This document shows positions 1-64,000 of a stretch of DNA of 64,000 bases, in pieces (the stretch's first letter is position 1; the number at the start of each line of letters is the position of its first letter). The position numbers and the translations under genes are program-made. Under the pieces are notes generated by a model. It was given only the letters and a program-made list of their open reading frames with translations. It ran no database searches and was not told where the DNA came from. This stretch comes from Sphingobacteriaceae bacterium (GTDB lineage: Bacteria > Bacteroidota > Bacteroidia > Sphingobacteriales > Sphingobacteriaceae): the NCBI GenBank assembly GCA_947463785.1, contig CANHRG010000002.1, positions 62,001 through 126,000 of the forward strand, in the 5' to 3' direction.

Positions 1-384
1 CAAGAAGCAAATTTCAACTCTAATCCAATCACCTATAATGGGCCCACTACCAATTTTAAATTAGGTTCAATTATCTTTTTTAAAACGAACCTTGGAAATT
101 ATGGTAAAATGGAAATACTGAACGTTGGCCCACAGTCCGATTATAAGCTTAAAGCAAATGTAGTGGTTTACGATCCGAATGGTACAAAAATAGTGGATAA
201 GGTGCTTAATGATATTCCAGCTCAGGTGGCCTATGGCTACGATTTTGACGATCCTCTACTGCCCGAGGTTTCACAATCTGATCCAAGTAAATCAGATTTT
301 GTATGGGGGGTTACTAATAATATACTAGTCATTTTCTTTGTAAGCGGCAATCAGCTTACAAAGGGCTTTTTGTTCAAACCGTAA
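1..384 (+). CDS. Hypothetical protein, 3' part only
   Basis: The reading frame is open from the first base of the window to a TAA at 382-384, so the gene starts outside. The visible 127 residues have no recognisable catalytic motif. They alternate hydrophobic and polar residues (for example the stretch around DYKLKANVVVYDPNG), which suggests a beta-sandwich or extracytoplasmic fold. The internal ATG at 109 is not needed as a start because the upstream codons are open and similar in composition. A strong terminator follows at 402-439, so this is the last gene of its transcript. Function unknown. Confidence 0.6.
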   Translation, partial: QEANFNSNPITYNGPTTNFKLGSIIFFKTNLGNYGKMEILNVGPQSDYKLKANVVVYDPNGTKIVDKVLNDIPAQVAYGYDFDDPLLPEVSQSDPSKSDFVWGVTNNILVIFFVSGNQLTKGFLFKP

Positions 385-401
385 TTTTTAATAGAACGTG
401 C

Positions 402-439
402 AACAGCCCTAATTTGCTCAAGCAGATTAGGGCTGTTTT
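402..439 (+). terminator. Rho-independent terminator
   Basis: A perfect 12-bp stem (AACAGCCCTAAT at 402-413 with ATTAGGGCTGTT at 426-437) encloses a 12-base loop and runs into a short T tract. It ends the transcript of the partial first gene. Confidence 0.85.
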
Positions 440-488
440 GTTAACTATTGATCCTAATCTTTTAACTTTATGTCGATAAATAAACGTA

Positions 489-1205
489 TTGAATTCATCT
501 ATTTTTCAGTTTAAGGAGTTTACCGTAGATCAAACCCATTGCGCCATGAAGGTAAATACCGATGGCGTATTGTTAGGGGCTTGGGCTAATGCTGAACATC
601 CACAATCTATTTTAGATATTGGTACCGGAACGGGTGTAATCGCCTTGATGCTGGCACAACGTTTCCCGAAGGCCGAAATTGATGCGGTAGAACTGGATAA
701 ACTGGCGGCTACAACCGCAGCGGTGAACTTTCGGGCCAGTCCGTTTGCCAATAGATTAACAGCTTTCCCATTGGCTATTGAGCATTATTGGATGGTTTAT
801 CCAGATAAAAAGTTTGATCTGATTGTTTCAAATCCGCCTTTTTTTCTGGATTCACTTAAATCTGTAGAAAAAACTAAGGAACTAGCTCGACATACCAATG
901 TAGATTTTTTCGAGGAATTGTGCGCTTCGGTTGCTCAGCATCTTAATCCTAAAGGAAATTTTTGTCTGATTTTGCCACAAGAAACGGCCGAATTAGTTAA
1001 AGAAAGGGCATCGGCATACGATTTGTATCTTGAACGAGTTACTCGTGTTCATTCTTTTGAACATGCTGCACCTCATCTTTTCTTGTTGCGTTTTGGGTTT
1101 CAGCAACAAGAAACTAAAATTGATCAATTGATTATTTATCAGTCCGAAAAAGTTTATCACCCCCAATACCAAAATATACTCCAAAACTTTTTGACTATCT
1201 TTTGA
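489..1205 (+). CDS. trmN6: tRNA1(Val) adenine-37 N6-methyltransferase (TrmN6/YfiC family)
   Basis: Predicted SAM-dependent enzyme that methylates N6 of A37 in tRNA-Val. The class I SAM-binding motif DIGTGTG is at residues 43-49 and the N6-adenine methyltransferase motif NPPFF at 115-119. The N-terminus (FQFKEFTVDQ, then CAMKVNTDGVLLGAWA) is typical of this family, and 238 aa is the usual length. The start is TTG at 489: an in-frame TAA lies 10 bases upstream and the nearby ATG at 470 is in another frame. Its stop overlaps the region used by the next gene, so the two are probably translationally coupled. Function is by family resemblance. Confidence 0.85.
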   Translation: MNSSIFQFKEFTVDQTHCAMKVNTDGVLLGAWANAEHPQSILDIGTGTGVIALMLAQRFPKAEIDAVELDKLAATTAAVNFRASPFANRLTAFPLAIEHYWMVYPDKKFDLIVSNPPFFLDSLKSVEKTKELARHTNVDFFEELCASVAQHLNPKGNFCLILPQETAELVKERASAYDLYLERVTRVHSFEHAAPHLFLLRFGFQQQETKIDQLIIYQSEKVYHPQYQNILQNFLTIF

Positions 1206-1207
1206 TT

Positions 1208-1702
1208 GTGAAACGAATAGGCTTAATTTCAGATACACACGGTTATTTGGATGACGCGGTATTCCGCTACTTTGAGGCCTGCGATGAAATTTGGCATGCA
1301 GGTGATTTCGGAACGCTTGAATTAGCCGATCAGTTGGCAGCCTTTAAGCCTTTGCGTGGTGTTTATGGAAACATAGACGGGCAAGATGTTCGGATTGTTC
1401 ATCCCGAACATCAATTTTTTACTTGCGAAGAGGTGAAAATTTGGATGACGCATATCGGGGGGTATCCCGGTAAATATCCTGCAAAAGTAAAAGAAACACT
1501 GCTCAACTACCAGCCCGATCTGTTTATTTGCGGGCATTCACATATCCTTAAAGTGATTTACGATAAGAATTTGCATTTTTTACACTTAAATCCTGGTGCT
1601 GCCGGAAAGCAGGGTTGGCACAAAGTGCGTACATTGCTTCGATTTGACATTTTTGACAAAAAAATTCATAACTTAGAAGCGATAGAGTTGGGATCTAGAT
1701 AG
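1208..1702 (+). CDS. Metallophosphoesterase, YfcE/MJ0936-type phosphodiesterase
   Basis: Small calcineurin-like phosphoesterase. The metal-binding motifs appear in the expected order: D9-x-H11 (SDTHG), HAGDFG, YGNID, THIGG and GHSH. These coordinate a dinuclear metal site in the family. The length of about 165 aa is typical. I prefer GTG at 1208, giving MKRIGLISDTHG, the usual family N-terminus. A TTG two codons earlier (1202) would overlap the preceding stop by four bases and cannot be excluded. The natural substrate is unknown. It lies in a compact run with trmN6 and fbp. Confidence 0.85.
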   Translation: MKRIGLISDTHGYLDDAVFRYFEACDEIWHAGDFGTLELADQLAAFKPLRGVYGNIDGQDVRIVHPEHQFFTCEEVKIWMTHIGGYPGKYPAKVKETLLNYQPDLFICGHSHILKVIYDKNLHFLHLNPGAAGKQGWHKVRTLLRFDIFDKKIHNLEAIELGSR

Positions 1703-1723
1703 CGTAAGAAATACACTAAGCCT

Positions 1724-2773
1724 ATGAAACAAGTTACCACTTTAGGGCAATTCATTATTGAAAAACAGAATGATTTTCCCTATGCAAAAGGAGAGTTATC
1801 GCGTCTCCTTCGCGATATCGGTATCGCCGCTAAAATAGTTAATCGAGAAGTCAATAAAGCTGGTTTGGTAGACATCCTAGGAGATCAGGGTGCAACCAAT
1901 GTGCAGGGTGAAAATCAGAAGAAGTTAGATGTTTATGCAAACGAGCAATTTATTGCCGCACTTTCAAGTGGTGGAGAGTGTTGTATTGTGGCTTCAGAAG
2001 AAAATGACGACATGGTCAGAATCGATTCTGAGGTATCAAAAAATGCCAAATACATTGTAGCCATTGATCCCCTAGATGGTTCTTCCAATATCGATTGTAA
2101 TGTGGCTGTAGGTACCATTTTTTCAATTTATAGAAGGATTACGAAAAATGGATTGCCGACTTTGGAAGATGTATTGCAAAAAGGAACCAATCAGGTTGCC
2201 GCAGGTTATATCATCTACGGATCTTCTACCATGCTGGTCTACACCACTGGTAAAGGAGTTAATGGATTTACTTTAGACCCATCAATAGGAGAATTTTGTT
2301 TGTCTCATCCGAATTTAAAAATTCCTGAAGATGGCACCATCTATTCGATAAATGAAGGTAACTATGTCCATTTCCCCGATGGTGTAAAGCAATACATCAA
2401 ATATTGCCAAGTAGAAGATAAGGCGACTTTAAGACCCTATACTTCACGTTATATTGGTTCAATGGTAGCCGATATACACCGTAGCATTATCAAAGGTGGA
2501 GTGTTTATTTATCCTACCACTTCGAGTGCGCCCAATGGAAAGCTACGGTTAATGTACGAATGCAATCCGATGGCATTTATTATTGAACAAGCGGGTGGTA
2601 AAGCTTCTGACGGGTTTAATCGCATATTGGATTTGGAGGTCGACTCTTTACATCAGCGCTCTGCTATTTTTATTGGTTCAGAGCATATGGTGTTGAAGGC
2701 TGAGGAATTTATGAAAGCACATTCTGCAGGCCAAGCAAATGGAGTAGTGGCTAGCAAAAAATCGGTAGCTTAA
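1724..2773 (+). CDS. fbp: Class I fructose-1,6-bisphosphatase
   Basis: Gluconeogenic enzyme that hydrolyses fructose-1,6-bisphosphate to fructose-6-phosphate in the cytoplasm. The family signature DPLDGSSN is at residues 115-122 and the metal-ligand segment ASEEND at 90-95. The C-terminal substrate-binding motif is visible as [17 protein letters not shown]. The length of 349 aa fits bacterial class I enzymes. It starts at ATG 1724, 21 bases after the phosphoesterase stop, and is probably co-transcribed with it. Its stop codon overlaps the stop of the convergent rnhA by four bases. Confidence 0.95.
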
Positions 2774-3240
2774 AGCAAGGTATTCGGGTGATTTTCTGCT
2801 TCGAAAACGCTATCAATCAATAAATTGTTCTGCTTACTCGCATGCACGGCTAACTCGTCACAGCGTTCATTTTCCGGATGTCCGTTATGGCCTTTTACCC
2901 AGGTGAATTGGACTTGGTAACGTTTGAGCAGAGGTAATAACCTTAGCCAGAGGTCTTTGTTTTTTTTGTCCTTGAAGCCTTTACTGTACCAGCCATATAC
3001 CCATTTTTTTTCGATAGCGTCAATAACGTATTTAGAATCGGAATATACGCGAACCGGGATATCGGTTTTTTTAAGTGTTTCTAGACCAACAATTACGGCC
3101 AATAATTCCATCCGGTTATTGGTGGTTTTTCGGTAACCAGCACTGATCTCCTTATAATGATTACCCGAACGTAGGATAATTCCAAAGCCTCCGGGACCGG
3201 GATTCCCACTTGATGCTCCGTCTGTAAAAAGTTCGATCAT
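2770..3240 (-). CDS. rnhA: Ribonuclease HI
   Basis: Cleaves the RNA strand of RNA:DNA hybrids. Using the ATG at 3240 the protein has 156 residues, the standard RNase HI length. The catalytic DEDD residues are D7 ([15 protein letters not shown]), E45 (NNRMELLA), D68 (VYSDSKYV) and D128 (ERCDELA), with the flexible-loop histidine segment GHNGHPENE just before the last Asp. The frame stays open 20 codons further upstream, but that extension is not family-like and is rejected. It converges on fbp with a four-base overlap and is divergent from the tRNA-His promoter. Confidence 0.95.
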
Positions 3241-3293
3241 AATTAAATAGGCCAAACAATGATAAGGAAATCCATTTTGTTTGTGTAAAAAAA

Positions 3294-3324
3294 TTTGCAA
3301 AATGGCATTAAATACCTATTTTTG
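3294..3324 (+). promoter_or_regulatory. Promoter of tRNA-His
   Basis: TTTG at 3294-3297, a 19-base spacer and TATTTTTG at 3317-3324 give an exact match to the Bacteroidota primary-sigma consensus TTTG-N19-TAnnTTTG. It ends 14 bases before the tRNA. Confidence 0.85.
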
Positions 3325-3338
3325 ATGCCTCAAACACG

Positions 3339-3412
3339 GTGGTTGTAGCTCAGTTGGTTAGAGCACTAGATTGTGGTTCTAGGGGTCGTGGGTTCGAGCC
3401 CCATCATCCACC
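3339..3412 (+). tRNA. tRNA-His (anticodon GTG)
   Basis: A cloverleaf can be drawn by hand. The acceptor stem pairs GTGGTTG with CATCCAC (one T-T mismatch at pair 5-68), followed by discriminator C. The D arm is GCTC/GAGC. The anticodon stem CTAGA/TCTAG holds the loop TTGTGGT with anticodon GTG, and the T arm is GTGGG-TTCGAGC-CCCAT. A G at 3338 can serve as the His-specific G-1 opposite C73. CCA is not encoded. A consensus promoter precedes it and a terminator follows, so it is a single-gene transcript. Confidence 0.97.
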
Positions 3413-3420
3413 CGTATTTA

Positions 3421-3450
3421 AACCGTTCCGATTTTCGGAACGGTTTTTTT
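3421..3450 (+). terminator. Terminator of the tRNA-His transcript
   Basis: A perfect 10-bp stem (AACCGTTCCG at 3421-3430 with CGGAACGGTT at 3436-3445), a five-base loop and a run of T residues to about 3451. Confidence 0.9.
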
Positions 3451-3462
3451 TATTTATGCCTT

Positions 3463-3723
3463 TCAAGCGTACAAAACCAACTCTTTTAATTTGAAGTAAT
3501 TGGTTTGACAGGCGAGGTTAATCCGGTTTATATTTTTGGTGTTTACGACTGGACTCTGGGTATATGCGAATTCAGTTTTTGCTTTCAACGCGGAAAGTTT
3601 TCCAAGTTTATACTCAATAAATTTCTTAGCGGTTCGTTTGCACGCAAATGCTCTGACTATCTTTTCTCGTATTTCGCCCATAAAATCAACCTGTTCATGC
3701 ACGATGTAAATTTTGTGTTTCAT
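3463..3723 (-). CDS. Small hypothetical protein
   Basis: An 86-residue basic protein with no known motif. The amphipathic, Lys-rich segment around KRTAKKFIEYKLGKLSALK could be helical. The overlapping plus-strand frame (3505-3771) has an aromatic-rich, unnatural composition and is judged a shadow. The orientation matches the next small gene at 3764-4057. It lies directly downstream of a tRNA terminator, a common place for strain-specific genes. Function unknown; that it is expressed is itself uncertain. Confidence 0.5.
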   Translation of the reverse strand: MKHKIYIVHEQVDFMGEIREKIVRAFACKRTAKKFIEYKLGKLSALKAKTEFAYTQSPVVNTKNINRINLACQTNYFKLKELVLYA

Positions 3724-3763
3724 GCCGACTTATACGTAAAAAGCCAGCTTGAGGTTACAAAAA

Positions 3764-4057
3764 TTAGCTAAAATTTCTCTGATTTCTTAATCGGCACAGT
3801 TCAGGTAAAAATTTTTCAAAAAGTTCGTCAGGGTAAGCAGCATCGAACAAAATCTTCTCGAATACTTGTCTGATTTCCTCTATTTGATTAATCTTTTCTA
3901 GCCAAGTCAAAATCTTTTGTGAATCATCTAATGGAATACAGTGGGCTTCAAATTTTGCGCCAATGAAGTTATAAAGCATCAAATTAACTGGTTTTGCCTG
4001 ATTGTCTATTCTGGCAAACCATTTGCTATTTGCAGGTTCTGCTGTTGAATTATCCAT
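3764..4057 (-). CDS. Small hypothetical protein
   Basis: A 97-residue acidic protein, predicted mostly helical in its second half (LTWLEKINQIEEIRQVFEKILFD), with no signal peptide or membrane segment. It precedes the 86-aa gene on the same strand with a 40-base gap, so they may be co-transcribed. The 119 bases upstream (4058-4176) show no convincing promoter. Not recognised. Confidence 0.55.
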   Translation of the reverse strand: MDNSTAEPANSKWFARIDNQAKPVNLMLYNFIGAKFEAHCIPLDDSQKILTWLEKINQIEEIRQVFEKILFDAAYPDELFEKFLPELCRLRNQRNFS

Positions 4058-4176
4058 CGGTTTAGCTTTGAGTTATCCAGAATCCAATCTGAGCATTGCC
4101 AATTGATTATGCAATCAAAATCTGACTGAAGGTAGATTTTCGGGGATGAGAGTAATGATTTTATGGGTGGATTGAA

Positions 4177-5004
4177 CTAGTGACGGAAGCTCATCCAAAA
4201 AACCCGTAAGGCAACAATCCCAAGTGCAACTGCAAGTGCCCGAATAATCACTACAGCTTTGAGCTTGTGTGATAGTGTTGCCCCTAATTGAGCCCCTACA
4301 ACCACGCCAATGCCTAAAAAAAGAATTTCACTTAATACGGCATTTATATCTCCTTTTACCCAATGCGTAGCACTTGCACTGGCACCCATCAGGGCTAATA
4401 CAAAATGAGAAGTTGCTGTAGCTATATGAACGGGAAAATTCAATAGATTGATCATCACCGGTACGTGTATAATTCCACCTCCAATGCCTAAAATACTAGC
4501 GGCAATACCAATGATAAAACTAAGCAAACAAGCCAGAACCAAATCGTAAGCATACGAATAGGCATTGCCTTGCTGATCTTGGAGGGAACGTCGAATTGGC
4601 CAAATATTCCAAGTGAGGTTGTTGGAGTGGTGACTTTCTGTTTTAAGAGGTTTGATCAACAAATAAATGCAGAGCCCTAATAAGGTGATCCCGAATATCA
4701 AGTCAAAAACATTCCTGGGAATATAGCCCACCAATACCGAACCCAGAATAGATCCCGGTAGGGTAGTAGTTGAAAATAATAGTGCTGAGCGGTAGTCTAT
4801 TCGTTTTTTAAAAGCGTAATTCACAGATCCTGAAATCGCATTTATACAAACGACTGCTAAGGATATGGAAGTAATCAGTTCCGGACTTTTATCCGGATAT
4901 ACCATCAAGAGTATTGGTACGAGAATAAATCCTCCTCCAGCTCCGATTAGCGTTCCGATGGTTCCTGCTACAAAACCGATAAGAATTAAGTAGAAATTTA
5001 GCAT
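4177..5004 (-). CDS. TauE/SafE-family membrane exporter
   Basis: Integral membrane protein of 275 aa with about eight hydrophobic segments in two similar halves. Each half carries the glycine-rich family repeat: GTIGTLIGAGGGFILVP near the N-terminus and GIAASILGIGGGIIHVP in the middle. Family members are proposed to move sulfite, sulfoacetate or other organosulfur anions across the inner membrane; the substrate here cannot be inferred. It appears monocistronic and is divergent from the small-RNA candidate at 5,254. Confidence 0.85.
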   Translation of the reverse strand: MLNFYLILIGFVAGTIGTLIGAGGGFILVPILLMVYPDKSPELITSISLAVVCINAISGSVNYAFKKRIDYRSALLFSTTTLPGSILGSVLVGYIPRNVFDLIFGITLLGLCIYLLIKPLKTESHHSNNLTWNIWPIRRSLQDQQGNAYSYAYDLVLACLLSFIIGIAASILGIGGGIIHVPVMINLLNFPVHIATATSHFVLALMGASASATHWVKGDINAVLSEILFLGIGVVVGAQLGATLSHKLKAVVIIRALAVALGIVALRVFWMSFRH

Positions 5005-5218
5005 AACTGCTCATTCATTGAGCCAATGCAAATTATTCAAAATTCTTTATTTTTTCAGTTGTTTAAATTTTAGAGTTATTCTATAAAATGGAAAGCAAAA
5101 TCAAAAATTTTTATGCTTAAAATCAACTTATTGTACCAAATACACTTATTCTTTTTTAACGATCTGATTATCAGTAATTTATTTTTACTGGTTTAAACAC
5201 ATTTTTTTACTTAAAAAC

Positions 5219-5250
5219 TTGCAAGTCATTTTTTTTATTAGGTATATTTG
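5219..5250 (+). promoter_or_regulatory. Promoter of a candidate small RNA
   Basis: TTG at 5219-5221, a 21-base spacer and TATATTTG at 5243-5250 match the Bacteroidota consensus. No sizeable reading frame follows; a terminator lies only about 42 bases downstream. It sits in the 371-base gene-free stretch 5005-5375, whose left part (5005-5218) is A+T-rich and holds nothing else I can identify. Confidence 0.75.
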
Positions 5251-5253
5251 TTT

Positions 5254-5322
5254 TGCCCCTCTAAAGGGCATGTTTTTCATAGGTAGATGTAGGGTCGAAT
5301 ACAAGTTATTCGGCCCTTTTTT
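5254..5322 (+). ncRNA. Candidate free-standing small RNA (about 65-70 nt)
   Basis: The predicted transcript starts about 4-8 bases after the TATATTTG box. It can form a short hairpin (TGCCC 5254-5258 with GGGCA 5266-5270), then a single-stranded linker, then the terminator hairpin at 5292-5322. It is separated from ubiX by a further box at 5361, so it is not simply the ubiX leader. No Rfam family was recognised by eye. An ATG at 5270 opens a 26-codon frame running through the terminator, judged non-coding. Confidence 0.5.
5292..5322 (+). terminator. Terminator of the candidate small RNA
   Basis: A 9-bp stem with one G-T pair (GGGTCGAAT 5292-5300 with ATTCGGCCC 5308-5316), a seven-base loop and six T residues at 5317-5322. 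Confidence 0.8.
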
Positions 5323-5360
5323 ATTGCCTACGTATTACACTAGCTTTTAACAATGCTCCT

Positions 5361-5368
5361 TATCTTTG
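5361..5368 (+). promoter_or_regulatory. -7 box of ubiX
   Basis: TATCTTTG ends seven bases before the ubiX ATG (5376). Transcription would start at or next to the start codon. No clear -33 TTG is visible. Confidence 0.5.
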
Positions 5369-5375
5369 CGTTCTA

Positions 5376-5942
5376 ATGAAAAAGCATAAACTTGTTGTTT
5401 CTGTAAGTGGTGCCAGTGGAGCTATATACGCTAAAGTGCTGTTCGATACCTTGAAAAAGTTATCTGCGCAAATAGAAAACGTAGGTGTAATTTTTTCGGC
5501 TAATGCCAAGTTGGTTTGGGAACAGGAGCTGGGAGATACTTCCTACCGGGATTACGGATTCACTTTTTACGATACGCACGATTTTATGGCACCTTTTGCC
5601 TCAGGGTCTGCAAAGTACAATACGCTCATTGTTTGTCCGTGCTCTATGGGTACTTTAGGCCGAATTGCTAGTGGAATTTCTAACGATTTGACCACAAGAG
5701 CGGCAGATGTGATTTTAAAAGAACGCCGCAAATTGATTTTAGTAGTTCGTGATACGCCCTACAATTTGATTCATATCAACAACATGAAAACGGTTACAGA
5801 AGCAGGAGGGATTATCTGTCCGGCAACTCCTTCATTCTACAGTATGCCCAAAACCCTCGAAGAAGTGGCTGCCACCGTAGTTAACCGGATAATTGATTTG
5901 GCAGGCTTAGAGAACGAATCCTACCGCTGGGGCGAAGAATAA
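5376..5942 (+). CDS. ubiX: UbiX-family flavin prenyltransferase
   Basis: Predicted to transfer a dimethylallyl group to FMN, giving prenylated FMN, the cofactor of UbiD-type decarboxylases. The FMN-binding start VSVSGASGAIYAK (residues 8-20) and the central CPCSMGTLGRIASG segment are diagnostic. The C-terminal block RRKLILVVRDTPYNLIHINNM is also conserved in the family. Length 188 aa is normal. No ubiD homologue lies in the window, so its partner must be elsewhere. It may be co-transcribed with mtaB 30 bases downstream. Confidence 0.93.
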   Translation: MKKHKLVVSVSGASGAIYAKVLFDTLKKLSAQIENVGVIFSANAKLVWEQELGDTSYRDYGFTFYDTHDFMAPFASGSAKYNTLIVCPCSMGTLGRIASGISNDLTTRAADVILKERRKLILVVRDTPYNLIHINNMKTVTEAGGIICPATPSFYSMPKTLEEVAATVVNRIIDLAGLENESYRWGEE

Positions 5943-5955
5943 AACTTTAATTACG

Positions 5956-5963
5956 TATTTTTG
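5956..5963 (+). promoter_or_regulatory. -7 box upstream of mtaB
   Basis: TATTTTTG lies between the ubiX stop and the mtaB ATG at 5972, eight bases before the start. A -33 element is not evident, so this may be a weak internal promoter. Confidence 0.45.
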
Positions 5964-5971
5964 GCCTAATA

Positions 5972-7291
5972 ATGAACAAAAAGGTTGCCTTTTATACCTT
6001 AGGTTGTAAGCTCAACTATTCTGAGACCTCAACCATTGGCCGTCAGTTTGCACAAGCCGGTTTTGATACCGTAAACTTTACTGATCAGGCCGATGTGTAC
6101 GTGATTAATACTTGTTCTGTCACCGACCATGCCGATAAAAAATGTCGTAAGGTAGTTAAAGAAGCTTTAAAATATTCACCAAAAGCATACATCGCAATAG
6201 TTGGTTGTTATGCGCAACTAAAACCAAAAGAAATTGCCGAAATTCCGGGAGTAGATTTGGTTTTGGGTGCTGCTGAAAAATTTCAATTGGTTGAATACAT
6301 CTCCGATTTGACTAAGAAGTCTAAGGCTGAAGTATACAATCAACCTATTGAGGAGACTAAAACATTTATTGGATCCTATTCTTTCGGCGATCGTACCCGC
6401 ACATTTCTGAAAGTTCAGGATGGTTGCGATTATTCCTGTTCGTTTTGCACTATTCCTTTAGCTAGAGGCGCAAGTAGAAGCAGTACCATTTCCGAAGTAA
6501 TTGAACAAGCAAAAGAAATTGCCGCTTCGGGGGTTAAAGAGATTGTGCTTACCGGAGTTAATTTAGGCGATTTTGGAATTCGAAACGGACAACGTGAGGA
6601 TCGTTTTTTTGATTTGGTGAAGGCCTTGGATGAAGTGGATGGGATCGATCGTATCCGAATCTCTTCCATTGAGCCGAATTTATTAAGTGATGACATTATT
6701 GATTTTGTAGCGCAATCGAAGAGATTTGTTCCCCACTTTCATATCCCTTTGCAATCTGGCTCAGATAAAATATTAGGCCTGATGCGTCGTCGTTATCGAA
6801 GCGATTTGTATAACGAACGTGTTGCTAAAATAAAATCGGTAATGCCCGACTGCTGTATTGGTGTGGATGTGATTGTCGGTTTTCCAGGTGAAACCCGCGA
6901 AGATTTTATCGATACCTATAATTTTCTGAACGAATTGGATATTTCTTATCTGCATGTGTTCACCTATTCGGAGCGTGAAAATACACTTGCAGCCGAAATG
7001 GACGGCTCAGTTCCCGGTGCACAACGTGCCGATCGGAGTAAGATGCTTCACATTTTATCTGATAAAAAAAGACGTGCTTTTTACGAAAGCCAATTAGGTA
7101 AATCGTACGAAGTACTGTTTGAAGGCGATCAGAAAGAAGGGTATATGCACGGTTTTACCCGTAATTACGTCAAGGTAAAAACACCTTACGATCCACTTTT
7201 GGTGAATGAACTCCGAACCGTTGATTTACTGCAAATTGCAGCCGATGGCGATGTTGAGATTCAAGAAAAACAAGAGGTTTTCAGCCACTAG
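5972..7291 (+). CDS. mtaB: tRNA t6A37 methylthiotransferase MtaB
   Basis: Radical-SAM enzyme that converts t6A37 to ms2t6A37 in tRNAs reading ANN codons. The N-terminal methylthiotransferase domain carries the three cluster-binding cysteines C12, C48 and C79. The radical-SAM motif CDYSCSFC gives C152, C156 and C159, and a TRAM-like RNA-binding region ends the protein. The spacing and TLGCKLNYSET opening match MtaB rather than MiaB or RimO. Length 439 aa is usual. Cytoplasmic. Confidence 0.93.
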   Translation: MNKKVAFYTLGCKLNYSETSTIGRQFAQAGFDTVNFTDQADVYVINTCSVTDHADKKCRKVVKEALKYSPKAYIAIVGCYAQLKPKEIAEIPGVDLVLGAAEKFQLVEYISDLTKKSKAEVYNQPIEETKTFIGSYSFGDRTRTFLKVQDGCDYSCSFCTIPLARGASRSSTISEVIEQAKEIAASGVKEIVLTGVNLGDFGIRNGQREDRFFDLVKALDEVDGIDRIRISSIEPNLLSDDIIDFVAQSKRFVPHFHIPLQSGSDKILGLMRRRYRSDLYNERVAKIKSVMPDCCIGVDVIVGFPGETREDFIDTYNFLNELDISYLHVFTYSERENTLAAEMDGSVPGAQRADRSKMLHILSDKKRRAFYESQLGKSYEVLFEGDQKEGYMHGFTRNYVKVKTPYDPLLVNELRTVDLLQIAADGDVEIQEKQEVFSH

Positions 7292-7294
7292 ATC

Positions 7295-7323
7295 TTGTTT
7301 TCTAAACCAAATAACTATCTTTA
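7295..7323 (+). promoter_or_regulatory. Promoter of lgt
   Basis: TTG at 7295-7297, an 18-base spacer and TATCTTTA at 7316-7323 (last base off consensus). The lgt ATG is at 7327, so the mRNA would be leaderless or nearly so. Confidence 0.6.
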
Positions 7324-7326
7324 AGC

Positions 7327-8481
7327 ATGTTTCCTACGCTAACTCATTTGATTGAATACCTAACTGGTATTCACATCCCGTTACCTATACAAACCTTTGG
7401 TTTTTTTGTCGCGATAGCATTCGCCGCAGGTTATTGGGCTTTTAGTTCAGAACTTCAACGTAAAGAGGCTCTCGGAATTCTAAAAGCCAGCACAAAAACA
7501 GTTAAAATTGGCGAGCCGACCGCTTTTTCGGAAATTGCATTAAATGCAATTTTTGGTTTTCTGGTTGGCTATAAATTGCTTGATGCAATCTTAAATTACA
7601 GTGCATTTGCTGCAAATCCTCAGTCTTTTATACTGTCTGGTCAAGGGAATTTTTTAGGCGGATTAGCAATAGCCGCTTTATTTGCGTACTGGGTTTATGC
7701 TGAAGGGCAAAAACAATTGCTTCCCAAACCAAAACTGGTTAGTGTTACTGTGCATCCGCACGAACTAATGGGTAGTATACTAATTTGGGCTGCCGTAACC
7801 GGATTTTTAGGTGCTAAGATTTTTCATAACCTGGAATACATTGATGATTTCATGAAAGATCCGATTGGCGGATTACTTTCTTTTAGCGGATTAACGTTTT
7901 TTGGGGGCTTGATTTGTGGCGGAGCGGGAGTTTTATACATCGCAAATAAGAATGGAATCAAACCTTTACACATGCTCGATGTGGGCGGTCCTGGAATGTT
8001 GCTGGCTTATGCCGTTGGCCGAATTGGTTGTCATTTAGCCGGCGATGGTGACTGGGGAATCAACAATTTGGCTCCAAAACCCGAATGGTTGAGTTGGGCT
8101 CCAGATTGGGTATGGGCAACCAAATACCCGCACAATGTGATCAATGAGGGTGTGCCTATTCCAAATTGTGTAGGGAATTTCTGTACGGAATTGCCTTTCC
8201 CGGTATATCCAACTGCTTTTTACGAAGTTTTGATGGTTTCAGTGTTGTTCGTGATTTTGTGGTCAATTCGTAAGTCAATAACAACCCCTGGAATGCTATT
8301 TTCAATTTATTTGATCATGACTGGTGTTGAACGTTTTCTCATTGAAACCATCCGTGTTAATTCTAAATATCATGTTGGTGGATTAAGTTTTACTCAAGCT
8401 GAATTGATCTCTTGTATATTGATTTTGCTCGGAATTTTTGGAATAGTTTGGTCTAAAAATCGAGCTCAAAAAACAGTCTAA
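7327..8481 (+). CDS. lgt: Prolipoprotein diacylglyceryl transferase
   Basis: Inner-membrane enzyme that transfers diacylglycerol from phosphatidylglycerol to the lipobox cysteine of prolipoproteins. At least seven hydrophobic segments are visible. The family signature is present in the variant form [14 protein letters not shown] at residues 231-244. At 384 aa it is longer than the E. coli enzyme, because of extra hydrophilic loops (around residues 125-145 and 245-290). Its substrates are plausible nearby: several lipoproteins are encoded in this window. It precedes an inositol-monophosphatase gene by 16 bases. Confidence 0.92.
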
Positions 8482-8497
8482 AAACATTTAATTAGGT

Positions 8498-9301
8498 ATG
8501 AATTTAGCTGATTTATGTTCTAGACTTATCCCAATAGCTAAAGAGGCAGGTTCATTTATCCGCCAAGAAAGCTTAACCTTTACTCATCATCAGATAGAAT
8601 ACAAAGGGCTTAACGATCTGGTTTCTTACGTAGATAAAACGGCCGAAAAGCAATTGGTAGAGGCACTTTCAATACTATTGCCTGAAGCTGGTTTCATTAC
8701 CGAAGAAAAAACCAATCAGACTATTGGCGAAGTCTTCCACTGGATTATTGATCCATTGGATGGTACCACCAATTTTATTCACGGAATACCAACCTATTCA
8801 ATCAGTATCGCTTTACAGCAAAATGATGAGCTGGTTTTAGGTTTAGTTTACGAAGTAAATCGGGATGAATGTTTTTACGCCTGGAAAGGCGGTGGGGCTT
8901 GGTTAAATGGAGAGCGAATTTACGTTTCTAAAGCGCCTAAATTGGAAAACACTTTATTAGCAACCGGATTTCCATATTACGATTTCAAGAAAAAAGAACC
9001 TTATTTGAAGGTTTTCCAGGAAATGATGGAGAAATGCCACGGACTGCGTCGCATTGGCTCTGCCGCAGTCGACTTGGCTTATGTGGCCTGTGGTCGATTT
9101 GATGGTTATTTCGAATACAATTTGAATGCTTGGGACATTGCTGGAGGAGCGGTATTGGTTAAAGAAGCTGGGGGTGATTTGTTTAACTTTTCCGGTGGCG
9201 ATGAAGTCATTCGTAGCCGGGAAGTAGTAGCCACAAACGGCTTGATTTCTAAAGAAATGTTAAGTATAATTACCAATCATTTTAAATCCGTTCACGTATG
9301 A
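8498..9301 (+). CDS. Inositol monophosphatase family protein (SuhB/CysQ type)
   Basis: Mg-dependent phosphatase fold. Metal ligands are E70, D85 and D88, with the motif DPLDGTTNF at 85-93 and the second signature WDIAGG near the C-terminus. Length 267 aa is typical. Family members act on inositol-1-phosphate, on 3'-phosphoadenosine-5'-phosphate or on other small phosphates; the substrate is not decided by the sequence. Its stop overlaps the start of the following haem-binding gene by four bases (ATGA), implying translational coupling. Confidence 0.88.
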   Translation: MNLADLCSRLIPIAKEAGSFIRQESLTFTHHQIEYKGLNDLVSYVDKTAEKQLVEALSILLPEAGFITEEKTNQTIGEVFHWIIDPLDGTTNFIHGIPTYSISIALQQNDELVLGLVYEVNRDECFYAWKGGGAWLNGERIYVSKAPKLENTLLATGFPYYDFKKKEPYLKVFQEMMEKCHGLRRIGSAAVDLAYVACGRFDGYFEYNLNAWDIAGGAVLVKEAGGDLFNFSGGDEVIRSREVVATNGLISKEMLSIITNHFKSVHV

Positions 9302-9777
9302 AATTTATCAATAAAATCCTCTTAGCTGTTTTAGCGGTATTGGTCATTATTCAATTCATCCAGCCCGAAAAAAATGTGAATCCTGGCCCTCAGCCTAACG
9401 CTATTTTTGAACACTATCCGGCATCAGATCAAGTACAGGCCATAGTAAAAAAAGCCTGTTTCGATTGTCATTCTAACAATACCAATTATCCCTGGTATGC
9501 CAATGTACAGCCAATAGCCTGGTGGATTAATGACCATGTTGAGGACGGTAAACGTCACTTGAATTTTTCAGAATTTGCAACGTATAAGCCGAAAAAGGCT
9601 AACCATAAACTTGAAGAAACTTTTGAGCAGGTAGAACAGCATGAAATGCCACTAGAATCTTACACTTGGATACATAGTGAAGCACGCTTAACAGCAGAAG
9701 AACAAAAACTATTGATTGATTGGGCTAAAAGTACCAGAGCGAGTATTCCGGTACCAGAAACAAGCGAAGAGCATTAA
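9298..9777 (+). CDS. Membrane-anchored haem-binding domain protein
   Basis: A 159-aa protein with one N-terminal membrane segment (about residues 5-22). It is followed by a periplasmic domain carrying a c-type haem motif, C54-F-D-C57-H58. The surrounding SNNTNYPWYANVQPIAWW is typical of the Bacteroidota haem-binding domain family often annotated PF14376. A conserved Met late in the domain (HEMPLESY) could be the distal haem ligand. Probably a small electron carrier or haem sensor; its partner is unknown. Confidence 0.85.
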   Translation: MKFINKILLAVLAVLVIIQFIQPEKNVNPGPQPNAIFEHYPASDQVQAIVKKACFDCHSNNTNYPWYANVQPIAWWINDHVEDGKRHLNFSEFATYKPKKANHKLEETFEQVEQHEMPLESYTWIHSEARLTAEEQKLLIDWAKSTRASIPVPETSEEH

Positions 9778-9780
9778 TTA

Positions 9781-9812
9781 AAAAGCCCTGCCAGATTTGG
9801 CAGGGCTTTTTT
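9781..9812. terminator. Bidirectional terminator
   Basis: A perfect 13-bp stem (AAAAGCCCTGCCA with TGGCAGGGCTTTT) around a GATT loop. It serves the haem-binding gene on the plus strand and the NifU-family gene on the minus strand. Confidence 0.92.
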
Positions 9813-9815
9813 GAT

Positions 9816-10373
9816 TTATAAAGCTTCCGAAACAACTTCCGTTACTTCCGGAACCATGCGTTTAAGCAGATTTTCGATACCTGCTTTCAGCGTAATGGTG
9901 GAAGAGGGACAACCGCTGCAAGCTCCGCGTAACTCAACGGTTACTACGCCTTCATTAAATGAACGGTAAGCAATTGCTCCACCATCCTGCTCCACAGCCG
10001 GACGAACGTAATCGTATAAAACTTGTTGAATTTTCTTTTCTACTTCTGTGCCTTCAAAAGCAAGTTCTTCGTCGGCCTTTTCCTGAATTTTAATTTCAGA
10101 TTCAACTGCACCTTTCACAAATTCCTTCAAAATGGGTTCAATATCGGCCCAGTCTGCATCTTCGGTTTTGGTAATGGTTACAAAATTGCTGGCAAAGAAA
10201 ACACCGTTTACAAAATTGAATTTGAATAATTCTTTTGCAAATGGAGAGCTCTCAGCACTCTCTTTTGTGGCAAAATCAACACTTCCGTTTACCAACAACT
10301 TGTTCACCAAGAACTTCATCGTTGCCGGATTTGGTGTACTTTCTGTAAATACGTTTATAGTGGATGTACTCAT
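9816..10373 (-). CDS. Nfu-type iron-sulfur cluster carrier
   Basis: Predicted Fe-S cluster scaffold or carrier. The first half (about residues 8-95) is an Nfu N-terminal domain beginning VFTESTPNPATMKFL. The C-terminal NifU-like domain (about 112-182) holds the cluster-ligating CSGC motif, C152 and C155. The two domains are joined by an acidic helical linker. Length 185 aa is normal for this architecture. It is followed by a shared terminator and preceded by a TAATTTTG box. Confidence 0.93.
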   Translation of the reverse strand: MSTSTINVFTESTPNPATMKFLVNKLLVNGSVDFATKESAESSPFAKELFKFNFVNGVFFASNFVTITKTEDADWADIEPILKEFVKGAVESEIKIQEKADEELAFEGTEVEKKIQQVLYDYVRPAVEQDGGAIAYRSFNEGVVTVELRGACSGCPSSTITLKAGIENLLKRMVPEVTEVVSEAL

Positions 10374-10389
10374 AGCTGTAATTAGATTG

Positions 10390-10397
10390 CAAAATTA
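10390..10397 (-). promoter_or_regulatory. -7 box of the nfu-type gene
   Basis: Reads TAATTTTG on the minus strand, 16 bases before the start codon at 10373. No good -33 TTG was found. Confidence 0.45.
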
Positions 10398-10457
10398 GCC
10401 ATTTTAATTGGCTAAGTACCTTATCCGTAATTTATGACAAGCTGTTGACCTCGGCGA

Positions 10458-11801
10458 TTAGATCCCGGTATAATTCTGTGGGGTAATTCTCTTGATTTCT
10501 TCTTTTACAGAATCGGATACGTCCAGTTTAGAAACAAATTCAGCAATGGTTGTTGCCGTAACTTTCTGGTTAGTTCGGGTTAATTCCTTCAGCGCTTCGT
10601 ATGGATTAGGGTAGCCTTCTCTACGAAGAATGGTTTGAATGGCTTCCGCCACTACAGCCCAATTATCCTCCAGATCTTGGTTAATGGCATCGGTGTTCAG
10701 TAGCAGTTTATTTAAGCCTTTCAAACTTGATTTAATTCCGATGAGGGTATGCGCTAGTGGAACGCCAATGTTACGTAGCACGGTTGAATCAGTCAGGTCA
10801 CGCTGTAAACGTGAAATGGGAAGTTTAGCTGAAAGGTGTTCAAGTATCGCGTTAGCCAAGCCTAAATTACCTTCGGAGTTTTCAAAATCGATGGGGTTTA
10901 CCTTATGCGGCATTGCCGATGAACCCACTTCTCCGGCTTTAATTTGCTGTTTGAAGTAGTTCATGGAGATGTAAGACCAAAAATCGCGGTTTAAATCTAT
11001 TAGGATTGTATTGATACGTTTAAGGGCATCGCATTGTGCTGCAAAATGATCGTAATGTTCAATCTGCGTGGTGTACTGAGAGCGGGTAAGGCCTAATTGC
11101 TCATTCACAAATTTGTTTGCAAATGCTACCCAATTGGTTGTAGGATAGGCTGCATGGTGAGCATTGAAATTGCCGGTGGCTCCTCCAAATTTAGCTCCCG
11201 ATGGTACTGATTTTAATTGGTTTAACTGAGTTTCTAGCCGTTCAATAAAAACGTTTATTTCCTTACCTAATCGGGTAGGTGAGGCAGCTTGTCCGTGTGT
11301 ACGAGCCAACATGGGAACTTTTTCCCATTCTTGCGCCAAGGTTTTCAGTTTCTGGATTAATTCTTCTAGCGAAGGATAATAAACCTCTACCAAGGCCTGC
11401 TTAAATGAATAGGGAATAGCTGTATTGTTAATATCCTGAGAAGTTAAACCAAAATGGATAAACTCTTTATAGTCACTCAATGCTAATTTGTCGAATGCAG
11501 CTTTGATAAAATATTCAACCGCTTTTACATCGTGATTGGTAGTTTTCTCAATAGATTTTAACTCCTGTGCATCAGCCTCACTGAATTGCTGATACAGTTT
11601 TCTCAACTCGGTAAACTTCGCTTTTGGGAATTGTTCAAGCTGTGGCAAAGGCAATTCTGCCAATGCAATAAAATACTCAATCTCTACTAAAACGCGGTAT
11701 TTAATTAATGCAGCTTCAGAAAAATAGGCCGATAAATCTGCTGTTTGTTGATGGTAGCGTCCGTCTACTGGTGAAATAGCACTTAAAGGGGATAAAGTCA
11801 T
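10458..11801 (-). CDS. purB: Adenylosuccinate lyase
   Basis: Catalyses two steps of purine synthesis: SAICAR to AICAR plus fumarate, and adenylosuccinate to AMP plus fumarate. The fumarase/aspartase superfamily signature is clear as SSAMPHKVNPIDFENSEGN. The substrate-binding segments HFGLTSQDINNTA and ARTHGQAASPT are also visible. Length 447 aa is near that of the E. coli-type enzyme. Other purine genes, purE and purK, lie about 10 kb away. Confidence 0.96.
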   Translation of the reverse strand: MTLSPLSAISPVDGRYHQQTADLSAYFSEAALIKYRVLVEIEYFIALAELPLPQLEQFPKAKFTELRKLYQQFSEADAQELKSIEKTTNHDVKAVEYFIKAAFDKLALSDYKEFIHFGLTSQDINNTAIPYSFKQALVEVYYPSLEELIQKLKTLAQEWEKVPMLARTHGQAASPTRLGKEINVFIERLETQLNQLKSVPSGAKFGGATGNFNAHHAAYPTTNWVAFANKFVNEQLGLTRSQYTTQIEHYDHFAAQCDALKRINTILIDLNRDFWSYISMNYFKQQIKAGEVGSSAMPHKVNPIDFENSEGNLGLANAILEHLSAKLPISRLQRDLTDSTVLRNIGVPLAHTLIGIKSSLKGLNKLLLNTDAINQDLEDNWAVVAEAIQTILRREGYPNPYEALKELTRTNQKVTATTIAEFVSKLDVSDSVKEEIKRITPQNYTGI

Positions 11802-11817
11802 GAAAATCAGCTTTGTG

Positions 11818-11847
11818 CAAATTTAACTCATTTTAGCACTAATTCAC
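11818..11847 (-). promoter_or_regulatory. Promoter of purB
   Basis: On the minus strand, GTG (for TTG) is followed by a 19-base spacer and an exact TAAATTTG box at 11825-11818, 16 bases before the purB ATG at 11801. Confidence 0.6.
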
Positions 11848-11955
11848 AGGTCATTTTATAGAAAATAATTTAATTCTTAATTAGTAAAATCTAAAAATAG
11901 TTATTTTTGTGATGAAATTGTTAACAATTACATGACAATTTCTTCATCAGGAAAC

Positions 11956-11986
11956 TTTGGAATTGAAAATAGTTTCCATAGTTTTG
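11956..11986 (+). promoter_or_regulatory. Promoter of the TetR-RND efflux operon
   Basis: TTTG at 11956-11959, a 19-base spacer and TAGTTTTG at 11979-11986 match the consensus exactly. This places the transcription start near 11993, downstream of the possible TTG start at 11957, and so decides for GTG 12008. A second, weaker box (TATTTTTG, 11902-11909) lies upstream. Confidence 0.75.
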
Positions 11987-12007
11987 CGTTCAATTACCAA
12001 TCTAAAG

Positions 12008-12613
12008 GTGGAACCACAAGCTTTCATATTGCAACAGGCTGATTTACTTTTCAGTCAGTATGGTATCAAAAGTATCACCATGGATGATATTGCCAAGCAT
12101 TTAGGCATGTCTAAAAAAACGATTTATCAGCATTTTGAAGATAAAAATGAACTAGTGCTGAAATTGATGCAATCGAAGTTGGAGGATCAGACCTGTGTGA
12201 TTAACGATTGTTGTGAACGAGCAGATAACGCTATTCACGAACTTTTTTTTGGTATCACTCACTTGATCGAGATGCTTTCGCGAACAAATCCGACGATGTT
12301 TTACGATTTGCAAAAGTTCTATCCTGAAGCATGGGCTTATTTCAATGCCTTTAGAGAGCAGGTTATTCTGCAAAAGATCAGAGAGAATTTAGAACGAGGA
12401 ATAAAAGAAGGACTTTACCGTTCAGATGTTAATATTGAAATAGTGAGTAGGATGAGAGCCGAGCAAATTTTGATCTCATTCAATCCGCACATTTTCCCCA
12501 GTCACCTCTTTAGCATGTCGGAAGTTTCGAGAGAAATGACCCTTCATTTTATCTATGGAATTACGACTGAAAAAGGCTATGAGTTGACAAAAAGTTACGT
12601 CCTCGAACATTGA
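12008..12613 (+). CDS. TetR/AcrR-family transcriptional regulator
   Basis: DNA-binding regulator, probably a repressor of the efflux genes that follow. The N-terminal helix-turn-helix is classical: about 45 residues ending MSKKTIYQHFEDKNELV. The C-terminal ligand-binding part is all-helical. I take GTG at 12008 (201 aa), because a consensus promoter occupies 11956-11986 and upstream starts would lie inside it. The gene is 13 bases ahead of the TolC-family gene, giving a regulator-outer membrane-adaptor-pump order. The ligand is unknown. Confidence 0.85.
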   Translation: MEPQAFILQQADLLFSQYGIKSITMDDIAKHLGMSKKTIYQHFEDKNELVLKLMQSKLEDQTCVINDCCERADNAIHELFFGITHLIEMLSRTNPTMFYDLQKFYPEAWAYFNAFREQVILQKIRENLERGIKEGLYRSDVNIEIVSRMRAEQILISFNPHIFPSHLFSMSEVSREMTLHFIYGITTEKGYELTKSYVLEH

Positions 12614-12626
12614 ATTTTATTAGAAC

Positions 12627-13964
12627 ATGAGATATACATTACTTTCATTAATTGCCCTATTAACCATAGGAGCAAATCGGGTATCGGCTCAACAGCTAAG
12701 TACCTATCAATTTAGTTTGCAAGATGCCATTGAGTATGCTCTAAAGCATCAATCAGGGGTATTGAATGCAGAGTTGGATGTTCAAATGGCTAAAAACAAG
12801 GTCAGAGAAACAACTGCTATGGGGTTACCCCAGGTAAACACTACGTTTAATTTCCAAGATTTCTTAAAAGTACCTACCAGTTTAATTCCGGGAGAGTTTT
12901 TTGGAGAGCCAGCGGGCACTTTTATTCCTGTTCAATTTGGAGTTAAGTACCAGTCTTCTGCCGGAGTAGAAGTTTCTCAGTTGATTTTTGATGGATCTTA
13001 TCTAGTAGGCTTACAAGCAGCTAAAACCTTTAAAGAGCTTTCCGTTCGTAACAGTAAACGCACACAAATTGAAACTACTGTTGCGGTTACCAAAGCCTAT
13101 TACTCCGTTTTGGTGAGTAATGAGCAGTTGAACTTGCTCGATGCTAATCTTAGCCGATTAAAGAAATCTTTATTTGATACAGAGGCGTATTACAAAAATG
13201 GTTTTGTTGAAAAGGTGGATGTGGATCGTTTGCGGGTATTGACCAATAATTTAGAAACAGAACGCCAGAATGTTCTTCGTTTATTGGAGTTAAATACCCA
13301 ATTGCTCAAGTTTCAGATGGGCATGCCTATAGAGGCAAACCTGAATACAACAGATACGATCCAACAATTTACCGTGGATAAGGAAATGTCTGAAATCGAT
13401 TCTGCAGCCTACACCAAACGCATTGAGTATAGTTTGTTGGAAACGCAAAAAAAGCTTAATCAGTTGGATTTGAAGCGCTATAAAAGTCAGTTTTTGCCTT
13501 CAATTGCGGCCTTCGGTGCATTTTCAAGAAGTTACCAAAACAACAGCTTTTCCAATTTATACGATACAAGTTTCCCTACTCAATTGGTGGGCTTGCGTTT
13601 AAGCCTTCCCATTTTTACCAGTGGCCAGCGTATCTATCGCATCAAAAATGCACAGATTGAGGTGTTCAAATCGGAGAATAACCTCGAAAATCTGAAAAAC
13701 GGAATCAGCCTAGAAATCGCTCAAGCTAAAACCAATTACCTCAATGGGCTTAATTCTTTGGAAAGCCAAAAGCGCAACATGGAGCTATCGCAAGAAATTC
13801 TACGGGTTTCACGTGTGAAATACGAACAAGGGGTAGGCTCCAGTTTGGAGGTTACTTCAGCAGAAACATCACTAAAAGAATCGCAAAATAACTACATCAA
13901 GGCTTTATACGATTTGCTCATCAATAAAGTAAATCTGGACAGAGCCTTAGGTAAAATCAATTAA
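12627..13964 (+). CDS. TolC-family outer-membrane efflux protein
   Basis: Outer-membrane channel of a tripartite efflux system. The signal peptide ends near residue 21 (ANRVSAQ). Two repeats rich in coiled-coil helix (about 30-230 and 240-440) correspond to the OEP domains, each ending in a typical alternating strand-helix pattern. The motif GVGSSLEVTSAETSLKESQ near the C-terminus is common in this family. Length 445 aa is usual. It is co-transcribed with the adaptor 24 bases downstream. Confidence 0.9.
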   Translation: MRYTLLSLIALLTIGANRVSAQQLSTYQFSLQDAIEYALKHQSGVLNAELDVQMAKNKVRETTAMGLPQVNTTFNFQDFLKVPTSLIPGEFFGEPAGTFIPVQFGVKYQSSAGVEVSQLIFDGSYLVGLQAAKTFKELSVRNSKRTQIETTVAVTKAYYSVLVSNEQLNLLDANLSRLKKSLFDTEAYYKNGFVEKVDVDRLRVLTNNLETERQNVLRLLELNTQLLKFQMGMPIEANLNTTDTIQQFTVDKEMSEIDSAAYTKRIEYSLLETQKKLNQLDLKRYKSQFLPSIAAFGAFSRSYQNNSFSNLYDTSFPTQLVGLRLSLPIFTSGQRIYRIKNAQIEVFKSENNLENLKNGISLEIAQAKTNYLNGLNSLESQKRNMELSQEILRVSRVKYEQGVGSSLEVTSAETSLKESQNNYIKALYDLLINKVNLDRALGKIN

Positions 13965-13988
13965 AAAACACCTTATCACAATAAAAAA

Positions 13989-15080
13989 ATGAAAAAATTA
14001 CTTTACATCAGCCTTGCACTTATCTTATCAGCCTGCGGATCTAATTCATCCGACAAGGCTACTGAATTAGCCAAATTAAAAAAGGAAAGAGCAGCTCTAG
14101 ATCAGCAAATTGCCAAGTTAGAAACCGAAATTGGTGCTAAAAATGCAGTAGCCAATACTAAAAATGTGAATGGTGTTGAGTTGAAGGAGGAAGTGTTCCA
14201 GAATTATCTGGAAATTCAGGGTAAAATAGATGCGGATCAAAATGTTCAGGTTAGTCCGGAGGCACAAGGAATTGTAACCGCTGTTTTGGTTAAAGCCGGG
14301 CAGAATGTACAAAAAGGACAAACTATTGCCCAAATCGATGATCAAATTTTACGTGAAAGCATTTCTGAATTGCAAACTCAGTTAGAGTTGGCCAACACCG
14401 TTTTTCAACGTCAGAAAAATTTGTGGGATCAGAAAATCGGAACCGAAATACAATACCTGAATGCCAAAACGCAAAGAGATGCACTAACCCGCCGTATGGC
14501 CGCATTAAAATCACAAGCAGCTTTATACCGCATTAAAGCGCCTATCAGCGGAACCGTTGATCAACTAGATATTAAAGTCGGTCAGGCTGTAATGCCGGGT
14601 ATGCCGGGCATTCGGGTGGTAAACTCTTCCAATTTAAAAGTCAAAGCCCTGGTTGCAGAATCTTATTCAGGAAAAGTAAATCAAGGGGATGAGGTATTGG
14701 TCATTCTGCCAGACTTACAGGATACGCTAAAATCGCGTTTGTCTTTTGCCTCTAAAACTATCGATGCTAGCTCTAGAAGTTTTGGCGTGGAAGTTAAGTT
14801 GCCAACTAACAAAACCTACCGCCAGAACATGGTGGCCGTATTGAAAATTGTGGATTATGAGAATAAAAATGCCATTACTGTTCCGGTTAATGCAATCCAA
14901 AAATCTGAAAGAGGAGATTACGTGTACATTTCGGTTCAAAATAAGGCTAAAAGAACTCTGGTAAAACCAGGAAAGACTTCTGGAGGAAAAACGGAAATTC
15001 TTAGTGGATTAAAAGCTGGAGATAAATTAATTACAACCGGATTAGCCGAGTTAAACGACGGTGTTTTAGTTAAATTTTAA
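13989..15080 (+). CDS. RND efflux periplasmic adaptor (membrane fusion lipoprotein)
   Basis: Links the inner-membrane pump to the TolC-type channel. The N-terminus is a lipoprotein signal with lipobox LSAC (Cys16), so the protein is lipid-anchored. A coiled coil begins directly after it (residues 25-50). A biotinyl-lipoyl half-motif (GIVTAVLVKAGQNVQKGQTIAQID), a second helical hairpin, the other half (YRIKAPISGTVDQLDIKVGQAV) and beta-barrel domains follow. This is the HlyD/AcrA order. Length 363 aa is normal. Confidence 0.92.
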   Translation: MKKLLYISLALILSACGSNSSDKATELAKLKKERAALDQQIAKLETEIGAKNAVANTKNVNGVELKEEVFQNYLEIQGKIDADQNVQVSPEAQGIVTAVLVKAGQNVQKGQTIAQIDDQILRESISELQTQLELANTVFQRQKNLWDQKIGTEIQYLNAKTQRDALTRRMAALKSQAALYRIKAPISGTVDQLDIKVGQAVMPGMPGIRVVNSSNLKVKALVAESYSGKVNQGDEVLVILPDLQDTLKSRLSFASKTIDASSRSFGVEVKLPTNKTYRQNMVAVLKIVDYENKNAITVPVNAIQKSERGDYVYISVQNKAKRTLVKPGKTSGGKTEILSGLKAGDKLITTGLAELNDGVLVKF

Positions 15081-15099
15081 TGATTAGCTAAGCAAACAG

Positions 15100-18000
15100 A
15101 TGAAAGATATTAACAAAGAATTTAAGCCATCAAGCTGGTCTATAGATAATAAAACGGCCATTTATGTGCTCACCTTTATTTTGGTGATCATGGGCTATTC
15201 GGCATATCAAAACTTGCCTAAAGAGAATTTTCCGGAGGTTATTATTCCTAAAATTTTCGTTCAAACCATATATCCGGGTACGTCTCCAGAGAATATGGAG
15301 AACTTGGTGACCAAGCAGTTGGAAAAACAGCTAAAATCAACGCCTGGGCTTAAAAAAATCACTTCAAACTCTTACCAGGATGTTTCGGTAATCACGGCAG
15401 AATTTAATACCAATGTGGATATTAAGGATGCCAAACAACGGGTTAAGGATGCTGTGGATAAGGCTCGTCAGGATTTGCCAAACGATTTGCCAAAAGATCC
15501 TAATGTAATGGATATCAATTTGGCAGACTTGCCAATTATGTATGTAAATCTTTCTGGCGATTACGATCTGAAAAAGTTGAAAGAATACGCTGAAAGCTTA
15601 AAAGACCAGATCGAAGCCTTAAAAGAGATTTCAGGAGTGGATATTGTTGGTGCGCTTGACCCTGAAATTCAAATCAATGCCGATTTGAATAAAATGGCAG
15701 CAGCTCAGGTGTCTTTTCGTGACATCGAGTCTTCCGTGGGTTATGAAAATTTAACCATCTCTGGAGGAACCGTTAAAATGGATGGCATGCGCCGGACGCT
15801 TAACGTAAAGAAAGAATTCAAAAGTGCCGATGAAATAGCCAACCTTATTATCAAAACACCAAGTGGAGCTTCGGTTTATTTAAAAGATATTGCAGAAGTA
15901 AAGGATGCATTCAAAGAGCAGGAAAGTTATGCCCGTTTGTACGGTAAAAACGTAATTACCCTTAATGTTAAAAAACGTAGTGGTGAAAACCTGATCGAGG
16001 CTTCTGATAAAATCAATAGCCTGATTGCAGATATGCAGAAAAACAGTTTGCCTAAAAATCTCAACATCACCATTACCGGAGATCAGTCAGACCAAACACG
16101 AGTTACACTGCACGATTTGATCAATACCATCATTATTGGATTCGTATTGGTGACCTTAATTCTGATGTTTTTCATGGGCGTAACGAATGCACTTTTCGTA
16201 GCGGCTTCGGTTCCACTTTCCATGTTTGTGGCCTTCTTGGCCATGCCTGCTTTAGGCGGAGCTTTAGGTTTTAGCTTTACCATGAACATGATTGTATTGT
16301 TCTCCTTCCTGCTAGGTTTGGGTATTGTGGTAGATGATGCGATTGTAGTGATTGAAAATACCCACCGTATTTTTGATAATGGCAAAGTGCCTATTGTAAA
16401 GGCGGCGAAAATGGCAGCTGGAGAAGTTTTCTTACCGGTGCTTTCCGGAACCCTAACTACACTTGCACCATTCGTGCCTTTGTTGTTTTGGCCGGGAGTA
16501 ATTGGTGAGTTCATGTTCTTTTTACCAGTTACCCTCATCATTACATTATTGGCTTCCTTATTGGTAGCCTACATCATCAACCCGGTTTTTGCGGTTGATT
16601 TTATGAAACCACACGAAGAAGATCATCAACCTACTTTCGATCAGAAAGTTAAACGCACACTTTATGTATTCGCTGGTTTAGCAGTATTATCTTATCTGTG
16701 GAGTTTTGGCTTGGGTAATTTTGTAGTTTTTCTGGCACTGCTTTATCTGTTAAATCACTTTTACTTAACGAAAGCCGTAAGCAATTTTCAACAAAATACC
16801 TGGCCTCGTTTCCAAGAGAAATACGTTAAGTTATTGGAATGGGCAGTAGAACGTCCAAAGAAGATGCTTTTGGGAACAGTTGGGTTATTAGTTTTCTCCA
16901 TCGTTTTGATGGGGATAATTCCTCCAAAAATCGTATTCTTCCCAACCAGCGATCCCAATTTTGTGTATGTATATGTAAATATGCCGGTTGGAACGGATCA
17001 GGCCTATACCAATGAAGTGGTTAAAGATGTAGAGGGGCGGGTAACCAAAGTGGTTGGTAAAGATAATCCGATTGTTTCTTCCATCATTTCCAACGTTACT
17101 GTTGGTGTTACAGATCCACAAGATGAAGATCAGGGGAATTACCCTAACCGCGGAAAGGTGACCGTAGCATTTGTAGAATTCGGAAAACGCGATGGAGAAA
17201 GTACATCCATTTACTTGGATAAAATTCGCGACTCTGTTAAGGGTATTCCGGGTGCAGAAATAACAGTTGCACAGGAAAAAAACGGCCCACCAACTGCTAA
17301 GCCAATTTCAATTGAAATAACTGGAGATGATCTAGATAAATTGGTTGCAACTTCCGAGCAACTTAAGAAATATCTAGATGCCAAGCAGATTGCCGGGGTT
17401 GAGGAGTTGAAATCAGACTTCCAAAACAATAAGCCTGAAATTATTTTTGACATTGATCGTGAGCGTGCTAACCGTGAAGGAATATCAAGCGGACAAATTG
17501 GTATGGATCTGCGTACCGCTATTTACGGTAAAGAAGTTTCTAAATTCCGCGATCTGAACGACGATTATCCCATAAATCTTCGTTCAAGGGAAGAACAACG
17601 CAATAATCTGGATGCGCTTAGAAACATGAAGGTTACCTATCGTGATATGGCCATGGGAGGGATGATTCGCCAGGTTCCATTGGCTTCTTTTGCCAATGTA
17701 GAATACGTAAATACCTATGGTAGCGTTAAGCGTAAGCAGCAAAAACGTATCATTATTCTTTCTTCAAATGTATTGGGCGATTACAATCCGAATGAAGTTG
17801 TGGCTGCAGTACAAGAGGAATTGAATCAGTTTAATGGCCCCGACGGAGTAGACATTAGAATGGCTGGTGAGCAAGAAGAGCAGAAAGAAACAGCTGCATT
17901 TTTAGGAAGTGCCTTATTGATCTCTCTAGGTTTAATCTTGATCATTTTGGTTGCACAGTTTAACTCCATTTCGAAACCAATCATCATTCTATCCGAAATC

Positions 18001-18465
18001 TTGTTCAGTATTATCGGGGTATTCTTGGGTATTACCATATTCCGTATGGATATGTCCATCGTAATGTCGGGTATTGGAATTGTTGCTTTAGCCGGTATTG
18101 TGGTTCGTAATGGTATTTTACTGGTTGAATTTACAGACTTGTTGATCGAGCAGGGCATGCCGGTGAAAGAAGCTGTAATTGAGGCTGGACGTACCCGTAT
18201 GACTCCGGTTTTACTAACCGCTACGGCTACTATGTTAGGTTTAATTCCTCTGGCTGTAGGCTTAAATATTGACTTTGAACTCTTGTTCTCCGAATTTAAT
18301 CCGCATATCTATTTTGGGGGAGATAATGTTGCCTTCTGGGGCCCACTATCTTGGACCATGATTTTCGGATTGAGCTTTGCCACATTCCTAACTTTGGTGT
18401 TGGTACCTTGTATGTATTTGCTCTCAGCAAAAGGATCCGAAAAGCTGAAAAAGGTATTCAACTAA
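15100..18465 (+). CDS. RND-family efflux pump (AcrB/HAE1-type permease)
   Basis: Proton-driven inner-membrane pump of 1121 aa. Twelve or more membrane segments flank two large periplasmic loops. The TM4 motif GLGIVVDDAIVVIENTHR carries the paired Asp residues of the proton relay seen in AcrB. It is somewhat longer than AcrB because of an extra hydrophobic stretch around residues 515-555 and an insertion near the C-terminus (FELLFSEFNPHIYFGG). Substrate class cannot be read from sequence; the Asp pair points to organic compounds rather than metals. Confidence 0.92.
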   Translation: MKDINKEFKPSSWSIDNKTAIYVLTFILVIMGYSAYQNLPKENFPEVIIPKIFVQTIYPGTSPENMENLVTKQLEKQLKSTPGLKKITSNSYQDVSVITAEFNTNVDIKDAKQRVKDAVDKARQDLPNDLPKDPNVMDINLADLPIMYVNLSGDYDLKKLKEYAESLKDQIEALKEISGVDIVGALDPEIQINADLNKMAAAQVSFRDIESSVGYENLTISGGTVKMDGMRRTLNVKKEFKSADEIANLIIKTPSGASVYLKDIAEVKDAFKEQESYARLYGKNVITLNVKKRSGENLIEASDKINSLIADMQKNSLPKNLNITITGDQSDQTRVTLHDLINTIIIGFVLVTLILMFFMGVTNALFVAASVPLSMFVAFLAMPALGGALGFSFTMNMIVLFSFLLGLGIVVDDAIVVIENTHRIFDNGKVPIVKAAKMAAGEVFLPVLSGTLTTLAPFVPLLFWPGVIGEFMFFLPVTLIITLLASLLVAYIINPVFAVDFMKPHEEDHQPTFDQKVKRTLYVFAGLAVLSYLWSFGLGNFVVFLALLYLLNHFYLTKAVSNFQQNTWPRFQEKYVKLLEWAVERPKKMLLGTVGLLVFSIVLMGIIPPKIVFFPTSDPNFVYVYVNMPVGTDQAYTNEVVKDVEGRVTKVVGKDNPIVSSIISNVTVGVTDPQDEDQGNYPNRGKVTVAFVEFGKRDGESTSIYLDKIRDSVKGIPGAEITVAQEKNGPPTAKPISIEITGDDLDKLVATSEQLKKYLDAKQIAGVEELKSDFQNNKPEIIFDIDRERANREGISSGQIGMDLRTAIYGKEVSKFRDLNDDYPINLRSREEQRNNLDALRNMKVTYRDMAMGGMIRQVPLASFANVEYVNTYGSVKRKQQKRIIILSSNVLGDYNPNEVVAAVQEELNQFNGPDGVDIRMAGEQEEQKETAAFLGSALLISLGLILIILVAQFNSISKPIIILSEILFSIIGVFLGITIFRMDMSIVMSGIGIVALAGIVVRNGILLVEFTDLLIEQGMPVKEAVIEAGRTRMTPVLLTATATMLGLIPLAVGLNIDFELLFSEFNPHIYFGGDNVAFWGPLSWTMIFGLSFATFLTLVLVPCMYLLSAKGSEKLKKVFN

Positions 18466-18473
18466 TTCCTAAC

Positions 18474-18500
18474 AAAAAAGCGGCTTTACGCCGCTTTTTT
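18474..18500 (+). terminator. Terminator of the RND operon
   Basis: A stem of AAAAAAGCGGC with GCCGCTTTTTT around TTTAC, nine bases after the pump stop codon. Confidence 0.9.
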
Positions 18501-18515
18501 GTTTACCATAAGACA

Positions 18516-18547
18516 TAAAAAAACCGTCAGGAATTTCCAGACGGTTT
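18516..18547 (-). terminator. Terminator of the small lipoprotein gene
   Basis: On the minus strand GAAACCGTC pairs with GACGGTTT and a run of T follows. It lies about 22 bases after the lipoprotein stop and 15 bases from the oppositely oriented RND terminator. Confidence 0.85.
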
Positions 18548-18568
18548 CTTTTTTCTCTGTTAATCAGA

Positions 18569-18757
18569 TTACTTAGTAGCAGCTGAATCAGCAGCAGCTG
18601 AATCAGTAGCAGTAGAATCAGCAGCAGTTGTATCAACAGCAGCAGAATCAACAGCAGTTGAATCTGTAGCAGCTTCTTCAGTTTTGTTAGAAGAGCAGGC
18701 AGCAACTGACAAAGAGATAGCTAAAGCTAAGAAACCGAATTTGAATAAATTTTTCAT
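18569..18757 (-). CDS. Small lipoprotein with six five-residue repeats
   Basis: A 62-residue protein: signal peptide with lipobox VAAC (Cys21), a short linker, then an Ala/Ser/Thr/Asp-rich tail. The tail repeats in a strict five-residue register with Asp at every fifth position (residues 32, 37, 42, 47, 52, 57). The opposite-phase frame on the same DNA gives an improbable Leu/Ile/Gln string and is rejected. It has its own promoter box and terminator. It probably forms a flexible acidic tail on the membrane surface; function unknown. It is divergent from the ECF sigma gene. Confidence 0.8.
   Translation of the reverse strand: MKNLFKFGFLALAISLSVAACSSNKTEEAATDSTAVDSAAVDTTAADSTATDSAAADSAATK
18581..18670 (-). 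repeat. Tandem 15-bp repeats inside the small lipoprotein gene
   Basis: Six imperfect 15-base units encode six copies of a pentapeptide of the form A-(T/V/A)-D-(S/T)-(T/A). The unit length is a multiple of three, so unit gain or loss would keep the frame. Confidence 0.85.
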
Positions 18758-18812
18758 GTTCTGTTTTGTAAAGGGTTAATTAATAATTATTAATAATTTG
18801 TTGTTAATACTG

Positions 18813-18820
18813 CAAAAGTA
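18813..18820 (-). promoter_or_regulatory. -7 box of the small lipoprotein gene
   Basis: Reads TACTTTTG on the minus strand, 55 bases before the ATG at 18757. The leader between them is almost pure A+T. No clear -33 TTG. Confidence 0.5.
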
Positions 18821-18904
18821 AAAAGGTAACCCGTAAATCCTGAAAAAAATTAAAAAAATATTTTCCTATCATTGGGTTACTATTCCCTTAAAAGCGTATT
18901 AAGA

Positions 18905-19477
18905 TTGAAAGATAAGATAAATAGTTCAATTCCAGCCGATAATGAAATCATTCTTGGTATTCGGAATGGATCTAAAACTAGTTTAGACCGACTGTACCGT
19001 GCTTATTTTCCGATGATCCTTCAACTAGTGATCAGCAACAACGGAAATGAGGATGATGCAAAGGATATTTTTCAAGAATCGGTTATTGTTCTTTACAATA
19101 AGGTTAAGGCTGGTGATTTTGAGCTGAATAGTAAACTAAAAACCTATATCTACGCAGTTTGTCGGCGATTGTGGTTAAAAAAGCTGAATCATCAAAGCAG
19201 GTTTACCAATACTGCTCATGTTTTTGAAGACATTGAAGAGGTGGAATTGGATGTGGAAGCACATGAAACACAAAACAGGCAATTTCAGCAAATGCGATCT
19301 GCCTTGAGTGAATTAGGTGAACCCTGCAAAACCATAATAGAAGAATTTTACCTACACAATAAATCGATGCAGGAGATCTGTGAGCAGTTTGGCTATACCA
19401 ATGCCGATAACGCGAAAACACAGAAATACAAATGCTTACAACGACTTAAAAAACTGTTTTTTAAGTCTGAAAATTAG
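18905..19477 (+). CDS. ECF-type sigma-70 family RNA polymerase sigma factor
   Basis: Contains region 2 (SLDRLYRAYFPMILQLVISN, then EDDAKDIFQESVIVLYNKV) and region 4 with a helix-turn-helix (EEFYLHNKSMQEICEQFGYTNADNAKTQKYKCLQRLKKLF). Regions 1 and 3 are absent, as in ECF sigmas. The start is uncertain: TTG 18905 gives 190 aa with a family-like N-terminus, while TTG 18872 would add 11 residues. No ATG is available. It is followed after three bases by a membrane protein that may be its regulator. Confidence 0.85.
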   Translation: MKDKINSSIPADNEIILGIRNGSKTSLDRLYRAYFPMILQLVISNNGNEDDAKDIFQESVIVLYNKVKAGDFELNSKLKTYIYAVCRRLWLKKLNHQSRFTNTAHVFEDIEEVELDVEAHETQNRQFQQMRSALSELGEPCKTIIEEFYLHNKSMQEICEQFGYTNADNAKTQKYKCLQRLKKLFFKSEN

Positions 19478-19480
19478 AAT

Positions 19481-20563
19481 ATGAAAAATTTAGAGTTGAT
19501 TAACCAGATTGAAGCTTACATCCGTGGCGAATTGAGCCAAGAGGAGCGTGTTGCTTTCGAGAAACTGCGTTGTGAGGATGCCGCGGTTGATCAGTTGGTT
19601 GTTGAACACCAAGAATGGATGAATTTAATGGCCGCGTATGGTGAGCGTCAGCGCTTGCAACATGCCATGGACCTCATTCACGAACAAATTGATGTGCATG
19701 CCTTGAAAAATGAATTGATGCCTGCGTCGGTGAAGGTATTTCAACTTTGGAAAAAAGTACGTTTACAGGTCGCTGTTGCTGCTTCTGTAGCTATTATTGC
19801 GGTTCTAAGCACATTGATCTTCTCTGGTCATTTGGCTGAAAATTTAACTGGTTACAGTGCATTGCGTCGTGAAATCAATAACATCAAACGTTCACAAAGT
19901 GATTTGGCCAAAAACATCACCAAGAAATCAAAAGGACCGGTTAACCCTGGCGAATTTGGTGGAACTGCCTTTGCGCTTTCGTCTAATGGTTATATGGTTA
20001 CCAATTACCACGTGATTAAAGATGCAGATTCTCTGTACATTCAAAATGCCTCAGGCGATTCGTACAAAGTGAAAACGGTTTATGTTGAACCGGAGTACGA
20101 TATTGCAGTTCTTCAAATTGTAGACCCCGAATTCGTTTCTTTAGGCAAGCTACCTTATACATTCAAAAAATCCACTTCAGATTTAGGGGAAGATGTATTT
20201 ACCTTGGGCTACCCCAGAGATGAGCCAGTTTACGGTAAGGGCTATTTGAGTTCTCGTACCGGATTTGATGGCGATACGGTTGCCTATCAGGTTTCTATTC
20301 CGGTAAACCCTGGAAACAGTGGTGGTCCATTATTAGATAATAAAGGCAATGTGATTGGTATCATTAGTGGTAAACAAACCCGTACAGATGGTGCTGCTTT
20401 TGCAGTTAAATCGAATTACTTGTTACAAACCTTGAAAGAAATTCCACAAAAAGAGTTGGAGCGTGATTTAGCCATCAATAAGAAAAATACCTTAGCCAAG
20501 CTTAACCGTACCGAGCAAATCAAGAAAATGCAGGATTACGTGTTTATGGTTAGAGTTTATTAA
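19481..20563 (+). CDS. Membrane-anchored trypsin-like serine protease with an anti-sigma-like N-terminus
   Basis: 360 aa. Residues 1-90 are cytoplasmic, acidic and helical, beginning ELINQIEAYIRGELSQEE, like the N-terminus of Bacteroidota anti-sigma factors. One membrane segment spans about 96-115. The periplasmic part is a trypsin-like S1C domain with catalytic triad H177 (TNYHVIK), D207 (YDIAVLQ) and S280 (PGNSGGPL). No PDZ domain follows. It starts three bases after the ECF sigma gene, so the pair is almost certainly co-translated. That it binds the sigma factor is inference from position and N-terminal appearance. Confidence 0.85.
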   Translation: MKNLELINQIEAYIRGELSQEERVAFEKLRCEDAAVDQLVVEHQEWMNLMAAYGERQRLQHAMDLIHEQIDVHALKNELMPASVKVFQLWKKVRLQVAVAASVAIIAVLSTLIFSGHLAENLTGYSALRREINNIKRSQSDLAKNITKKSKGPVNPGEFGGTAFALSSNGYMVTNYHVIKDADSLYIQNASGDSYKVKTVYVEPEYDIAVLQIVDPEFVSLGKLPYTFKKSTSDLGEDVFTLGYPRDEPVYGKGYLSSRTGFDGDTVAYQVSIPVNPGNSGGPLLDNKGNVIGIISGKQTRTDGAAFAVKSNYLLQTLKEIPQKELERDLAINKKNTLAKLNRTEQIKKMQDYVFMVRVY

Positions 20564-20584
20564 TACTCTTGATTTTAAAATATC

Positions 20585-20613
20585 AAAGCCCATGATTAAT
20601 AATCATGGGCTTT
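20585..20613. terminator. Bidirectional terminator
   Basis: A perfect 13-bp stem (AAAGCCCATGATT with AATCATGGGCTTT) with loop AAT, between the convergent protease and pdxH genes. Confidence 0.9.
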
Positions 20614-20619
20614 GTTTGT

Positions 20620-21273
20620 TTATGGGGCCAATCTTACGATTTTCCAATTGGTTTTATCCGCCTTGCGGTACACGATTCTGTCGTGTAAACGGCTTGGGCG
20701 ACCCTGCCAAAATTCAATTACTTGTGGTTTTACTAAATAACCACCCCAATAGGATGGTTTGGGTATTTCCTGGTCTTTGTATTTTTCTTGTAAATCACTC
20801 AGGTTTTTCTCCAGCATTTCTCGCTTTTCAATAACCTGACTTTGAGGAGAAGCCAATGCACCAATCTGACTTTCTTTGGGACGAGAACTGAAGTATTTTT
20901 CAGATTCTTCTTTACTTACTTTTTCTATGGTGCCTTCTATCCGAACCTGGCGCTCCAATTCGGGCCAGAAGAATACCAAAGAAACCACTGGGTTTTTTGC
21001 TAATTCTCTTCCCTTACGACTTAAGTAGTTCGTGTAAAACACAAATCCATCCTGATTGAACCCTTTCAATAAAACAATACGTGCAGAAGGTTTGCCATCT
21101 GGACTTGCTGTAGCTAAAGTCATGGCATTGGGTTCATAAATGCCCGATTTTAGGGCTTCATCAAACCAATGGTCAAATTGTTCTATCGGGTTTGATTTTA
21201 CATCGTTTTCCGACAGTTGCTCTGCTCGGTACTCTTTACGAAGGTTTTCTAAGGTTTGGGGCTTTGTTTTCAT
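20620..21273 (-). CDS. pdxH: Pyridoxamine 5'-phosphate oxidase
   Basis: FMN-dependent oxidase making pyridoxal 5'-phosphate from pyridoxine or pyridoxamine phosphate. Visible family segments are PNAMTLATASPDGKPSARIVLLKGF (FMN site), FYTNYLSRKGRELAKNP, RIEGTIEKVSKEESEKYFSSRP, and the C-terminal WQGRPSRLHDRIVYR with the closing RLAP. Length 217 aa is standard. It is divergent from the YqgE-family gene with only about 75 bases between their starts. Confidence 0.95.
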   Translation of the reverse strand: MKTKPQTLENLRKEYRAEQLSENDVKSNPIEQFDHWFDEALKSGIYEPNAMTLATASPDGKPSARIVLLKGFNQDGFVFYTNYLSRKGRELAKNPVVSLVFFWPELERQVRIEGTIEKVSKEESEKYFSSRPKESQIGALASPQSQVIEKREMLEKNLSDLQEKYKDQEIPKPSYWGGYLVKPQVIEFWQGRPSRLHDRIVYRKADKTNWKIVRLAP

Positions 21274-21282
21274 ATCTTGTTA

Positions 21283-21290
21283 CAAACTTA
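21283..21290 (-). promoter_or_regulatory. -7 box of pdxH
   Basis: Reads TAAGTTTG on the minus strand, nine bases before the ATG at 21273. Its upstream region overlaps that of the divergent YqgE-family gene. Confidence 0.5.
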
Positions 21291-21335
21291 CTAAAAGCTA
21301 AGGCTTTTGGCGCTGTATTTGATGATTGATTTGCG

Positions 21336-21343
21336 TAGTTTTG
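21336..21343 (+). promoter_or_regulatory. -7 box of the YqgE-family gene
   Basis: TAGTTTTG ends five bases before ATG 21349. The upstream in-frame TTG at 21307 would therefore lie outside the transcript, which supports the 21349 start. Confidence 0.55.
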
Positions 21344-21348
21344 AAGTG

Positions 21349-21912
21349 ATGACCAAGTCAAATACACTTAAAGCAGGCAGTTTGCTAATTTCTGAACCCT
21401 TTATGCCAGATCCTAATTTTAAAAGATCGGTTGTATTGTTGACTGAGCATGGTGAGGAGGGTAGTGTGGGGTATATCCTGAACCAAAAAAGTAATTTGTT
21501 GCTGAAAGATGTTGTTCCAGATTGTTGGGCAGCTGATTTTCCAATTTACTTGGGTGGACCAGTAGCCAATGATACACTTCATTTTATTCATTCTGTTGAA
21601 GAGTATGTGCTAGGTGGCGAGTTAATTACTGATCAAATGTATTGGGGCGGTAATTTCGAAAACTTGAAATTATTGGTCAATCAATCTGCCTTAAAGCCTC
21701 ATCAAATAAAGTTTTTTGTGGGTTATTCTGGATGGGATCCTGGTCAATTGGAAGAAGAAATAGCTCAAAAATCGTGGATTGTTACGAATCAGTTTTCTCA
21801 CAACTTGATTTTTGAAAACGAGGTAGACGAACTTTGGAAAAAAGTTGTGACCAATTTAGGGCCAAAATTTGCACATTTGGCTAATTTTCCTGAAAACCCT
21901 ATGTGGAACTAA
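21349..21912 (+). CDS. YqgE/AlgH family protein
   Basis: A 187-residue soluble protein of the DUF179 family. Characteristic segments are [27 protein letters not shown] near the N-terminus, GSVGYILNQ, and [16 protein letters not shown] late [16 protein letters not shown] is also family-typical. The biochemical role of the family is not established; AlgH has been linked to regulation of alginate in Pseudomonas. The ATG at 21349 is preferred because of the promoter box and because family members begin close to KAGSLL. The stop overlaps the purE stop by four bases. Confidence 0.88.
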
Positions 21913-22397
21913 GCTTTACTTATTTCTTTAGCGCTTTCCTCAATCTTTAGCTTCAATTCCTCTTTATAGTTGAGTAGTTTTTTAGCTAGTGAATCGTCGG
22001 AGGTGGCTAAAATTTGAGCGGCCAATAAACCGGCATTTTTTGCGGCATTTAGGGCAACTGTTGCCACCGGAATGCCGTTAGGCATTTGTAAGATAGAAAG
22101 TATAGAATCCCAGCCATCAATCGAGTTGCTCGATTTTACCGGAACGCCAATTACAGGCAAATGCGTAATGGAGGCAACCATACCGGGTAGGTGAGCTGCA
22201 CCACCGGCACCAGCGATAATCACCTTCAAACCTCTAGCGGCGGCATTTTCAGCATAGTCGAACATGCGTTTTGGGGTGCGGTGAGCAGAAACTACGGTAA
22301 TTTCATAGTCTACACCCAATTCCTTCAACATATCAGCTGCATCCTGCATTACCGGAAGATCTGATTTGCTGCCCATTATGATTCCAACTTTTGCCAT
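21909..22397 (-). CDS. purE: 5-(carboxyamino)imidazole ribonucleotide mutase
   Basis: Rearranges N5-CAIR to CAIR in purine synthesis. The class I PurE opening [13 protein letters not shown] and the segment [37 protein letters not shown] are unmistakable. Length 162 aa is usual. The start is five bases from the purK stop, so purK-purE form an operon in which purK's product feeds PurE directly. Confidence 0.97.
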
Positions 22398-22402
22398 GAT
22401 TG

Positions 22403-23533
22403 TTATGCTTTTACTTTTAACAGTTCTTGTACTTTTCTTGCTTTAGCGATCGCAGCCTCCCGTTCTTCATCTAAAATCGTTACATGTCCCATTTTACGTC
22501 CAGGTTTGGTAAACTTTTTACCGTACAGATGAACGTAAACTCCCGACATTTTCAAAATTTGTTCCAAGCCTTCGTAAACCGCTATGCCTTCAAATCCATC
22601 TTCACCCAGTACATTCACCATTACAGCATGATTGATGGATTCGGTATCGCCCAAAGGTAAATTAAAAATTGCTCTTAAATGTTGCTCGAATTGAGAAGTA
22701 TAATTGCCTTCTATACTGTGGTGACCGCTGTTATGTGGACGTGGAGCAAGTTCATTCACCAGTAATTTTCCATCCTTGGTTAAAAACATTTCTACGGCCA
22801 AAATGCCTACAATTTGCAGTTTTTGAGCAATTTTCTCAGCTAGATTTTGTGCTTCTTCTTCAATAGTTTTCGGTAATTCTGATGGAGAAACTAAAAACTC
22901 AACTAAGTTTAAATGCGGATTGAAGTCCATTTCAACCAAAGGGAAGGCTTTGGTTTCTCCCGATTCATTACGAGCAACCATTACGGCAACTTCTTGTTTA
23001 AAATCAATCCATTCTTCAATTAAGCTGGGAGCATCAAATGCATCCGTTAAATCTGCCTCAGAACGTACTTTGTAAACACCTTTTCCGTCGTAGCCGTCTT
23101 TCCTTAGTTTTTGGATGAAAGGGAAGTTGAGTTGTTTGCTTATGAGCTCTTGGCGGTTGCCAATCAGTTCAAAAGAAGCAGTCGGGATATCGTTTTCCTT
23201 GAAAAAATGTTTTTGAGTGCCTTTATCTTGAATTAATCGGATAACTCTGGACTGCGGATAAACGTTTACGCCTTCCTTTTCTAATTTCTCCAGGGCATCA
23301 ACATTTACTTTTTCAATTTCGATGGTTAAATGAGTGGCATTCTTGCCAAAAGAGTAAACGGTATCGAAATCGGTAATAGAACCCTGAATAAACTCGTGAG
23401 CAATGGACTTGCAGGGTGCATCAGCATCGGGATCGAGCACCCGGCAGGAAATGTTGAAATTGATGGCTTCCTGAATAAGCATACGGCCTAATTGACCGCC
23501 ACCCAGGATACTTAATTTGAGATCTCCTTGCAT
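22403..23533 (-). CDS. purK: 5-(carboxyamino)imidazole ribonucleotide synthase
   Basis: ATP-grasp enzyme that carboxylates AIR to N5-CAIR. With ATG 23533 the protein is 376 aa and begins [19 protein letters not shown], the family nucleotide-binding start. Other landmarks are [16 protein letters not shown] (ATP-grasp), [16 protein letters not shown] and [17 protein letters not shown]. The frame is open 16 codons further upstream, but a consensus promoter ends nine bases before 23533, so that extension would be outside the mRNA. Confidence 0.95.
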
Positions 23534-23541
23534 TGGTAGTG

Positions 23542-23572
23542 CAAATTTACGCAAAAGCCATCGAATTGACAA
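23542..23572 (-). promoter_or_regulatory. Promoter of purK-purE
   Basis: On the minus strand TTG (23572-23570), a 20-base spacer and an exact TAAATTTG (23549-23542) precede the purK ATG by eight bases, implying a leaderless or very short-leader mRNA. Confidence 0.75.
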
Positions 23573-23630
23573 TTTTAACAAGTTTGCCTGCCTGTTGAAA
23601 AATTTAATTTTCGTTAACGGTATTAAGCAG

Positions 23631-23638
23631 TACTTTTA
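23631..23638 (+). promoter_or_regulatory. -7 box of the riboswitch-btuB transcript
   Basis: TACTTTTA differs from consensus only in its last base. The expected transcription start near 23644 coincides with the first base of riboswitch stem P1 (23645). Confidence 0.5.
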
Positions 23639-23644
23639 AATTGA

Positions 23645-23805
23645 TTTTGGTTCCCGATTTGTTTTGGGATGAAAAGGGAATCTGGTGAAAATCCAGAACT
23701 GTCCCGCAGCTGTAAGCTCCAGCATTCGCTATTCACTCAGTTGTCACTGTCTGTTGAAGATGGGAAGACCGAAAAGCGAGGAGTAAGTCAGAAGACCTGC
23801 CAAAA
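23645..23805 (+). promoter_or_regulatory. Cobalamin riboswitch
   Basis: An adenosylcobalamin/cobalamin-type aptamer. The outer stem TTTTGG (23645-23650) pairs with CCAAAA (23800-23805). The core has the conserved GGGAATCTGGTGAAAATCC and CTGTCCCGCAGCTGTAA segments. The B12 box reads AGTCAGAAGACCTGCC at 23786-23801, one base from the usual AGTCAGGAGACCTGCC. The gene-free stretch 23534-23911 is thus explained by the purK promoter, this aptamer and the expression platform. Confidence 0.93.
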
Positions 23806-23890
23806 TATTGTACTATTCATAGCTTTCGGGGACTGGAGCTTGAATGATTTACACTACGTATTTCATTTAAATACCTTCTTAACTGTTTGC

Positions 23891-23906
23891 TGTGAGAAAA
23901 CTCACA
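23891..23906 (+). promoter_or_regulatory. Hairpin next to the btuB start (possible expression platform)
   Basis: TGTGAG (23891-23896) pairs with CTCACA (23901-23906) around AAAA, five bases before the btuB ATG. Its position suggests translational control by the riboswitch; there is no T run, so a terminator is unlikely. Confidence 0.5.
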
Positions 23907-23911
23907 ACAAC

Positions 23912-25804
23912 ATGAACAAAAAAATCTTTAAACAGTTTGTGGGCCTAGGGTTCACATTGTTGGCAATTCCTTTTTTGGAAGTCAATGCGCAGGAAAAATC
24001 AAATTCTTTAGATGAAGTGGTGGTTACTGCAAGTCGCTCTCCGCGTAAACAATCAGAAATTGGTAAAGTAGTGCGGGTGATTTCATCTCAACAATTGGCT
24101 CAAAGTCAAGGAAGAACGTTGCCAGAATTGTTGAACAACGTTGCCGGTTTAACCATCGGAGGTAATGGTAATCATCCGGGTGATATCAAAGCACTCTATT
24201 TGAGAGGTGCCGCTGCAGGTAATACTCTGATTTTAATTGACGGTGTGGCCGTTAACGATGCCTCTACCATTTCAGGCGAATACGATATTTCTGCAGTTTC
24301 AATTGATCAAATTGAGCGGATTGAGATTTTAAAAGGTGGCAATTCCACGCTTTATGGTTCTGATGCAGTAGCTGGTGTGATCAATATCATTACTAAAAAG
24401 GGTCAAGATAATCGATTAAAAGCCAGCTTATTGGCTACTGGAGGTTCTTATGGTACATTTAAAGAGGCTCTATCGCTAAATGGATCGGTTGGGAAGACTC
24501 GTATTGGCCTTAATGCATCTAATTTAAACTCTAAGGGATTTTCTACAGCTGCATCTCCTAACGCAGTTTCAGAACTCGAAAAAGACGGTTTTGATCAGCA
24601 GGGGATTAGTTTTAATATCCAACGCAGAATCTCGGAGCGTTTTCGCCTCAACGCCAATATTCAGGCCAATAGAAATCAAGCAGATTTAGATGCCGGTGCT
24701 TTTTCTGATAGCGATCAGGAAGCATACAACAAACAATCTTCTTTACTGGGTTTGGGAGGACAGTATATTTTAGGTAATGCTACGCTTGATTTTAATTGGA
24801 GTGAGAATAAAGTAAACAATGAGTTTACCAGCTTCGGCGATACCTACGATAATACCGGTAAGATCAGCAATGCCGAAGTGAATTTGACTTACCCAATAAC
24901 CGCTTATTTAGATTTAATATCCGGTTTCAATTACAAACGATCTGCTACTTCGCAGTTCAGTACCAGTCAATTTTCGCCCGATTTGGTATCAAGCAATAAC
25001 TTGAAAAGTTTGTATTCTTCTTTTTTTATCAAGCTGGGTAAAAATTTTAGAACAGAACTCGGAGGGCGTTATAATGATCACAGTGTGTACGGCACCAACC
25101 TGACGTATACCATCAATCCATCGTATTTAATTGCCGATAAATACAAGCTGTTCATTAATTTCTCCTCTGCGTATAAAGTTCCTTCGTTATACCAGTTGTT
25201 TTCTGTGTATGGAAATATTAACCTGAAGCCGGAAAGTACACGAACATTTGAATTTGGAGCCGATATGGATATCGCAGAAAAAATTCGATTAAATTGGGCC
25301 TATTTCAACCGAACCATTCAGGATGTGATTGGGTTTGGTTCAAACTTTACCTACATCAATAGCGATCAACAAAAAGACCACGGTTTTGAGCTGGAATTGA
25401 ATGCCAAACCAAGTACTAAAATTCAAGTTGATGCATTTTACGCGTATGTGTACGGAAGGATTTACAAAGGAACTAGTGTTGAAAACAACCTGTTGCGTCG
25501 CCCAATGCACAGTGCTGGTTTAAACATGAGTGCACAGATTTCTTCAAAGGTTTCCTCATCCTTAATTTACAAATGGGTTGGTTCGAGAAAGGATAGTTAT
25601 TACGACGGTTTTTTAAATCAAACAGTAAATGCGCAATTATCAGCCTATAATTTGCTAGATCTTTACATCCAATACCAGCCAACATCAAAAGTGAATTTGT
25701 TCGCCGATGTAAAGAATCTGTTGAATGTTGATTATGTTGATTTTGCGGGTTATACAACAAAGCGAATCAATTTCAACTTGGGCCTGAAGGTCGATTTTAA
25801 GTAA
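23912..25804 (+). CDS. btuB: TonB-dependent vitamin B12 receptor (BtuB-type)
   Basis: Outer-membrane receptor for cobalamins. With ATG 23912 it has 631 aa: a signal peptide ending near residue 27 (EVNAQ), a TonB box DEVVVTA (34-40), a plug domain (about 45-165, with LYGSDAVAGVINIITKKG) and a 22-strand-type barrel ending in an aromatic-rich C-terminus. The upstream frame is open through the riboswitch back to 23669, but that part is RNA structure and not protein. Ligand assignment rests on the riboswitch plus BtuB-like size. Confidence 0.9.
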   Translation: MNKKIFKQFVGLGFTLLAIPFLEVNAQEKSNSLDEVVVTASRSPRKQSEIGKVVRVISSQQLAQSQGRTLPELLNNVAGLTIGGNGNHPGDIKALYLRGAAAGNTLILIDGVAVNDASTISGEYDISAVSIDQIERIEILKGGNSTLYGSDAVAGVINIITKKGQDNRLKASLLATGGSYGTFKEALSLNGSVGKTRIGLNASNLNSKGFSTAASPNAVSELEKDGFDQQGISFNIQRRISERFRLNANIQANRNQADLDAGAFSDSDQEAYNKQSSLLGLGGQYILGNATLDFNWSENKVNNEFTSFGDTYDNTGKISNAEVNLTYPITAYLDLISGFNYKRSATSQFSTSQFSPDLVSSNNLKSLYSSFFIKLGKNFRTELGGRYNDHSVYGTNLTYTINPSYLIADKYKLFINFSSAYKVPSLYQLFSVYGNINLKPESTRTFEFGADMDIAEKIRLNWAYFNRTIQDVIGFGSNFTYINSDQQKDHGFELELNAKPSTKIQVDAFYAYVYGRIYKGTSVENNLLRRPMHSAGLNMSAQISSKVSSSLIYKWVGSRKDSYYDGFLNQTVNAQLSAYNLLDLYIQYQPTSKVNLFADVKNLLNVDYVDFAGYTTKRINFNLGLKVDFK

Positions 25805-25815
25805 TGATGGATAGT

Positions 25816-25855
25816 AAAAAAAAAGCCTCTTGCGATTAGAAAGAGGCTTTTTTTT
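25816..25855. terminator. Bidirectional terminator
   Basis: A stem of AAAAAAAAGCCTCTT with AAGAGGCTTTTTTTT around a nine-base loop, between btuB and the convergent DUF6580 gene. Confidence 0.9.
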
Positions 25856-25872
25856 GTGTTTGTCTTGAGATA

Positions 25873-26400
25873 TTATTTTGCTAGGCTAGGAAAGCGCTGG
25901 CTGAGTAAACCAAATGCGCCAAAAAGCAAGGTTCCGTAAATCACATCACCAATCAACATATTCTTCAAGAAAGGTAGTCCGGCAATGTAAGATGCCAAAA
26001 CTCCAGTCAAATTGTGCGGATATAAACTTATAGGATAAAAGAAAGCAAAATTGGTAATCAAGAAGAAAGCTAAAGTTCCAATTATGCTACTTGCAGCTAA
26101 GTTGGAGATTGTTTGTTTGTTTCTTACCCAGTAACCACAAAATACCATCACCAGGAAGGCGCTGTACACTAAAATGTCAAAACCATTTCCGATAAATAAA
26201 TCAGAAATAGCCATGGCTGCGATTGGCATAATAAAAGCCAGTCTTTTATCGGTAAACTGAGCACCTGCAAAAACCGCTAGTGCGCCTACAGCTGTAAAAT
26301 TCCAAATATGTGGTATAAAAAGAGGTAGGGCACGTGTAGCTGCTGCAGCTAAAACCATCAGGCTTAAAACCCAAAATCGAGGTGTGGTTAAAATATTCAT
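25873..26400 (-). CDS. DUF6580-type integral membrane protein (possible vitamin transporter)
   Basis: A 175-residue protein with five or six membrane segments. The sequence IPHIWNFTAVGALAVFAGAQF and the repeated small-residue helices resemble the DUF6580 family, annotated as putative transport proteins with S-component-like topology. It is convergent with btuB, so it is not under the same riboswitch. Cobalamin or related vitamin transport is therefore only an inference from adjacency. It carries its own consensus promoter and is predicted to be leaderless. Confidence 0.75.
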   Translation of the reverse strand: MNILTTPRFWVLSLMVLAAAATRALPLFIPHIWNFTAVGALAVFAGAQFTDKRLAFIMPIAAMAISDLFIGNGFDILVYSAFLVMVFCGYWVRNKQTISNLAASSIIGTLAFFLITNFAFFYPISLYPHNLTGVLASYIAGLPFLKNMLIGDVIYGTLLFGAFGLLSQRFPSLAK

Positions 26401-26407
26401 TGTGTTT

Positions 26408-26437
26408 CAAAAATAAGATTTTTTTTGATCGGGCAAA
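26408..26437 (-). promoter_or_regulatory. Promoter of the DUF6580 gene
   Basis: On the minus strand TTTG (26437-26434), an 18-base spacer and TATTTTTG (26415-26408) end seven bases before the ATG at 26400. Confidence 0.75.
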
Positions 26438-26465
26438 ATTTTAATTCGTTTTAGACTCATTTAGG

Positions 26466-26714
26466 CTAGATTTCATGTCTGGCATAGCTTTCCTTGAAGT
26501 CTTGATCCATGGCATCAAAACGGGATATGGCCTTTGCAATAAACTCTTCATCCAGTAATTGGAAAACTCCATTTACACCATCTGTTACATCCATTTCGCT
26601 TACTTTATAGGTTTGTTCGTAGGCACCACGCTCCAATTTTACGATGAACTTTTGGTTCATAGAGAATATGGTGATTTTACAGTTTGGATGTGGTAATTCA
26701 GCAATTGCTCTCAT
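26466..26714 (-). CDS. Small hypothetical protein
   Basis: An 82-residue acidic soluble protein with a beta-rich first half (NCKITIFSMNQKFIVKLERGAYEQTYKVSE) and a helical C-terminus. No known motif. It starts six bases after the stop of the CrtA-like gene on the same strand, so the two are likely one transcript. Function unknown. Confidence 0.65.
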   Translation of the reverse strand: MRAIAELPHPNCKITIFSMNQKFIVKLERGAYEQTYKVSEMDVTDGVNGVFQLLDEEFIAKAISRFDAMDQDFKESYARHEI

Positions 26715-26720
26715 GTGTGC

Positions 26721-27473
26721 TTAATTTTCATGAAGTATATTCAGGTCAGCAAGGGGATTCTGACCCCGAATGCGTCCAATGGTTTTTACTAACCTAAATC
26801 GGGCAAAAAGCTCCTCACTGTACCAATTCTCTTTACGTGTTTTCCGAATTACTTCGCTATGTTCAGCAGAACGGTAGGCGAATGCTTTTACATCATCCAG
26901 GCTATTCCATATAGAGAAGGTGGCTTGCAAAACAAAGGGTGATTCTCCGATTCCGACAGAATAAATGTATCCGGGCGCTTGGGCCATAATTTGACTTACT
27001 GCCGGTACATTACGCCAAAAAGATCTCAATTTGTTAAATCGAATGCTGGCACGGGTTAATACAGCTACAGGTTCGGTAAAGTTTTCATCTTGTTTCGGAT
27101 TACCGAATGGCTCTTTCCCAGCCCATTTTCCATGACTGCTCAAAGGTTCCGAAAGAACAGTCCATTGCTCAAGAGCAAACCATTTCCACCATCTGCTTAT
27201 CAGGCTATGGGAATTAAATGATTGGAAGTCAGCTTCCGAATCCCAAACCGCCACTAAGCCCCATTGTTGCCAATCCGGATTTAAGTCGAAGGTGCCGTTT
27301 TTGCCACAGCCCATTAGTTTCCAAAACTTAATTTTAGGATTAAAAAATAAGGGAATACGGTGTAAAGCCATGGCTAATAGTGCCATAGGCGTTCCCCATT
27401 TTGAATACCTGATCAGCGTTAGTGAAACCAGCATGAGTTGAATTAGGATCCAAAAATACTCATGCGGGTTCAT
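26721..27473 (-). CDS. Spheroidene monooxygenase-like protein (CrtA family)
   Basis: A 250-residue protein. The first 35 residues contain a hydrophobic stretch that may anchor it. The body shows the family blocks WGLVAVWDSEADFQSF, VLTRASIRFNKLRSFWRNVPAVS and the strongly conserved GIGESPFVLQATFSIWNSLDDVKAFAYRS followed by HSEVIRKTRKENWYSEELFARF. CrtA proteins oxidise acyclic carotenoids; most Bacteroidota homologues have no proven carotenoid substrate and no carotenoid genes are nearby, so the activity is uncertain. Confidence 0.75.
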   Translation of the reverse strand: MNPHEYFWILIQLMLVSLTLIRYSKWGTPMALLAMALHRIPLFFNPKIKFWKLMGCGKNGTFDLNPDWQQWGLVAVWDSEADFQSFNSHSLISRWWKWFALEQWTVLSEPLSSHGKWAGKEPFGNPKQDENFTEPVAVLTRASIRFNKLRSFWRNVPAVSQIMAQAPGYIYSVGIGESPFVLQATFSIWNSLDDVKAFAYRSAEHSEVIRKTRKENWYSEELFARFRLVKTIGRIRGQNPLADLNILHEN

Positions 27474-27551
27474 TTCGGGCTAAAATTCTTTCCACAATGG
27501 CAGAATTAAGTCACAATTCAGAGATAAATCTGCAGAATTGCCGTAGCTTGT

Positions 27552-27559
27552 TATTTTTG
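27552..27559 (+). promoter_or_regulatory. -7 box of the GAF-domain gene
   Basis: TATTTTTG ends six bases before ATG 27566, predicting a leaderless mRNA. No convincing -33 element. Confidence 0.5.
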
Positions 27560-27565
27560 TGAACC

Positions 27566-28042
27566 ATGGCCGAAGATTTAAAAATTATACAAGCAGACAA
27601 GGCAAGTCAATACCAATCCTTGATACCGCAGATTGCTGCCTTGCTTTCGGGTGAAACCGATTTGGTTGCCAATCTGGCAAATATTGCCGCAGCACTTAAA
27701 GAGCAATTTGGCTTTTTTTGGGTTGGTTTTTATTTAGTAAAGGGCGATGAATTAGTTTTAGGCCCCTTCCAAGGCCCCGTTGCCTGTACCCGTATTGCCA
27801 AAGCCAAAGGAGTATGTGGTCAGGCCTGGGCACAGGCTAAAACACTTATTGTTCCTGATGTAGAAGAATTTCCGGGTCACATTGCGTGTAGTTCTTTGTC
27901 TAGATCAGAAATTGTGATACCTGTATATACGAATGGAGTGCTAATTGGGGTTTTAGATGTGGATAGTGAATTAGTCAACCACTTTGATGAAATCGATGCC
28001 AAATACCTCGAAGAGATAGTGGCTTTAATTCCTGTCGGATAA
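27566..28042 (+). CDS. GAF-domain free methionine-(R)-sulfoxide reductase
   Basis: A single GAF domain of 158 aa. The three cysteines of the fRMsr (YebR) family are present: C74 (PVACTRI), C84 (GVCGQAW) and C108 (HIACSSLSRSEIVIP). These reduce free methionine-R-sulfoxide in characterised members. The conserved FWVGFYLVKGDELVLGPFQG segment also fits. Cytoplasmic. It may be co-transcribed with the FKBP gene 28 bases downstream. Confidence 0.88.
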   Translation: MAEDLKIIQADKASQYQSLIPQIAALLSGETDLVANLANIAAALKEQFGFFWVGFYLVKGDELVLGPFQGPVACTRIAKAKGVCGQAWAQAKTLIVPDVEEFPGHIACSSLSRSEIVIPVYTNGVLIGVLDVDSELVNHFDEIDAKYLEEIVALIPVG

Positions 28043-28070
28043 ATTTATTTCAGTTTTAAAAATTAGAAAA

Positions 28071-28763
28071 ATGATTAGAAAAACACTTTTTACCCTCAGT
28101 TTAATCGGCCTATTTGCCCTAAATACAAAAGCACAAGTTGCGGATTCATTGAAAACTCCAATTAAGTCACAAGCCGATTCTGCTTGCTACGCTATGGGAA
28201 CAGCCATTGCACAAGATCTCAAATCGCGGATGGTTACCGATTTAAACTTCGATTTATTTGTGCAGGCCATGCAAGATGTATTTAAAGGTAAAAACTCGGC
28301 TATTGATTTAATGCAGGGACAAAAAGCCATTATGGCTTATTTTGCTACTATGAAGGCGAAAGCCTCTGAGCCCTTAATAGCCGAAGCCAAGCGTTTTTTG
28401 GACGAAAATAAAAAGAAAAAAGGTGTAATTACCACTGTATCTGGTTTACAGTATGAAATTGTAAAAGCCGTTAAGGGTGCAGCTCAGCCAAAAGCTACCG
28501 ACGATGTAACTGTTCACTATCGGGGTACATTAACCAATGGATATCAGTTTGACACTTCCTACGATCGTAAAGAACCTCTTAAAATAACCTTAAATAAAGT
28601 GATTAAGGGTTGGACAGAAGGCGTTCAATTAATGACTCTTGGTTCAACCTACCGTTTTTACATTCCTTATCAGTTAGGCTATGGAGAAAACGGTGCCGGT
28701 CAGGACATTCCGCCGTACAGCGTTCTGATTTTTGATATAGAATTGATTAAAATTGGTAATTAA
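28071..28763 (+). CDS. FKBP-type peptidyl-prolyl cis-trans isomerase
   Basis: Periplasmic folding helper of 230 aa. A signal peptide ends near residue 22 (NTKAQ). A helical dimerisation domain like FkpA/Mip occupies about 25-115. The C-terminal FKBP domain (about 120-228) includes VTVHYRGTLTNGYQFDTSYDR, VIKGWTEGVQLM and YGENGAGQDIPPYSVLIFDIELI. Length and domain order match the FklB/FkpA group. The next gene starts four bases after its stop. Confidence 0.92.
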   Translation: MIRKTLFTLSLIGLFALNTKAQVADSLKTPIKSQADSACYAMGTAIAQDLKSRMVTDLNFDLFVQAMQDVFKGKNSAIDLMQGQKAIMAYFATMKAKASEPLIAEAKRFLDENKKKKGVITTVSGLQYEIVKAVKGAAQPKATDDVTVHYRGTLTNGYQFDTSYDRKEPLKITLNKVIKGWTEGVQLMTLGSTYRFYIPYQLGYGENGAGQDIPPYSVLIFDIELIKIGN

Positions 28764-28767
28764 CAGT

Positions 28768-30054
28768 ATGAATTTCGATACCAGCCTTGCTTTCGCCAGA
28801 GCATTAGATGCACAAGATCCCTTACAATCTTTTCGCAGTAGATTTTTGATTCCCAAACATCAGGGGCAGGAGATTGTGTATTTGTGCGGTAACTCTTTGG
28901 GATTGCAGCCAAAACAGGCTAAAGATTTCCTGCAACAGCAATTGAACCAATGGGAAAACTTAGCCGTAGAGGGCTGGTTCGAAGGAGATACGCCCTGGAT
29001 GACGTACCACAAGGAACTTCAAAGCTTATTAGCACCCATAGTTGGCGCAAAGCCTGAAGAAGTGATCCCGATGAATAACCTAACGGTAAATCTGCACCTG
29101 ATGATGGTCAGTTTTTATCGCCCAAAGGGAAAAAGAATAAAAGTATTGATGGAAGGTGGAGCGTTTCCGTCTGACCAATATGCCGTTGAAAGTCATTTGC
29201 GCTTTCATGGAATCGATCCAGATAAAGCAATTATCGAGATTTTTCCTCGTGAAGGAGAAGAAACCTTACGAACTGAAGATATTGTAAAAACCATCAAAGA
29301 GCAGGGTGACGAATTGGCTTTGATTTTATTTGGAGGTATTAATTACTATACCGGACAGTTATTTGATCTTAACACCATTACGAAAGCAGGGCACGAAGTA
29401 GCGGCCTACGTGGGTTTTGACCTGGCACATGCTGCTGGAAACGTGGTGCTTAACTTACACGACAATAATGTAGATTTTGCCTGTTGGTGCTCTTACAAAT
29501 ACATGAATAGTAGTCCGGGAGGAATTAGTGGTGTATTTATTCATGAAAAGCATTTCAACGATGCCAGTTTAAATCGTTTTGCCGGTTGGTGGGGATATCA
29601 AGAAACTACGCGTTTTCAAATGACCAAAGGTTTTGTACCCGAGAAGGGTGCGGAAGGTTGGCAGTTAAGTTGTAGTCCGGTAATGATGATGGCTCTACAC
29701 AAAGCTTCCTTAAAACTATTTGAAGAAGCGGGTGGAATTGCGGTTTTGCGTGCCAAAAGTGAAAAGCTTACGGCTTACCTCGAAAACTGGATTAATCAGG
29801 TTAATGACGAACTCGGAGAGCAACTCTTTCGTATCATAACTCCTTCGGATTCAGCTTCGCGTGGGTGTCAATTGTCTTTAATTGCTAAACGAAACGGGAA
29901 GCAAATTTTTGACGAATTGGTTAAACGTCGAATTGTAGGCGATTGGCGTGAGCCGAATGTGATTCGGATAAGTCCTGTGCCTCTGTACAATTCTTTTGAA
30001 GATATATTCCGTTTCGGAACGGAACTTGCTGATAGTTGTCGTAAACTCAACTAA
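28768..30054 (+). CDS. kynU: Kynureninase
   Basis: PLP enzyme cleaving kynurenine to anthranilate and alanine (or 3-hydroxykynurenine to 3-hydroxyanthranilate). The PLP lysine lies in CWCSYKYMNSSPGG. Other family blocks are YLCGNSLGLQPKQA near the N-terminus, NNLTVNLHLMM and FAGWWGYQ. ATG 28768 (428 aa) is chosen; an earlier TTG would overlap the FKBP gene. No other kynurenine-pathway gene is visible here. It is followed closely by a TspO-like gene and a deacetylase-fold gene. Confidence 0.93.
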   Translation: MNFDTSLAFARALDAQDPLQSFRSRFLIPKHQGQEIVYLCGNSLGLQPKQAKDFLQQQLNQWENLAVEGWFEGDTPWMTYHKELQSLLAPIVGAKPEEVIPMNNLTVNLHLMMVSFYRPKGKRIKVLMEGGAFPSDQYAVESHLRFHGIDPDKAIIEIFPREGEETLRTEDIVKTIKEQGDELALILFGGINYYTGQLFDLNTITKAGHEVAAYVGFDLAHAAGNVVLNLHDNNVDFACWCSYKYMNSSPGGISGVFIHEKHFNDASLNRFAGWWGYQETTRFQMTKGFVPEKGAEGWQLSCSPVMMMALHKASLKLFEEAGGIAVLRAKSEKLTAYLENWINQVNDELGEQLFRIITPSDSASRGCQLSLIAKRNGKQIFDELVKRRIVGDWREPNVIRISPVPLYNSFEDIFRFGTELADSCRKLN

Positions 30055-30062
30055 TAGACATC

Positions 30063-30875
30063 ATGATGAAAAAAATCCGCACCTGGTCAATACTCAATGC
30101 TTGTGCTTTCCTAGTGGCTTTTGTGGTGGCTAACCTCAGTCAGTGGGGAATTATGGGCTTAAAAAATACCATGGCTACCGTTTCAGCCAAATACGAAAGC
30201 GTTTTTACACCTGCGGGTATCACTTTTGCGATTTGGGGCATCATTTACATCTCACTTTTTGGGTTTTGCATTTACCATATTTTTCAGGCTTACACGCAAC
30301 ATGCTGATCAACGAGTAAATCAAGATGTTAAAAAAATAGGCTGGCTGTTCGTAACCAATAACCTGGCAACAACCGCGTGGGTATTTGCCTGGCTTAGCGA
30401 ATACCTGTTTATCTCAACTGTATTGATTTATGTACAACTGATCAGTTTATTGTTAATTCACATTCGTTTAGATCTGTATAATCCCAGAAGGGCTCTGCTG
30501 GGTAAGGCTTTTAGTCAATTTCCATTAAGTATTTATTTTTCATGGATTTGTATTGCCACCATAGCCAATACCAGTGCCTACTTGGTTTCCATACATTGGG
30601 ATGGTTGGGGAATTGAAGCCCATTATTGGGCGATTGTGATGATTGGTATAGCTGCATTGCTTACGCTATTCATGAATTTTGTCAAGAAGAACGTAGCATT
30701 CTCACTCGTGGTGCTTTGGGCTCTTTATGGCATTATTCTTAAACGCCAGGCAGCTGGAACAGAGGCAGATCAGCAGGTAATTCTGGCGGCATGGTCAGCC
30801 TTCACGCTGATTGGGATTTCAGCCGGTGTACAATTTCTCAAAAATACCACACTTGCTAAGCCGAAACTCCATTAA
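30063..30875 (+). CDS. Tryptophan-rich TspO/MBR-like membrane protein
   Basis: A 270-residue integral membrane protein with about eight hydrophobic segments and many tryptophans. The segment TPAGITFAIWGIIYISLFGF resembles the first helices of TspO/MBR-related proteins, though the protein is larger than bacterial TspO (about 160 aa). The ligand, possibly a porphyrin or other hydrophobic compound, is unknown. It starts eight bases after kynU and 15 bases ahead of the next gene, so it is in the same operon. Confidence 0.7.
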   Translation: MMKKIRTWSILNACAFLVAFVVANLSQWGIMGLKNTMATVSAKYESVFTPAGITFAIWGIIYISLFGFCIYHIFQAYTQHADQRVNQDVKKIGWLFVTNNLATTAWVFAWLSEYLFISTVLIYVQLISLLLIHIRLDLYNPRRALLGKAFSQFPLSIYFSWICIATIANTSAYLVSIHWDGWGIEAHYWAIVMIGIAALLTLFMNFVKKNVAFSLVVLWALYGIILKRQAAGTEADQQVILAAWSAFTLIGISAGVQFLKNTTLAKPKLH

Positions 30876-30889
30876 TACCTTTCAGATAC

Positions 30890-31792
30890 GTGTTTTACAT
30901 TGCTTACGATCCTATTTATGCGCATCCTTTGCCAGAAGGGCATCGTTTCCCGATGTTGAAATACGAATTAATACCCGAGCAATTACTTCATGAAGGATTA
31001 ATCAGTTTGGAGAATTTACACGCACCGGCCATTTTGGAAGATGAAGTAATCCTCTGGACTCACGAACACGATTATTACTACCGACTTAAAAGCCTAAGCT
31101 TGACTCCTCAGGAAGCACGTAGAATTGGCTTTCCGTTATCTGAGCAATTGGTTGAACGCGAACTTAGAATTGCTCAAGGAACCATTGATGGCTGTATGTA
31201 CGCCCTAAATTACGGACTTGCTTTTAATGTAGCCGGAGGTACGCATCACGCCGGTACCAATTGGGGCGAAGGTTTTTGTATGCTGAACGATCAGGCTATT
31301 GCTGCCAATTATTTACTAAAAAAAGGGTATGCTCAAAAAATTCTCATCATTGATCTAGATGTACATCAGGGAAATGGCACTGCTCAGATTTTTGCACACC
31401 AGCCTAATGTGTTTACGTGCTCCATTCATGGAGAGAAAAATTTCCCCTTTAGAAAAGAACAGTCGGATTTAGACATTGGTTTAGACGATGGAGTAGGTGA
31501 TGAAGAATACTTAATAACCATCAGCTATCACCTTAATTTAATTTTTGAACAGTTTAGGCCTGATTTTGTGTTCTATTTATCCGGTGTGGATATTTTGGAA
31601 ACAGACAAATTAGGTAAACTAGCTGTTTCTAAACAAGCTTGTAAGCAAAGAGACCGAATTGTTTTCGAATACTGCAAAAATGAAGGTATTCCCGTGCAGG
31701 TAAGTATGGGAGGGGGTTATTCTCCTCAAATTAAAGATATTGTTGAAGCCCATTGCAACACCTTTCGGGTTGCAATGGAACTTTATTCTTAA
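30890..31792 (+). CDS. Histone deacetylase-fold zinc hydrolase
   Basis: A 300-aa arginase/deacetylase-fold enzyme. The paired histidines are in GTHHAGTNWGEGFCMLND and the zinc ligands in DLDVHQGNGT (Asp, His). A further Asp lies in YLSGVDILETDKLGKL. Bacterial homologues deacetylate acetoin-utilisation proteins, polyamines or small acylated amines; the substrate here is not known. The start is GTG 30890, giving the family-like MFYIAYDPIYAHPLPEGHRFPM. It converges on the hydroxyacyl-CoA dehydrogenase with a four-base stop overlap. Confidence 0.88.
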   Translation: MFYIAYDPIYAHPLPEGHRFPMLKYELIPEQLLHEGLISLENLHAPAILEDEVILWTHEHDYYYRLKSLSLTPQEARRIGFPLSEQLVERELRIAQGTIDGCMYALNYGLAFNVAGGTHHAGTNWGEGFCMLNDQAIAANYLLKKGYAQKILIIDLDVHQGNGTAQIFAHQPNVFTCSIHGEKNFPFRKEQSDLDIGLDDGVGDEEYLITISYHLNLIFEQFRPDFVFYLSGVDILETDKLGKLAVSKQACKQRDRIVFEYCKNEGIPVQVSMGGGYSPQIKDIVEAHCNTFRVAMELYS

Positions 31793-32676
31793 GCAAACTT
31801 AGGTGCTACAACTAAATCTTTGCTTCCTGGCGTATAAGTATAGAAACCGCTACCGCTTTTAACTCCTTTTTCGCCAGCGGTTACCATGTTTACTAATAAC
31901 GGACAAGGCGCATATTTTGGATTCCCGAAACCTTGGTGTAGCACTTCCAATATCGCCAAACAAACGTCTAAGCCAATAAAATCAGCTAATTGTAATGGGC
32001 CCATTGGGTGAGCCATTCCTAATTTCATTACCGTATCAATCTCATGTACTCCAGCTACACCCTCATATAAGGTATAGATCGCTTCATTAATCATGGGCAT
32101 TAGGATACGGTTGGCTACAAATCCAGGATAATCGTTTACTTCAACCGGGATTTTATGTAGTTTTTGAGCTAAATCCATGATGCTGGCCGTTACGGCATCG
32201 CTTGTAGCATAGCCTCTAATTACTTCAACCAATTTCATAACCGGAACCGGATTCATGAAGTGCATGCCAATTACTTGGTTGGGGCGTTTGGTTACCGAAG
32301 CTATTTTGGTAATAGAAATAGAAGAAGTGTTGGATGCAAGAATGGTTTCCGGCTTGCATAGCTGATCCAAATCTCGAAATATCTTCAGTTTTAAATCTAT
32401 GTTCTCTGTGGCAGCTTCTACCACTAAATCGGCATTTTGAACGCCCTTTTGCAGATCGGTGTAACTGTTTATATTGCTTAGCGTTTCGTTTTTCTGCGCT
32501 TCAGTTAGGCTGCCTTTGGTTACTTGTCTATCTAGGTTTTTAGAAATGGTTTGAATGCCACGCTCTAAAGCTGCCTCCGAAACATCAATTAAATTAACTG
32601 AAAAGCCAAATTGTGCGAACGTATGGGCAATGCCATTACCCATGGTACCCGAGCCAATAACTGCAATATTTTTCAT
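31789..32676 (-). CDS. 3-hydroxyacyl-CoA (3-hydroxybutyryl-CoA) dehydrogenase
   Basis: NAD-dependent enzyme interconverting 3-hydroxyacyl-CoA and 3-ketoacyl-CoA. The Rossmann motif GSGTMGNGIA is at residues 8-17. The catalytic region GMHFMNPVPVMKLVEVIRG and the dimer-domain segment NDYPGFVANRILMPMINEA are present. The single-domain length of 295 aa is that of short HBDs rather than multifunctional FadB. It has a well-formed promoter and is divergent from the SusC operon. Confidence 0.93.
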   Translation of the reverse strand: MKNIAVIGSGTMGNGIAHTFAQFGFSVNLIDVSEAALERGIQTISKNLDRQVTKGSLTEAQKNETLSNINSYTDLQKGVQNADLVVEAATENIDLKLKIFRDLDQLCKPETILASNTSSISITKIASVTKRPNQVIGMHFMNPVPVMKLVEVIRGYATSDAVTASIMDLAQKLHKIPVEVNDYPGFVANRILMPMINEAIYTLYEGVAGVHEIDTVMKLGMAHPMGPLQLADFIGLDVCLAILEVLHQGFGNPKYAPCPLLVNMVTAGEKGVKSGSGFYTYTPGSKDLVVAPKFA

Positions 32677-32711
32677 TTCTGTATGTGATTTACGTTAGAA
32701 AAAATGATTCG

Positions 32712-32739
32712 CAAAGATAGTACTAATATCTCATGGCAA
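32712..32739 (-). promoter_or_regulatory. Promoter of the hydroxyacyl-CoA dehydrogenase gene
   Basis: On the minus strand TTG (32739-32737), a 17-base spacer and TATCTTTG (32719-32712). The start codon is 36 bases downstream. Confidence 0.7.
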
Positions 32740-32781
32740 TTGTGTATAGAAAACTTGTTGAAAAAAAAGTATGTGCAAACA

Positions 32782-32810
32782 TTGACTTTGTCTAAAAACT
32801 TGTAAATTGC
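32782..32810 (+). promoter_or_regulatory. Promoter of the SusC/SusD operon
   Basis: TTG at 32782-32784, an 18-base spacer and TAAATTGC at 32803-32810 (one T short of TAnnTTTG). A perfect inverted repeat lies immediately downstream. Confidence 0.5.
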
Positions 32811-32812
32811 AG

Positions 32813-32836
32813 TTTCAATATCAATCGATATTGAAA
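32813..32836. promoter_or_regulatory. Perfect inverted repeat upstream of susC
   Basis: TTTCAATATC (32813-32822) and GATATTGAAA (32827-32836) are exact reverse complements separated by AATC. They fall at the expected transcription start, so they could be a regulator operator or a 5' mRNA hairpin. No T run follows. Confidence 0.65.
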
Positions 32837-32872
32837 TAATTATTAATCATTTATTAACCAAAACACAATCAA

Positions 32873-35800
32873 ATGAAACAAAAATTACTAGCCCTCTTAT
32901 TCATGGCTATGTTGGCTTTTACAGCTACATACGCTCAGAATAAGACAGTTTCTGGTAAAGTTGTGGGGGCAGAAGATGGCCTACCATTACCAGGAGTATC
33001 GGTTAAGGTAAAGGGAACAAATGTTGGTTCTCAAACCGGTGTTGATGGTACATTTACATTAAATGTTCCAGCAGATGCGAAAACCTTGGTGTTTACTTAC
33101 ATTGGCTACAATACTTTAGATGTAGCTATTGGTAACAAAACACGTTTTGATGTACGTTTATCTGAAGATGCTAAACAACTTTCAGAGGTAATTATTACCG
33201 GTTACGGTACACTAACCAAGAAAGAAGTTACCGGTGCAATCACCACAGTTCGTGGTAAAGACATCGAAAGCTTACCGGTACAAACGTTTGACAGAGCATT
33301 GCAAGGTCGTGCAGCTGGTGTTCAGGTTACTACCAACGGTGGTCAGCCTGGTTCTGGTATCACGGTAAACATTCGTGGTGTCTCTACAATCAACGGTTCT
33401 ACTCAGCCTTTGTACATCATTGATGGGGTACAGGTTTCTCCGGGTGGACTTTCTGGTCAAACTACTCAGAACTTATTAGGTGCTATTAACCCTGCCGACG
33501 TAGAGTCAGTTCAAGTATTGAAAGATGCGGCTTCTGCATCTATCTACGGTTCTCAGGCTGCTAACGGGGTTGTAATCATTACTACCAAAAGAGGTAAATC
33601 TGGTAAAACTCAGGTTAAATTCTCTACTCAGTACGGTGTGAATGATCAAATGAATCCTTACGATTTATTGTCTAGCCCTGATTACTATGCCTTGCGTGCT
33701 GAAGCGGTAAGAAACAGAGCATTGCGTACAGGTACATCTGTTGCCACTGCAATTGGTGCTTTAAACTCTACCTTGTTTGGTTCAGCTACTGTACCTAGTA
33801 CCATGGTTACTACAGACTGGTACGATGCTGTTTTCCGTTTAGGTAGATTCACCCAAAACGATTTATCATTAGCTGGTGGTGACGAAAAAACTAGATTTTT
33901 CATCTCTGCTTCTTACAACAAAACAGAAGGTACAAACCTTGGTTCTGTTTACAAAAGAGGTACTATCAGAGCTAACGTAGATCATACCATCTCGAAGAAA
34001 TTCTCTATTGAATCTTCAATCAGTTTAGCTGGTGTAAAATCTAACGGTCCTTCTACAAACCAAGGGTTCTTTACAAACACTCCGTTCACCGGTGGTTTAT
34101 TTACTCCCCCGGTAAACCCAATTTACAATGCTGATGGTACATACAACAATAACTTAGTATCTGCATACGGTGTAAACATTGTTCAGTCTTTAAATGAAGA
34201 ACAACGTGAAACCGGTACCTTCCAAACGGTATCTAACTTGGCATTAAACTACAAGATTATGCCAGAGTTAACCTGGAGAACTACAGCGGGTATTGATTTT
34301 GCTGATGCGAAAGATTTCAATTACCGTCCTTCAAGCATTCCGATTTATGCAGCGAATGGTGGTACTGGTGCTGAAACTTTCAGAAGAAACATCAACTACA
34401 CAGCAGGTTCAACTTTGAACTATGTGAAAACGATTGCTACCAACCACAACTTAAATGTATTAGGTGGTGTGGAATACCGTTCTGTTGACAACACAGCTTT
34501 ATCTGCTGGTGCTCAAGGTTTCCCTTCTCCATTGTTAACTCTATTAAGTAGTGCGGGTACGCCAACTTCAACTGGTTCATCTTATACCGGTTACCGTTTG
34601 GCTAGTATCTTAGGTACTGTTCGTTACGATTTCAAAAACAAATATTTATTAACCGCTAACGTTCGTTACGACGGATCTTCTCGTTTCGGTGCAAACGAAA
34701 AGTTTGGTACTTTCTACGGTATTTCAACCGGTTGGAGAATTACCCAAGAAAACTTCATGAAATCTCTTGAATTTGTGAATGACTTGAAATTGAGAGCAAG
34801 TTACGGTTTAACAGGTATTCAGCCATCTGATGACTTCCGTTCAATCGACTTGTACGGTTCAGGTGGTACAGCAGGTGCCTATAACGGAGCAGCCAGTTTA
34901 AGAGCTACGCAGTTGGGTAATGCTGACTTAACTTGGGAAGAGTCTGCTCAAATCAACTTAGGTTTAGACTTCTCCTTATTCAACAATAGATTAAGTGGTT
35001 CCGTGGATGTATTCCAAAAGAACAACACTAAACTATTGTTAGATAGAACCCTTCCTTCTAACTCAGGTTTCGGCTCAATTAGAGAGAATGCCGGTGAAGT
35101 AGAAGCGAAAGGTATCGACGTGGAATTGAGCACAGTTAACTTTGATACCAATGGTTTCAAATGGACCAGTTCATTCAACGTGTCTATTTCTAGAAACAAA
35201 TTGTTATCCTTGAACGCAGGCGCTACCCGAATTGGTAATAGCTACGTAGTTAATGAGCCATTAAATACCATTTATACCTACAAGTATGCTGGTGTTAACC
35301 CTGCAGATGGAAGACCATTTTTCTATGACATTAATAATAACTTGACTTATAACCCGGTTACTGCTGATTTAAGACGCGTTGGTGATGCAAATGCTCAATT
35401 CTTTGGTGGTTTGACGAACACATTATCATATAAAGGATTGACTTTAGATGTATTGTTCCAATACCAGTACGGTAATGAGGCTTACTTGCAAACACTTCAA
35501 GTGTTGGAGTATTCAGGTTCAGGATCTGATAATCAGATTAGAAGTCAGTTAAATAGAGCTTGGAGAGCCCCCGGTCAAGTTACCGATACTCCTAGACCAT
35601 ACGATACTGGTACTGAGCCAGGTGGAATTAACTCATCTTCTCTAAGTTCTCGTTACGTACAAACCGCTTCTTACATCCGTTTAAAACAAGTAACCTTAAA
35701 CTACAAATTACCTCAATCTATCAGCAAGAAGATTGGTGTACCTGGTCTGAATGTATTTGTTCAAGGTTTGAACCTGGCAACATGGACTAACTACAGAGGT

Positions 35801-35884
35801 GAAGATCCGGAAACTACAGGTAACAACTTAAATGCTTACCCAGTTTCTAAAACCTTTGCTGGTGGTATTACTTTAGACTTTTAA
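32873..35884 (+). CDS. SusC/RagA-family TonB-linked outer-membrane protein
   Basis: Outer-membrane transporter for a glycan, peptide or other large nutrient, working with the SusD-like lipoprotein that follows. After the signal peptide (ending TYAQ, residue 22) there is a carboxypeptidase-D-like regulatory domain (about 23-100, VSGKVVGAEDGLPLPGVSV). A TonB-box-like stretch EVIITGYG, the plug (IRGVSTINGSTQPLYIIDG) and the barrel follow, ending in an aromatic-terminated strand. No STN domain, so direct coupling to an anti-sigma factor is unlikely. 1003 aa is typical. Confidence 0.95.
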   Translation: MKQKLLALLFMAMLAFTATYAQNKTVSGKVVGAEDGLPLPGVSVKVKGTNVGSQTGVDGTFTLNVPADAKTLVFTYIGYNTLDVAIGNKTRFDVRLSEDAKQLSEVIITGYGTLTKKEVTGAITTVRGKDIESLPVQTFDRALQGRAAGVQVTTNGGQPGSGITVNIRGVSTINGSTQPLYIIDGVQVSPGGLSGQTTQNLLGAINPADVESVQVLKDAASASIYGSQAANGVVIITTKRGKSGKTQVKFSTQYGVNDQMNPYDLLSSPDYYALRAEAVRNRALRTGTSVATAIGALNSTLFGSATVPSTMVTTDWYDAVFRLGRFTQNDLSLAGGDEKTRFFISASYNKTEGTNLGSVYKRGTIRANVDHTISKKFSIESSISLAGVKSNGPSTNQGFFTNTPFTGGLFTPPVNPIYNADGTYNNNLVSAYGVNIVQSLNEEQRETGTFQTVSNLALNYKIMPELTWRTTAGIDFADAKDFNYRPSSIPIYAANGGTGAETFRRNINYTAGSTLNYVKTIATNHNLNVLGGVEYRSVDNTALSAGAQGFPSPLLTLLSSAGTPTSTGSSYTGYRLASILGTVRYDFKNKYLLTANVRYDGSSRFGANEKFGTFYGISTGWRITQENFMKSLEFVNDLKLRASYGLTGIQPSDDFRSIDLYGSGGTAGAYNGAASLRATQLGNADLTWEESAQINLGLDFSLFNNRLSGSVDVFQKNNTKLLLDRTLPSNSGFGSIRENAGEVEAKGIDVELSTVNFDTNGFKWTSSFNVSISRNKLLSLNAGATRIGNSYVVNEPLNTIYTYKYAGVNPADGRPFFYDINNNLTYNPVTADLRRVGDANAQFFGGLTNTLSYKGLTLDVLFQYQYGNEAYLQTLQVLEYSGSGSDNQIRSQLNRAWRAPGQVTDTPRPYDTGTEPGGINSSSLSSRYVQTASYIRLKQVTLNYKLPQSISKKIGVPGLNVFVQGLNLATWTNYRGEDPETTGNNLNAYPVSKTFAGGITLDF

Positions 35885-35895
35885 TTGAAAAGAAC

Positions 35896-37332
35896 ATGAA
35901 AAAGACATTTTATTTATACGCTTTAGTTCTTGGTTTCGCTATCTCTTCTTGCGAGAAGTCGGTAGAGGTTGAACCTAAGAACTCTATTGCCCCAAATGCG
36001 GTAATCACTACGTTAAGTGGTAACCAAGCTGTATTGGCCTCTGCTTACGACCGTTTGCAGTCATTTGGCTACTGGGGCAGAGATATGGCTTTACTAGGTG
36101 ATGCCATGGCAGATAATATTTATACAGAAGTTAATATTGCTGGTGGTCGTTATACTGGAGCTAACTTAAATCAACGTGGTTCACACTACGGTTTTTGGGG
36201 TACTGCTTATGTAGCTATTAACGACGTGAATACAGTTATTGCTAACATTGACGGTGTACCTGGTTCTGCTACTGCCATTGCACAAGCAAAAGCTGAAGCA
36301 TTGGCTTTACGTGCCATGGTTTATTTTGACTTGGCTAGAACCTATGGTTATGAGCCAACCAAAATTCAAGGTGGGTTTGACCGCTCTGTTGTTTTGCGTT
36401 TGAGTCCAAGTGCAACTCCTAGCGATGCTTCACCAAGAAGAAGAACTTCGGTTGACTCTGTTTACAAAGCAATTGAGAAAGATTTGAAAGATGCCATTGC
36501 TTTATTCCCTGCAAGTAATACATCTCGATTCAGATTGAACAAACCTGCTGCTCAAGCTTTATTGGGTAAGGTTTATCTGTACTGGGAAAAATGGGGTGAT
36601 GCCGTTACTCAGTTTGATGCAGCCTTAGCTGGTACACCAGCAACTCAAATTGCAGCTGGTGCATACGTAACTGCTTTCAATACTGCGAGCGTTAACCAAG
36701 AATCGTTATTTGAAATTCCATTCATCACTTCAACAGAAATGTCGGGTGTAACTGGTGCTAACGATTCACCGTTCAGTTATACTAACCCAAGTGGTAGAAA
36801 TTCATTCTCTACTTTTGGTGGTCAAACTGCTTCAGACGAGTTGATGGCTTTATTTGAGGCTGGTGACGATCGTAGATCCATGTTCTTCCAATTTGGTGGT
36901 ACATCTGCTACTGCATCTCCAGTTTTCAATTGGTGTGCTAAATACAGAGGTTCTGTTGGTGCTTACACCGATAACATTAAAGTTATCAGATTCTCTGATG
37001 TGGTATTGATGAAAGCTGAAGCTTTGGCTGAGCAAAACCAATTCCAAGCAGCTGCTGATTTGGTTATTGCTTTAAGAGCAAGAAGAAATGCAACTACCAA
37101 CACCGTTCCTAATACTAGCGCTATCAAGGATTATATCCAAACTGAGCGTCGTAGAGAGTTATTCTTTGAAGGACACCGTTGGTTCGATTTGAAACGTAAA
37201 GGTGCTGGTATTACAAAACCTGCTAAAACTGCGGTTGGTTCTATCTCAGCAGCTGATTACAGAATCTTACCTCCGCTTCCAGTAAGTGAGGTAACCTTGT
37301 TGCCAACTTTACCTAACAATCCTAACTATTAA
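35896..37332 (+). CDS. RagB/SusD-family nutrient-binding lipoprotein
   Basis: Surface lipoprotein that caps the SusC-type barrel. The lipobox is ISSC (Cys19). Tetratricopeptide-like helices are visible (AEALALRAMVYFDLARTYGY; KPAAQALLGKVYLYWEKWGDAVTQFDAAL). The conserved C-terminal ERRRELFFEGHRWFDLKRKG is diagnostic of SusD. Length 478 aa is typical. It is 11 bases downstream of susC, in the same operon. Confidence 0.95.
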   Translation: MKKTFYLYALVLGFAISSCEKSVEVEPKNSIAPNAVITTLSGNQAVLASAYDRLQSFGYWGRDMALLGDAMADNIYTEVNIAGGRYTGANLNQRGSHYGFWGTAYVAINDVNTVIANIDGVPGSATAIAQAKAEALALRAMVYFDLARTYGYEPTKIQGGFDRSVVLRLSPSATPSDASPRRRTSVDSVYKAIEKDLKDAIALFPASNTSRFRLNKPAAQALLGKVYLYWEKWGDAVTQFDAALAGTPATQIAAGAYVTAFNTASVNQESLFEIPFITSTEMSGVTGANDSPFSYTNPSGRNSFSTFGGQTASDELMALFEAGDDRRSMFFQFGGTSATASPVFNWCAKYRGSVGAYTDNIKVIRFSDVVLMKAEALAEQNQFQAAADLVIALRARRNATTNTVPNTSAIKDYIQTERRRELFFEGHRWFDLKRKGAGITKPAKTAVGSISAADYRILPPLPVSEVTLLPTLPNNPNY

Positions 37333-37342
37333 TTGATACAAG

Positions 37343-37870
37343 ATGAAAAGATTAATTTTATTCGCATTCCTTTTAGCATCTGTTGGGGTAACTGTTACAA
37401 GTTGCTTTCCTGAAGATGAGAATACCTATGCTGGTCCAACTCTTATCGAGTTTAAAAACCACACTCTGGGTATTACCAGTACTGTATTAACCGCAAGAGG
37501 AATTGTTATCACACCTTCTACTCAGGTGCAAACTGACTCTACGCGTTACATCATGCAGAATGTGCGTACTAGCGATACCATTTATGTACAAATGATTGGT
37601 CGTCAACAGCCAACCGCTACTACTGTACCTTTTACAGTACGTGCTAGTAGCGATGCAGTTGCAGGTACACACTACAACTTTGACGCCTCAAATGCAGGCA
37701 ACACGGTTACCATTCCGGCAAACTCTTCAGTGGGTTTCCTGATTGTTAGACCTGTTGCTAACAGCGTTCCTGTAGGTTCACTTAGAGGTGTATTTATCGA
37801 CTTGGCTAAAACTGGAACATTCCAACCAAGTCCTAACTACAGTAAATTTAAACTGTACATCAAAGGTTAA
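37343..37870 (+). CDS. DUF4843-like surface lipoprotein of the SusC/SusD operon
   Basis: A 175-aa lipoprotein with Cys21 following a signal peptide (VTVTSC). The rest is beta-rich, Thr/Ser/Val-rich and ends SKFKLYIKG. It resembles the DUF4843 or Calx-beta-like accessory lipoproteins that often form the third gene after susD. It probably sits on the cell surface and binds the same ligand. No glycoside hydrolase or protease accompanies the operon, so the substrate cannot be guessed. Confidence 0.75.
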   Translation: MKRLILFAFLLASVGVTVTSCFPEDENTYAGPTLIEFKNHTLGITSTVLTARGIVITPSTQVQTDSTRYIMQNVRTSDTIYVQMIGRQQPTATTVPFTVRASSDAVAGTHYNFDASNAGNTVTIPANSSVGFLIVRPVANSVPVGSLRGVFIDLAKTGTFQPSPNYSKFKLYIKG

Positions 37871-37891
37871 TTCTTTGGTATAGTTTAGTAC

Positions 37892-37926
37892 AAAAAAACC
37901 CGGCTCAATTTGAGCCGGGTTTTTTT
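37892..37926. terminator. Bidirectional terminator
   Basis: A very stable stem of AAAAAAACCCGGCTCA with TGAGCCGGGTTTTTT around ATT. It ends the SusC/SusD operon and the convergent repressor gene. Confidence 0.93.
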
Positions 37927-37943
37927 ATGAATACCACTGTCGT

Positions 37944-38711
37944 TTAGTTTTTTAATCCAGTAATCGACTTTTGCATTTGAGCTACCATTTGGGTAAGGCT
38001 CTCTAAGCTTGGTTCTGGACTTGGTTGTGGAAACTCTGAGCTGATATAGGCCTTTGCTTTCCATATTTCCAGGATGTCTTCAACCTGTAGGGTGTACGGT
38101 TCATAAACCGGATTGTCTGATATGAGTTTAATGGATTTTGCATCTTTAAATCGATTGCCCGCACGCTTATACACCACACCGTCATTCTGACTGATAAAGA
38201 CGTATGTTTCTCCTGGTTTAACATCATTCCAATTTTCTACATATTCGCCAATTACAATCGTCCCAGTAGGTAAGGGGAGCATCGAATCACCCTTGATCTC
38301 AAAAGCACGGTAGGTACCCTGATTAAAGAATGGCAAATTGAATTTTGGTAGCTCGCCAATAAATTCTGGATCGGCATAGCCATTTAAATAACCTGCACTG
38401 GCTTTTACCGGAACAAAGTCGATACGTTCATTCTCATCCATATCTACCGAAATACTCAATATACGGATATTGCTACCATCACTTTTCGGTTTAGGTTTCC
38501 ATTGGTCATTTATTTTTTCATTGACCAATTCATCCATGGAAAGCTCATAAAATTCGGCGAATTTCTTGAGGAGTTCGTATTTAGGTTCCGCCCGATCTTC
38601 TTCGTATGCACCCACCAGAGAGCGTTTAATATCCATTAAATCAGCAAATTGTTGCTGGGTTAAGCCTTTTTTCTTTCTTAGGTATTTTAAATTTTCTGAG
38701 ATCCGAGCCAT
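37944..38711 (-). CDS. XRE-family repressor with S24 (LexA/cI-like) autoprotease domain
   Basis: 255 aa. An N-terminal helix-turn-helix (about 5-62, LRKKKGLTQQQFADLMDIKRSLVGAYE) is followed by a linker and an S24 domain. The predicted self-cleavage site is A106-G107 in KASAGYLNG and the Ser-Lys dyad is S143 (GDSMLP) and K182 (GVVYKRAG). By analogy with LexA and cI, it would lose DNA binding on self-cleavage after DNA damage. It is divergent from a small GIY-YIG-like gene across a 123-base region with repeated operators. Trigger and targets are inferred. Confidence 0.9.
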   Translation of the reverse strand: MARISENLKYLRKKKGLTQQQFADLMDIKRSLVGAYEEDRAEPKYELLKKFAEFYELSMDELVNEKINDQWKPKPKSDGSNIRILSISVDMDENERIDFVPVKASAGYLNGYADPEFIGELPKFNLPFFNQGTYRAFEIKGDSMLPLPTGTIVIGEYVENWNDVKPGETYVFISQNDGVVYKRAGNRFKDAKSIKLISDNPVYEPYTLQVEDILEIWKAKAYISSEFPQPSPEPSLESLTQMVAQMQKSITGLKN

Positions 38712-38732
38712 TTTAAAAAATATTTTGCGATT

Positions 38733-38747
38733 ACTAAAATTGTTAGT
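38733..38747. promoter_or_regulatory. Operator copy 1 for the S24 repressor
   Basis: ACTAA-AATTG-TTAGT: a 5-bp inverted repeat with a 5-bp spacer, located 21 bases upstream of the repressor start codon. An identical arrangement recurs at 38797-38811. Confidence 0.65.
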
Positions 38748-38796
38748 ATTATTGTGCCAACAAATTTAGTAATTAATTCTTGAACTAACAAAATAT

Positions 38797-38811
38797 ACTA
38801 ATCAGTTTAGT
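38797..38811. promoter_or_regulatory. Operator copy 2 for the S24 repressor
   Basis: ACTAA-TCAGT-TTAGT, the same half-sites and spacing as copy 1, 23 bases before the GIY-YIG-like start. Single half-sites also occur at 38766-38770 (TTAGT) and 38784-38788 (ACTAA). A longer inverted repeat, CTTGAACTAA with TTTAGTTCAAG (38779-38816), overlaps copy 2. Confidence 0.65.
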
Positions 38812-38834
38812 TCAAGATACCAAATAGGAAGGTT

Positions 38835-39173
38835 ATGAAAAAGTATGTATTCATCATCACAGATAGAAACCGGACGAACTTACACGTTGGAATTAGCAGT
38901 GATTTAGTAAAGACTATGGATTTTTACAATCAGATGCCTTGCTTATTTTTTGATCCGGGACAACAGCTTAACCGCTTGGTCTATTTTGAGGAGTTTGCCA
39001 GTAATCAAACAGCTAACGCTCGGTTTGCGCTCATCAATCAGTTTACTAAGATGCAGAAAGAACGTCTTATCAGGTCTGCAAATGCAGATTGGCTTGATTT
39101 AAGTCCGGCAATTCGTGTTGAGCAACAATACCTTTTACAATTAAATAGCGCTTCCTTTTATCAGGTTGCTTAA
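38835..39173 (+). CDS. Degenerate GIY-YIG nuclease-like small protein
   Basis: 112 aa. The N-terminus KYVFIITDRNRTNLHVGISSDLVKTMDFY aligns by eye with GIY-YIG proteins of the YhbQ type (usual form YVYILTNKNRTVLYIGVTNDL). The first tyrosine motif has become VFI and the second HVG. The downstream LVYFEEF retains a YFE-like element. Nuclease activity is therefore doubtful. It is divergently transcribed from the S24 repressor and flanked by its operators, so it is probably a repressed, damage-inducible gene. Function inferred only. Confidence 0.7.
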   Translation: MKKYVFIITDRNRTNLHVGISSDLVKTMDFYNQMPCLFFDPGQQLNRLVYFEEFASNQTANARFALINQFTKMQKERLIRSANADWLDLSPAIRVEQQYLLQLNSASFYQVA

Positions 39174-39191
39174 TCATCGATATTGGCATAT

Positions 39192-39219
39192 AAAAAAAGC
39201 GGCTTTTGCCGCTTTTTTT
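39192..39219. terminator. Bidirectional terminator
   Basis: A perfect 12-bp stem, AAAAAAAGCGGC with GCCGCTTTTTTT around TTTT, between convergent genes. Confidence 0.92.
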
Positions 39220-39233
39220 ATGCTTAGGCTGGT

Positions 39234-42200
39234 TTACCAACCAGGAGCGAAGGTAAGTCCGAATACACCTCCATTGATATTTTTACGTTGGAAAGGAATG
39301 GCGTAATAGGGTTCAATAACGAAATAACCAAACACATTCACTCGTAATGAAAGTCCCATACTCATAGCCGGAACTCGGCTGTAAACTTCAGTTGTTTGAT
39401 TATTTTGATTAACTACACTTCCAATCAGTTTAGGTTTTGAGCTAAAGCTTACTTCACTTCCATTGTTATAAGCCAATCCGATATCAAAAAATGCGTTAAG
39501 ATCACTAAATAAGAATTTAGATTCGATAGCCGTTAACTTTTTAGGGCCCGTAAATGGTAAACGAACCTCAAAATTGGCAACAGCGATTTTACTTCCAACC
39601 AATTGATCAATTGAAAATTCACCATTGGCTGAACTGATATCGCCTTTGGTGTAAAACGAATTGTATTCATAACCCCGAATAAATACCGGGTTGCCAATGA
39701 ATTGCTGGGCAAAGAATTGATTTTCATCTCCTCCCAATGCCATACTTGATAAAAATCTACCAGCCAGTGTGATTTTCTTTAATCTCAGGTATTTCCGTAG
39801 ATCAACGGTAGCCATGGACAGGTTGAAATCTCCCATTAGGGTATTGATACCAATGCGGTAACGATACCCATTTAGCGGTGCGGTTAAGCCGAAATTGGAG
39901 TTGTCGCCAACTAAGGCAGCATCAAAGCCGAAAATTCTGAAATTCTGGAAATTGATACCATAAGTATTGTTGTAAAACTGATTTGCTTCGGCCAATGAGA
40001 CTTTTTTGCGATCTGAACCAATAAAATAAGTAGGAATGCCATTTATCTGATCGTAATATTGGCTAAACCGATCTATGCGGTACGAATAGCTAGCTGCTGA
40101 AGTTCCCAATTCAAACCGACTAACTTTTGAGAATGGATAAGAGCCAAATAGTTGTACGCGATCTTCGAAAGTACGGATTACATCGTAGCTGGAACGATAA
40201 ACGGTAACCGGACCCTGACTGGTTTGTAAATCTTCATAGCCATCAGATAAATAAGCACTCATAAACGGAATATGAGAAACACCTGCACCCCAATTCACCC
40301 GACTCTGCTGGTTAATGTAGGCCACTTGAGCTCCGAAATCGTAAATTTCACCATTTATGGAAGCTGCGGTATAGATTTGGTTTCTTCCTAAGATATCAGA
40401 GAAAATACCTTGTACTCCACTTGCTAATCCTGCTCCAAAACGACCAACACTAGCCCCAACACCATTTCCTGCTAAGTAATCGAGTTTGAATTTTGAACGG
40501 AATGGAATCGGTTTGATGCTAGCATCGGTTATTTCCTCAAAGCGTTCAAAGTTTTTGAGGTTGCTGTTAATGACGTCTACACCGGCAGATCGTGGAGGAG
40601 GCAAGGTTGCAGCCGCAAAATCTAGCTTGTTGGGATCTACTTTAATTGGTGTAAAATCTGTGGATTTGGCATTGTAAACCTGGTATTTTTGAGCACGATA
40701 GTAGTTGTAAACCACATCGTCATTTCTAGAAACACTAAGTGCCGGTGCAAATTCGGTAATACCACTAATTCCGGTAAAATAATCGGTAAGCTGCTCAACA
40801 GTATCATCACTAAAACTGAAGCGATACAGGTTTCTGAAACCATCGCGGTTAGAGAGGAAGTAAAGCTGTTGGTCATTTCCAGAGAACTGTGGATTTAAGT
40901 TATTGGCTCCGGTAAATACATCAATAACCTGAATTTTGCGGTCTTTTAAATCAACTACCGTTAAATTGAACCCAATATCCACATTGGTATCCTGGTCTTT
41001 TAACGTTTTCCTGTCGGAGCTGAAAGCTACTTTTTGGCCATTGTTAGAGAAAGCCGGTTGGTAGTCTGAATAAGCATCATCGGTGAGTTGAGTCAATTTT
41101 TTAGTTTGCAGATTAAATAGGTAAATATCGCTTTGACCTTCTTTTAAACCCGAAAACGCTACACTTGCGCCATCTGGCGACCAAGCGATATTACTAAACT
41201 CTTCTACATCACCCATGGATTCGGTTTGGAGGGTTCTGCCGGTTTGGGTATCCACCACAAATAGTTTATTACGACCTTCAGCAAAGGCACTAAAGGCGAA
41301 TCGTTTACTATCCGGAGACCAAGCACCAGCTGATTCGATAAAATTGAACTCGTCGATGTGCGAATTCCTGGTTTTACTAGTCAGTTTTCGAATAATGGCA
41401 CCTGTTTTAGCATCGGCTAAGAATAAATCAATACTAAAAAGTTCTTTTTCAGATAAAAAGGCCACGTATTTTCCATCTGGAGATAGGGAAGGAGCCACAT
41501 TCATTTCTCCGGCATTTTTATCGTCCAATATGCGTTTGCCGATAGGTGTTTGAGTGGTGTCTTTCAGAAAGGGTTTATAGGCAGTTTCTATGCTGTTTCT
41601 CCATAAACTCGACAAAGTTCTATCTGAATAACCAAAAACAGCCTGAATGGCACGTTCGTAACCAAATCTGGAGGATGCTTTAAATAAAGGAACAATTACG
41701 GTATCTCCATAGGTTGAACCAATAAATGACCAAAATGCCTGACCGTATCGATATGGAAAATACCTGTTGCTGGTAGTTAGGTCTTTTAGGGTGGGGATAT
41801 CTTTATTCAGATACGCATCACGCATCCACATGGATGTAAATGCATCAACTTTACCAACCGACAAGTATTCTGCCATACCTTCAACCATCCAAAGCGGTAA
41901 ATTACCCATGTTTTCCAAATTGGTGGTATCACCTTCCAGGATGGTATGGTATTGAAAAGCGTGAACCATCTCGTGACCCAGTACGTGTCGGGTTTGGTGG
42001 TTAAGCTGGTTGATAGGCATTACAACCCGATTTTTAAACGCTTCGGTAACACCACCCGTTCCTACACCAATATCGCCATCAATAGCTGTAGTTTGTTGAA
42101 ATTCGGGGGCATTATTGTACAAAATGAGTGGGTTTTTACGGCTAAACGTATCTCTGAAAACTTGTTGATGCAGGGCATACCAGGTTTCACTTTCCTTAGC

Positions 42201-42386
42201 GAATTTTTTTACCAAGCTGTCGTTCTTGAGGTAGTAATACAGCTCGAAGTGCGGGGTTTGGTAAACCTTAAACTTTAAATTTTTATAGCGCACTTTGTTC
42301 TGGCCAAAATATTGAGCCTGTGCAAAATTGGGTGTTAAGCCTAGCAATAGGCCACTTATCAAGCAAAAAATCAAAAATCGTTTCAC
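39234..42386 (-). CDS. Three-part envelope protein: zinc metalloprotease, PD40 propeller and outer-membrane barrel
   Basis: 1050 aa. A signal peptide ends near residue 25 (AQAQ). Residues about 35-180 form a gluzincin-like domain with HEMVH at 138-142 and a later LPLWMVEGMAEYL that can supply the third zinc ligand (E169). Residues about 290-560 contain repeated TolB/PD40 propeller motifs (for example SLSPDGKYVAFLSEKE, AWSPDGASVAFSG). The C-terminal third is aromatic-rich beta-barrel, ending in a BamA/Omp85-like last strand (GVFGLTFAPGW). Start GTG 42386. The combination suggests a surface-displayed or barrel-tethered protease; the role is unknown. Confidence 0.8.
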   Translation of the reverse strand: MKRFLIFCLISGLLLGLTPNFAQAQYFGQNKVRYKNLKFKVYQTPHFELYYYLKNDSLVKKFAKESETWYALHQQVFRDTFSRKNPLILYNNAPEFQQTTAIDGDIGVGTGGVTEAFKNRVVMPINQLNHQTRHVLGHEMVHAFQYHTILEGDTTNLENMGNLPLWMVEGMAEYLSVGKVDAFTSMWMRDAYLNKDIPTLKDLTTSNRYFPYRYGQAFWSFIGSTYGDTVIVPLFKASSRFGYERAIQAVFGYSDRTLSSLWRNSIETAYKPFLKDTTQTPIGKRILDDKNAGEMNVAPSLSPDGKYVAFLSEKELFSIDLFLADAKTGAIIRKLTSKTRNSHIDEFNFIESAGAWSPDSKRFAFSAFAEGRNKLFVVDTQTGRTLQTESMGDVEEFSNIAWSPDGASVAFSGLKEGQSDIYLFNLQTKKLTQLTDDAYSDYQPAFSNNGQKVAFSSDRKTLKDQDTNVDIGFNLTVVDLKDRKIQVIDVFTGANNLNPQFSGNDQQLYFLSNRDGFRNLYRFSFSDDTVEQLTDYFTGISGITEFAPALSVSRNDDVVYNYYRAQKYQVYNAKSTDFTPIKVDPNKLDFAAATLPPPRSAGVDVINSNLKNFERFEEITDASIKPIPFRSKFKLDYLAGNGVGASVGRFGAGLASGVQGIFSDILGRNQIYTAASINGEIYDFGAQVAYINQQSRVNWGAGVSHIPFMSAYLSDGYEDLQTSQGPVTVYRSSYDVIRTFEDRVQLFGSYPFSKVSRFELGTSAASYSYRIDRFSQYYDQINGIPTYFIGSDRKKVSLAEANQFYNNTYGINFQNFRIFGFDAALVGDNSNFGLTAPLNGYRYRIGINTLMGDFNLSMATVDLRKYLRLKKITLAGRFLSSMALGGDENQFFAQQFIGNPVFIRGYEYNSFYTKGDISSANGEFSIDQLVGSKIAVANFEVRLPFTGPKKLTAIESKFLFSDLNAFFDIGLAYNNGSEVSFSSKPKLIGSVVNQNNQTTEVYSRVPAMSMGLSLRVNVFGYFVIEPYYAIPFQRKNINGGVFGLTFAPGW

Positions 42387-42502
42387 AGTATGAAAATTAG
42401 GGTACGCGGATCAATTCAAAAGCAATGTATCTAAGTTAGTAATAAAACCACTTCGCATAAAGAATCGCCTTCAATTAAGTAATAACGTAAATGTTTAACC
42501 AG

Positions 42503-44896
42503 TTATGCTTCGTTATCCTTTTTTGGTGGTTTAGCGTTTTCTGGTTTAGAATTTGATTTCGGATCAGGTAAGACTTTAGTTTCTGCCGGTTTAAGTCCTT
42601 CAGTGTCATTTACCGGCTCTGTGCCTTCCTCCGGAACAATCAGGGTGCTATCAATTAAGGAGCTATCAACCGCTGTGGTATCATTCACAATACGAGGAGA
42701 TTCACATTGGTAGGCTCTGGTAATTTTTACGCCAGGCTTGGGAAATGGACCAGGAGTAATACCCGTACTTGGATCGTTCAACACCTTCTCCATAAATTTA
42801 CCATAAATAGGTAAAGCAGTTCTTGAACCTTCACCCGTTTCAGAAGTTTTAAAGTGGATGCTTCGGTCGTCACATCCCACCCAGACTCCGGTTACCAAAT
42901 CTTTGGAAATACCCATATACCAGCCATCTACATAATCTGATGAAGTTCCGGTTTTACCGCCAATCTGATTTCCTTTATCCCATAAGTCCCATTCCCACAA
43001 GGCTTGCGAAGTACCACCGGGTTCTTCCATACCGCCTCTAAACATATACAGCATTAACCAAGCAATTTCTTCGGTAATTGCACGCTCTTGTTTGGCTGTG
43101 AATTTAGCAATCGTGTTACCTTCATTGTCTTCGATTCGCTGCACCAAAATCGGCTCTGTTTTTACACCTTTATTCAGGAAAGTGCCATAGGCCCTTATCA
43201 TTTCAAAAACCGAAACATCGTTAGCTCCCAGACTTACAGAAGGAACCGATTCAAGCGGACTTTCAATGCCACAATTGTGTGCAGATTTTACCACATTATC
43301 CCAACCCACTTTTTCGGTAATTTGTGCAGTAATGGAATTGACAGATTTACCCATGGCCCAACGCAGCGACATCTCACGCCCTGAAAATTCATAATCGGCA
43401 TTTTTAGGCTCCCAAGTTTCCGTTTTTCCATTCTCCTGATAAACAATTTTTACGGGTTTATCGAGGTATTTGTCGCATGGGTTCATGCCTTGTTCTAATG
43501 CAGTGAGGTAGGCAAATGGTTTAAATGTAGAACCAGCTTGACGTTTTGCCTGATCTACGTGGTCGTATTTGAAATACTGGTGATTTATGCCCCCAACCCA
43601 CACTTTGATGTGGCCATTGAATGGATCGAGTGTCATCATGCCGGTATTTAAGAATTTGGCATAGTATTTTATGGAATCCATTGTGCTATATTCCACTTCT
43701 TTGTCACCATCCCAGCTGAAAACTTTCATTTTCTTGGGCTTATTCAAGTAATAGTTAATGGAATCCTGATTGTTGTTGTATTTGTTCTTCAGGAAATCGT
43801 AATAAGGTAAACGCTGGGCTGCCTTTTGCAGAAAATCGACGATTTCGTTACCATCTTTATCTCTCCATGGGTTTTCGTTACCCCAAACATTCTGAAAGCG
43901 CCTTTGTAAGGTTTTCATCTGGCTCTCTACCGCTTCTTCTGCATACTGTTGCAGTTTAGAATCGATGGTGGTGTAAATTTTTAAGCCATCTTCGTACAAA
44001 TCGTAATCGTTATCTTCACACCATTCCTTCAAATAGCGGTCAACTGCTCCTCTGATGTACGAATCGCCTTCTACACCTTCTTGTAACTCCGAAACCTTAA
44101 GTGTGAGCGGACGGTTGCTGTATTTTTTAAATTCCTTTTCGCCCAAGAAGTCATATTTCAGCATTTGAGAAAGTACTACATTGCGTCTTTCCAGGCATTT
44201 TTCAGGATTTTTAAGCGGATTATACGTGCTCGTAGCCTTTAGCATGCCTACAAGCATAGCCGCCTCTTCCACCTTTAATTTTGAGGGATCTTTACTGAAA
44301 TACCGTTTCGAAGCGATTTTGATACCATAGGCATTGTTGCCAAACGGAACGGTATTTAGATAGAGCGTTATGATATCGTTTTTACTGTGATAGGTTTCAA
44401 GTTTTAATGCTGAAATCCACTCTTTGAGTTTGTAAATAGCCGTTCTGAGAACAGGAACGTATTTAATTAAGCCCTGCGATTTAGTACGACGGGTACTGTA
44501 CAAGTTTTTAGCCAATTGCTGGGTAATGGTGCTGGCCCCACGTTTATCGCCACTGGCTGTGGAAATGGTGCTAGAAACTAATGAACGAAGATCGATACCG
44601 CTATGATCGTAAAAGCGTACATCTTCGGTTGCCACCAAGGCATCAATAACGCTCGGTGCAATTTCTTTATAATCTACAGGAATACGATTTTCACGGTAGT
44701 AACGCCCCAGTAATTTGCCATCGGCACTGTATACTTCAGAAACCAGTTGGAGATTGGGTGTTTTAATGTCTTTAATGGTTGGCGATGTCCCGAAAAGCCA
44801 AAGGAAATTCAACTCTAACGCACAGAAAAAGAGCACAATAAAATAAAGTGAGATGAGGATGTATCGTGTTCTCTTGTTCTTTATTTCTTTAAACAT
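42503..44896 (-). CDS. Penicillin-binding protein 1A (bifunctional transglycosylase/transpeptidase)
   Basis: Class A PBP of 797 aa that polymerises and cross-links peptidoglycan. One N-terminal membrane anchor (about 10-33) precedes a GT51 domain (catalytic Glu in ATEDVRFYDHSGID, then RGASTITQQLAKN). The transpeptidase domain shows SxxK in AGSTFKPFAYL, SxN in MGKSVNSITAQ and KTGTS. The C-terminal tail is Pro/Lys/Glu-rich and disordered. It appears to be a single-gene unit. Confidence 0.95.
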   Translation of the reverse strand: MFKEIKNKRTRYILISLYFIVLFFCALELNFLWLFGTSPTIKDIKTPNLQLVSEVYSADGKLLGRYYRENRIPVDYKEIAPSVIDALVATEDVRFYDHSGIDLRSLVSSTISTASGDKRGASTITQQLAKNLYSTRRTKSQGLIKYVPVLRTAIYKLKEWISALKLETYHSKNDIITLYLNTVPFGNNAYGIKIASKRYFSKDPSKLKVEEAAMLVGMLKATSTYNPLKNPEKCLERRNVVLSQMLKYDFLGEKEFKKYSNRPLTLKVSELQEGVEGDSYIRGAVDRYLKEWCEDNDYDLYEDGLKIYTTIDSKLQQYAEEAVESQMKTLQRRFQNVWGNENPWRDKDGNEIVDFLQKAAQRLPYYDFLKNKYNNNQDSINYYLNKPKKMKVFSWDGDKEVEYSTMDSIKYYAKFLNTGMMTLDPFNGHIKVWVGGINHQYFKYDHVDQAKRQAGSTFKPFAYLTALEQGMNPCDKYLDKPVKIVYQENGKTETWEPKNADYEFSGREMSLRWAMGKSVNSITAQITEKVGWDNVVKSAHNCGIESPLESVPSVSLGANDVSVFEMIRAYGTFLNKGVKTEPILVQRIEDNEGNTIAKFTAKQERAITEEIAWLMLYMFRGGMEEPGGTSQALWEWDLWDKGNQIGGKTGTSSDYVDGWYMGISKDLVTGVWVGCDDRSIHFKTSETGEGSRTALPIYGKFMEKVLNDPSTGITPGPFPKPGVKITRAYQCESPRIVNDTTAVDSSLIDSTLIVPEEGTEPVNDTEGLKPAETKVLPDPKSNSKPENAKPPKKDNEA

Positions 44897-44951
44897 AGTA
44901 GGCTTTCAGAGTACTTAAATCAGTCAAATTAAATCAGCATCCAAATTTGCA

Positions 44952-47873
44952 TTATTTAATGCTTATTTCATCTATAAAAATAATGGCCTTACCGCCTTCA
45001 CCATAACCGGCATGCCAGGAGGGTAAGTCGCCGTAGTTTTGTGCATTTATTTTGAGGTAGCGCACCGAATCGTTTAAGTTGATTTCAAAATCTTTGATTT
45101 GTACCCGGTAATCATCAGCAGGCAGGTCATTATTCATTCTTCCAAGTTTCCGATAGTTAATCCCATCGCTAGAGCCCCAAATAGCTATTCCAGTAGGGAA
45201 GATGATCCAGGAACGCGTATCCTGCATAAATCCTAAAGACACCTGATTTACTTTCTTTTCTTTGAGTAGATCAATAATGACTTCAAAATCTGTGTTCTGA
45301 TACCCTTGCCAGAAATTTCCCAAGCGAAAATTGTCTTTCCCACGTATCCCATCTATTAAGCCTTCATCTCCACCGCCTGTATACGATTGCATGTAACGGT
45401 ATTTCAATTGAACTTTCTTATCGCTTACTTTCTGATAGAATTGGGCACTTACAGGGAAGCTAGATTTTCCATTTAAATAGGAGATTGCTTTAATCGTCGT
45501 ACTTTGCTTTAATACAATTGGTTCTCGATATAGATTACTTTGCAGATTGGGTTCAGTTCCATCCAGAGTGTAATAAATGCTAGCCTGGCTTAACGGACTG
45601 ATCAGTTTCACCTCATGCTGATCTGAAAAACTGATCGATGGTGCCTCAATAATCGGATTCGGTACAATCCAATCCTCCGCAATGCTCGAATTTGGTTTTT
45701 CTAAATCCTGCATAAACGTTTCGGCTGGTAATTTACCGGTAATAAATTCCAATTTTCCTCCATTTTCGATATCCTTAAACGAGATATACGATTTTTTATA
45801 CGCCTGATTGTTTAAGCGAATGTTTTGCAAATGGATATTTTGCTCGCTGTATTCTGGGGCCTCAATTGTAAAAGACTTGCCATTCTCTAGTTTGATGCTT
45901 GCTTTTTTAAACCAGGGTGTGCCAAATACGTATTCGTTGTTTGCCGGATTTACCGGATACCATCCTAGGGCACTCATCACCAACCATGCCGACATTTGCC
46001 CGCAATCTTCATTGCCCGATAAACCATCAGGTGCATTGTGGTATTGCTCTGAACGTATTCGGTGAATGTAGGCTGCCGTTTTAGAGGGATGATTGGTGAA
46101 ATTGTAGAGATAAGCCATGTGGTGACTCGGCTCATTTCCATGTGCATATTGGCCAATTAAGCCGGTAATATCTACCTGACCACGACCAGATAATCCTTCG
46201 GTAGTGGTAAACAACTCGTCCAATTTGTTTTCAAAAGCAGCTGTACCACCCAAGGCCTTACTCAAACCTACAATATCCTGAGGAACATAAAAACTGTATT
46301 GCCAGCTATTCGCTTCGGTGTAATTATTGTTTACTTCGGTTGGGTTAAAGGGCTTCCACCAGCCGCCATTGGCACGTGCCCGCATAAAGCCTGTAGCCGG
46401 ATCGAAGACGTTTTTCCAATACTGCGCTCTACGGATAAATGTTTGATAATCTTCAGTTTTACCTAAAGCTTTAGCGAACTGAGCGATACTCCAATCGTCA
46501 TAGGCGTATTCCAGCGTTTTAGAAACCGATTCGTGTTCATCATCGGCCAATACCAAACCATTTTTGCGGTAAGAATCCAGTCCGAATTGATTTCGGTTAA
46601 CGGCAGATTTCATAGCCTGAAAAGCCAGTTCGTAATCAAATGGAATGCCTTTTTGGTAAGCATCCCAAATTACCGGAATGGAATGATTGCCAATCATACA
46701 GAAGGTTTCATTTCCTGCCAATTCCCAAACCGGTAACAAGCCTCCATTTTGGTATTGATGTAAAAAGGTATTGACAAAATCCTGACTACGTTTTCGGTCA
46801 ATCAGATTCAAAAGGGGATGTTCTGCCCGGTAGGTATCCCATAATGAGAAAACGGTATAATTGTCAAATCCTTCGGCTTTATGAATCTTTTTATCCGTCC
46901 CGAAGTATTGCCCATCCACATCCATAAATAAATTCGGACTGGAAAAAGCATGATATAGAGCAGTATAAAATATGCTGAGTTTATTTTTATCGACACTTTC
47001 TACCACAATTTTTTGTAATTCTTTATTCCAGGCCTGTTTGGCAGATGTTAAGGTTTTCTGAAAATCGAAATCCGGTAATTCAGCATCCAGATTTTTAAGC
47101 GCACCCTCAGCGCTAACGGCAGATATGCCCACTTTGGCAAGTACTTTACCCGGATTGTCAAATTGGATGTACATTTTCACATTCTTTCCGGTACCTTTTT
47201 TTAGTCCATCTTGAATTATATCGTTCAGTGCAATGCCATAGCGTTTAAAAGGCTTGTTGAACTTCGCATGAAAATAAATGGGCTGATCGGTTGCCCAGGC
47301 GTTTGATCGTCTGAATCCTCTGATTTCACGATCATTTACCACCTCGATCCACGATTCCAGAACCTCATCGCGGTGTTGTAAATCAATAATAATATTGGCC
47401 TCCGCTGTAGCGGGATACTCGTATTGATGCAAACCAGCTCTCAAGGTACTCGTTAGGCTAACTTTAATCTGATACTTATCCAGTACGGTTTGGTAAAATC
47501 CGGCAGATGCCTTTTCGTTTTTCTTTTGAAATGAAGAGGAATAGTCTGCGTTTTTAAATTGTGGTTTCCCCGTGGTAGGCATGAATAAGATATCGCCATA
47601 ATCGGAAACTCCGGTACCGCTTAAATGCGTGTGTGAAAAGCCGTAGACTATACTGTCTGAGTAATGGTACCCCGAGCAGCCATCCCATCCAGAAAGTCGG
47701 GTATCGGGGCTCAATTGTACCATGCCAAACGGTAAAATAGGTCCAGGGTAGGTATGTCCGTGCCCGCCAGTGCCAATAAATGGGTTTACCCAGCGACTCA
47801 GGTCTGTTGATTTTTGAGCAAAAACAGTTCCTAAGTTGGCTAGGAAGAATAGAGCAATAAAGATGCGTTTCAT
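44952..47873 (-). CDS. GH92 family alpha-mannosidase-like exo-glycosidase with two C-terminal modules
   Basis: 973 aa. A signal peptide ends near residue 19 (VFAQ). The GH92 part has GTGGHGHTYPGPILPFGMVQLSPDTR near the start and the catalytic-Glu signature SGNEDCGQMSAWLVMSALGWYP. A chitobiase-like C-terminal module (SIYYTLDGTEPN) and an F5/8-type-C-like carbohydrate-binding module follow. GH92 enzymes are calcium-dependent exo-alpha-mannosidases. The exact linkage is unknown. It lies 13 bases downstream of the nitrilase gene on the same strand. Confidence 0.93.
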   Translation of the reverse strand: MKRIFIALFFLANLGTVFAQKSTDLSRWVNPFIGTGGHGHTYPGPILPFGMVQLSPDTRLSGWDGCSGYHYSDSIVYGFSHTHLSGTGVSDYGDILFMPTTGKPQFKNADYSSSFQKKNEKASAGFYQTVLDKYQIKVSLTSTLRAGLHQYEYPATAEANIIIDLQHRDEVLESWIEVVNDREIRGFRRSNAWATDQPIYFHAKFNKPFKRYGIALNDIIQDGLKKGTGKNVKMYIQFDNPGKVLAKVGISAVSAEGALKNLDAELPDFDFQKTLTSAKQAWNKELQKIVVESVDKNKLSIFYTALYHAFSSPNLFMDVDGQYFGTDKKIHKAEGFDNYTVFSLWDTYRAEHPLLNLIDRKRSQDFVNTFLHQYQNGGLLPVWELAGNETFCMIGNHSIPVIWDAYQKGIPFDYELAFQAMKSAVNRNQFGLDSYRKNGLVLADDEHESVSKTLEYAYDDWSIAQFAKALGKTEDYQTFIRRAQYWKNVFDPATGFMRARANGGWWKPFNPTEVNNNYTEANSWQYSFYVPQDIVGLSKALGGTAAFENKLDELFTTTEGLSGRGQVDITGLIGQYAHGNEPSHHMAYLYNFTNHPSKTAAYIHRIRSEQYHNAPDGLSGNEDCGQMSAWLVMSALGWYPVNPANNEYVFGTPWFKKASIKLENGKSFTIEAPEYSEQNIHLQNIRLNNQAYKKSYISFKDIENGGKLEFITGKLPAETFMQDLEKPNSSIAEDWIVPNPIIEAPSISFSDQHEVKLISPLSQASIYYTLDGTEPNLQSNLYREPIVLKQSTTIKAISYLNGKSSFPVSAQFYQKVSDKKVQLKYRYMQSYTGGGDEGLIDGIRGKDNFRLGNFWQGYQNTDFEVIIDLLKEKKVNQVSLGFMQDTRSWIIFPTGIAIWGSSDGINYRKLGRMNNDLPADDYRVQIKDFEINLNDSVRYLKINAQNYGDLPSWHAGYGEGGKAIIFIDEISIK

Positions 47874-47886
47874 CAGTAGATTAAGA

Positions 47887-48669
47887 TTAAATATCTAGTT
47901 TAAAGGAGTCGGAGTCTTTCAAAAACGGAAAAATTCGACGCGATTTTGCGATTTCTTCCTTGCTAATGGTAAAGGTGTACAGATCCTCATCATTCGGCTT
48001 GTAGTAAACTACATTTCCATTAGGGCCAATACACATGGATCCACCAGAATGAAAAACCTCGTTTCCATCATGCCCCACCCGGTTAACAGCAATTACGTAC
48101 GATTGATTTTCGATGGCCCGTGCCGGAACTAGTGTGCGCCAGTGCAATGCTCGTTTGTCTGGCCAACTTGCAACAACCAAAAGAATATCGTAGGGATCTG
48201 ATGGGTCGTTTCGCAACCAAACCGGAAAACGTAAATCGTAGCAGATATTCAGATTGATTTTCCAGCCGTGCAGGTCAACTAGTAGTTTCTTTTCACCGGG
48301 ACTAAAATGTTTATCCTCATCGCCTAAACTAAATAAATGGCGTTTATCGTAGTGTTCGTAGCTGCCATCGGGCCGCATCCAGATGAGCCGATTGTAACAA
48401 TTGTCGTCCTCACGTATAATTAAACTCCCTGTTACCACACAATCAAATTTTTTGGCCTGATACTGCATCCACTGCATGGTCGTTCCACCCATTTCTTCGG
48501 CCAATTCCGTAGTATTCATACTAAAGCCGGTATTAAACATTTCTGGCAACACGATCAAATCAGTCTTTTCACGTATGGCCGAAAGTCGTAGCGCTAAATT
48601 CTGGAGATTTTTTTCACAATTCTCCCAGAAGATATATGCCTGAAATGTGGTAATTTTTAACGATTCCAT
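47887..48669 (-). CDS. Nitrilase-superfamily omega-amidase (YafV type)
   Basis: 260-aa carbon-nitrogen hydrolase. The Glu-Lys-Cys catalytic triad is E43 (LPEMFNTGFSMN), K109 (YDKRHLFS) and C143 (LNICYDLRFPVW). The family has been characterised as alpha-ketoglutaramate/alpha-ketosuccinamate amidase, repairing side products of glutamine transamination. Cytoplasmic. Upstream of GH92 in the same direction, though a functional link is not obvious. Confidence 0.92.
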   Translation of the reverse strand: MESLKITTFQAYIFWENCEKNLQNLALRLSAIREKTDLIVLPEMFNTGFSMNTTELAEEMGGTTMQWMQYQAKKFDCVVTGSLIIREDDNCYNRLIWMRPDGSYEHYDKRHLFSLGDEDKHFSPGEKKLLVDLHGWKINLNICYDLRFPVWLRNDPSDPYDILLVVASWPDKRALHWRTLVPARAIENQSYVIAVNRVGHDGNEVFHSGGSMCIGPNGNVVYYKPNDEDLYTFTISKEEIAKSRRIFPFLKDSDSFKLDI

Positions 48670-48813
48670 CTTTTATATACAGCTTAGCTTTTGGTATTTG
48701 TGGCTGTGTACCGACGCTTAAATATGATGTTCAGTCCTAAAGGTAACTAAAACTCATAAAAATAGTATTGGAACTGAAAAATACCTTAAATTTAAAAGGT
48801 TAAAACCGAAAAA

Positions 48814-49584
48814 ATGACCTTTAAAACAAAAGAAAGCCGACTACTGATCATTTTAGGCAGTTTTTTTATTGCCAATGCCATTCTGGCTGAATTTATTGGC
48901 GTTAAAATTTTCTCGGTAGAGGAATCGCTAGGGTTCAAGAAATTCGACATCAATTTATTGGGAGTGAAAGATTTGTCTTTCAATATGTCTGCAGGGGTAC
49001 TTACCTGGCCCTTGGTGTTCATAATGACCGATATCATTAACGAGTATTTTGGTTTGAAACAAGTTCGTTTTTTATCGGTGCTAGCTTCCATATTAGTGGC
49101 ATTTGCATTTGTGGTTGTTGGCTTCGCAATTCAATTGGCACCAGCCGATTTCTGGATTAATCAAACCATTAAAGGGGAGGCCGTGAATATGGATTTGGCC
49201 TTTACCGGAATCTTCGGTCAGGGCATGTGGATCATAGTGGGTTCCATTACAGCCTTTCTGATTGGGCAAATTGCCGATGTAGCTATTTTTCACAAGATTA
49301 AAGTGATCACCGGCGAGCGAGCACTTTGGTTAAGAGCAACCGGATCAACGCTGGTTTCGCAGTTTATCGACAGTTTTGTGGTAATTTTCATCGCATTTTA
49401 CCTCAATCCGCAATACAGCTGGACCTGGCAAATGGTTGCAGCCATTGGTTTGGTCAATTATACCTACAAGTTCAGCGTAGCAATATTGATGACTCCATTT
49501 TTATATGTAGTTCACGGTATCATCGATGGTTTTTTAGGTAAAGATTTGGCACACAAGATGCTGAAAGAAGCGGCGAAAAGCTAA
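48814..49584 (+). CDS. Queuosine precursor transporter (YhhQ/VUT family)
   Basis: Integral membrane protein of 256 aa with six or more membrane segments. The family motifs are ADFWINQ after an early MTDIINEYFGLKQVR, GQIADVAIFHKIK, and TLVSQFIDSFVVIFIAFY. Family members import queuosine precursors such as preQ0 or preQ1. It is a single gene divergent from the nitrilase, and its stop overlaps the FUSC stop by four bases. Confidence 0.9.
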   Translation: MTFKTKESRLLIILGSFFIANAILAEFIGVKIFSVEESLGFKKFDINLLGVKDLSFNMSAGVLTWPLVFIMTDIINEYFGLKQVRFLSVLASILVAFAFVVVGFAIQLAPADFWINQTIKGEAVNMDLAFTGIFGQGMWIIVGSITAFLIGQIADVAIFHKIKVITGERALWLRATGSTLVSQFIDSFVVIFIAFYLNPQYSWTWQMVAAIGLVNYTYKFSVAILMTPFLYVVHGIIDGFLGKDLAHKMLKEAAKS

Positions 49585-51749
49585 ACACTTGCCTCGCTTT
49601 CAGAGAATTCATTTTGTAAAGCTTCCGCTAGTTTCCGAATGTCTTTACTAAGCTTGTAGCTGAGCTGTAATTGCTCGTTTAGCAAATGTTCGTTCCAGTT
49701 TTCGGGTTCAACGGCTTTATACGATGAAGGCAGCTCAGGATAAGTCCCCTTAAAAGCAGTTTCTGGATTTTCTTCCAACAATTTGATGGCTTCGCCAATG
49801 TTAAAAAGCGACTTGCGCACCCACTTGATGTGCAAGGGGTTAATTTCCTGATTCTGTTCTTGTTGACTAACACTTACCAAATTGGCAATGTAAGAGGACA
49901 ACATGTGATTCATCACCGTAAACTTATTGATCGATTTAGGATTTCGCTGTTTACGTTTAGGCTCAGAAAGCATACGTTGAAAAGCACTGCCCAGGTTCGC
50001 CGTACTCACATACACTTCCTTACGCACCAGTTTATAGTCTGTAATGCCAATTTTTTTGCCATGCAAGCCTTCAGCAAGTTTGTATAAATAATGGTAATTG
50101 GCAATCAAGGCATCCCGCATAGCCAATTTCACTTGTTTGTATTCCCAATTGGGGAAAATGAAATAGCTCGCTAAAAAGGCAATGGACGAACCCAATAAGG
50201 TATCGATGATCCGTTGTTTGGCGATATCAATATTGTTAGCCCCCAAAAAACTGAATAAGATGAGTAGGTAAGGGGTCATGAATAATACAGAGATCTTGTA
50301 ATTCAGTCGCTGAAAACTATAAGAGCCAATCATAAAGATGAGCAGCAACACAAACCGTGCAGCCTCAGCTTTAACCAACAAAATAATTGCCACACCCAGC
50401 AAACCACCAACAACTGTACCTATAATTCGTTCGTAGTTTCGTTGCTTGGTTAAACTATAACTAGGCTTCATAATCACCACAATGGTGAGCATAATCCAAT
50501 AACTGTAATGCCCTAGCGGGAATAAATGCGAAACACCATAGCCAATCAGCGAAACGATAGCAACCCGCAACGAATGCCTAAAAATGGACGATTGGAAACT
50601 CAGGTTTTCCCTAAAAAGTTTCAGGTCAAAATCTTGATGAGAAATGAATTTTGGCAAGTCTTTTTCACTCCTAATCTCTGCTGTCCCAGAAAGTGCTACA
50701 TTAAAATAGCTGTACACCTTCTCCATGCGCCGGATAATGTTACGCACATTGATCAGAATTTTCTTCAATACCAAATTCGGCAGTTGGTATTCCGTTTCCA
50801 CCTCATCAATTCGGGCTTTTAATTGATTCAACTCCTTCAAAAAATCTTTCGATTGTACAGCTGTTTCACCAGCCACCAATTGCGAAGCCAGGTGATCCAA
50901 CTCATCTGCAATGCTCATTAGGGTTTTATGAATGGCTTTTAGCGCTTTGGTTTTGCAGTAACGCTCCCGCAACGATTTATAGTCGTACAAAGTAGCCGTC
51001 GATTCTTCAAAAAGATCGATCATATCCACCAAGGCCAAAATTAATTTTCGGCCAAATTGGTTAGGGTCTTTGATCATGCGGTTCTGGAACAACAATTCGC
51101 GAACCGCATCTTGTTTTTGATGTACGATAACTTGCTGATCGATAAGTTTGCTGTAATTCTCAGAAAACGAGGTGCGGTGATGATAAAAAGCAGCCTTCAG
51201 CCGTAAGTAAACAGCAATTTCTGCTATACATTCTCCCAAGGCTTGTTGAGCTAATCGGTAGGGGCGCAGTTGTACAATCGACAAACTAAACAGCATATAC
51301 CAAATGCCGCCACAAAGGATATGTAAGGCATTTTGCAAATCATGACCTAAACTCTCCCGCTGATCGAGGTGTAAAATCATAATCACCAATGCAGCTGTGC
51401 CAATAGCCGAGGCACGGTTGCCAAACACACTAAACATCGAGAAGAAAAAGCACAATACCACAATTTCCAGTGCCAGCAGAATAGGGTAGCTGTTTAACAA
51501 GCCGGTGAGTATGGCGGTTATGAAGATAAACAAGTTGGCATACAACATGCCGTTCCGTTTATGGCGTACCGGCCCCGGATTATCCACAACACTTACACAA
51601 AGCGCACCCAAAGAAATGGTAATACCCAAGGCAAATTCACCAAGCTGAGCAAACAACAAAGCAGGTAGCACTATTCCGAAACTGATTTTTAAACCATCAG
51701 CAAAATAGTGGCTATACAAGAAGTTCTTTAGTTTTTGTGCACGAATCAT
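49581..51749 (-). CDS. FUSC-family inner-membrane protein (YccS/YhfK type)
   Basis: 722 aa with two blocks of membrane segments (about 20-165 and 400-530) separated by a long helical cytoplasmic region. The second block carries the FUSC-like SYWIMLTIVVIMKPSYSLTKQRNYERIIGTVVGGLLG. These proteins resemble aromatic-acid exporters such as AaeB, but the physiological substrate is unknown. No adaptor protein gene is adjacent. Confidence 0.88.
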   Translation of the reverse strand: MIRAQKLKNFLYSHYFADGLKISFGIVLPALLFAQLGEFALGITISLGALCVSVVDNPGPVRHKRNGMLYANLFIFITAILTGLLNSYPILLALEIVVLCFFFSMFSVFGNRASAIGTAALVIMILHLDQRESLGHDLQNALHILCGGIWYMLFSLSIVQLRPYRLAQQALGECIAEIAVYLRLKAAFYHHRTSFSENYSKLIDQQVIVHQKQDAVRELLFQNRMIKDPNQFGRKLILALVDMIDLFEESTATLYDYKSLRERYCKTKALKAIHKTLMSIADELDHLASQLVAGETAVQSKDFLKELNQLKARIDEVETEYQLPNLVLKKILINVRNIIRRMEKVYSYFNVALSGTAEIRSEKDLPKFISHQDFDLKLFRENLSFQSSIFRHSLRVAIVSLIGYGVSHLFPLGHYSYWIMLTIVVIMKPSYSLTKQRNYERIIGTVVGGLLGVAIILLVKAEAARFVLLLIFMIGSYSFQRLNYKISVLFMTPYLLILFSFLGANNIDIAKQRIIDTLLGSSIAFLASYFIFPNWEYKQVKLAMRDALIANYHYLYKLAEGLHGKKIGITDYKLVRKEVYVSTANLGSAFQRMLSEPKRKQRNPKSINKFTVMNHMLSSYIANLVSVSQQEQNQEINPLHIKWVRKSLFNIGEAIKLLEENPETAFKGTYPELPSSYKAVEPENWNEHLLNEQLQLSYKLSKDIRKLAEALQNEFSESEASV

Positions 51750-51816
51750 AAAAGCACCTTCGGTACAAAATAAACATTATATCTAGCCCAGGCAAGTTTA
51801 TCGGCCTTTGGGCCAT

Positions 51817-51849
51817 AAAAAAAGCCTTCCCGGTTGAGGAAGGCTTTTT
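51817..51849 (-). terminator. Terminator of the cold-shock gene
   Basis: A stem of AAAAAGCCTTCC with GGAAGGCTTTTT around a seven-base loop. On the minus strand a T run follows, ending the cold-shock transcript. Confidence 0.88.
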
Positions 51850-51866
51850 AAAATAAATAGGATTAC

Positions 51867-52064
51867 TTAAGCGATAACTTTCACATTTACGGCGTTCAGT
51901 CCTTTTCTTCCTTGCTCTTCTTCATACTGAACGTGATCATTTTCACGAATTTGATCGATTAAACCTGAAGTGTGAACAAAAATCTCACTCTCTCCAGATG
52001 ACGGGATGATAAATCCAAATCCCTTAGTTTCATTAAAAAACTTTACAGTTCCTTCTTTTTGCAT
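51867..52064 (-). CDS. Cold-shock domain protein
   Basis: A 65-residue single OB-fold RNA chaperone. RNP1 is KGFGFI and RNP2 is IFVHTS. The opening EGTVKFFNETKGFGFI and close GRKGLNAVNVKVI are family-standard. It is transcribed alone. The roughly 130-base region upstream, shared with the divergent DUF4142 gene, is A+T-rich and could carry a structured leader, but I could not define one. Confidence 0.95.
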   Translation of the reverse strand: MQKEGTVKFFNETKGFGFIIPSSGESEIFVHTSGLIDQIRENDHVQYEEEQGRKGLNAVNVKVIA

Positions 52065-52194
52065 TGTTATAAATATTAATTGATTTTGCGCAAGGTAGGT
52101 ATAATAATCCGGATGGGGGATAATTAATAAAAATAAAACATGTAAACCCCTTCTGTGTTTGTTCTAGTAAATCAACTTTAAATAAAATACACCT

Positions 52195-52752
52195 ATGAAA
52201 AAAATGAGTTTATACCTAACACTGATCATGCTGTTGGGTGCTTTTTCCTTTTGCAACAGACAGCAAAAAGATAGTGTAGACCTTGCTAAAGAGAGCAATG
52301 ATCGAAAAGAAGTACTCAACGAAGATCAGTCAGATTTTGTGGTACAGGCAGCCAGTGCCGGTTTACTCGAAGTAGAGCTGGGTAAACTAGGGCAACAAAT
52401 GGCACAACACAACCGATTAAAGAAATTTGCCAAAATGATGGTCGATGACCATGCAAAGATGAGCGAAGAACTGAAAGAATTGGCCACAAAAAAACAACTT
52501 ACCCTACCGGGAAGTTTGGGCGAAGAGCAGCAACGTAAACTAAACGATCTACGTGAACAAAACCGTCAAAAGTTTGATAGGCGTTACCTAGAAGTGATGG
52601 AAGAAGAACACGAAAACGACATTAAGAAATTTGAAGAGGCCTCAGAAAACCATAAAGATGCCGACATTCAAACCTTTGCAGCAAAACACTTGCCCTTATT
52701 ACGGGCTCACCTCGATTCCGTTAAACTAATTCGGGCAGCATTGAAAAAATAA
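52195..52752 (+). CDS. DUF4142 lipoprotein
   Basis: 185 aa with a lipoprotein-type signal ending AFSFC (Cys20). The rest is a helical DUF4142 ferritin-like domain: DFVVQAASAGLLEVELGKLGQQMAQHNRLKKFAKMMVDDHAKMSEEL and a C-terminal AAKHLPLLRAHLDSVKLI. The family is widespread in Bacteroidota and Proteobacteria and is stress-associated, but its function is not established. A terminator follows directly. Confidence 0.88.
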   Translation: MKKMSLYLTLIMLLGAFSFCNRQQKDSVDLAKESNDRKEVLNEDQSDFVVQAASAGLLEVELGKLGQQMAQHNRLKKFAKMMVDDHAKMSEELKELATKKQLTLPGSLGEEQQRKLNDLREQNRQKFDRRYLEVMEEEHENDIKKFEEASENHKDADIQTFAAKHLPLLRAHLDSVKLIRAALKK

Positions 52753-52773
52753 CTTAGCTTACTTTTATGATCG

Positions 52774-52803
52774 AAGCGAGTCGGAATTCCGGCTTGCTTT
52801 TTT
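52774..52803 (+). terminator. Terminator after the DUF4142 gene
   Basis: An 11-bp stem with two G-T pairs (AAGCGAGTCGG with CCGGCTTGCTT) around AATT, followed by T residues. Confidence 0.8.
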
Positions 52804-52964
52804 GTTTAGAATAACTAGCTTTCCAATACTTCGTTCAGTTTGTCCCGCAAATCGTAAAAAACCTAAATTTTTCTGTATTCACCTTAATTGCTAGATTTCA
52901 GTTAATTAGTAAATCCATAATATGTGATAATAAGTGAAATTCTGCTTTTTCACGCGAATTGTCA

Positions 52965-52994
52965 TTGAAATATCATAGAAAACAGCTATTTTCG
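52965..52994 (+). promoter_or_regulatory. Promoter of the polysaccharide locus
   Basis: TTG at 52965-52967, a 19-base spacer and TATTTTCG at 52987-52994 (one mismatch to TAnnTTTG). The implied leader to the UpxY gene is about 210 bases. It lies in the 462-base gene-free stretch 52753-53214, whose contents are the DUF4142 terminator, this promoter and the structured leader. Confidence 0.7.
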
Positions 52995-53030
52995 AACAAT
53001 TAAATTTAGTTAAACCAAACAGGCCCCATG

Positions 53031-53101
53031 GTATCTAATTAAAACGTTCATTAGATACACTATTAAGGTCCTGGATCGCATTTTACCGGTTTGTAAAATG
53101 C
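53031..53101 (+). promoter_or_regulatory. Structured leader of the polysaccharide operon (two perfect hairpins)
   Basis: Hairpin A pairs GTATCTAAT (53031-53039) with ATTAGATAC (53050-53058). Hairpin B pairs GCATTTTAC (53078-53086) with GTAAAATGC (53093-53101). Both are perfect 9-bp stems, 19 bases apart. Neither is followed by a T run, so they are not ordinary terminators. A smaller TGGC-GAA-GCCA hairpin and a GGCGGCTT stretch (53181-53198 region, faintly like the ops core GGCGGTAG) lie further down. Confidence 0.6.
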
Positions 53102-53214
53102 AACTCAATCCATGTGTAGTAGCTGCACTGTGACTGAGAGTGGCGAAGCCATGTACCAAAATTTGTTAACACACGCATTTGGCGGCTTATTAGTATATTG
53201 CAAGACTAAGCAAA

Positions 53215-53718
53215 TTGAAACCTGACTTGAACCTTTCCTGGTACGCTGTGTACACTCGCCCACGTTGGGAGAAGAAGGTGGCTGCCTTATTGGCTAAAAA
53301 ACGGATAGAACAGTATTGCCCGCTCAACAAAGTTATGAAGCAGTGGAGCGACCGTAAAAAACTAGTTGAAGAGCCCTTGTTTAGCGGTTATGTCTTTGTA
53401 AGAACCGCTGAAGCCGATAAATGGCGAATCAAAGAAATCGAAGGTATTTTGAATTATGTGTACTGGTTAGGAAAACCTGCAGTCATCTCAGATTTGGAAA
53501 TCGACACCATCAAACGATTTTTGAATGAGCACGATTCGGTAGAGGTAAAGCCACTCAGCTTGAAGACAAACGATCAAGTCCGAATTCTTTCTGGCCCCTT
53601 TATGAATCAGCAGGCAACCGTACAAACGGTAAAAGGCAAATACGTTGAAATAGAACTACCTTCCCTGCACATCGCCCTAAGAGCAACGGTGCGATTGGCA
53701 GATGTAGAATTGGCATAA
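53215..53718 (+). CDS. UpxY-type transcription antiterminator (NusG paralogue)
   Basis: 167 aa. The N-terminal NGN domain has WYAVYTRPRWEKKVAALLAKKRIEQYCPL and EEPLFSGYVFVR, and the C-terminal part is a KOW-like domain (NDQVRILSGPFMNQQATVQTVKGKYVEIEL). In Bacteroides such proteins heading capsule loci prevent premature termination of their own operon. Start TTG 53215; no ATG is available. It is the first gene of the polysaccharide locus and follows a structured leader, its probable site of action. Confidence 0.92.
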   Translation: MKPDLNLSWYAVYTRPRWEKKVAALLAKKRIEQYCPLNKVMKQWSDRKKLVEEPLFSGYVFVRTAEADKWRIKEIEGILNYVYWLGKPAVISDLEIDTIKRFLNEHDSVEVKPLSLKTNDQVRILSGPFMNQQATVQTVKGKYVEIELPSLHIALRATVRLADVELA

Positions 53719-53747
53719 ATTAAAACCCGAAATTGAAAACAGAACAT

Positions 53748-56279
53748 ATGAAATCAAAACAAGGCTTTTATACCCTCATGCTTGCCGCTTTGTTGCTACT
53801 CCTCGGCGTAGAACTGAAAGCACAAACGCCCAATCCACAGAACTTGAGTAATGTGCGGGTAAGCGAATTAAGCGATGCCCAGATCAGGGCCTTTATCCGT
53901 CAGGTAGAGTCAACCGGATTAACCGATGCTCAATTGGAGCAAGTGGCCATTGCTCGGGGTATGTCACCCGATGAAGTGCAAAAATTGAGAATACGGGTTG
54001 AGCAACTCAAAAAAACAGAAGCGCTCAAAGCCAATTCGACTAAAAAAGCAGCCTTACCCGATGCACCTAAACTCAATACCGTTCGCAAAGCCCCGCTAGA
54101 CCCTAAACAAGATAGTTTAGAAAGAAAAGATCCCGAAACCGAAGCAGAAAAGGCACTAGTAGAATTGAAAGCCAAAATTTTCGGTGCCTCACTATTTACC
54201 AATGCAAACATCACGTTCGAGCCCAACTTGCGTTTGGCCACACCAGCCAATTACATCTTAGGTCCCGATGATGAATTGAACATTGAAATAACCGGCTACA
54301 ACGAAGCCAGCTATTCCTTACCCGTATCACCCGAAGGAAGAATAAAAGTAGAGTATGTTGGTCTTATTCCGGTAGCAGGCCTAACAGTAGAAACCGCAAC
54401 AGCCAGAATTAAATCGCGTTTAGCTCAAATTTACCCGGCACTTGCATCGGGTAAAACCCAGGTAAGCGTTGCCATCGGTAACATCCGTAGCATTAAAGTA
54501 ACCGTATTGGGCGAAGCCACCAAACCCGGTTCATTCACATTACCTTCCTTGGCAACCGCGTTCAATGCCTTGTACGCAGCTGGCGGACCCACAGAAAACG
54601 GCTCCCTGCGTCAAATTGAAATTATCCGCAACAATAAAATCATTCGTACACTCGATGTCTACGATTTCCTGATGCGTGGCGACCAAAAAAACAATGTACG
54701 TCTGCAAGACCAAGACATCATCCGCATTCCGCCTTACAAAGGACGCGTTGAGTTGGCAGGTGAAGTAAAACGCCCGGCTATTTTTGAAGTTGTACCTGGA
54801 GAAAACCTGGCTCAAGTTCTCGATTTTGCCGGCGGATTTACCGAAAATGCCTATACTGCCCGCATCAAAGTATTGCAGAATACAAGCAAAGAACGCCGTA
54901 TAGCCGATGTTTTTTCGCCCGATTTTAAAAATTACCAACCCAAACTGGGCGATAAATTTTACGTAGAACCTATACTCGAGCGTTTTGAGAACCGGGTGTT
55001 CATCGAAGGCGCAGTATTCCGTCCTGGCGACTATGCCCTAAGTCCGGGTTTAACACTCAAAGCCTTAATCCAACAAGCCGATGGTCCGCAAGAAGATGCA
55101 TTCCTCAGCCGCGGATACATCACTCGGGTTAAAGCCGATAACACCACCGAAGTACAAGCCTTCGACCTTGCGGCAATCCTCAACGGTACCGCAGCAGACA
55201 TTACCCTCAAACGCGAAGATAAAGTACGTATCCCGTCTATTTTCGATCTACGCGACGAATACAAAGTGCAAATTGATGGCGCCGTACGTCAGCCTGGCGA
55301 ATTTAGCTATGCAGACAACATGGCTTTGGAAGATGTAATCATCAAAGCCGGTGGATTTAGTGAATCGGGTAGTCCGAAACGCATCGAAGTAGCCCGCCGT
55401 GTAAAAAATACCGATACCAATCAATCGGCTACACAAACAGCAGAAGTATTTCAAATTGATGTTGATCCACAGCTTCGCTTCAGCAAAACCCAATTTACCC
55501 TAAAACCATTTGACATCATTTCAGTTCGTAACGCACCCGGTTTCGAAGAACAACGTCGGGTGTACCTCAAAGGAGAAGTGACCTATCCGGGAACCTACGT
55601 ACTTACCCGTAAAGACGAACGCATTTCAGAACTCATCACCCGTGCAGGCGGACTCACACCCGAAGCTTTCGTAGCCGGTGCTTCGCTCAAGCGCCCGGGT
55701 GCCAGCTCAAAATTGAAAAAAGGTACCAAAAACGCCGAAATTGAAGCCCTGGCCGAGCAAGATAAGTCTAATCAATTGAAGCGTTTACAAGGCAGTATAA
55801 ACGATACTACCCAAACGGCAAACACCATAGTTAGTCCTGCAAGTTTGGCCGTAGGTATCCGCTTAGATAAAATCTTAAACCGTCCAGGCTCAGCCATCGA
55901 TTTATTGCTCGAAGAAGGAGATACCCTCACTGTGCCCCGCAAGCTGCAAACCGTTAAAGTAGCTGGTGAGGTTTTATCGCCCATCAGCATCGTTTACCGT
56001 TCGGGTAAAGGTCTGGGGCAATACCTTACAGAGGCAGGAGGCTTAACCGAGAAAGCCTTAGCAAAACGAACTTACGTGGTATATGCCAACGGTTCGGTAA
56101 AAGGTACCCGTTCGGCTTTCGGATTCAAATTTTATCCAGGTATCAAACCCGGTGCAGAAATTTTTGTGCCGCAGCGGCCCGATAAGAAAAAGCTTTCTGC
56201 ACAAGAGCTGCTCGGTATAACTTCCGGCATTGCCTCTTTGGGTGCCGTTATACTGGGTATCATCAATTTAACCAATTAA
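53748..56279 (+). CDS. Wza-like polysaccharide export protein with multiple SLBB domains
   Basis: 843 aa from ATG 53748 (an upstream in-frame TTG adds five unlikely residues). The signal peptide ends near LKAQ (residue 26). A helical, Lys/Asp-rich region follows, then the polysaccharide-export domain (YILGPDDELNIEITGYNEASYSLPVSPEGRI). At least five SLBB-type repeats follow, each with a GxxxxPGxF/Y and AGG pattern (KVTVLGEATKPGSFTL, RVELAGEVKRPAIFEV, RVFIEGAVFRPGDYAL and others). A C-terminal membrane helix ends the protein. It forms the export channel for the locus's polysaccharide. Confidence 0.92.
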   Translation: MKSKQGFYTLMLAALLLLLGVELKAQTPNPQNLSNVRVSELSDAQIRAFIRQVESTGLTDAQLEQVAIARGMSPDEVQKLRIRVEQLKKTEALKANSTKKAALPDAPKLNTVRKAPLDPKQDSLERKDPETEAEKALVELKAKIFGASLFTNANITFEPNLRLATPANYILGPDDELNIEITGYNEASYSLPVSPEGRIKVEYVGLIPVAGLTVETATARIKSRLAQIYPALASGKTQVSVAIGNIRSIKVTVLGEATKPGSFTLPSLATAFNALYAAGGPTENGSLRQIEIIRNNKIIRTLDVYDFLMRGDQKNNVRLQDQDIIRIPPYKGRVELAGEVKRPAIFEVVPGENLAQVLDFAGGFTENAYTARIKVLQNTSKERRIADVFSPDFKNYQPKLGDKFYVEPILERFENRVFIEGAVFRPGDYALSPGLTLKALIQQADGPQEDAFLSRGYITRVKADNTTEVQAFDLAAILNGTAADITLKREDKVRIPSIFDLRDEYKVQIDGAVRQPGEFSYADNMALEDVIIKAGGFSESGSPKRIEVARRVKNTDTNQSATQTAEVFQIDVDPQLRFSKTQFTLKPFDIISVRNAPGFEEQRRVYLKGEVTYPGTYVLTRKDERISELITRAGGLTPEAFVAGASLKRPGASSKLKKGTKNAEIEALAEQDKSNQLKRLQGSINDTTQTANTIVSPASLAVGIRLDKILNRPGSAIDLLLEEGDTLTVPRKLQTVKVAGEVLSPISIVYRSGKGLGQYLTEAGGLTEKALAKRTYVVYANGSVKGTRSAFGFKFYPGIKPGAEIFVPQRPDKKKLSAQELLGITSGIASLGAVILGIINLTN

Positions 56280-56290
56280 GTACCTACAGC

Positions 56291-57376
56291 ATGACCGATT
56301 TAAGTAAACCTACACCAAATACCGACGACGAAATCTCTTTAAAAGAACTTTTGCAGAAAGCGAAAGAAGTATACCAATTCCTGCTCAGTAAATGGAAAAC
56401 CATCCTGTATGCGGGCTGTATGGGGGCACTCTTGGGTTTAGGCTACAGTTTTATTAAAAAACCCGTCTATACAGCTACCTACAGTTTTGTATTAGAAGAT
56501 GAAAAATCGGGTGGATTAAGTGGCGCCTTGAGTCTGGCCTCTCAATTTGGACTGGATATTGGTGGAGCAGGAGGGGGTGGAGCCTTCGCCGGCGATAATT
56601 TGTTAGAATTGATGAAATCTCGCACCATGGTGCAGCAAGCATTACTAAGTCCAATCGCTTTAAATGGTAAGAAAGAATCACTCCTCAATTATTACATAGC
56701 TTACAATAACTTGCGTGAGGCTTGGTCAGATAAGCCCGAATTGGCCAAACTGAATTTTCCCATAAATGCAGATCCCGCTACCTTCAGCAGGGCTCAGGAC
56801 AGTGTCTTGATGAAAATTCACGAAAACCTCACTAAAAATTTCTTGTCGGTGGCTAAAATCGATAAGAAACTCAGCATCATCAAGGTAGAGGTGAAATCAA
56901 AAAACGAAGTCTTTGCCAAAGCCTTTGCCGAAGCATTGGTGGCCCAGGTATCCCGTTTTTATGTAGAAACCAAAACCCAAAAATCAGCTAAAAACGTGGC
57001 CATCTTGCAACACCAGGCCGATTCGGTACGCCAACGCTTAAACATGGCCATCAGTGGTGTGGCCATGGCCAACGATGCCAACCCCAATTTAAATGCGGCT
57101 ATGCAGGTCTTACGAGCACCTTCTCAACAACGTCAAGTAGATGTCCAAGCCAATACAGCTATTTTGACCGAATTGGTGAAGAATTTGGAACTGGCCAAAC
57201 TGGCCTTAAGAAGAGAAACGCCATTAATTCAAGTGATTGACAAACCGTTATTACCCTTGAAGGTGGATAAATTAGGGAAATTGAAGGCTTTGGTTTTTGG
57301 GGGATTTTTAGCTGGTTTTTTCACATGCTTGTACTTAGTCTTAAGCATGATTTTCAAAAACATTACGATTAAATAG
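56291..57376 (+). CDS. Wzz-family polysaccharide chain-length determinant
   Basis: 361 aa. Two membrane segments (about 38-56 and 332-353) bracket a periplasmic helical domain with a coiled coil. A glycine-rich stretch near residue 95 lies within [19 protein letters not shown]. The opening [31 protein letters not shown] is the Wzz N-terminal domain. No tyrosine-kinase domain is attached, unlike Wzc. It sets chain length of the exported glycan and sits 11 bases after the export gene. Confidence 0.9.
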
Positions 57377-58455
57377 TGAAGAAAGCGATTATTACTGGAG
57401 TTACTGGTCAGGATGGAGCCTATTTAGCAGAATTGCTATTGAATAAGGGCTACGAAGTTCATGGAATTAAACGAAGGGCCTCGCTCTTTAATACGCAAAG
57501 AGTCGACCATATTTATCAGGATCCTCATATAGAACACCGTAATTTCTATTTGCATTATGGCGATTTAACCGATTCTACCAATTTGATTCGGATTATACAA
57601 GAGGTACAGCCCGACGAAATTTACAATTTGGCGGCAATGAGCCATGTACACGTAAGTTTTGAAACCCCGGAGTACACTGCAAATGCAGACGGAATAGGTA
57701 CTCTTCGAATTTTAGAAGCAGTTCGAATTTTAGGTCTAACACAAAAAACCAAAATATACCAAGCATCAACCTCCGAGTTATACGGTTTGGTTCAGGCAGT
57801 TCCCCAGTCAGAAACAACGCCATTTTATCCAAGATCGCCCTATGCAGTGGCAAAACTCTATGCCTATTGGATTACCGTGAATTACCGTGAAGCGTATAAT
57901 ATGTTTGCCTGCAATGGCATTTTATTCAACCACGAGTCACCCCAACGTGGCGAAACCTTTGTTACCCGTAAAATTACCATGGCAACTGCACGAATTGCCC
58001 ATGGCCTGCAAGATTGCTTGTACTTAGGAAATCTGAATGCACAACGGGATTGGGGGCATGCTAAAGATTATGTAGAAGGCATGTACCTTATCTTACAGCA
58101 CGATAAACCGGAAGATTTTGTTTTAGCTACGGGTATAACTACCACTATCCGCGATTTTGTAAAAATGTCCTTTGCTGAAATTGGAGTAGAACTCGGTTTT
58201 AGAGGCGAAAATGAGAAGGAGGAGGCTTATGTAGTCTCGAATCAAGGTAACTTCGATTTAAATCCAGGTAGAGTATTGGTTAAAGTAGATCCTAAATATT
58301 ACAGACCAACAGAAGTAGACTTATTAATTGGGGATGCATCTAAAGCAAAGAAATTATTAGGCTGGCAGCCAAAATATACTTTATCTGAATTGGTGACAGA
58401 GATGATAACTAATGATTTGAGTTTGATTAACAATAAAGCTTTGATTATTAAATAA
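57376..58455 (+). CDS. gmd: GDP-mannose 4,6-dehydratase
   Basis: Converts GDP-mannose to GDP-4-keto-6-deoxymannose, precursor of GDP-fucose and GDP-perosamine. The NADP-binding motif [10 protein letters not shown] is at residues 8-17, and the SDR YxxxK in [15 protein letters not shown]. The family-specific [18 protein letters not shown] is present. 359 aa is standard. It starts at GTG 57376, sharing one base with the preceding stop, and its own stop shares one base with the next ATG, so translation is tightly coupled. Confidence 0.96.
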
Positions 58456-59540
58456 TGAATGAAAATATTATAGGTGTTACTAAGACATTTTTCCCCCCCT
58501 TAGGAGAATACAATAAATATTTAGAGCGTATATGGAAAAACCAATGGCTAACCAATAGGGGTGAATTGGTTTTAGAACTTGAGACTAAACTAAAGGAATA
58601 TTTAGCTGTACCCAATATCATTGTAATGAATAATGGGACAATACCTTTGCAAATTGCAGTAAAAGTTTTAGGAAATGGAGGAGAAATCATTACTACTCCA
58701 TTTAGTTATGTTGCAACAACTGCAGCAATTGTATGGCAAAATTGTACACCAGTATTCGTAGACATTCATCCAGAATATCTAACTATTGATGAAACAAAAA
58801 TCGAGGCTGCAATTACTTCAAAAACAACAGCTATACTGGCTACACATGTATTTGGCAATCCATGTAATGTAGAGGCAATTGAAAAGATAGCAAATAAGTA
58901 TCAATTAAAGGTAATATATGATGCAGCACATTGCTTTGGGGTTAATTACAAGGGGAGATCTATTTTCAACTACGGAGATGTAAGTACTTGTAGTTTTCAT
59001 GCTACTAAACTGTTTCATACCGGCGAAGGCGGAGCAATTTTTTCAACTGATGATGAATTAATAAAACAATTATTCTACAGCCATAACTTTGGGCACAAAA
59101 CTCAATTAGATTTTCACGGATTAGGCATCAATGGGAAAATATCAGAATTGCAGGCAGCTATGGGTTTGAGCGTTTTTCCCTATATGAGTTTTATCATAAA
59201 TGAAAGAAAGAAGGTAGTCGAGCATTATGAAAAATTTTTAGACTTTTCAAAACTCCACAAAATCAAAATCAGAGAAAACACAGATTGGAATTATAGCTAT
59301 TATCCGGTTTTGTTTAGAGATGAAGCTACTTTACTTTCAATTGAAGCCGAATTATTGGCAGAAGACATCGTTGCCCGAAGATATTTTTATCCTTCACTTA
59401 ATAACTTGCCTTATTGTCAGAATGTAAAAATGCCCATTTCAGATTCGGTAGCTGAACGTGTTTTATGTTTACCACTATTCGTTGGATTGGAAACAAAAGA
59501 CACTGAAAGGATAGTCAAAATTATTAATGATTGTCTTTAA
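58455..59540 (+). CDS. DegT/DnrJ/EryC1/StrS-family sugar aminotransferase
   Basis: PLP-dependent transaminase acting on a nucleotide 4-keto-6-deoxy-sugar. The PLP lysine is K185 in SFHATKLFHTGEGG and the cofactor-binding Asp is D156 in YDAAHCFGV. The opening TKTFFPPLGEYNKYLERIWKNQWLTNRG resembles VioA-type enzymes that make dTDP-4-amino-4,6-dideoxyglucose; a GDP-perosamine synthase role with the Gmd product is also possible. The gene is visibly richer in A+T than the upstream export genes. Confidence 0.9.
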   Translation: MNENIIGVTKTFFPPLGEYNKYLERIWKNQWLTNRGELVLELETKLKEYLAVPNIIVMNNGTIPLQIAVKVLGNGGEIITTPFSYVATTAAIVWQNCTPVFVDIHPEYLTIDETKIEAAITSKTTAILATHVFGNPCNVEAIEKIANKYQLKVIYDAAHCFGVNYKGRSIFNYGDVSTCSFHATKLFHTGEGGAIFSTDDELIKQLFYSHNFGHKTQLDFHGLGINGKISELQAAMGLSVFPYMSFIINERKKVVEHYEKFLDFSKLHKIKIRENTDWNYSYYPVLFRDEATLLSIEAELLAEDIVARRYFYPSLNNLPYCQNVKMPISDSVAERVLCLPLFVGLETKDTERIVKIINDCL

Positions 59541-59545
59541 GCGAT

Positions 59546-60250
59546 ATGAAACTAGCCATCATGCAACCTTATCTGTTTCCGTATATTGGTTATTATCAAT
59601 TAATTAATTCAGTAGAAAAGTTCGTTGTGTATGATGATGTGAATTTTATCAAACAAGGATGGATAAACAGAAACAATGTTCTGGTAAATGGGAAACCCAG
59701 TCTATTTACTGTTCCGCTTGAAAATCAAAGTTCTTTTACTAAAATTAATGAAACACTAATTAGTGACAAATTCTATCCAATATGGAAGAAAAAGTTCCTG
59801 AGAACAATTGAACAGAATTACAATAAAGCGCCTTTTTTTAAAGAAGTGTTTCCAATGATTAAAAGTACTTTCGATATCGAAACAAATAGTTTATCCATTT
59901 TAGCCTTAAATAGTTTAAAAATGGTTGCAGTTTATATTGGAATTACTACTGTTTTTGAAGACACATCAGTTGTGTATAAAAATCAAAATCTTACTTCCCA
60001 AAAAAGAGTTATTGATATTTGTAAAAAAGAAAATGCAGAAGTTTATATCAACCCGATTGGCGGGTTAGATCTGTATTCGAAAGCAGATTTTCTAGAAAAT
60101 AATATAACCTTGACTTTTATAAAGTCGGATAAAATAATTTACAAGCAGTTCAATGCTGAATTTGTACCTTATTTATCTATCATCGACGTTTTAATGTTTA
60201 ATGACAAAAATACAATACGCGGATTTTTAACTAATTATGAATTAATTTAA
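59546..60250 (+). CDS. WbqC-family protein
   Basis: 234 aa from ATG 59546; an earlier in-frame TTG would add five residues and overlap the aminotransferase. The family block MKLAIMQPYLFPYIGYYQLINSVEKFVVYDDVNFIKQGWINRN is unmistakable. WbqC proteins occur in O-antigen loci; to my knowledge their reaction is not firmly established. Its place between a sugar aminotransferase and an acyltransferase suggests work on the amino group of a 4-amino sugar. Function inferred. Confidence 0.85.
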   Translation: MKLAIMQPYLFPYIGYYQLINSVEKFVVYDDVNFIKQGWINRNNVLVNGKPSLFTVPLENQSSFTKINETLISDKFYPIWKKKFLRTIEQNYNKAPFFKEVFPMIKSTFDIETNSLSILALNSLKMVAVYIGITTVFEDTSVVYKNQNLTSQKRVIDICKKENAEVYINPIGGLDLYSKADFLENNITLTFIKSDKIIYKQFNAEFVPYLSIIDVLMFNDKNTIRGFLTNYELI

Positions 60251-60251
60251 A

Positions 60252-60932
60252 ATGGAAAAAATAGTAATATTCGGAGTAAGTCAGTTAGCCAGCTTAGCAC
60301 ACTTTTATTTTGAAAACGATTCCCCTCATCAGGTTGTAGCTTTTACAGTTGATAAAGATTACATCACAGAAAATGAATTCAGAGGATTGCCGGTTGTAGC
60401 TTTTGAAGATGTCGAAAAACAATTCCCACCATCTGAATATAAAATGTTTCTTCCAATTAGTTTTAAACAAATGAGCTATTTTAGAAAAGCAAAATTTGAA
60501 GAAGCAAAAGCAAAAGGGTACAGTTGCATAAGCTATGTTTCCTCTAAAGCAACAACTTGGCCCGATTTAAATATCGGCGAAAACTGTTTTATTTTCGAAG
60601 ATAACACGATCCAACCCTTTGTTACAATCGGTGATAACTGCGTGCTTTGGAGTGGTAATCATATTGGTCATCACACTACGATTCAAAGCCATGTATTTAT
60701 AACTTCTCATGTAGTAATTTCGGGCTGCTGCCAAATTAGTGAAAATTCATTTTTTGGTGTAAATGCTACTGTTAGGGATGAAACCGTGATTGGAAAAGCA
60801 TCACTCGTAGGAATGGGTGCAATAATTACAAAAGATACACCCGACTTTAGTATCTGGATTGGAGCAAAAGCTACCATGAGAGAAGGGAAAAGCATAGAAA
60901 TTGACAGTATTTCGCACAAGACAAACGGATAA
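60252..60932 (+). CDS. Left-handed beta-helix sugar O/N-acyltransferase (NeuD/VioB-like)
   Basis: 226 aa. The N-terminal part is a Rossmann-like subdomain (VIFGVSQLASLAHFYFEND). The C-terminal half is hexapeptide repeats (NIGENCFIFEDNTIQPFVTIGDNCVLWSGNHIGHHTTI), containing histidines placed like the PglD-type catalytic base. By context it could acylate the 4-amino group made by the DegT enzyme. It starts one base after the preceding stop, so it is coupled to wbqC. Confidence 0.85.
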   Translation: MEKIVIFGVSQLASLAHFYFENDSPHQVVAFTVDKDYITENEFRGLPVVAFEDVEKQFPPSEYKMFLPISFKQMSYFRKAKFEEAKAKGYSCISYVSSKATTWPDLNIGENCFIFEDNTIQPFVTIGDNCVLWSGNHIGHHTTIQSHVFITSHVVISGCCQISENSFFGVNATVRDETVIGKASLVGMGAIITKDTPDFSIWIGAKATMREGKSIEIDSISHKTNG

Positions 60933-60935
60933 ATT

Positions 60936-61868
60936 ATGTGGATCAAAAAAGGTGTGTTAATTAATATCCAAAATCATAATGATTGGATGGTTTCGCATGC
61001 TTGTGTGCCAACAGCTATCAATATTGATGAAACCACCACGAGAATATTTTACGCTCCTAGAAATAATAATGGAAAAAGTATTCCAACATATTTTGATGTA
61101 GATGCTGCCAATCCAACAAAAGTCAAATACATTCACGATAAACCAATATTAGAACTTGGACAATTAGGAACATTTGATGATGGCGGAATAATGCCATGTT
61201 CAGCAGTGCGCATTTCAGATTCTTGTATTTATTTATATTACGTAGGCTGGAATCCAAGTGTTTCTGTGCCTTACAGAAATGCGATTGGTTTAGCTGTAAG
61301 TAATGATAACGGACAAACCTTTGACAGAGCTTTCCCAGGAGCAATTGTTGAAAGAAATAAACACGAACCGTTTTTTACTGCTTCACCTTATGTAATCAAA
61401 GAAAATGACAAATGGCATCTTTGGTATGCTTCAAGCACGGGTTTTGTTATTGTTAATGGGAAACCGGAACCCTTATATGAAATAAAATATGCACATTCTT
61501 TCGATGGAATTGATTGGATTCGCCCTAATATAACCTGCATTCCACCATCAAAAAAATACGAATGTACCGCAAGACCGACAGTTATAAAGGAAAATGGAAT
61601 CTATAAAATGTGGTTCACATTTAGAGGCTCTTTTGATTACAGAGATGGAGCCGAAAGTTACAAAATTGGTTATGCCGAATCTAAAGATGCCATCAATTGG
61701 GTTAGAAGGGATGAATTAGGTCGAATACAACCATCTGAAGAAGGATGGGATTCTAAAATGCAGACTTATCCTTCGGTAATTATAATTCGAGGCAGAAAAT
61801 ATCTATTTTACAACGGAAACGGTTTTGGTAAAACCGGAATTGGCCTAGCCGAATGGATTGCAGAATGA
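60936..61868 (+). CDS. Five-bladed beta-propeller glycosidase-like protein of the polysaccharide locus
   Basis: 310 aa with no signal peptide or membrane segment. Repeats of the type WHLWYASSTGF, KMWFTFRGSF and KYLFYNGNGFGKTGIGLAEW are typical of GH43/GH32/GH130-like propellers. Acidic residues near the start of blades (FDDGGIMP, HEPFFTASP) could be catalytic, but no family signature is certain. A cytoplasmic location inside a biosynthetic cassette argues for sugar transfer or phosphorolysis rather than polymer degradation. Function unknown. Confidence 0.7.
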   Translation: MWIKKGVLINIQNHNDWMVSHACVPTAINIDETTTRIFYAPRNNNGKSIPTYFDVDAANPTKVKYIHDKPILELGQLGTFDDGGIMPCSAVRISDSCIYLYYVGWNPSVSVPYRNAIGLAVSNDNGQTFDRAFPGAIVERNKHEPFFTASPYVIKENDKWHLWYASSTGFVIVNGKPEPLYEIKYAHSFDGIDWIRPNITCIPPSKKYECTARPTVIKENGIYKMWFTFRGSFDYRDGAESYKIGYAESKDAINWVRRDELGRIQPSEEGWDSKMQTYPSVIIIRGRKYLFYNGNGFGKTGIGLAEWIAE

Positions 61869-62701
61869 GAAAAAAGGTTAGTTGCCATATAATCACTTAC
61901 AATCAAAAAAACTTCATCTCAAAATGTATTGATGGGGTTCTTATGCAACAAACTAACTTTTCGTTTGAGTTAATTATCGGTGATGATAATTCAACCGACG
62001 GAACAAGAGAGATCCTTATCCAATACCAAAAAAAATTTCCTAAAACTATTACGCTGAACTTACGCTCAAAAAGAGGAACAGGAATTCCGGGAAAAGAAAA
62101 TTTCGTCTCGACTTTGGAAATGTGCAAGGGGGAGTATATCTCGCTTTGTGATGGTGATGACTATTGGACAGATCCATTAAAACTTCAAAAGCAAGTTGAT
62201 TTTCTGGAAAATAATACTGACTATTCTATATGCTTCACAGATTATCTTTCTTTTCATCAACAAAAAAATACTTATTCGAAATCCAATATTTATAACGTCC
62301 TGTGTAATCGAGATGAGTTTGAATTAAAAGATATCATAAAGTTTAATTTTATCCCAACACTCACTGTTGTTTATCGTAACACATTTAGCCCTCTACCTAA
62401 AGAGTTTGAGCAACTTTATCCGGGTGACTGGCCATTGCATGTTTTAAATGCCAGAAATGGAAAAATAAAATTCTTACCTATGATTTCGGCGGTTTATCGA
62501 ATGCACGAATCCGGGGTATGTTCCTCATCAAAACCAATAGAAAATTATAAAAGGTACCTAAAGTCAATTGGTATTATGCAAACTTGGTTTAGTAAATCGA
62601 GCTATTCTATAATTCATGCATTCTTTGTAGCTAGAATGATAATCTACAAAGATATTCTGAAGTATTTCATTAAAACAAAATTGATAAGGTGGGTAAAATA
62701 A
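61865..62701 (+). CDS. Glycosyltransferase family 2
   Basis: 279 aa. GT-A fold start VSCHIITYNQKNFISKCIDGVLMQQTNFSFELIIGDDNSTDGTREIL, with the metal-binding DGDDYW motif later. The C-terminus is basic and may touch the membrane. I choose ATG 61865, which overlaps the preceding stop by four bases (ATGA), over a TTG 12 bases earlier. It adds one sugar of the repeat unit; donor and acceptor unknown. Confidence 0.9.
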   Translation: MRKKVSCHIITYNQKNFISKCIDGVLMQQTNFSFELIIGDDNSTDGTREILIQYQKKFPKTITLNLRSKRGTGIPGKENFVSTLEMCKGEYISLCDGDDYWTDPLKLQKQVDFLENNTDYSICFTDYLSFHQQKNTYSKSNIYNVLCNRDEFELKDIIKFNFIPTLTVVYRNTFSPLPKEFEQLYPGDWPLHVLNARNGKIKFLPMISAVYRMHESGVCSSSKPIENYKRYLKSIGIMQTWFSKSSYSIIHAFFVARMIIYKDILKYFIKTKLIRWVK

Positions 62702-63567
62702 TTGTAAGGCTTACCGGAGGATTAGGTAATCAAATGCACCAATATGCATTTGGGTTATATTTACAAAAGCTTACAAAATTTGAGTTATTAATTGATGTAA
62801 ACTTTTTGCATTTAGATGCTTCAAGATTAAATATCACCAAACGCAATTTTGAATTAGATAACTTTCAAATTACAGCAACAAAGTACTCTGCATTACTCTC
62901 AAATTATTACTTAAATGTTTTATTGTTGAGATCAGCGATGCTGAGGTGGATTCTAATTAACTTATTTGGTATTAATTATGTAATTAATAATTCACTCTCT
63001 GCCACCGATCTTAAAAAGTCTAAAATCATTTATGTTAATGGGGTATTTGGAACTGTATCTCAATACATGGAGGTGCTAGGTGAAATCAAAAAGGAGTTTG
63101 CTGTTAACCCAAATTATCAGCAGATTAAACTGAATGTTGACAAATCAATAGTAAAACAGAATTCGGTAGCAGTTCACGTTCGCCGAACTGACTATCTGAA
63201 ATCTGGAAGTATACATGCTGTTCTAGATATAGATTATTACAAAAAAGCTTTCGACGTAATACTAAAAGAAATTCCTAATCCATCTTTTTATTTATTTGGA
63301 GATGATGAGTTATGGATTAAGAATAATCTGCTATCTATTTTGCCCGATGCCACCTTCCTTAATTACAAAGGAGAGCATGCTGCACTTTTTGATTTTAGTG
63401 CTATGTCTTATTGTGAACATATGGTTACATCAAACAGTACTTTTTCTTGGTGGGCAACATTAATGGGCTGTACAGAAACTAGTATAGTAGTTGCTCCTTA
63501 CCGCTGGTTAAGACAAGAAAGTTTAGATGTAACAAATGCATATCCACCAAACTGGTATGTTATTTAA
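62689..63567 (+). CDS. Alpha-1,2-fucosyltransferase-like glycosyltransferase (GT11)
   Basis: 292 aa. The GT11 motifs are LTGGLGNQMHQYAFG at the N-terminus (residues about 8-22), HVRRTDYL in the middle (GDP-binding) and SNSTFSWWATLMG near the end. These enzymes usually transfer L-fucose from GDP-fucose. Gmd is in the locus, but the epimerase-reductase needed for GDP-fucose is not in the window. Start GTG 62689 overlaps the GT2 gene by 13 bases. Confidence 0.9.
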   Translation: MGKIIVRLTGGLGNQMHQYAFGLYLQKLTKFELLIDVNFLHLDASRLNITKRNFELDNFQITATKYSALLSNYYLNVLLLRSAMLRWILINLFGINYVINNSLSATDLKKSKIIYVNGVFGTVSQYMEVLGEIKKEFAVNPNYQQIKLNVDKSIVKQNSVAVHVRRTDYLKSGSIHAVLDIDYYKKAFDVILKEIPNPSFYLFGDDELWIKNNLLSILPDATFLNYKGEHAALFDFSAMSYCEHMVTSNSTFSWWATLMGCTETSIVVAPYRWLRQESLDVTNAYPPNWYVI

Positions 63568-64000
63568 TAGATTTGTTCAAAAAATCAGATTTCTTTTTGG
63601 TTTAGATCTTAAAAAAATCTACAAATCAGAAGAATTGTTGTGGATAATTTTTGGACAGCTTGGTTCTTTAATTTTGGGTTTTGGGGTTATTAAACTACTA
63701 ACCAAAATGTCTCCTGGTGAATTCGGGCTTTATAGTCTAATCTTAACCATCTCTGCATTAGTTTCTGCTATTCTATTTGGGCCTGCCGAACAAGGTTTTT
63801 TAAGATATTATTTTGAGTTTAAGAAAAAGGGTCTTCTAGAAACGTTTTTTCAGCAGATACTGAAATTCATACTTTTTGCTACAATTTTTCTTTTAGTATT
63901 GTCGATTCCCGCCAGTATCTTTTTGAAAGATAAACTGCATATTGTGGCTGAAAAGCGGGATTATTTGTTCTACTTTCTAACTACTTTTTTTGTTGTCTTA
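63557..64000 (+). CDS. Wzx-type polysaccharide flippase, 5' part only
   Basis: The frame from ATG 63557 stays open to the window edge (148 codons). It encodes at least three membrane segments after a basic N-terminus. The segment LLWIIFGQLGSLILGFGVIKLLTKMSPGEFGLYSLILTISALVSAILFGPAEQGFLRYYFE is typical of MATE-like oligosaccharide flippases. It overlaps the GT11 stop by 11 bases. It would move lipid-linked repeat units across the inner membrane. Confidence 0.85.
   Translation, partial: MLFNRFVQKIRFLFGLDLKKIYKSEELLWIIFGQLGSLILGFGVIKLLTKMSPGEFGLYSLILTISALVSAILFGPAEQGFLRYYFEFKKKGLLETFFQQILKFILFATIFLLVLSIPASIFLKDKLHIVAEKRDYLFYFLTTFFVVL

Follow-up and report, generated by a model that had tools for sequence, protein, structure and literature searches.

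A conserved ECF sigma factor operon of Bacteroidia encodes a predicted anti-sigma factor fused to an HtrA-type protease

We report that a 64,000-nucleotide stretch of DNA from a Sphingobacteriaceae bacterium (hereafter the window) carries an ECF sigma factor gene followed by a gene in which an anti-sigma-like domain, a membrane helix and an HtrA-type serine protease domain are joined in one chain, and that this gene pair faces a small lipoprotein gene across two copies of one predicted promoter. On balance, we consider it probable that the fusion protein is an anti-sigma factor with a built-in site-1 protease, which would feed an RseP/ClpXP cascade with an autoregulated output. The domains, their topology, the operon, its conservation and the promoter pair can be read directly from the sequence, and the features on which the argument draws are the following (positions in the window):

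18569 to 18757, minus strand: small lipoprotein gene (62 aa) with a signal peptide, lipobox Cys21 and an acidic D/S/T/A tail
18804 to 18832, minus strand: GGGTTAC-N15-GTATTAA, exact match, predicted promoter of the lipoprotein gene
18874 to 18902, plus strand: GGGTTAC-N15-GTATTAA, exact match, predicted autoregulated promoter of the sigma operon
18905 to 19477, plus strand: ECF sigma gene (190 aa, TTG start), recognised by profile matches
19481 to 20563, plus strand: anti-sigma/HtrA-type protease fusion gene (360 aa), beginning 3 bp past the sigma open reading frame
19481 to 19726, plus strand: helical anti-sigma-like domain, residues 1-82, from profiles and models (pLDDT about 90 for residues 10-60)
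19766 to 19825, plus strand: membrane helix, residues 96-115, N-in, from alignment, model and charge
19775 to 19786, plus strand: V99-A100-A101-S102 motif at the start of the membrane helix
19853 to 19921, plus strand: periplasmic amphipathic helix, residues 125-147, from the model, with a heptad-like core
19952 to 20458, plus strand: HtrA/DegS-fold serine protease domain, residues 158-326, from Pfam and structure comparison
20009 to 20011, plus strand: catalytic H177, invariant in the alignment
20099 to 20101, plus strand: catalytic D207, invariant in the alignment
20318 to 20320, plus strand: catalytic S280, invariant in the alignment
20459 to 20560, plus strand: helix-strand extension at the C-terminus, residues 327-360, lying past the HtrA match and taking the place of a PDZ domain

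The earlier note had proposed an ECF sigma factor coupled to an anti-sigma factor fused to a periplasmic trypsin-like protease; the coordinates it gave for both open reading frames were confirmed, and the identity of the sigma factor was borne out. The sigma open reading frame scored 80.7 bits against TIGR02937 (cut-off 42.9) and 29.9 bits against Sigma70_r2 (cut-off 24), and its sigma2 and sigma4 regions each matched sigmaE/AlgU/SigW-type structures. The TTG codon at 18905, which is likely to be the true sigma start, lies 2 nt past a -10-like element. The start codon (GTG, TTG or ATG) is often found 2-4 nt past such an element (window 18872-18910; upstream regions of loci L001-L111), and in most Sphingobacteriaceae only a few nucleotides separate the two, a closeness that suggests a near-leaderless mRNA for the sigma operon.

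Relatives of the fusion come from Sphingobacteriaceae, Chitinophagaceae (named members of both families among them) and other Bacteroidia. When 100 related genomes were searched, a full-length fusion was found in nearly all family members and nine genomes were without it; across the class Bacteroidia, about 43 of 295 sampled genomes carry one. The earlier note had suggested looking for co-occurrence of the two genes in other Bacteroidota, and the sigma gene indeed lies directly upstream on the same strand in 88 of the 89 full-length copies, which represent 83 distinct sigma-fusion pairs, the single exception being a locus cut by a contig end. The gap between the two genes is mostly -8 to +31 nt across these loci. 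The order is conserved far beyond chance, and the two genes form a conserved operon. We also considered that read-through of the sigma stop codon (TAG-AAT-ATG, in frame) might yield a real sigma-fusion chain, and rejected this because the fusion is in frame with the sigma gene in 31 of about 90 loci, close to the third expected by chance, and the stop codons differ. At one locus (L065 4791-5592, Chitinophaga sp. E66), an intact sigma gene adjoins a fusion gene broken across two frames, possibly through a frameshift or a sequence error. Around the module, an RND-type efflux pair (a membrane fusion protein and a 1121-aa transporter; 13989-18465) lies upstream on the same strand, with the divergent lipoprotein gene sitting in between, and on the other side an inverted repeat, AAAGCCCATGATTAATAATCATGGGCTTT, at 20580-20615, between the fusion gene and a convergent gene (20620-21273), looks like a bidirectional terminator.

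We scanned the N-terminal segments of 41 members one by one against profiles, the earlier note having named anti-sigma and zinc-finger anti-sigma families as the ones to search. The NCBIfam anti-sigma family NF052375 matched 24 of the 41 segments (best E 4.8e-8), NF010501 ('putative anti-sigmaE') matched 12 and the anti-sigma family NF047528 four, and Pfam zf-HC2 matched 28 (best 3e-4) over profile positions 7-25 only. Since the window's own segment is weak alone (E about 0.003, under the curated cut-off), the anti-sigma case rests on the family. AlphaFold drew four N-terminal helices with good confidence. The N-terminal alignment has no conserved zinc ligands or cysteine (HxxxCxxC) of the kind that define zinc anti-sigma (ZAS) domains, a comparison of the N-terminal profile with PDB sequences gave chance matches only, and neither a FecR nor an STN domain was found in the fusion protein with Pfam and NCBIfam. 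Given the profile matches and the tie to a sigma gene in every intact locus, the prediction that the N-terminus is an anti-sigma domain, as the earlier note had read it, is well supported.

The sigma factor and the fusion protein were also modelled as one linked chain with AlphaFold, the sigma stop being read as Gly and 21 relatives being treated alike. The resulting model has a pTM of 0.71 and a mean pLDDT of 82 and comes without residue-pair confidence. Among its best Foldseek matches are the sigma chains of AlgU-MucA and sigmaE-RseA, and the match list barely probes the N-terminal domain, so that the absence of anti-sigma chains from it says nothing. The arrangement seen in sigmaE-RseA was not reproduced (rmsd about 12 Å over both sigma domains). 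Covariation between the sigma factor and the fusion weakly favours the anti-sigma domain, which takes part in 39 of the top 100 pairs and makes up 27% of the variable columns.

The mean net charge over 83 relatives is +3.5 on the N side of the membrane helix and +0.1 on its C side, which argues for an N-in helix and a periplasmic protease and agrees with the single helix at residues 96-115 described before. At its start, A100 and A101 are invariant in 83 of 83 relatives, mostly inside [V/I]AA[S/T], and are the only strictly invariant positions N-terminal of the protease domain (first 160 residues). The [V/I]AA[S/T] motif resembles the RseP site of E. coli RseA, at which cleavage between VAA and C leaves a ClpXP tag. 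Cleavage of RseA by RseP precedes degradation by ClpXP (PMC10202637), and ClpXP recognises XAA ends from the membrane helices of RsgI anti-sigma factors as tags in vitro (PMC12203970). At the level of the sequence motif alone, the fusion has the XAA of an RIP-type, RseA-like membrane helix, and the genome encodes one S2P (a Peptidase_M50 protein) and one ClpX. The invariant Ala-Ala together with this single S2P and ClpX makes self-cleavage of the fusion, which the earlier note had raised, plausible. The same genome has two further anti-sigma candidates with Ala-Ala close to where their membrane helix begins, so that the motif marks a proteolytic pathway generally and is no proof of self-cleavage; these different, single-membrane-helix candidates adjoin two other ECF genes (L075 2016-2453 and L079 768-1487). 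Between the membrane and the protease domain, the model has mostly low confidence over residues 120-157, though it draws a helix at 125-147, with a heptad-like core of L128, I132, I135, Q139, L142 and I146. This helix could serve as the stalk of an oligomer, HtrA domains being usually trimeric, and would be flanked on both sides by flexible stretches that can be cut.

In the protease domain, Trypsin_2 matches residues 161-294 with 88.7 bits (Pfam), the best solved relatives are DegP/MucD/HtrA, and the nearest folds are HtrA1 and DegS-deltaPDZ (Z about 20, rmsd 2.1-2.5 Å over residues 151-326). The triad H177/D207/S280 is invariant in 83 of 83 distinct relatives, which argues that the protease has been selected as an enzyme and is no decayed pseudoprotease. 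Pfam finds no PDZ domain, and the match to HtrA structures stops at residue 326 of 360. Both the S1C protease domain with an intact triad and the lack of a PDZ domain, as first described, are therefore upheld. The extension at residues 327-360 is conserved, with the consensus QDYVFMVKVY. Proteases of the same HtrA subtype that also carry this C-terminal tail occur in other Bacteroidia (loci L113-L126 and L062-L064); they differ from the fusion in that they mostly have a signal peptide, several of them apparently with repeat-rich N-terminal halves, and in that no sigma gene was recognised near their loci. Because proteases without an anti-sigma part have the same tail, the extension is probably not a special sensor, and it appears that an anti-sigma-plus-membrane-helix module was joined onto this protease subtype.

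The promoter pair and the divergent lipoprotein gene are new here, being absent from the first list of features, and make the module more specific. Exactly two exact copies of GGGTTAC-N15-GTATTAA occur in the 1.8-Mb genome, and they are the divergent pair; the genome holds no copy with one mismatch, and allowing up to two mismatches gives 12 copies in total (10 besides the exact pair) against 20 in a reversed control, which is no sign of a wider regulon. Among relatives, GGTTAC is kept in 87 of 88 distinct sigma upstream regions, at a spacing of 15 nt (75 regions) or 16 nt (12 regions) from a GTATTAA-type element, a layout that resembles that of sigmaE-type promoters. Exact sites are present in 49 of 51 genomes with the fusion and in none of the nine without it in the family sample (Fisher p 4e-9, an overstatement, as related genomes are not independent), and one of the two family exceptions, L029, has a 16-nt spacer. 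Class-wide, exact copies were found in 22 of 43 fusion genomes versus 4 of 252 others. One or two further exact sites occur in some genomes and share no function. At six loci (L040, L041, L043, L047, L049 and L053; ~4100-4200) a second GGTTAC-N15-GTATTAA precedes the sigma gene by ~240-330 nt on its strand and may be a second promoter or a relic of a lost lipoprotein gene.

The lipoprotein itself reads MKNLFKFGFLALAISLSVAAC, followed by the acidic D/S/T/A-rich tail, and scores 47.6 bits against NCBIfam NF050142 ('PG1828 family lipoprotein'), just below the cut-off of 50. This profile, which also picks up many low-complexity lipoproteins, matches 17 of 18 aligned members (best 1.8e-19). A divergent lipoprotein gene is present in 75 of the 84 loci with at least 800 nt of upstream DNA, and 53 of the 75 have the motif by a strict pattern. 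These related genes sit at the same position, and many have a GGGTTAC motif of their own, ~24-46 nt ahead of the ATG. Two or three lipoprotein genes stand in tandem at L007, L024, L031, L035, L061 and L089, most with their own GGTTAC promoter. Only two of 16 inspected loci with PG1828-like genes elsewhere in Bacteroidia adjoin this sigma gene, both with the fusion, so that the lipoprotein family is wider than the sigma module; in the inspected loci of fusion-free genomes, no such lipoprotein was found beside this sigma gene. In P. gingivalis, PG1827 (SigH) and PG1828 are neighbouring locus tags. Taken together, the promoter data support well the prediction of an autoregulated mini-regulon, with the sigma operon and the adjoining lipoprotein gene as its targets.

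From these features we infer how sigma binding, the signal, the cleavage steps and the lipoprotein might be connected. At rest, the N-terminal helices (residues 1-82) would keep the ECF sigma factor at the inner membrane. Envelope disturbance would activate the periplasmic HtrA-type domain, probably as an oligomer on helix 125-147, and the active domain would cut the flexible linker, either in its own chain (in cis) or in a neighbouring one (in trans). The site-2 protease RseP would then cut inside the membrane between V-A-A and S, exposing a C-terminal VAA end by which ClpXP would destroy the anti-sigma part. Free sigma would transcribe its own operon from GGGTTAC-N15-GTATTAA, amplifying the signal and renewing the anti-sigma factor, and would also transcribe the divergent lipoprotein gene, which probably provides the main output or a feedback ligand. 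The fuller version, in which a PDZ-free HtrA domain itself senses envelope damage and cuts its own linker in a closed loop whose outputs are the module itself and the lipoprotein, possibly a ligand or inhibitor of the protease, we hold as a possibility somewhat short of probable.

The protease could, however, act on other substrates. The fusion might consist of a normal anti-sigma factor and a stress-induced quality-control protease, and a different site-1 protease, such as the other HtrA-type protein of the genome, would then initiate sigma release. Such a second HtrA-type protease does exist (511 aa, at C1:292439), autoregulation would increase the level of the enzyme, and the relatives of the protease domain that lack an anti-sigma part evidently have other jobs. 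We nevertheless regard this as unlikely: an effector needs no fusion to an anti-sigma factor, yet the fusion adjoins the sigma gene in every intact locus. It is less likely still, and in our view rather improbable, that the target bound or cut by the protease domain is a different envelope protein, perhaps the lipoprotein, with the signal passing through helix and membrane segment as a conformational change that leaves the anti-sigma part uncut. The amphipathic helix 125-147 could pass on such a movement, and the S1C protease-like domain of RsgI9 from Clostridium thermocellum has been reported as polysaccharide-binding (PMC12203970); autocleavage, however, has been reported for RsgI9 itself (cited in PMC12203970), and the invariant triad and the invariant Ala-Ala of [V/I]AA[S/T] suit proteolysis better. 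Cleavage apart, the N-terminal domain might be no inhibitor at all and instead a positive partner of sigma (a pro-sigma or sigma chaperone, like some FecR). FecR-type regulators are common in Bacteroidota and can be needed for sigma activity, but none of the results obtained here argues for such a role. The profiles matched by the N-terminus are anti-sigma families, and with the lack of a FecR or STN domain in the fusion protein they make this reading very improbable. We thus favour the one-chain anti-sigma factor with its own site-1 protease.

In this module, one chain, conserved over several families of Bacteroidia, combines the predicted sensor-protease and anti-sigma factor; near the ECF genes of this phylum, class I anti-sigma domains have been reported as rare. 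Because only two promoters are predicted, the loop as a whole could be rebuilt in a laboratory strain, so that self-cleavage, PDZ-free HtrA activation and the role of one lipoprotein can be tested directly; the sigma factor and its near-exclusive promoter also make up a specific pair. The anti-sigma/HtrA fusion was undescribed in the literature searched, and an earlier description is possible.

The textbook sigmaE pathway uses two separate proteins as sensor-protease and anti-sigma factor. The RseA-DegS-RseP-ClpXP/sigmaE system of E. coli and the MucA-AlgW/AlgU system of Pseudomonas share with the window's module an ECF sigma factor, an N-in single-pass anti-sigma factor and an HtrA/DegS-type fold, as well as a VAA-type motif at the start of the membrane helix and a similar autoregulated promoter layout. 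In both, however, the anti-sigma factor and a protease with a PDZ sensor (DegS or AlgW) are separate, whereas the fusion is one chain with a C-terminal helix-strand and no PDZ domain, and the window's genome, unlike the sigmaE/AlgU systems, has only two exact promoter sites. With class I anti-sigma domains (ASDI, including the zinc-binding ZAS) the fusion shares an N-terminal helical domain, ECF adjacency and profile similarity, but it has no conserved zinc ligands as in ZAS; an ASDI neighbour was found at only 6% of Bacteroidetes ECFs in a survey (PMC7406223). The dual-membrane anti-sigma factor of Phocaeicola (M0N98_03760) and EcfO of Bacteroides fragilis, Bacteroidota systems linked to envelope stress (PMC9308784), likewise combine an ECF sigma factor with a following anti-sigma factor that has an unusual, large extracytoplasmic part, which there is a C-terminal outer-membrane beta-barrel and here a protease. 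RsgI9 (PDB 7sjy) likewise consists of an anti-sigma domain, a membrane helix and an extracytoplasmic S1C protease-like domain, but it is sigmaI-type and an orphan without an adjacent sigma gene, with an RsgI N-terminal domain and an NTF2-like domain; neither of these was found in the fusion by Pfam or NCBIfam, and only the S1C part matches 7sjy. RseA-DegS-RseP is thus the closest known system in logic and RsgI9 the closest in architecture.

Follow-up and report, generated by a model that had tools for sequence, protein, structure and literature searches.

Introduction

The systems closest to the locus described here are RfaH with its ops element in E. coli, UpxY in Bacteroides and LoaP with dfn in Bacillus velezensis. 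For ops12 (GGCGGTAGCGTG), the E. coli study describes a loop from G4 to A7 closed by C3:G8, a hairpin required for the recruitment of RfaH, and a TG at positions 11–12 with the pause at U11 (PMC5995543). In the same description, RNA polymerase in the ops complex protects 14–15 bp upstream, to which RfaH adds 6–7 bp, and ops is read by helices 1 and 2 of RfaH while the β3–β4 hairpin may touch upstream DNA (PMC5995543). LoaP is described as acting through an UNCG-type RNA hairpin, with no discernible pause in the account given by PMC12691694, a source that also cites a reported contact of UpxY with the upstream DNA duplex (Saba, 2024). UpxY keeps transcription from terminating early within the 5′ leader (Chatzidaki-Livanis, 2009, as related in PMC7819879). 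GNA and GNNA loops on two G–C pairs are described as giving DNA mini-hairpins of unusual stability, with a melting temperature of 78 °C for GCGAAGC (PMC4686876).

Results

The upxY leader and its 9-bp hairpins

Our analysis covered the 250 nt preceding a upxY gene in a 64,000-nt stretch of Sphingobacteriaceae DNA, the whole of which we call the window. The genes of the locus and the parts of the leader discussed first are:

52960–52994, + strand: presumed promoter block, TGTCAT (52960–52965) ... TTG-N19-TATTTTCG (TATTTTCG at 52987–52994); partly invariant in two same-genus leaders
53031–53058, + strand: perfect 9-bp hairpin GTATCTAAT/ATTAGATAC; real, not conserved, no counterpart in leaders L035 and L036
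53078–53101, + strand: perfect 9-bp hairpin GCATTTTAC/GTAAAATGC; real, not conserved, no counterpart in L035 and L036
53181–53188, + strand: GGCGGCTT, ops-like stretch; rejected, not conserved in L035 or L036
53215–53718, + strand: upxY, NusG-family antiterminator (NF033644, NusG); TTG start as in the list of open reading frames, true start uncertain
53733–56279, + strand: polysaccharide export protein (Poly_export, SLBB); the structural genes of the presumed target operon begin here
56291–57376, + strand: Wzz-type chain length protein (domain match)

Beyond the Wzz-type gene, further open reading frames on the same strand continue to 63567 and read by eye as polysaccharide genes. Directly after the DUF4142 gene upstream of the leader, a terminator-like hairpin with a T-rich tail lies at 52773–52800 and may insulate the leader against upstream transcription; the scan gave two terminator-like matches where 2.3 were expected, i.e. 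the frequency of chance.

The earlier note had placed a consensus-like promoter ahead of upxY, and this stands in part. The block at 52960–52994 resembles the TTG/TAnnTTTG pattern, which we take to be that of Bacteroidota promoters, and a promoter between TGTCAT and TATTTTCG is plausible because two same-genus leaders share part of the block; the transcript would then start at about 53000. On the other hand, sigma-70-type matches between 52000 and 54500 stay at the level of shuffled sequence (6 against 5.1 ± 2.4 expected). Among 67 non-redundant loci, TAnnTTTG occurs in nine (7.8 in shuffles) and TTG-N17–22-TAnnTTYG in three, the window among them (0.7 in shuffles), and no promoter position is common to the loci.

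Searches with the leader as a whole were negative. Its folding energy is close to that of shuffles (z −0.89; 39 of 200 shuffles fold equally well), a covariance search of 52700–53800 against Rfam returned three matches, all far under the gathering scores and with no leader family of the JUMPstart/EAR type, and a DNA homology search of 60 relatives gave one weak match of 34 nt apart from the window itself.

Two perfect 9-bp hairpins, neither followed by a T run, are indeed present, and the earlier note had proposed them as pause or recognition structures and GGCGGCTT as an ops-like element. We rejected both as the target of UpxY: they fall in diverged sequence of the same-genus alignment, where the hairpins have no counterpart in either of two leaders and GGCGGCTT stands opposite unrelated sequence. 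It could still be argued that the hairpins serve as pause or recognition structures in this single lineage, the conserved motif described below having some other role, and in dinucleotide shuffles of the leader at least two perfect hairpins of at least 9 bp (loop 3–15) do arise seldom (2 of 1000, against 13 of 1000 with at least one). Set against this are the two same-genus leaders, in which nothing matches, and the 62 perfect hairpins of at least 9 bp in the 64-kb window, about 0.24 per 250 nt when overlapping alternatives are counted separately, and we regard the idea as very improbable. Perfect 9-bp hairpins occur at scattered positions in 16 of the 80 other leaders, and in four of these (L037, L039, L044, L052) the hairpin is the arm of the conserved element.

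A conserved bipartite element

The smaller TGGC/GCCA hairpin, also named by the earlier note, belongs to the conserved core of the leader, together with the TGTGACTGAG that precedes it and the TG that follows. The parts of this element are:

53128–53153, + strand: bipartite element, composed of CTGTGACTGAG, 2 nt, TGGC-GAA-GCCA and TG
53128–53138, + strand: upstream half CTGTGACTGAG, consensus nTGTRASTGAG (alignments A1 and A2), positions −25 to −15 relative to the predicted pause
53141–53151, + strand: small hairpin TGGC-GAA-GCCA (TGGCGAAGCCA), with GCGNAGC conservation, GNA triloop and third-pair covariation
53152–53153, + strand: predicted pause TG, in which T would be the RNA 3′ end (−1) and G +1; place identical to that of the TG of ops
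53104–53138, + strand: predicted RNA hairpin with the conserved TGTGACTGAG as its 3′ arm (fold and arm-pairing statistics)

We compared the leaders of 81 loci, namely the best 80 of 164 UpxY relatives from named genomes plus the window; these UpxY-related leaders come from related bacteria, so that the counts are not independent. Within 300 nt on the 5′ side of upxY, 78 of the 81 leaders contain GCGNAGC; control windows taken from these loci have it in 28 of 537 and 45 of 669 cases (5–7%), it is found on the antisense strand of one leader, and shuffles average 2.6 of 81. The full motif, which we defined as TG[TG]RA[CG]Y, 5–12 nt and GCGNAGC and searched in the same 300 nt, is found in 71 leaders, in one of the 537 control windows, in none of the 669 and in no shuffle. 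For TGTRASTGAG the corresponding figures are 51 of 81, 3 of 537 and 0 of 669. The consensus of 65 aligned sites reads nTGTRASTGAG, 2 to 4 nt, RGCGNAGCYNTG, and the longest runs invariant with the two same-genus leaders are ACTGTGACT and GCGAAGC. The 65 sites form alignments A1 and A2, from which near-identical sites, L043, chance GCGNAGC matches and some further relatives' sites were excluded.

Three leaders are without GCGNAGC. L057 has GCAGAGC in its stead, and in L065 and L074 there is no leader, since upxY begins a few nt past the stop of a Gly/Tyr-rich coding stretch and almost abuts it. No other words conserved between the element and upxY clearly exceeded shuffles among the 67 non-redundant loci, and on the 5′ side the conserved words belong to repeats coding for Gly and Tyr, present in roughly half of these loci. 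We take this repeat for the end of a tyrosine kinase gene, in which case upxY and the element may in many genomes sit within, and not at the start of, a longer polysaccharide locus. L011, L016 and L032 carry two copies of the element, about 50–110 nt apart, upstream of a single upxY.

Occurrence of the element with UpxY

A covariance model of the element (R1) was run within Bacteroidia. In the window's genome it finds one strong site at 33.8 bits, the next scoring 13.7 bits (150 of 405 first-look candidates scored). Across 247 genomes of the class the element occurs with the NusG paralog UpxY: with thresholds of E <= 0.01 for a site and E <= 1e-24 for the protein, UpxY is present in 53 of 57 motif-bearing genomes and in 38 of the 190 others (Fisher 2.7e-24, tree ignored). 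One of the four motif-bearing genomes without UpxY at that threshold, G379, has a good site (1.8e-4). Among 60 relatives, 26 have both motif and UpxY, two the motif only, two UpxY only and 30 neither, and the two motif-only relatives have weak sites (E 0.019 and 0.042). The same four classes number 23, 1, 2 and 11 in the window's own family (p 1e-6, tree ignored), and in its own genus four genomes have both and two have neither, one of the latter being 87% complete. The earlier note had taken the leader as the likely target of UpxY; this claim gains from an element that tracks UpxY across the class, whereas the 9-bp hairpins and GGCGGCTT lend it nothing.

We located 72 sites relative to upxY. 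Within 3 kb and on the same strand, 19 lie upstream and 13 downstream of the gene, and a single site lies on the opposite strand; seven are far off on the same contig and 32 are on contigs without a listed UpxY. The sites near UpxY are thus biased to the coding strand by 32 to 1, and we infer that the element lies in transcribed sequence ahead of its target. Given the 13 downstream sites, UpxY loci without an upstream element often have one just past upxY, before the next genes. We hand-picked 20 loci not immediately adjacent to a same-strand UpxY. In 13 of them a family scan identifies a downstream gene of the sugar-nucleotide, glycosyltransferase or export type; the other seven show no polysaccharide-type gene downstream or could not be judged. 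This set includes L194, with a same-strand UpxY 1.7 kb away, L166 and L183, with UpxY on the other strand, the weak matches L168 and L170, two loci that reach a contig end (L177, L192) and one, L193, whose second open reading frame was left unscanned.

A small protein of about 180 aa follows the element in L147, L159, L178, L191, L192 and L193, and in L174 it follows a galE-type gene. Most copies start with MLETLITSKTRIKLLLKFF or near it, and weak matches of winged-helix type (HTH_metalloreg, PaaX, Penicillinase_R) are all below cut-off. The protein is found in 10 of the 60 relatives; the window's genome gives no hit at E <= 1e-8. It is possibly a partner regulator.

The element is widespread in Bacteroidia and not universal. 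In 19 of 29 relative loci GCGNAGC is absent from the 450 nt before upxY, and in many relatives R1 locates the element downstream or elsewhere. The full motif is absent in 29 of 30 loci at phylum level, up to 700 nt upstream (less in four shorter loci), and 38 of the 91 UpxY genomes of the class sample have no site at E <= 0.01. Some sites are lost to the fast filters, as in G218, which has a motif-like site at L219; among 20 UpxY genes whose genomes lack an R1 site, three have leaders with a motif-like site by eye (L206, L209, L219). One UpxY-rich family, perhaps Bacteroidaceae, has UpxY in 49 of 61 genomes, in up to six copies, and something similar to the element in about 3–4 of 30 leaders; this is a weak test, with the gene start set at locus position 1500, wrongly so for L249. 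A search for the UpxZ of Bacteroides matched nothing in the 247 genomes, nor did any control match, so that this negative carries no weight.

Hairpin structure and pause register

The inner part of the small hairpin enters into the choice of sites: the 91 sites, and the 60 non-redundant ones among them, were chosen by the pattern GC(GNA or AGA)GC, so that the two inner pairs and the G at −10 are fixed by construction, and only the outer pair, the TG and a loop test anchored on the arm are independent of it. In that test we anchored on the upstream arm alone and accepted any 3-bp stem with a loop of 3–5 nt, with no GNA in the search. A GNA triloop on a 3-bp stem was found in 58 of 62 anchored matches (from 61 of the 81 leaders), against 2.3% in shuffles; the loops are GAA in 44, GGA in ten, GTA in three and GCA in one, and of the four other cases two have the loops AGA and TAT, one offers a 5-nt alternative and one shows no stem. 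Covariation is seen in the third stem pair. Across the 63 distinct rows of A2 this pair is GC in 34, AU in 22, GU in seven and never unpaired, L043 with its T–T pair and degenerate arm being omitted from this alignment, and over the 91 sites it is GC in 43, AT in 27, GT in 18 and AC, TA and TT in one each, which gives 71 Watson–Crick pairs where 43.7 would be expected without pairing. As G–T is tolerated and A–C is rare, these sequence data point to a hairpin of the coding strand, in DNA or RNA, and not of the template strand.

T stands at site position +10 in 51 of the 60 non-redundant sites (p 5e-22 against local composition) and G at +11 in 31 (p 1e-10). If this T is taken as −1, the first G of GCGNAGC falls at −10, the register of the consensus pause, whose G −10, Y −1 and G +1 are all matched in sequence, the G at −10 not being independent of site choice. 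The E. coli ops proper (GGCGGTAGCGTG with its GGTA loop and flipped T) was considered and rejected: the loop here is GNA, and ungapped identity with the window sequence amounts to 7 of 12.

We also considered that the motif might be a promoter of the sigma-54 type, or the site of a DNA-binding regulator, and not an elongation signal. Its bipartite shape would suit such a role, and a sigma-54-like G[TG]-N10-GC spacing occurs in 29 of the 87 sites (of 91) that have a recognisable arm and were tallied for spacing. That spacing, however, runs from 10 to 12 nt and is not fixed, the TTGC of the −12 box is missing, with a T before GC in 2 of 91 sites, and the hairpin covaries. Sigma-54 is moreover present in 57 of the 60 relatives, whereas of those relatives that carry the motif, 28 in all, 26 have UpxY. 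A sigma-54 promoter in the strict sense (TGGCAC-N5-TTGC with fixed spacing) was rejected, as a loose TGG..TTGC matches none of the 91 sites and the spacing varies by 2 nt. We give the promoter or operator reading hardly any credence.

In many lineages an RNA hairpin is predicted to use the upstream half as its 3′ arm. In the window, 53104–53138 folds with −12.6 kcal/mol, a value matched by 7 of 200 shuffles. In 86 of the 91 sites the arm pairs better with its own 5′ partner (14.53) than with permuted ones (13.11, sd 0.22; 300 permutations). The score for 70 non-redundant sites is 14.42, and none of 1000 permutations exceeded 13.91. Per site the signal is modest: the own partner exceeds the mean of the others in 59 of 86 sites and 90% of the others in 30 of 86, and the mean folding z is −0.64.

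This arm covariation, with several leaders making perfect hairpins that end in the motif, also fits an RNA element of the LoaP kind, in which UpxY or another factor would bind the nascent RNA at a TGTRACTGAG hairpin and the small GNA hairpin, and LoaP offers the precedent of action through an RNA hairpin with no discernible pause described (PMC12691694). Yet 58 of the 62 matches anchored on the arm have a 3-bp stem capped by a GNA triloop, a structure of the DNA mini-hairpin class, the TG is conserved in the register of a pause, and at many Chitinophaga sites the upstream hairpin has only 4 bp or is weak. We consider an RNA element unlikely, if clearly less so than a promoter or operator, and favor an ops-like site in the non-template DNA.

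The UpxY protein

The gene at 53215 encodes a UpxY, as the earlier note had held: NF033644 matches with 142.9 bits (cut-off 100; 8.7e-42) and NusG with 1.5e-18. The predicted structure (pLDDT 89.7, pTM 0.71) comprises an NGN domain and, at the C terminus, a beta-rich domain, and it matches NusG and RfaH structures, its NGN domain overlaying RfaH of the ops complex (5ond) at 2.4 Å over 96 columns. Residues invariant in an alignment of 48 of the 81 proteins include T14, P16 and W18–A23 in the first helix and W44, D46, R47 and K49 in the β3–β4 turn. By analogy, these patches may act as the corresponding parts of RfaH do.

Discussion

We propose that the leader holds one ops-like loading site for UpxY at 53128–53153, where UpxY would join a paused complex and carry it through the operon, and we put the probability of this reading at roughly 80%. 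The bipartite element, its covariation, its pause register, its strand bias and its linkage to UpxY are what we observe. RNA polymerase transcribing the leader would pause with the RNA 3′ end at T53152 (G −10, T −1, G +1), and the exposed non-template strand of the paused complex, GGCGAAGCC, would fold into a DNA mini-hairpin with a GNA triloop that serves as the docking point for UpxY. UpxY would also read the preceding TGTGACTGAG, as upstream duplex DNA, as an RNA hairpin or as both; by analogy with ops, reading as duplex DNA is plausible since the upstream half, at −25 to −15, overlaps the footprint as extended by RfaH. UpxY would then remain on the polymerase and carry it through upxY itself and the long polysaccharide operon, and where a genome has unlinked copies of the element, one UpxY could act in trans, like RfaH, on further sugar-polymer operons. 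UpxY binding, pausing, DNA hairpin formation and antitermination are thus steps that we infer from sequence.

The class of mechanism is already known from RfaH with ops and from the reported contact of UpxY with upstream DNA. A literature search on titles and abstract openings found no description of such a UpxY element, and recognition of leaders by UpxY outside Bacteroides seems to be undescribed; as far as these titles and openings tell, the element, its GNA hairpin, the pause register and the distribution outside Bacteroides are new here. At 26 nt, and with a predicted pause, a hairpin and natural variants, the element makes leader recognition by UpxY directly testable, and it permits sequence-based prediction of UpxY regulons across Bacteroidia, including operons without a nearby UpxY gene. 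More tentatively, and at slightly short of even odds, we suggest that NusG paralogs share a code, a mini-hairpin of non-template DNA with a C:G closing pair and a loop that begins with G and ends with A, as GNNA in ops for RfaH and as GNA in many Bacteroidia for UpxY, that UpxY acts as a trans regulon factor for scattered polysaccharide operons in genomes with one or few copies, and that the capsule-rich relatives have diversified their leaders.

The likeness to RfaH and ops of E. coli lies in a presumed target for a NusG paralog, a putative pause TG at equal distance, a predicted mini-hairpin with C:G closure and G and A at the loop ends, and polysaccharide-type operons with possible action in trans. 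Unlike ops, with its GGTA loop, the UpxY element has a GNA triloop, it lacks a conserved T for the pocket, where RfaH reads a flipped T, it carries the additional conserved TGTRASTGAG upstream, and it often adjoins the gene of its own factor. The factors differ as well, the KOW domain of UpxY being predicted as beta strands and that of free RfaH forming an alpha hairpin. With the UpxY leaders of Bacteroides the locus shares a factor of the UpxY family and, by prediction, action in a 5′ leader; in the one UpxY-rich family, by contrast, only about 3–4 of 30 leaders show something similar to the element. Both non-template DNA and nascent RNA hairpins are reportedly involved in UpxY action, in work by Saba from 2024 that is said to have appeared in Nat Commun 15:10862. 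As with LoaP and dfn of B. velezensis, a leader hairpin would recruit a NusG paralog to a long operon; unlike dfn, the loops of the upstream hairpins vary between leaders as judged by eye, with no conserved loop of UNCG type, and a pause-type TG is conserved. Finally, GCGNAGC belongs to the class of extraordinarily stable GNA/GNNA DNA mini-hairpins, which the source describes in oligonucleotides (PMC4686876) whereas here the sequence is a genomic signal, and the element would be a second signal of this class alongside ops.
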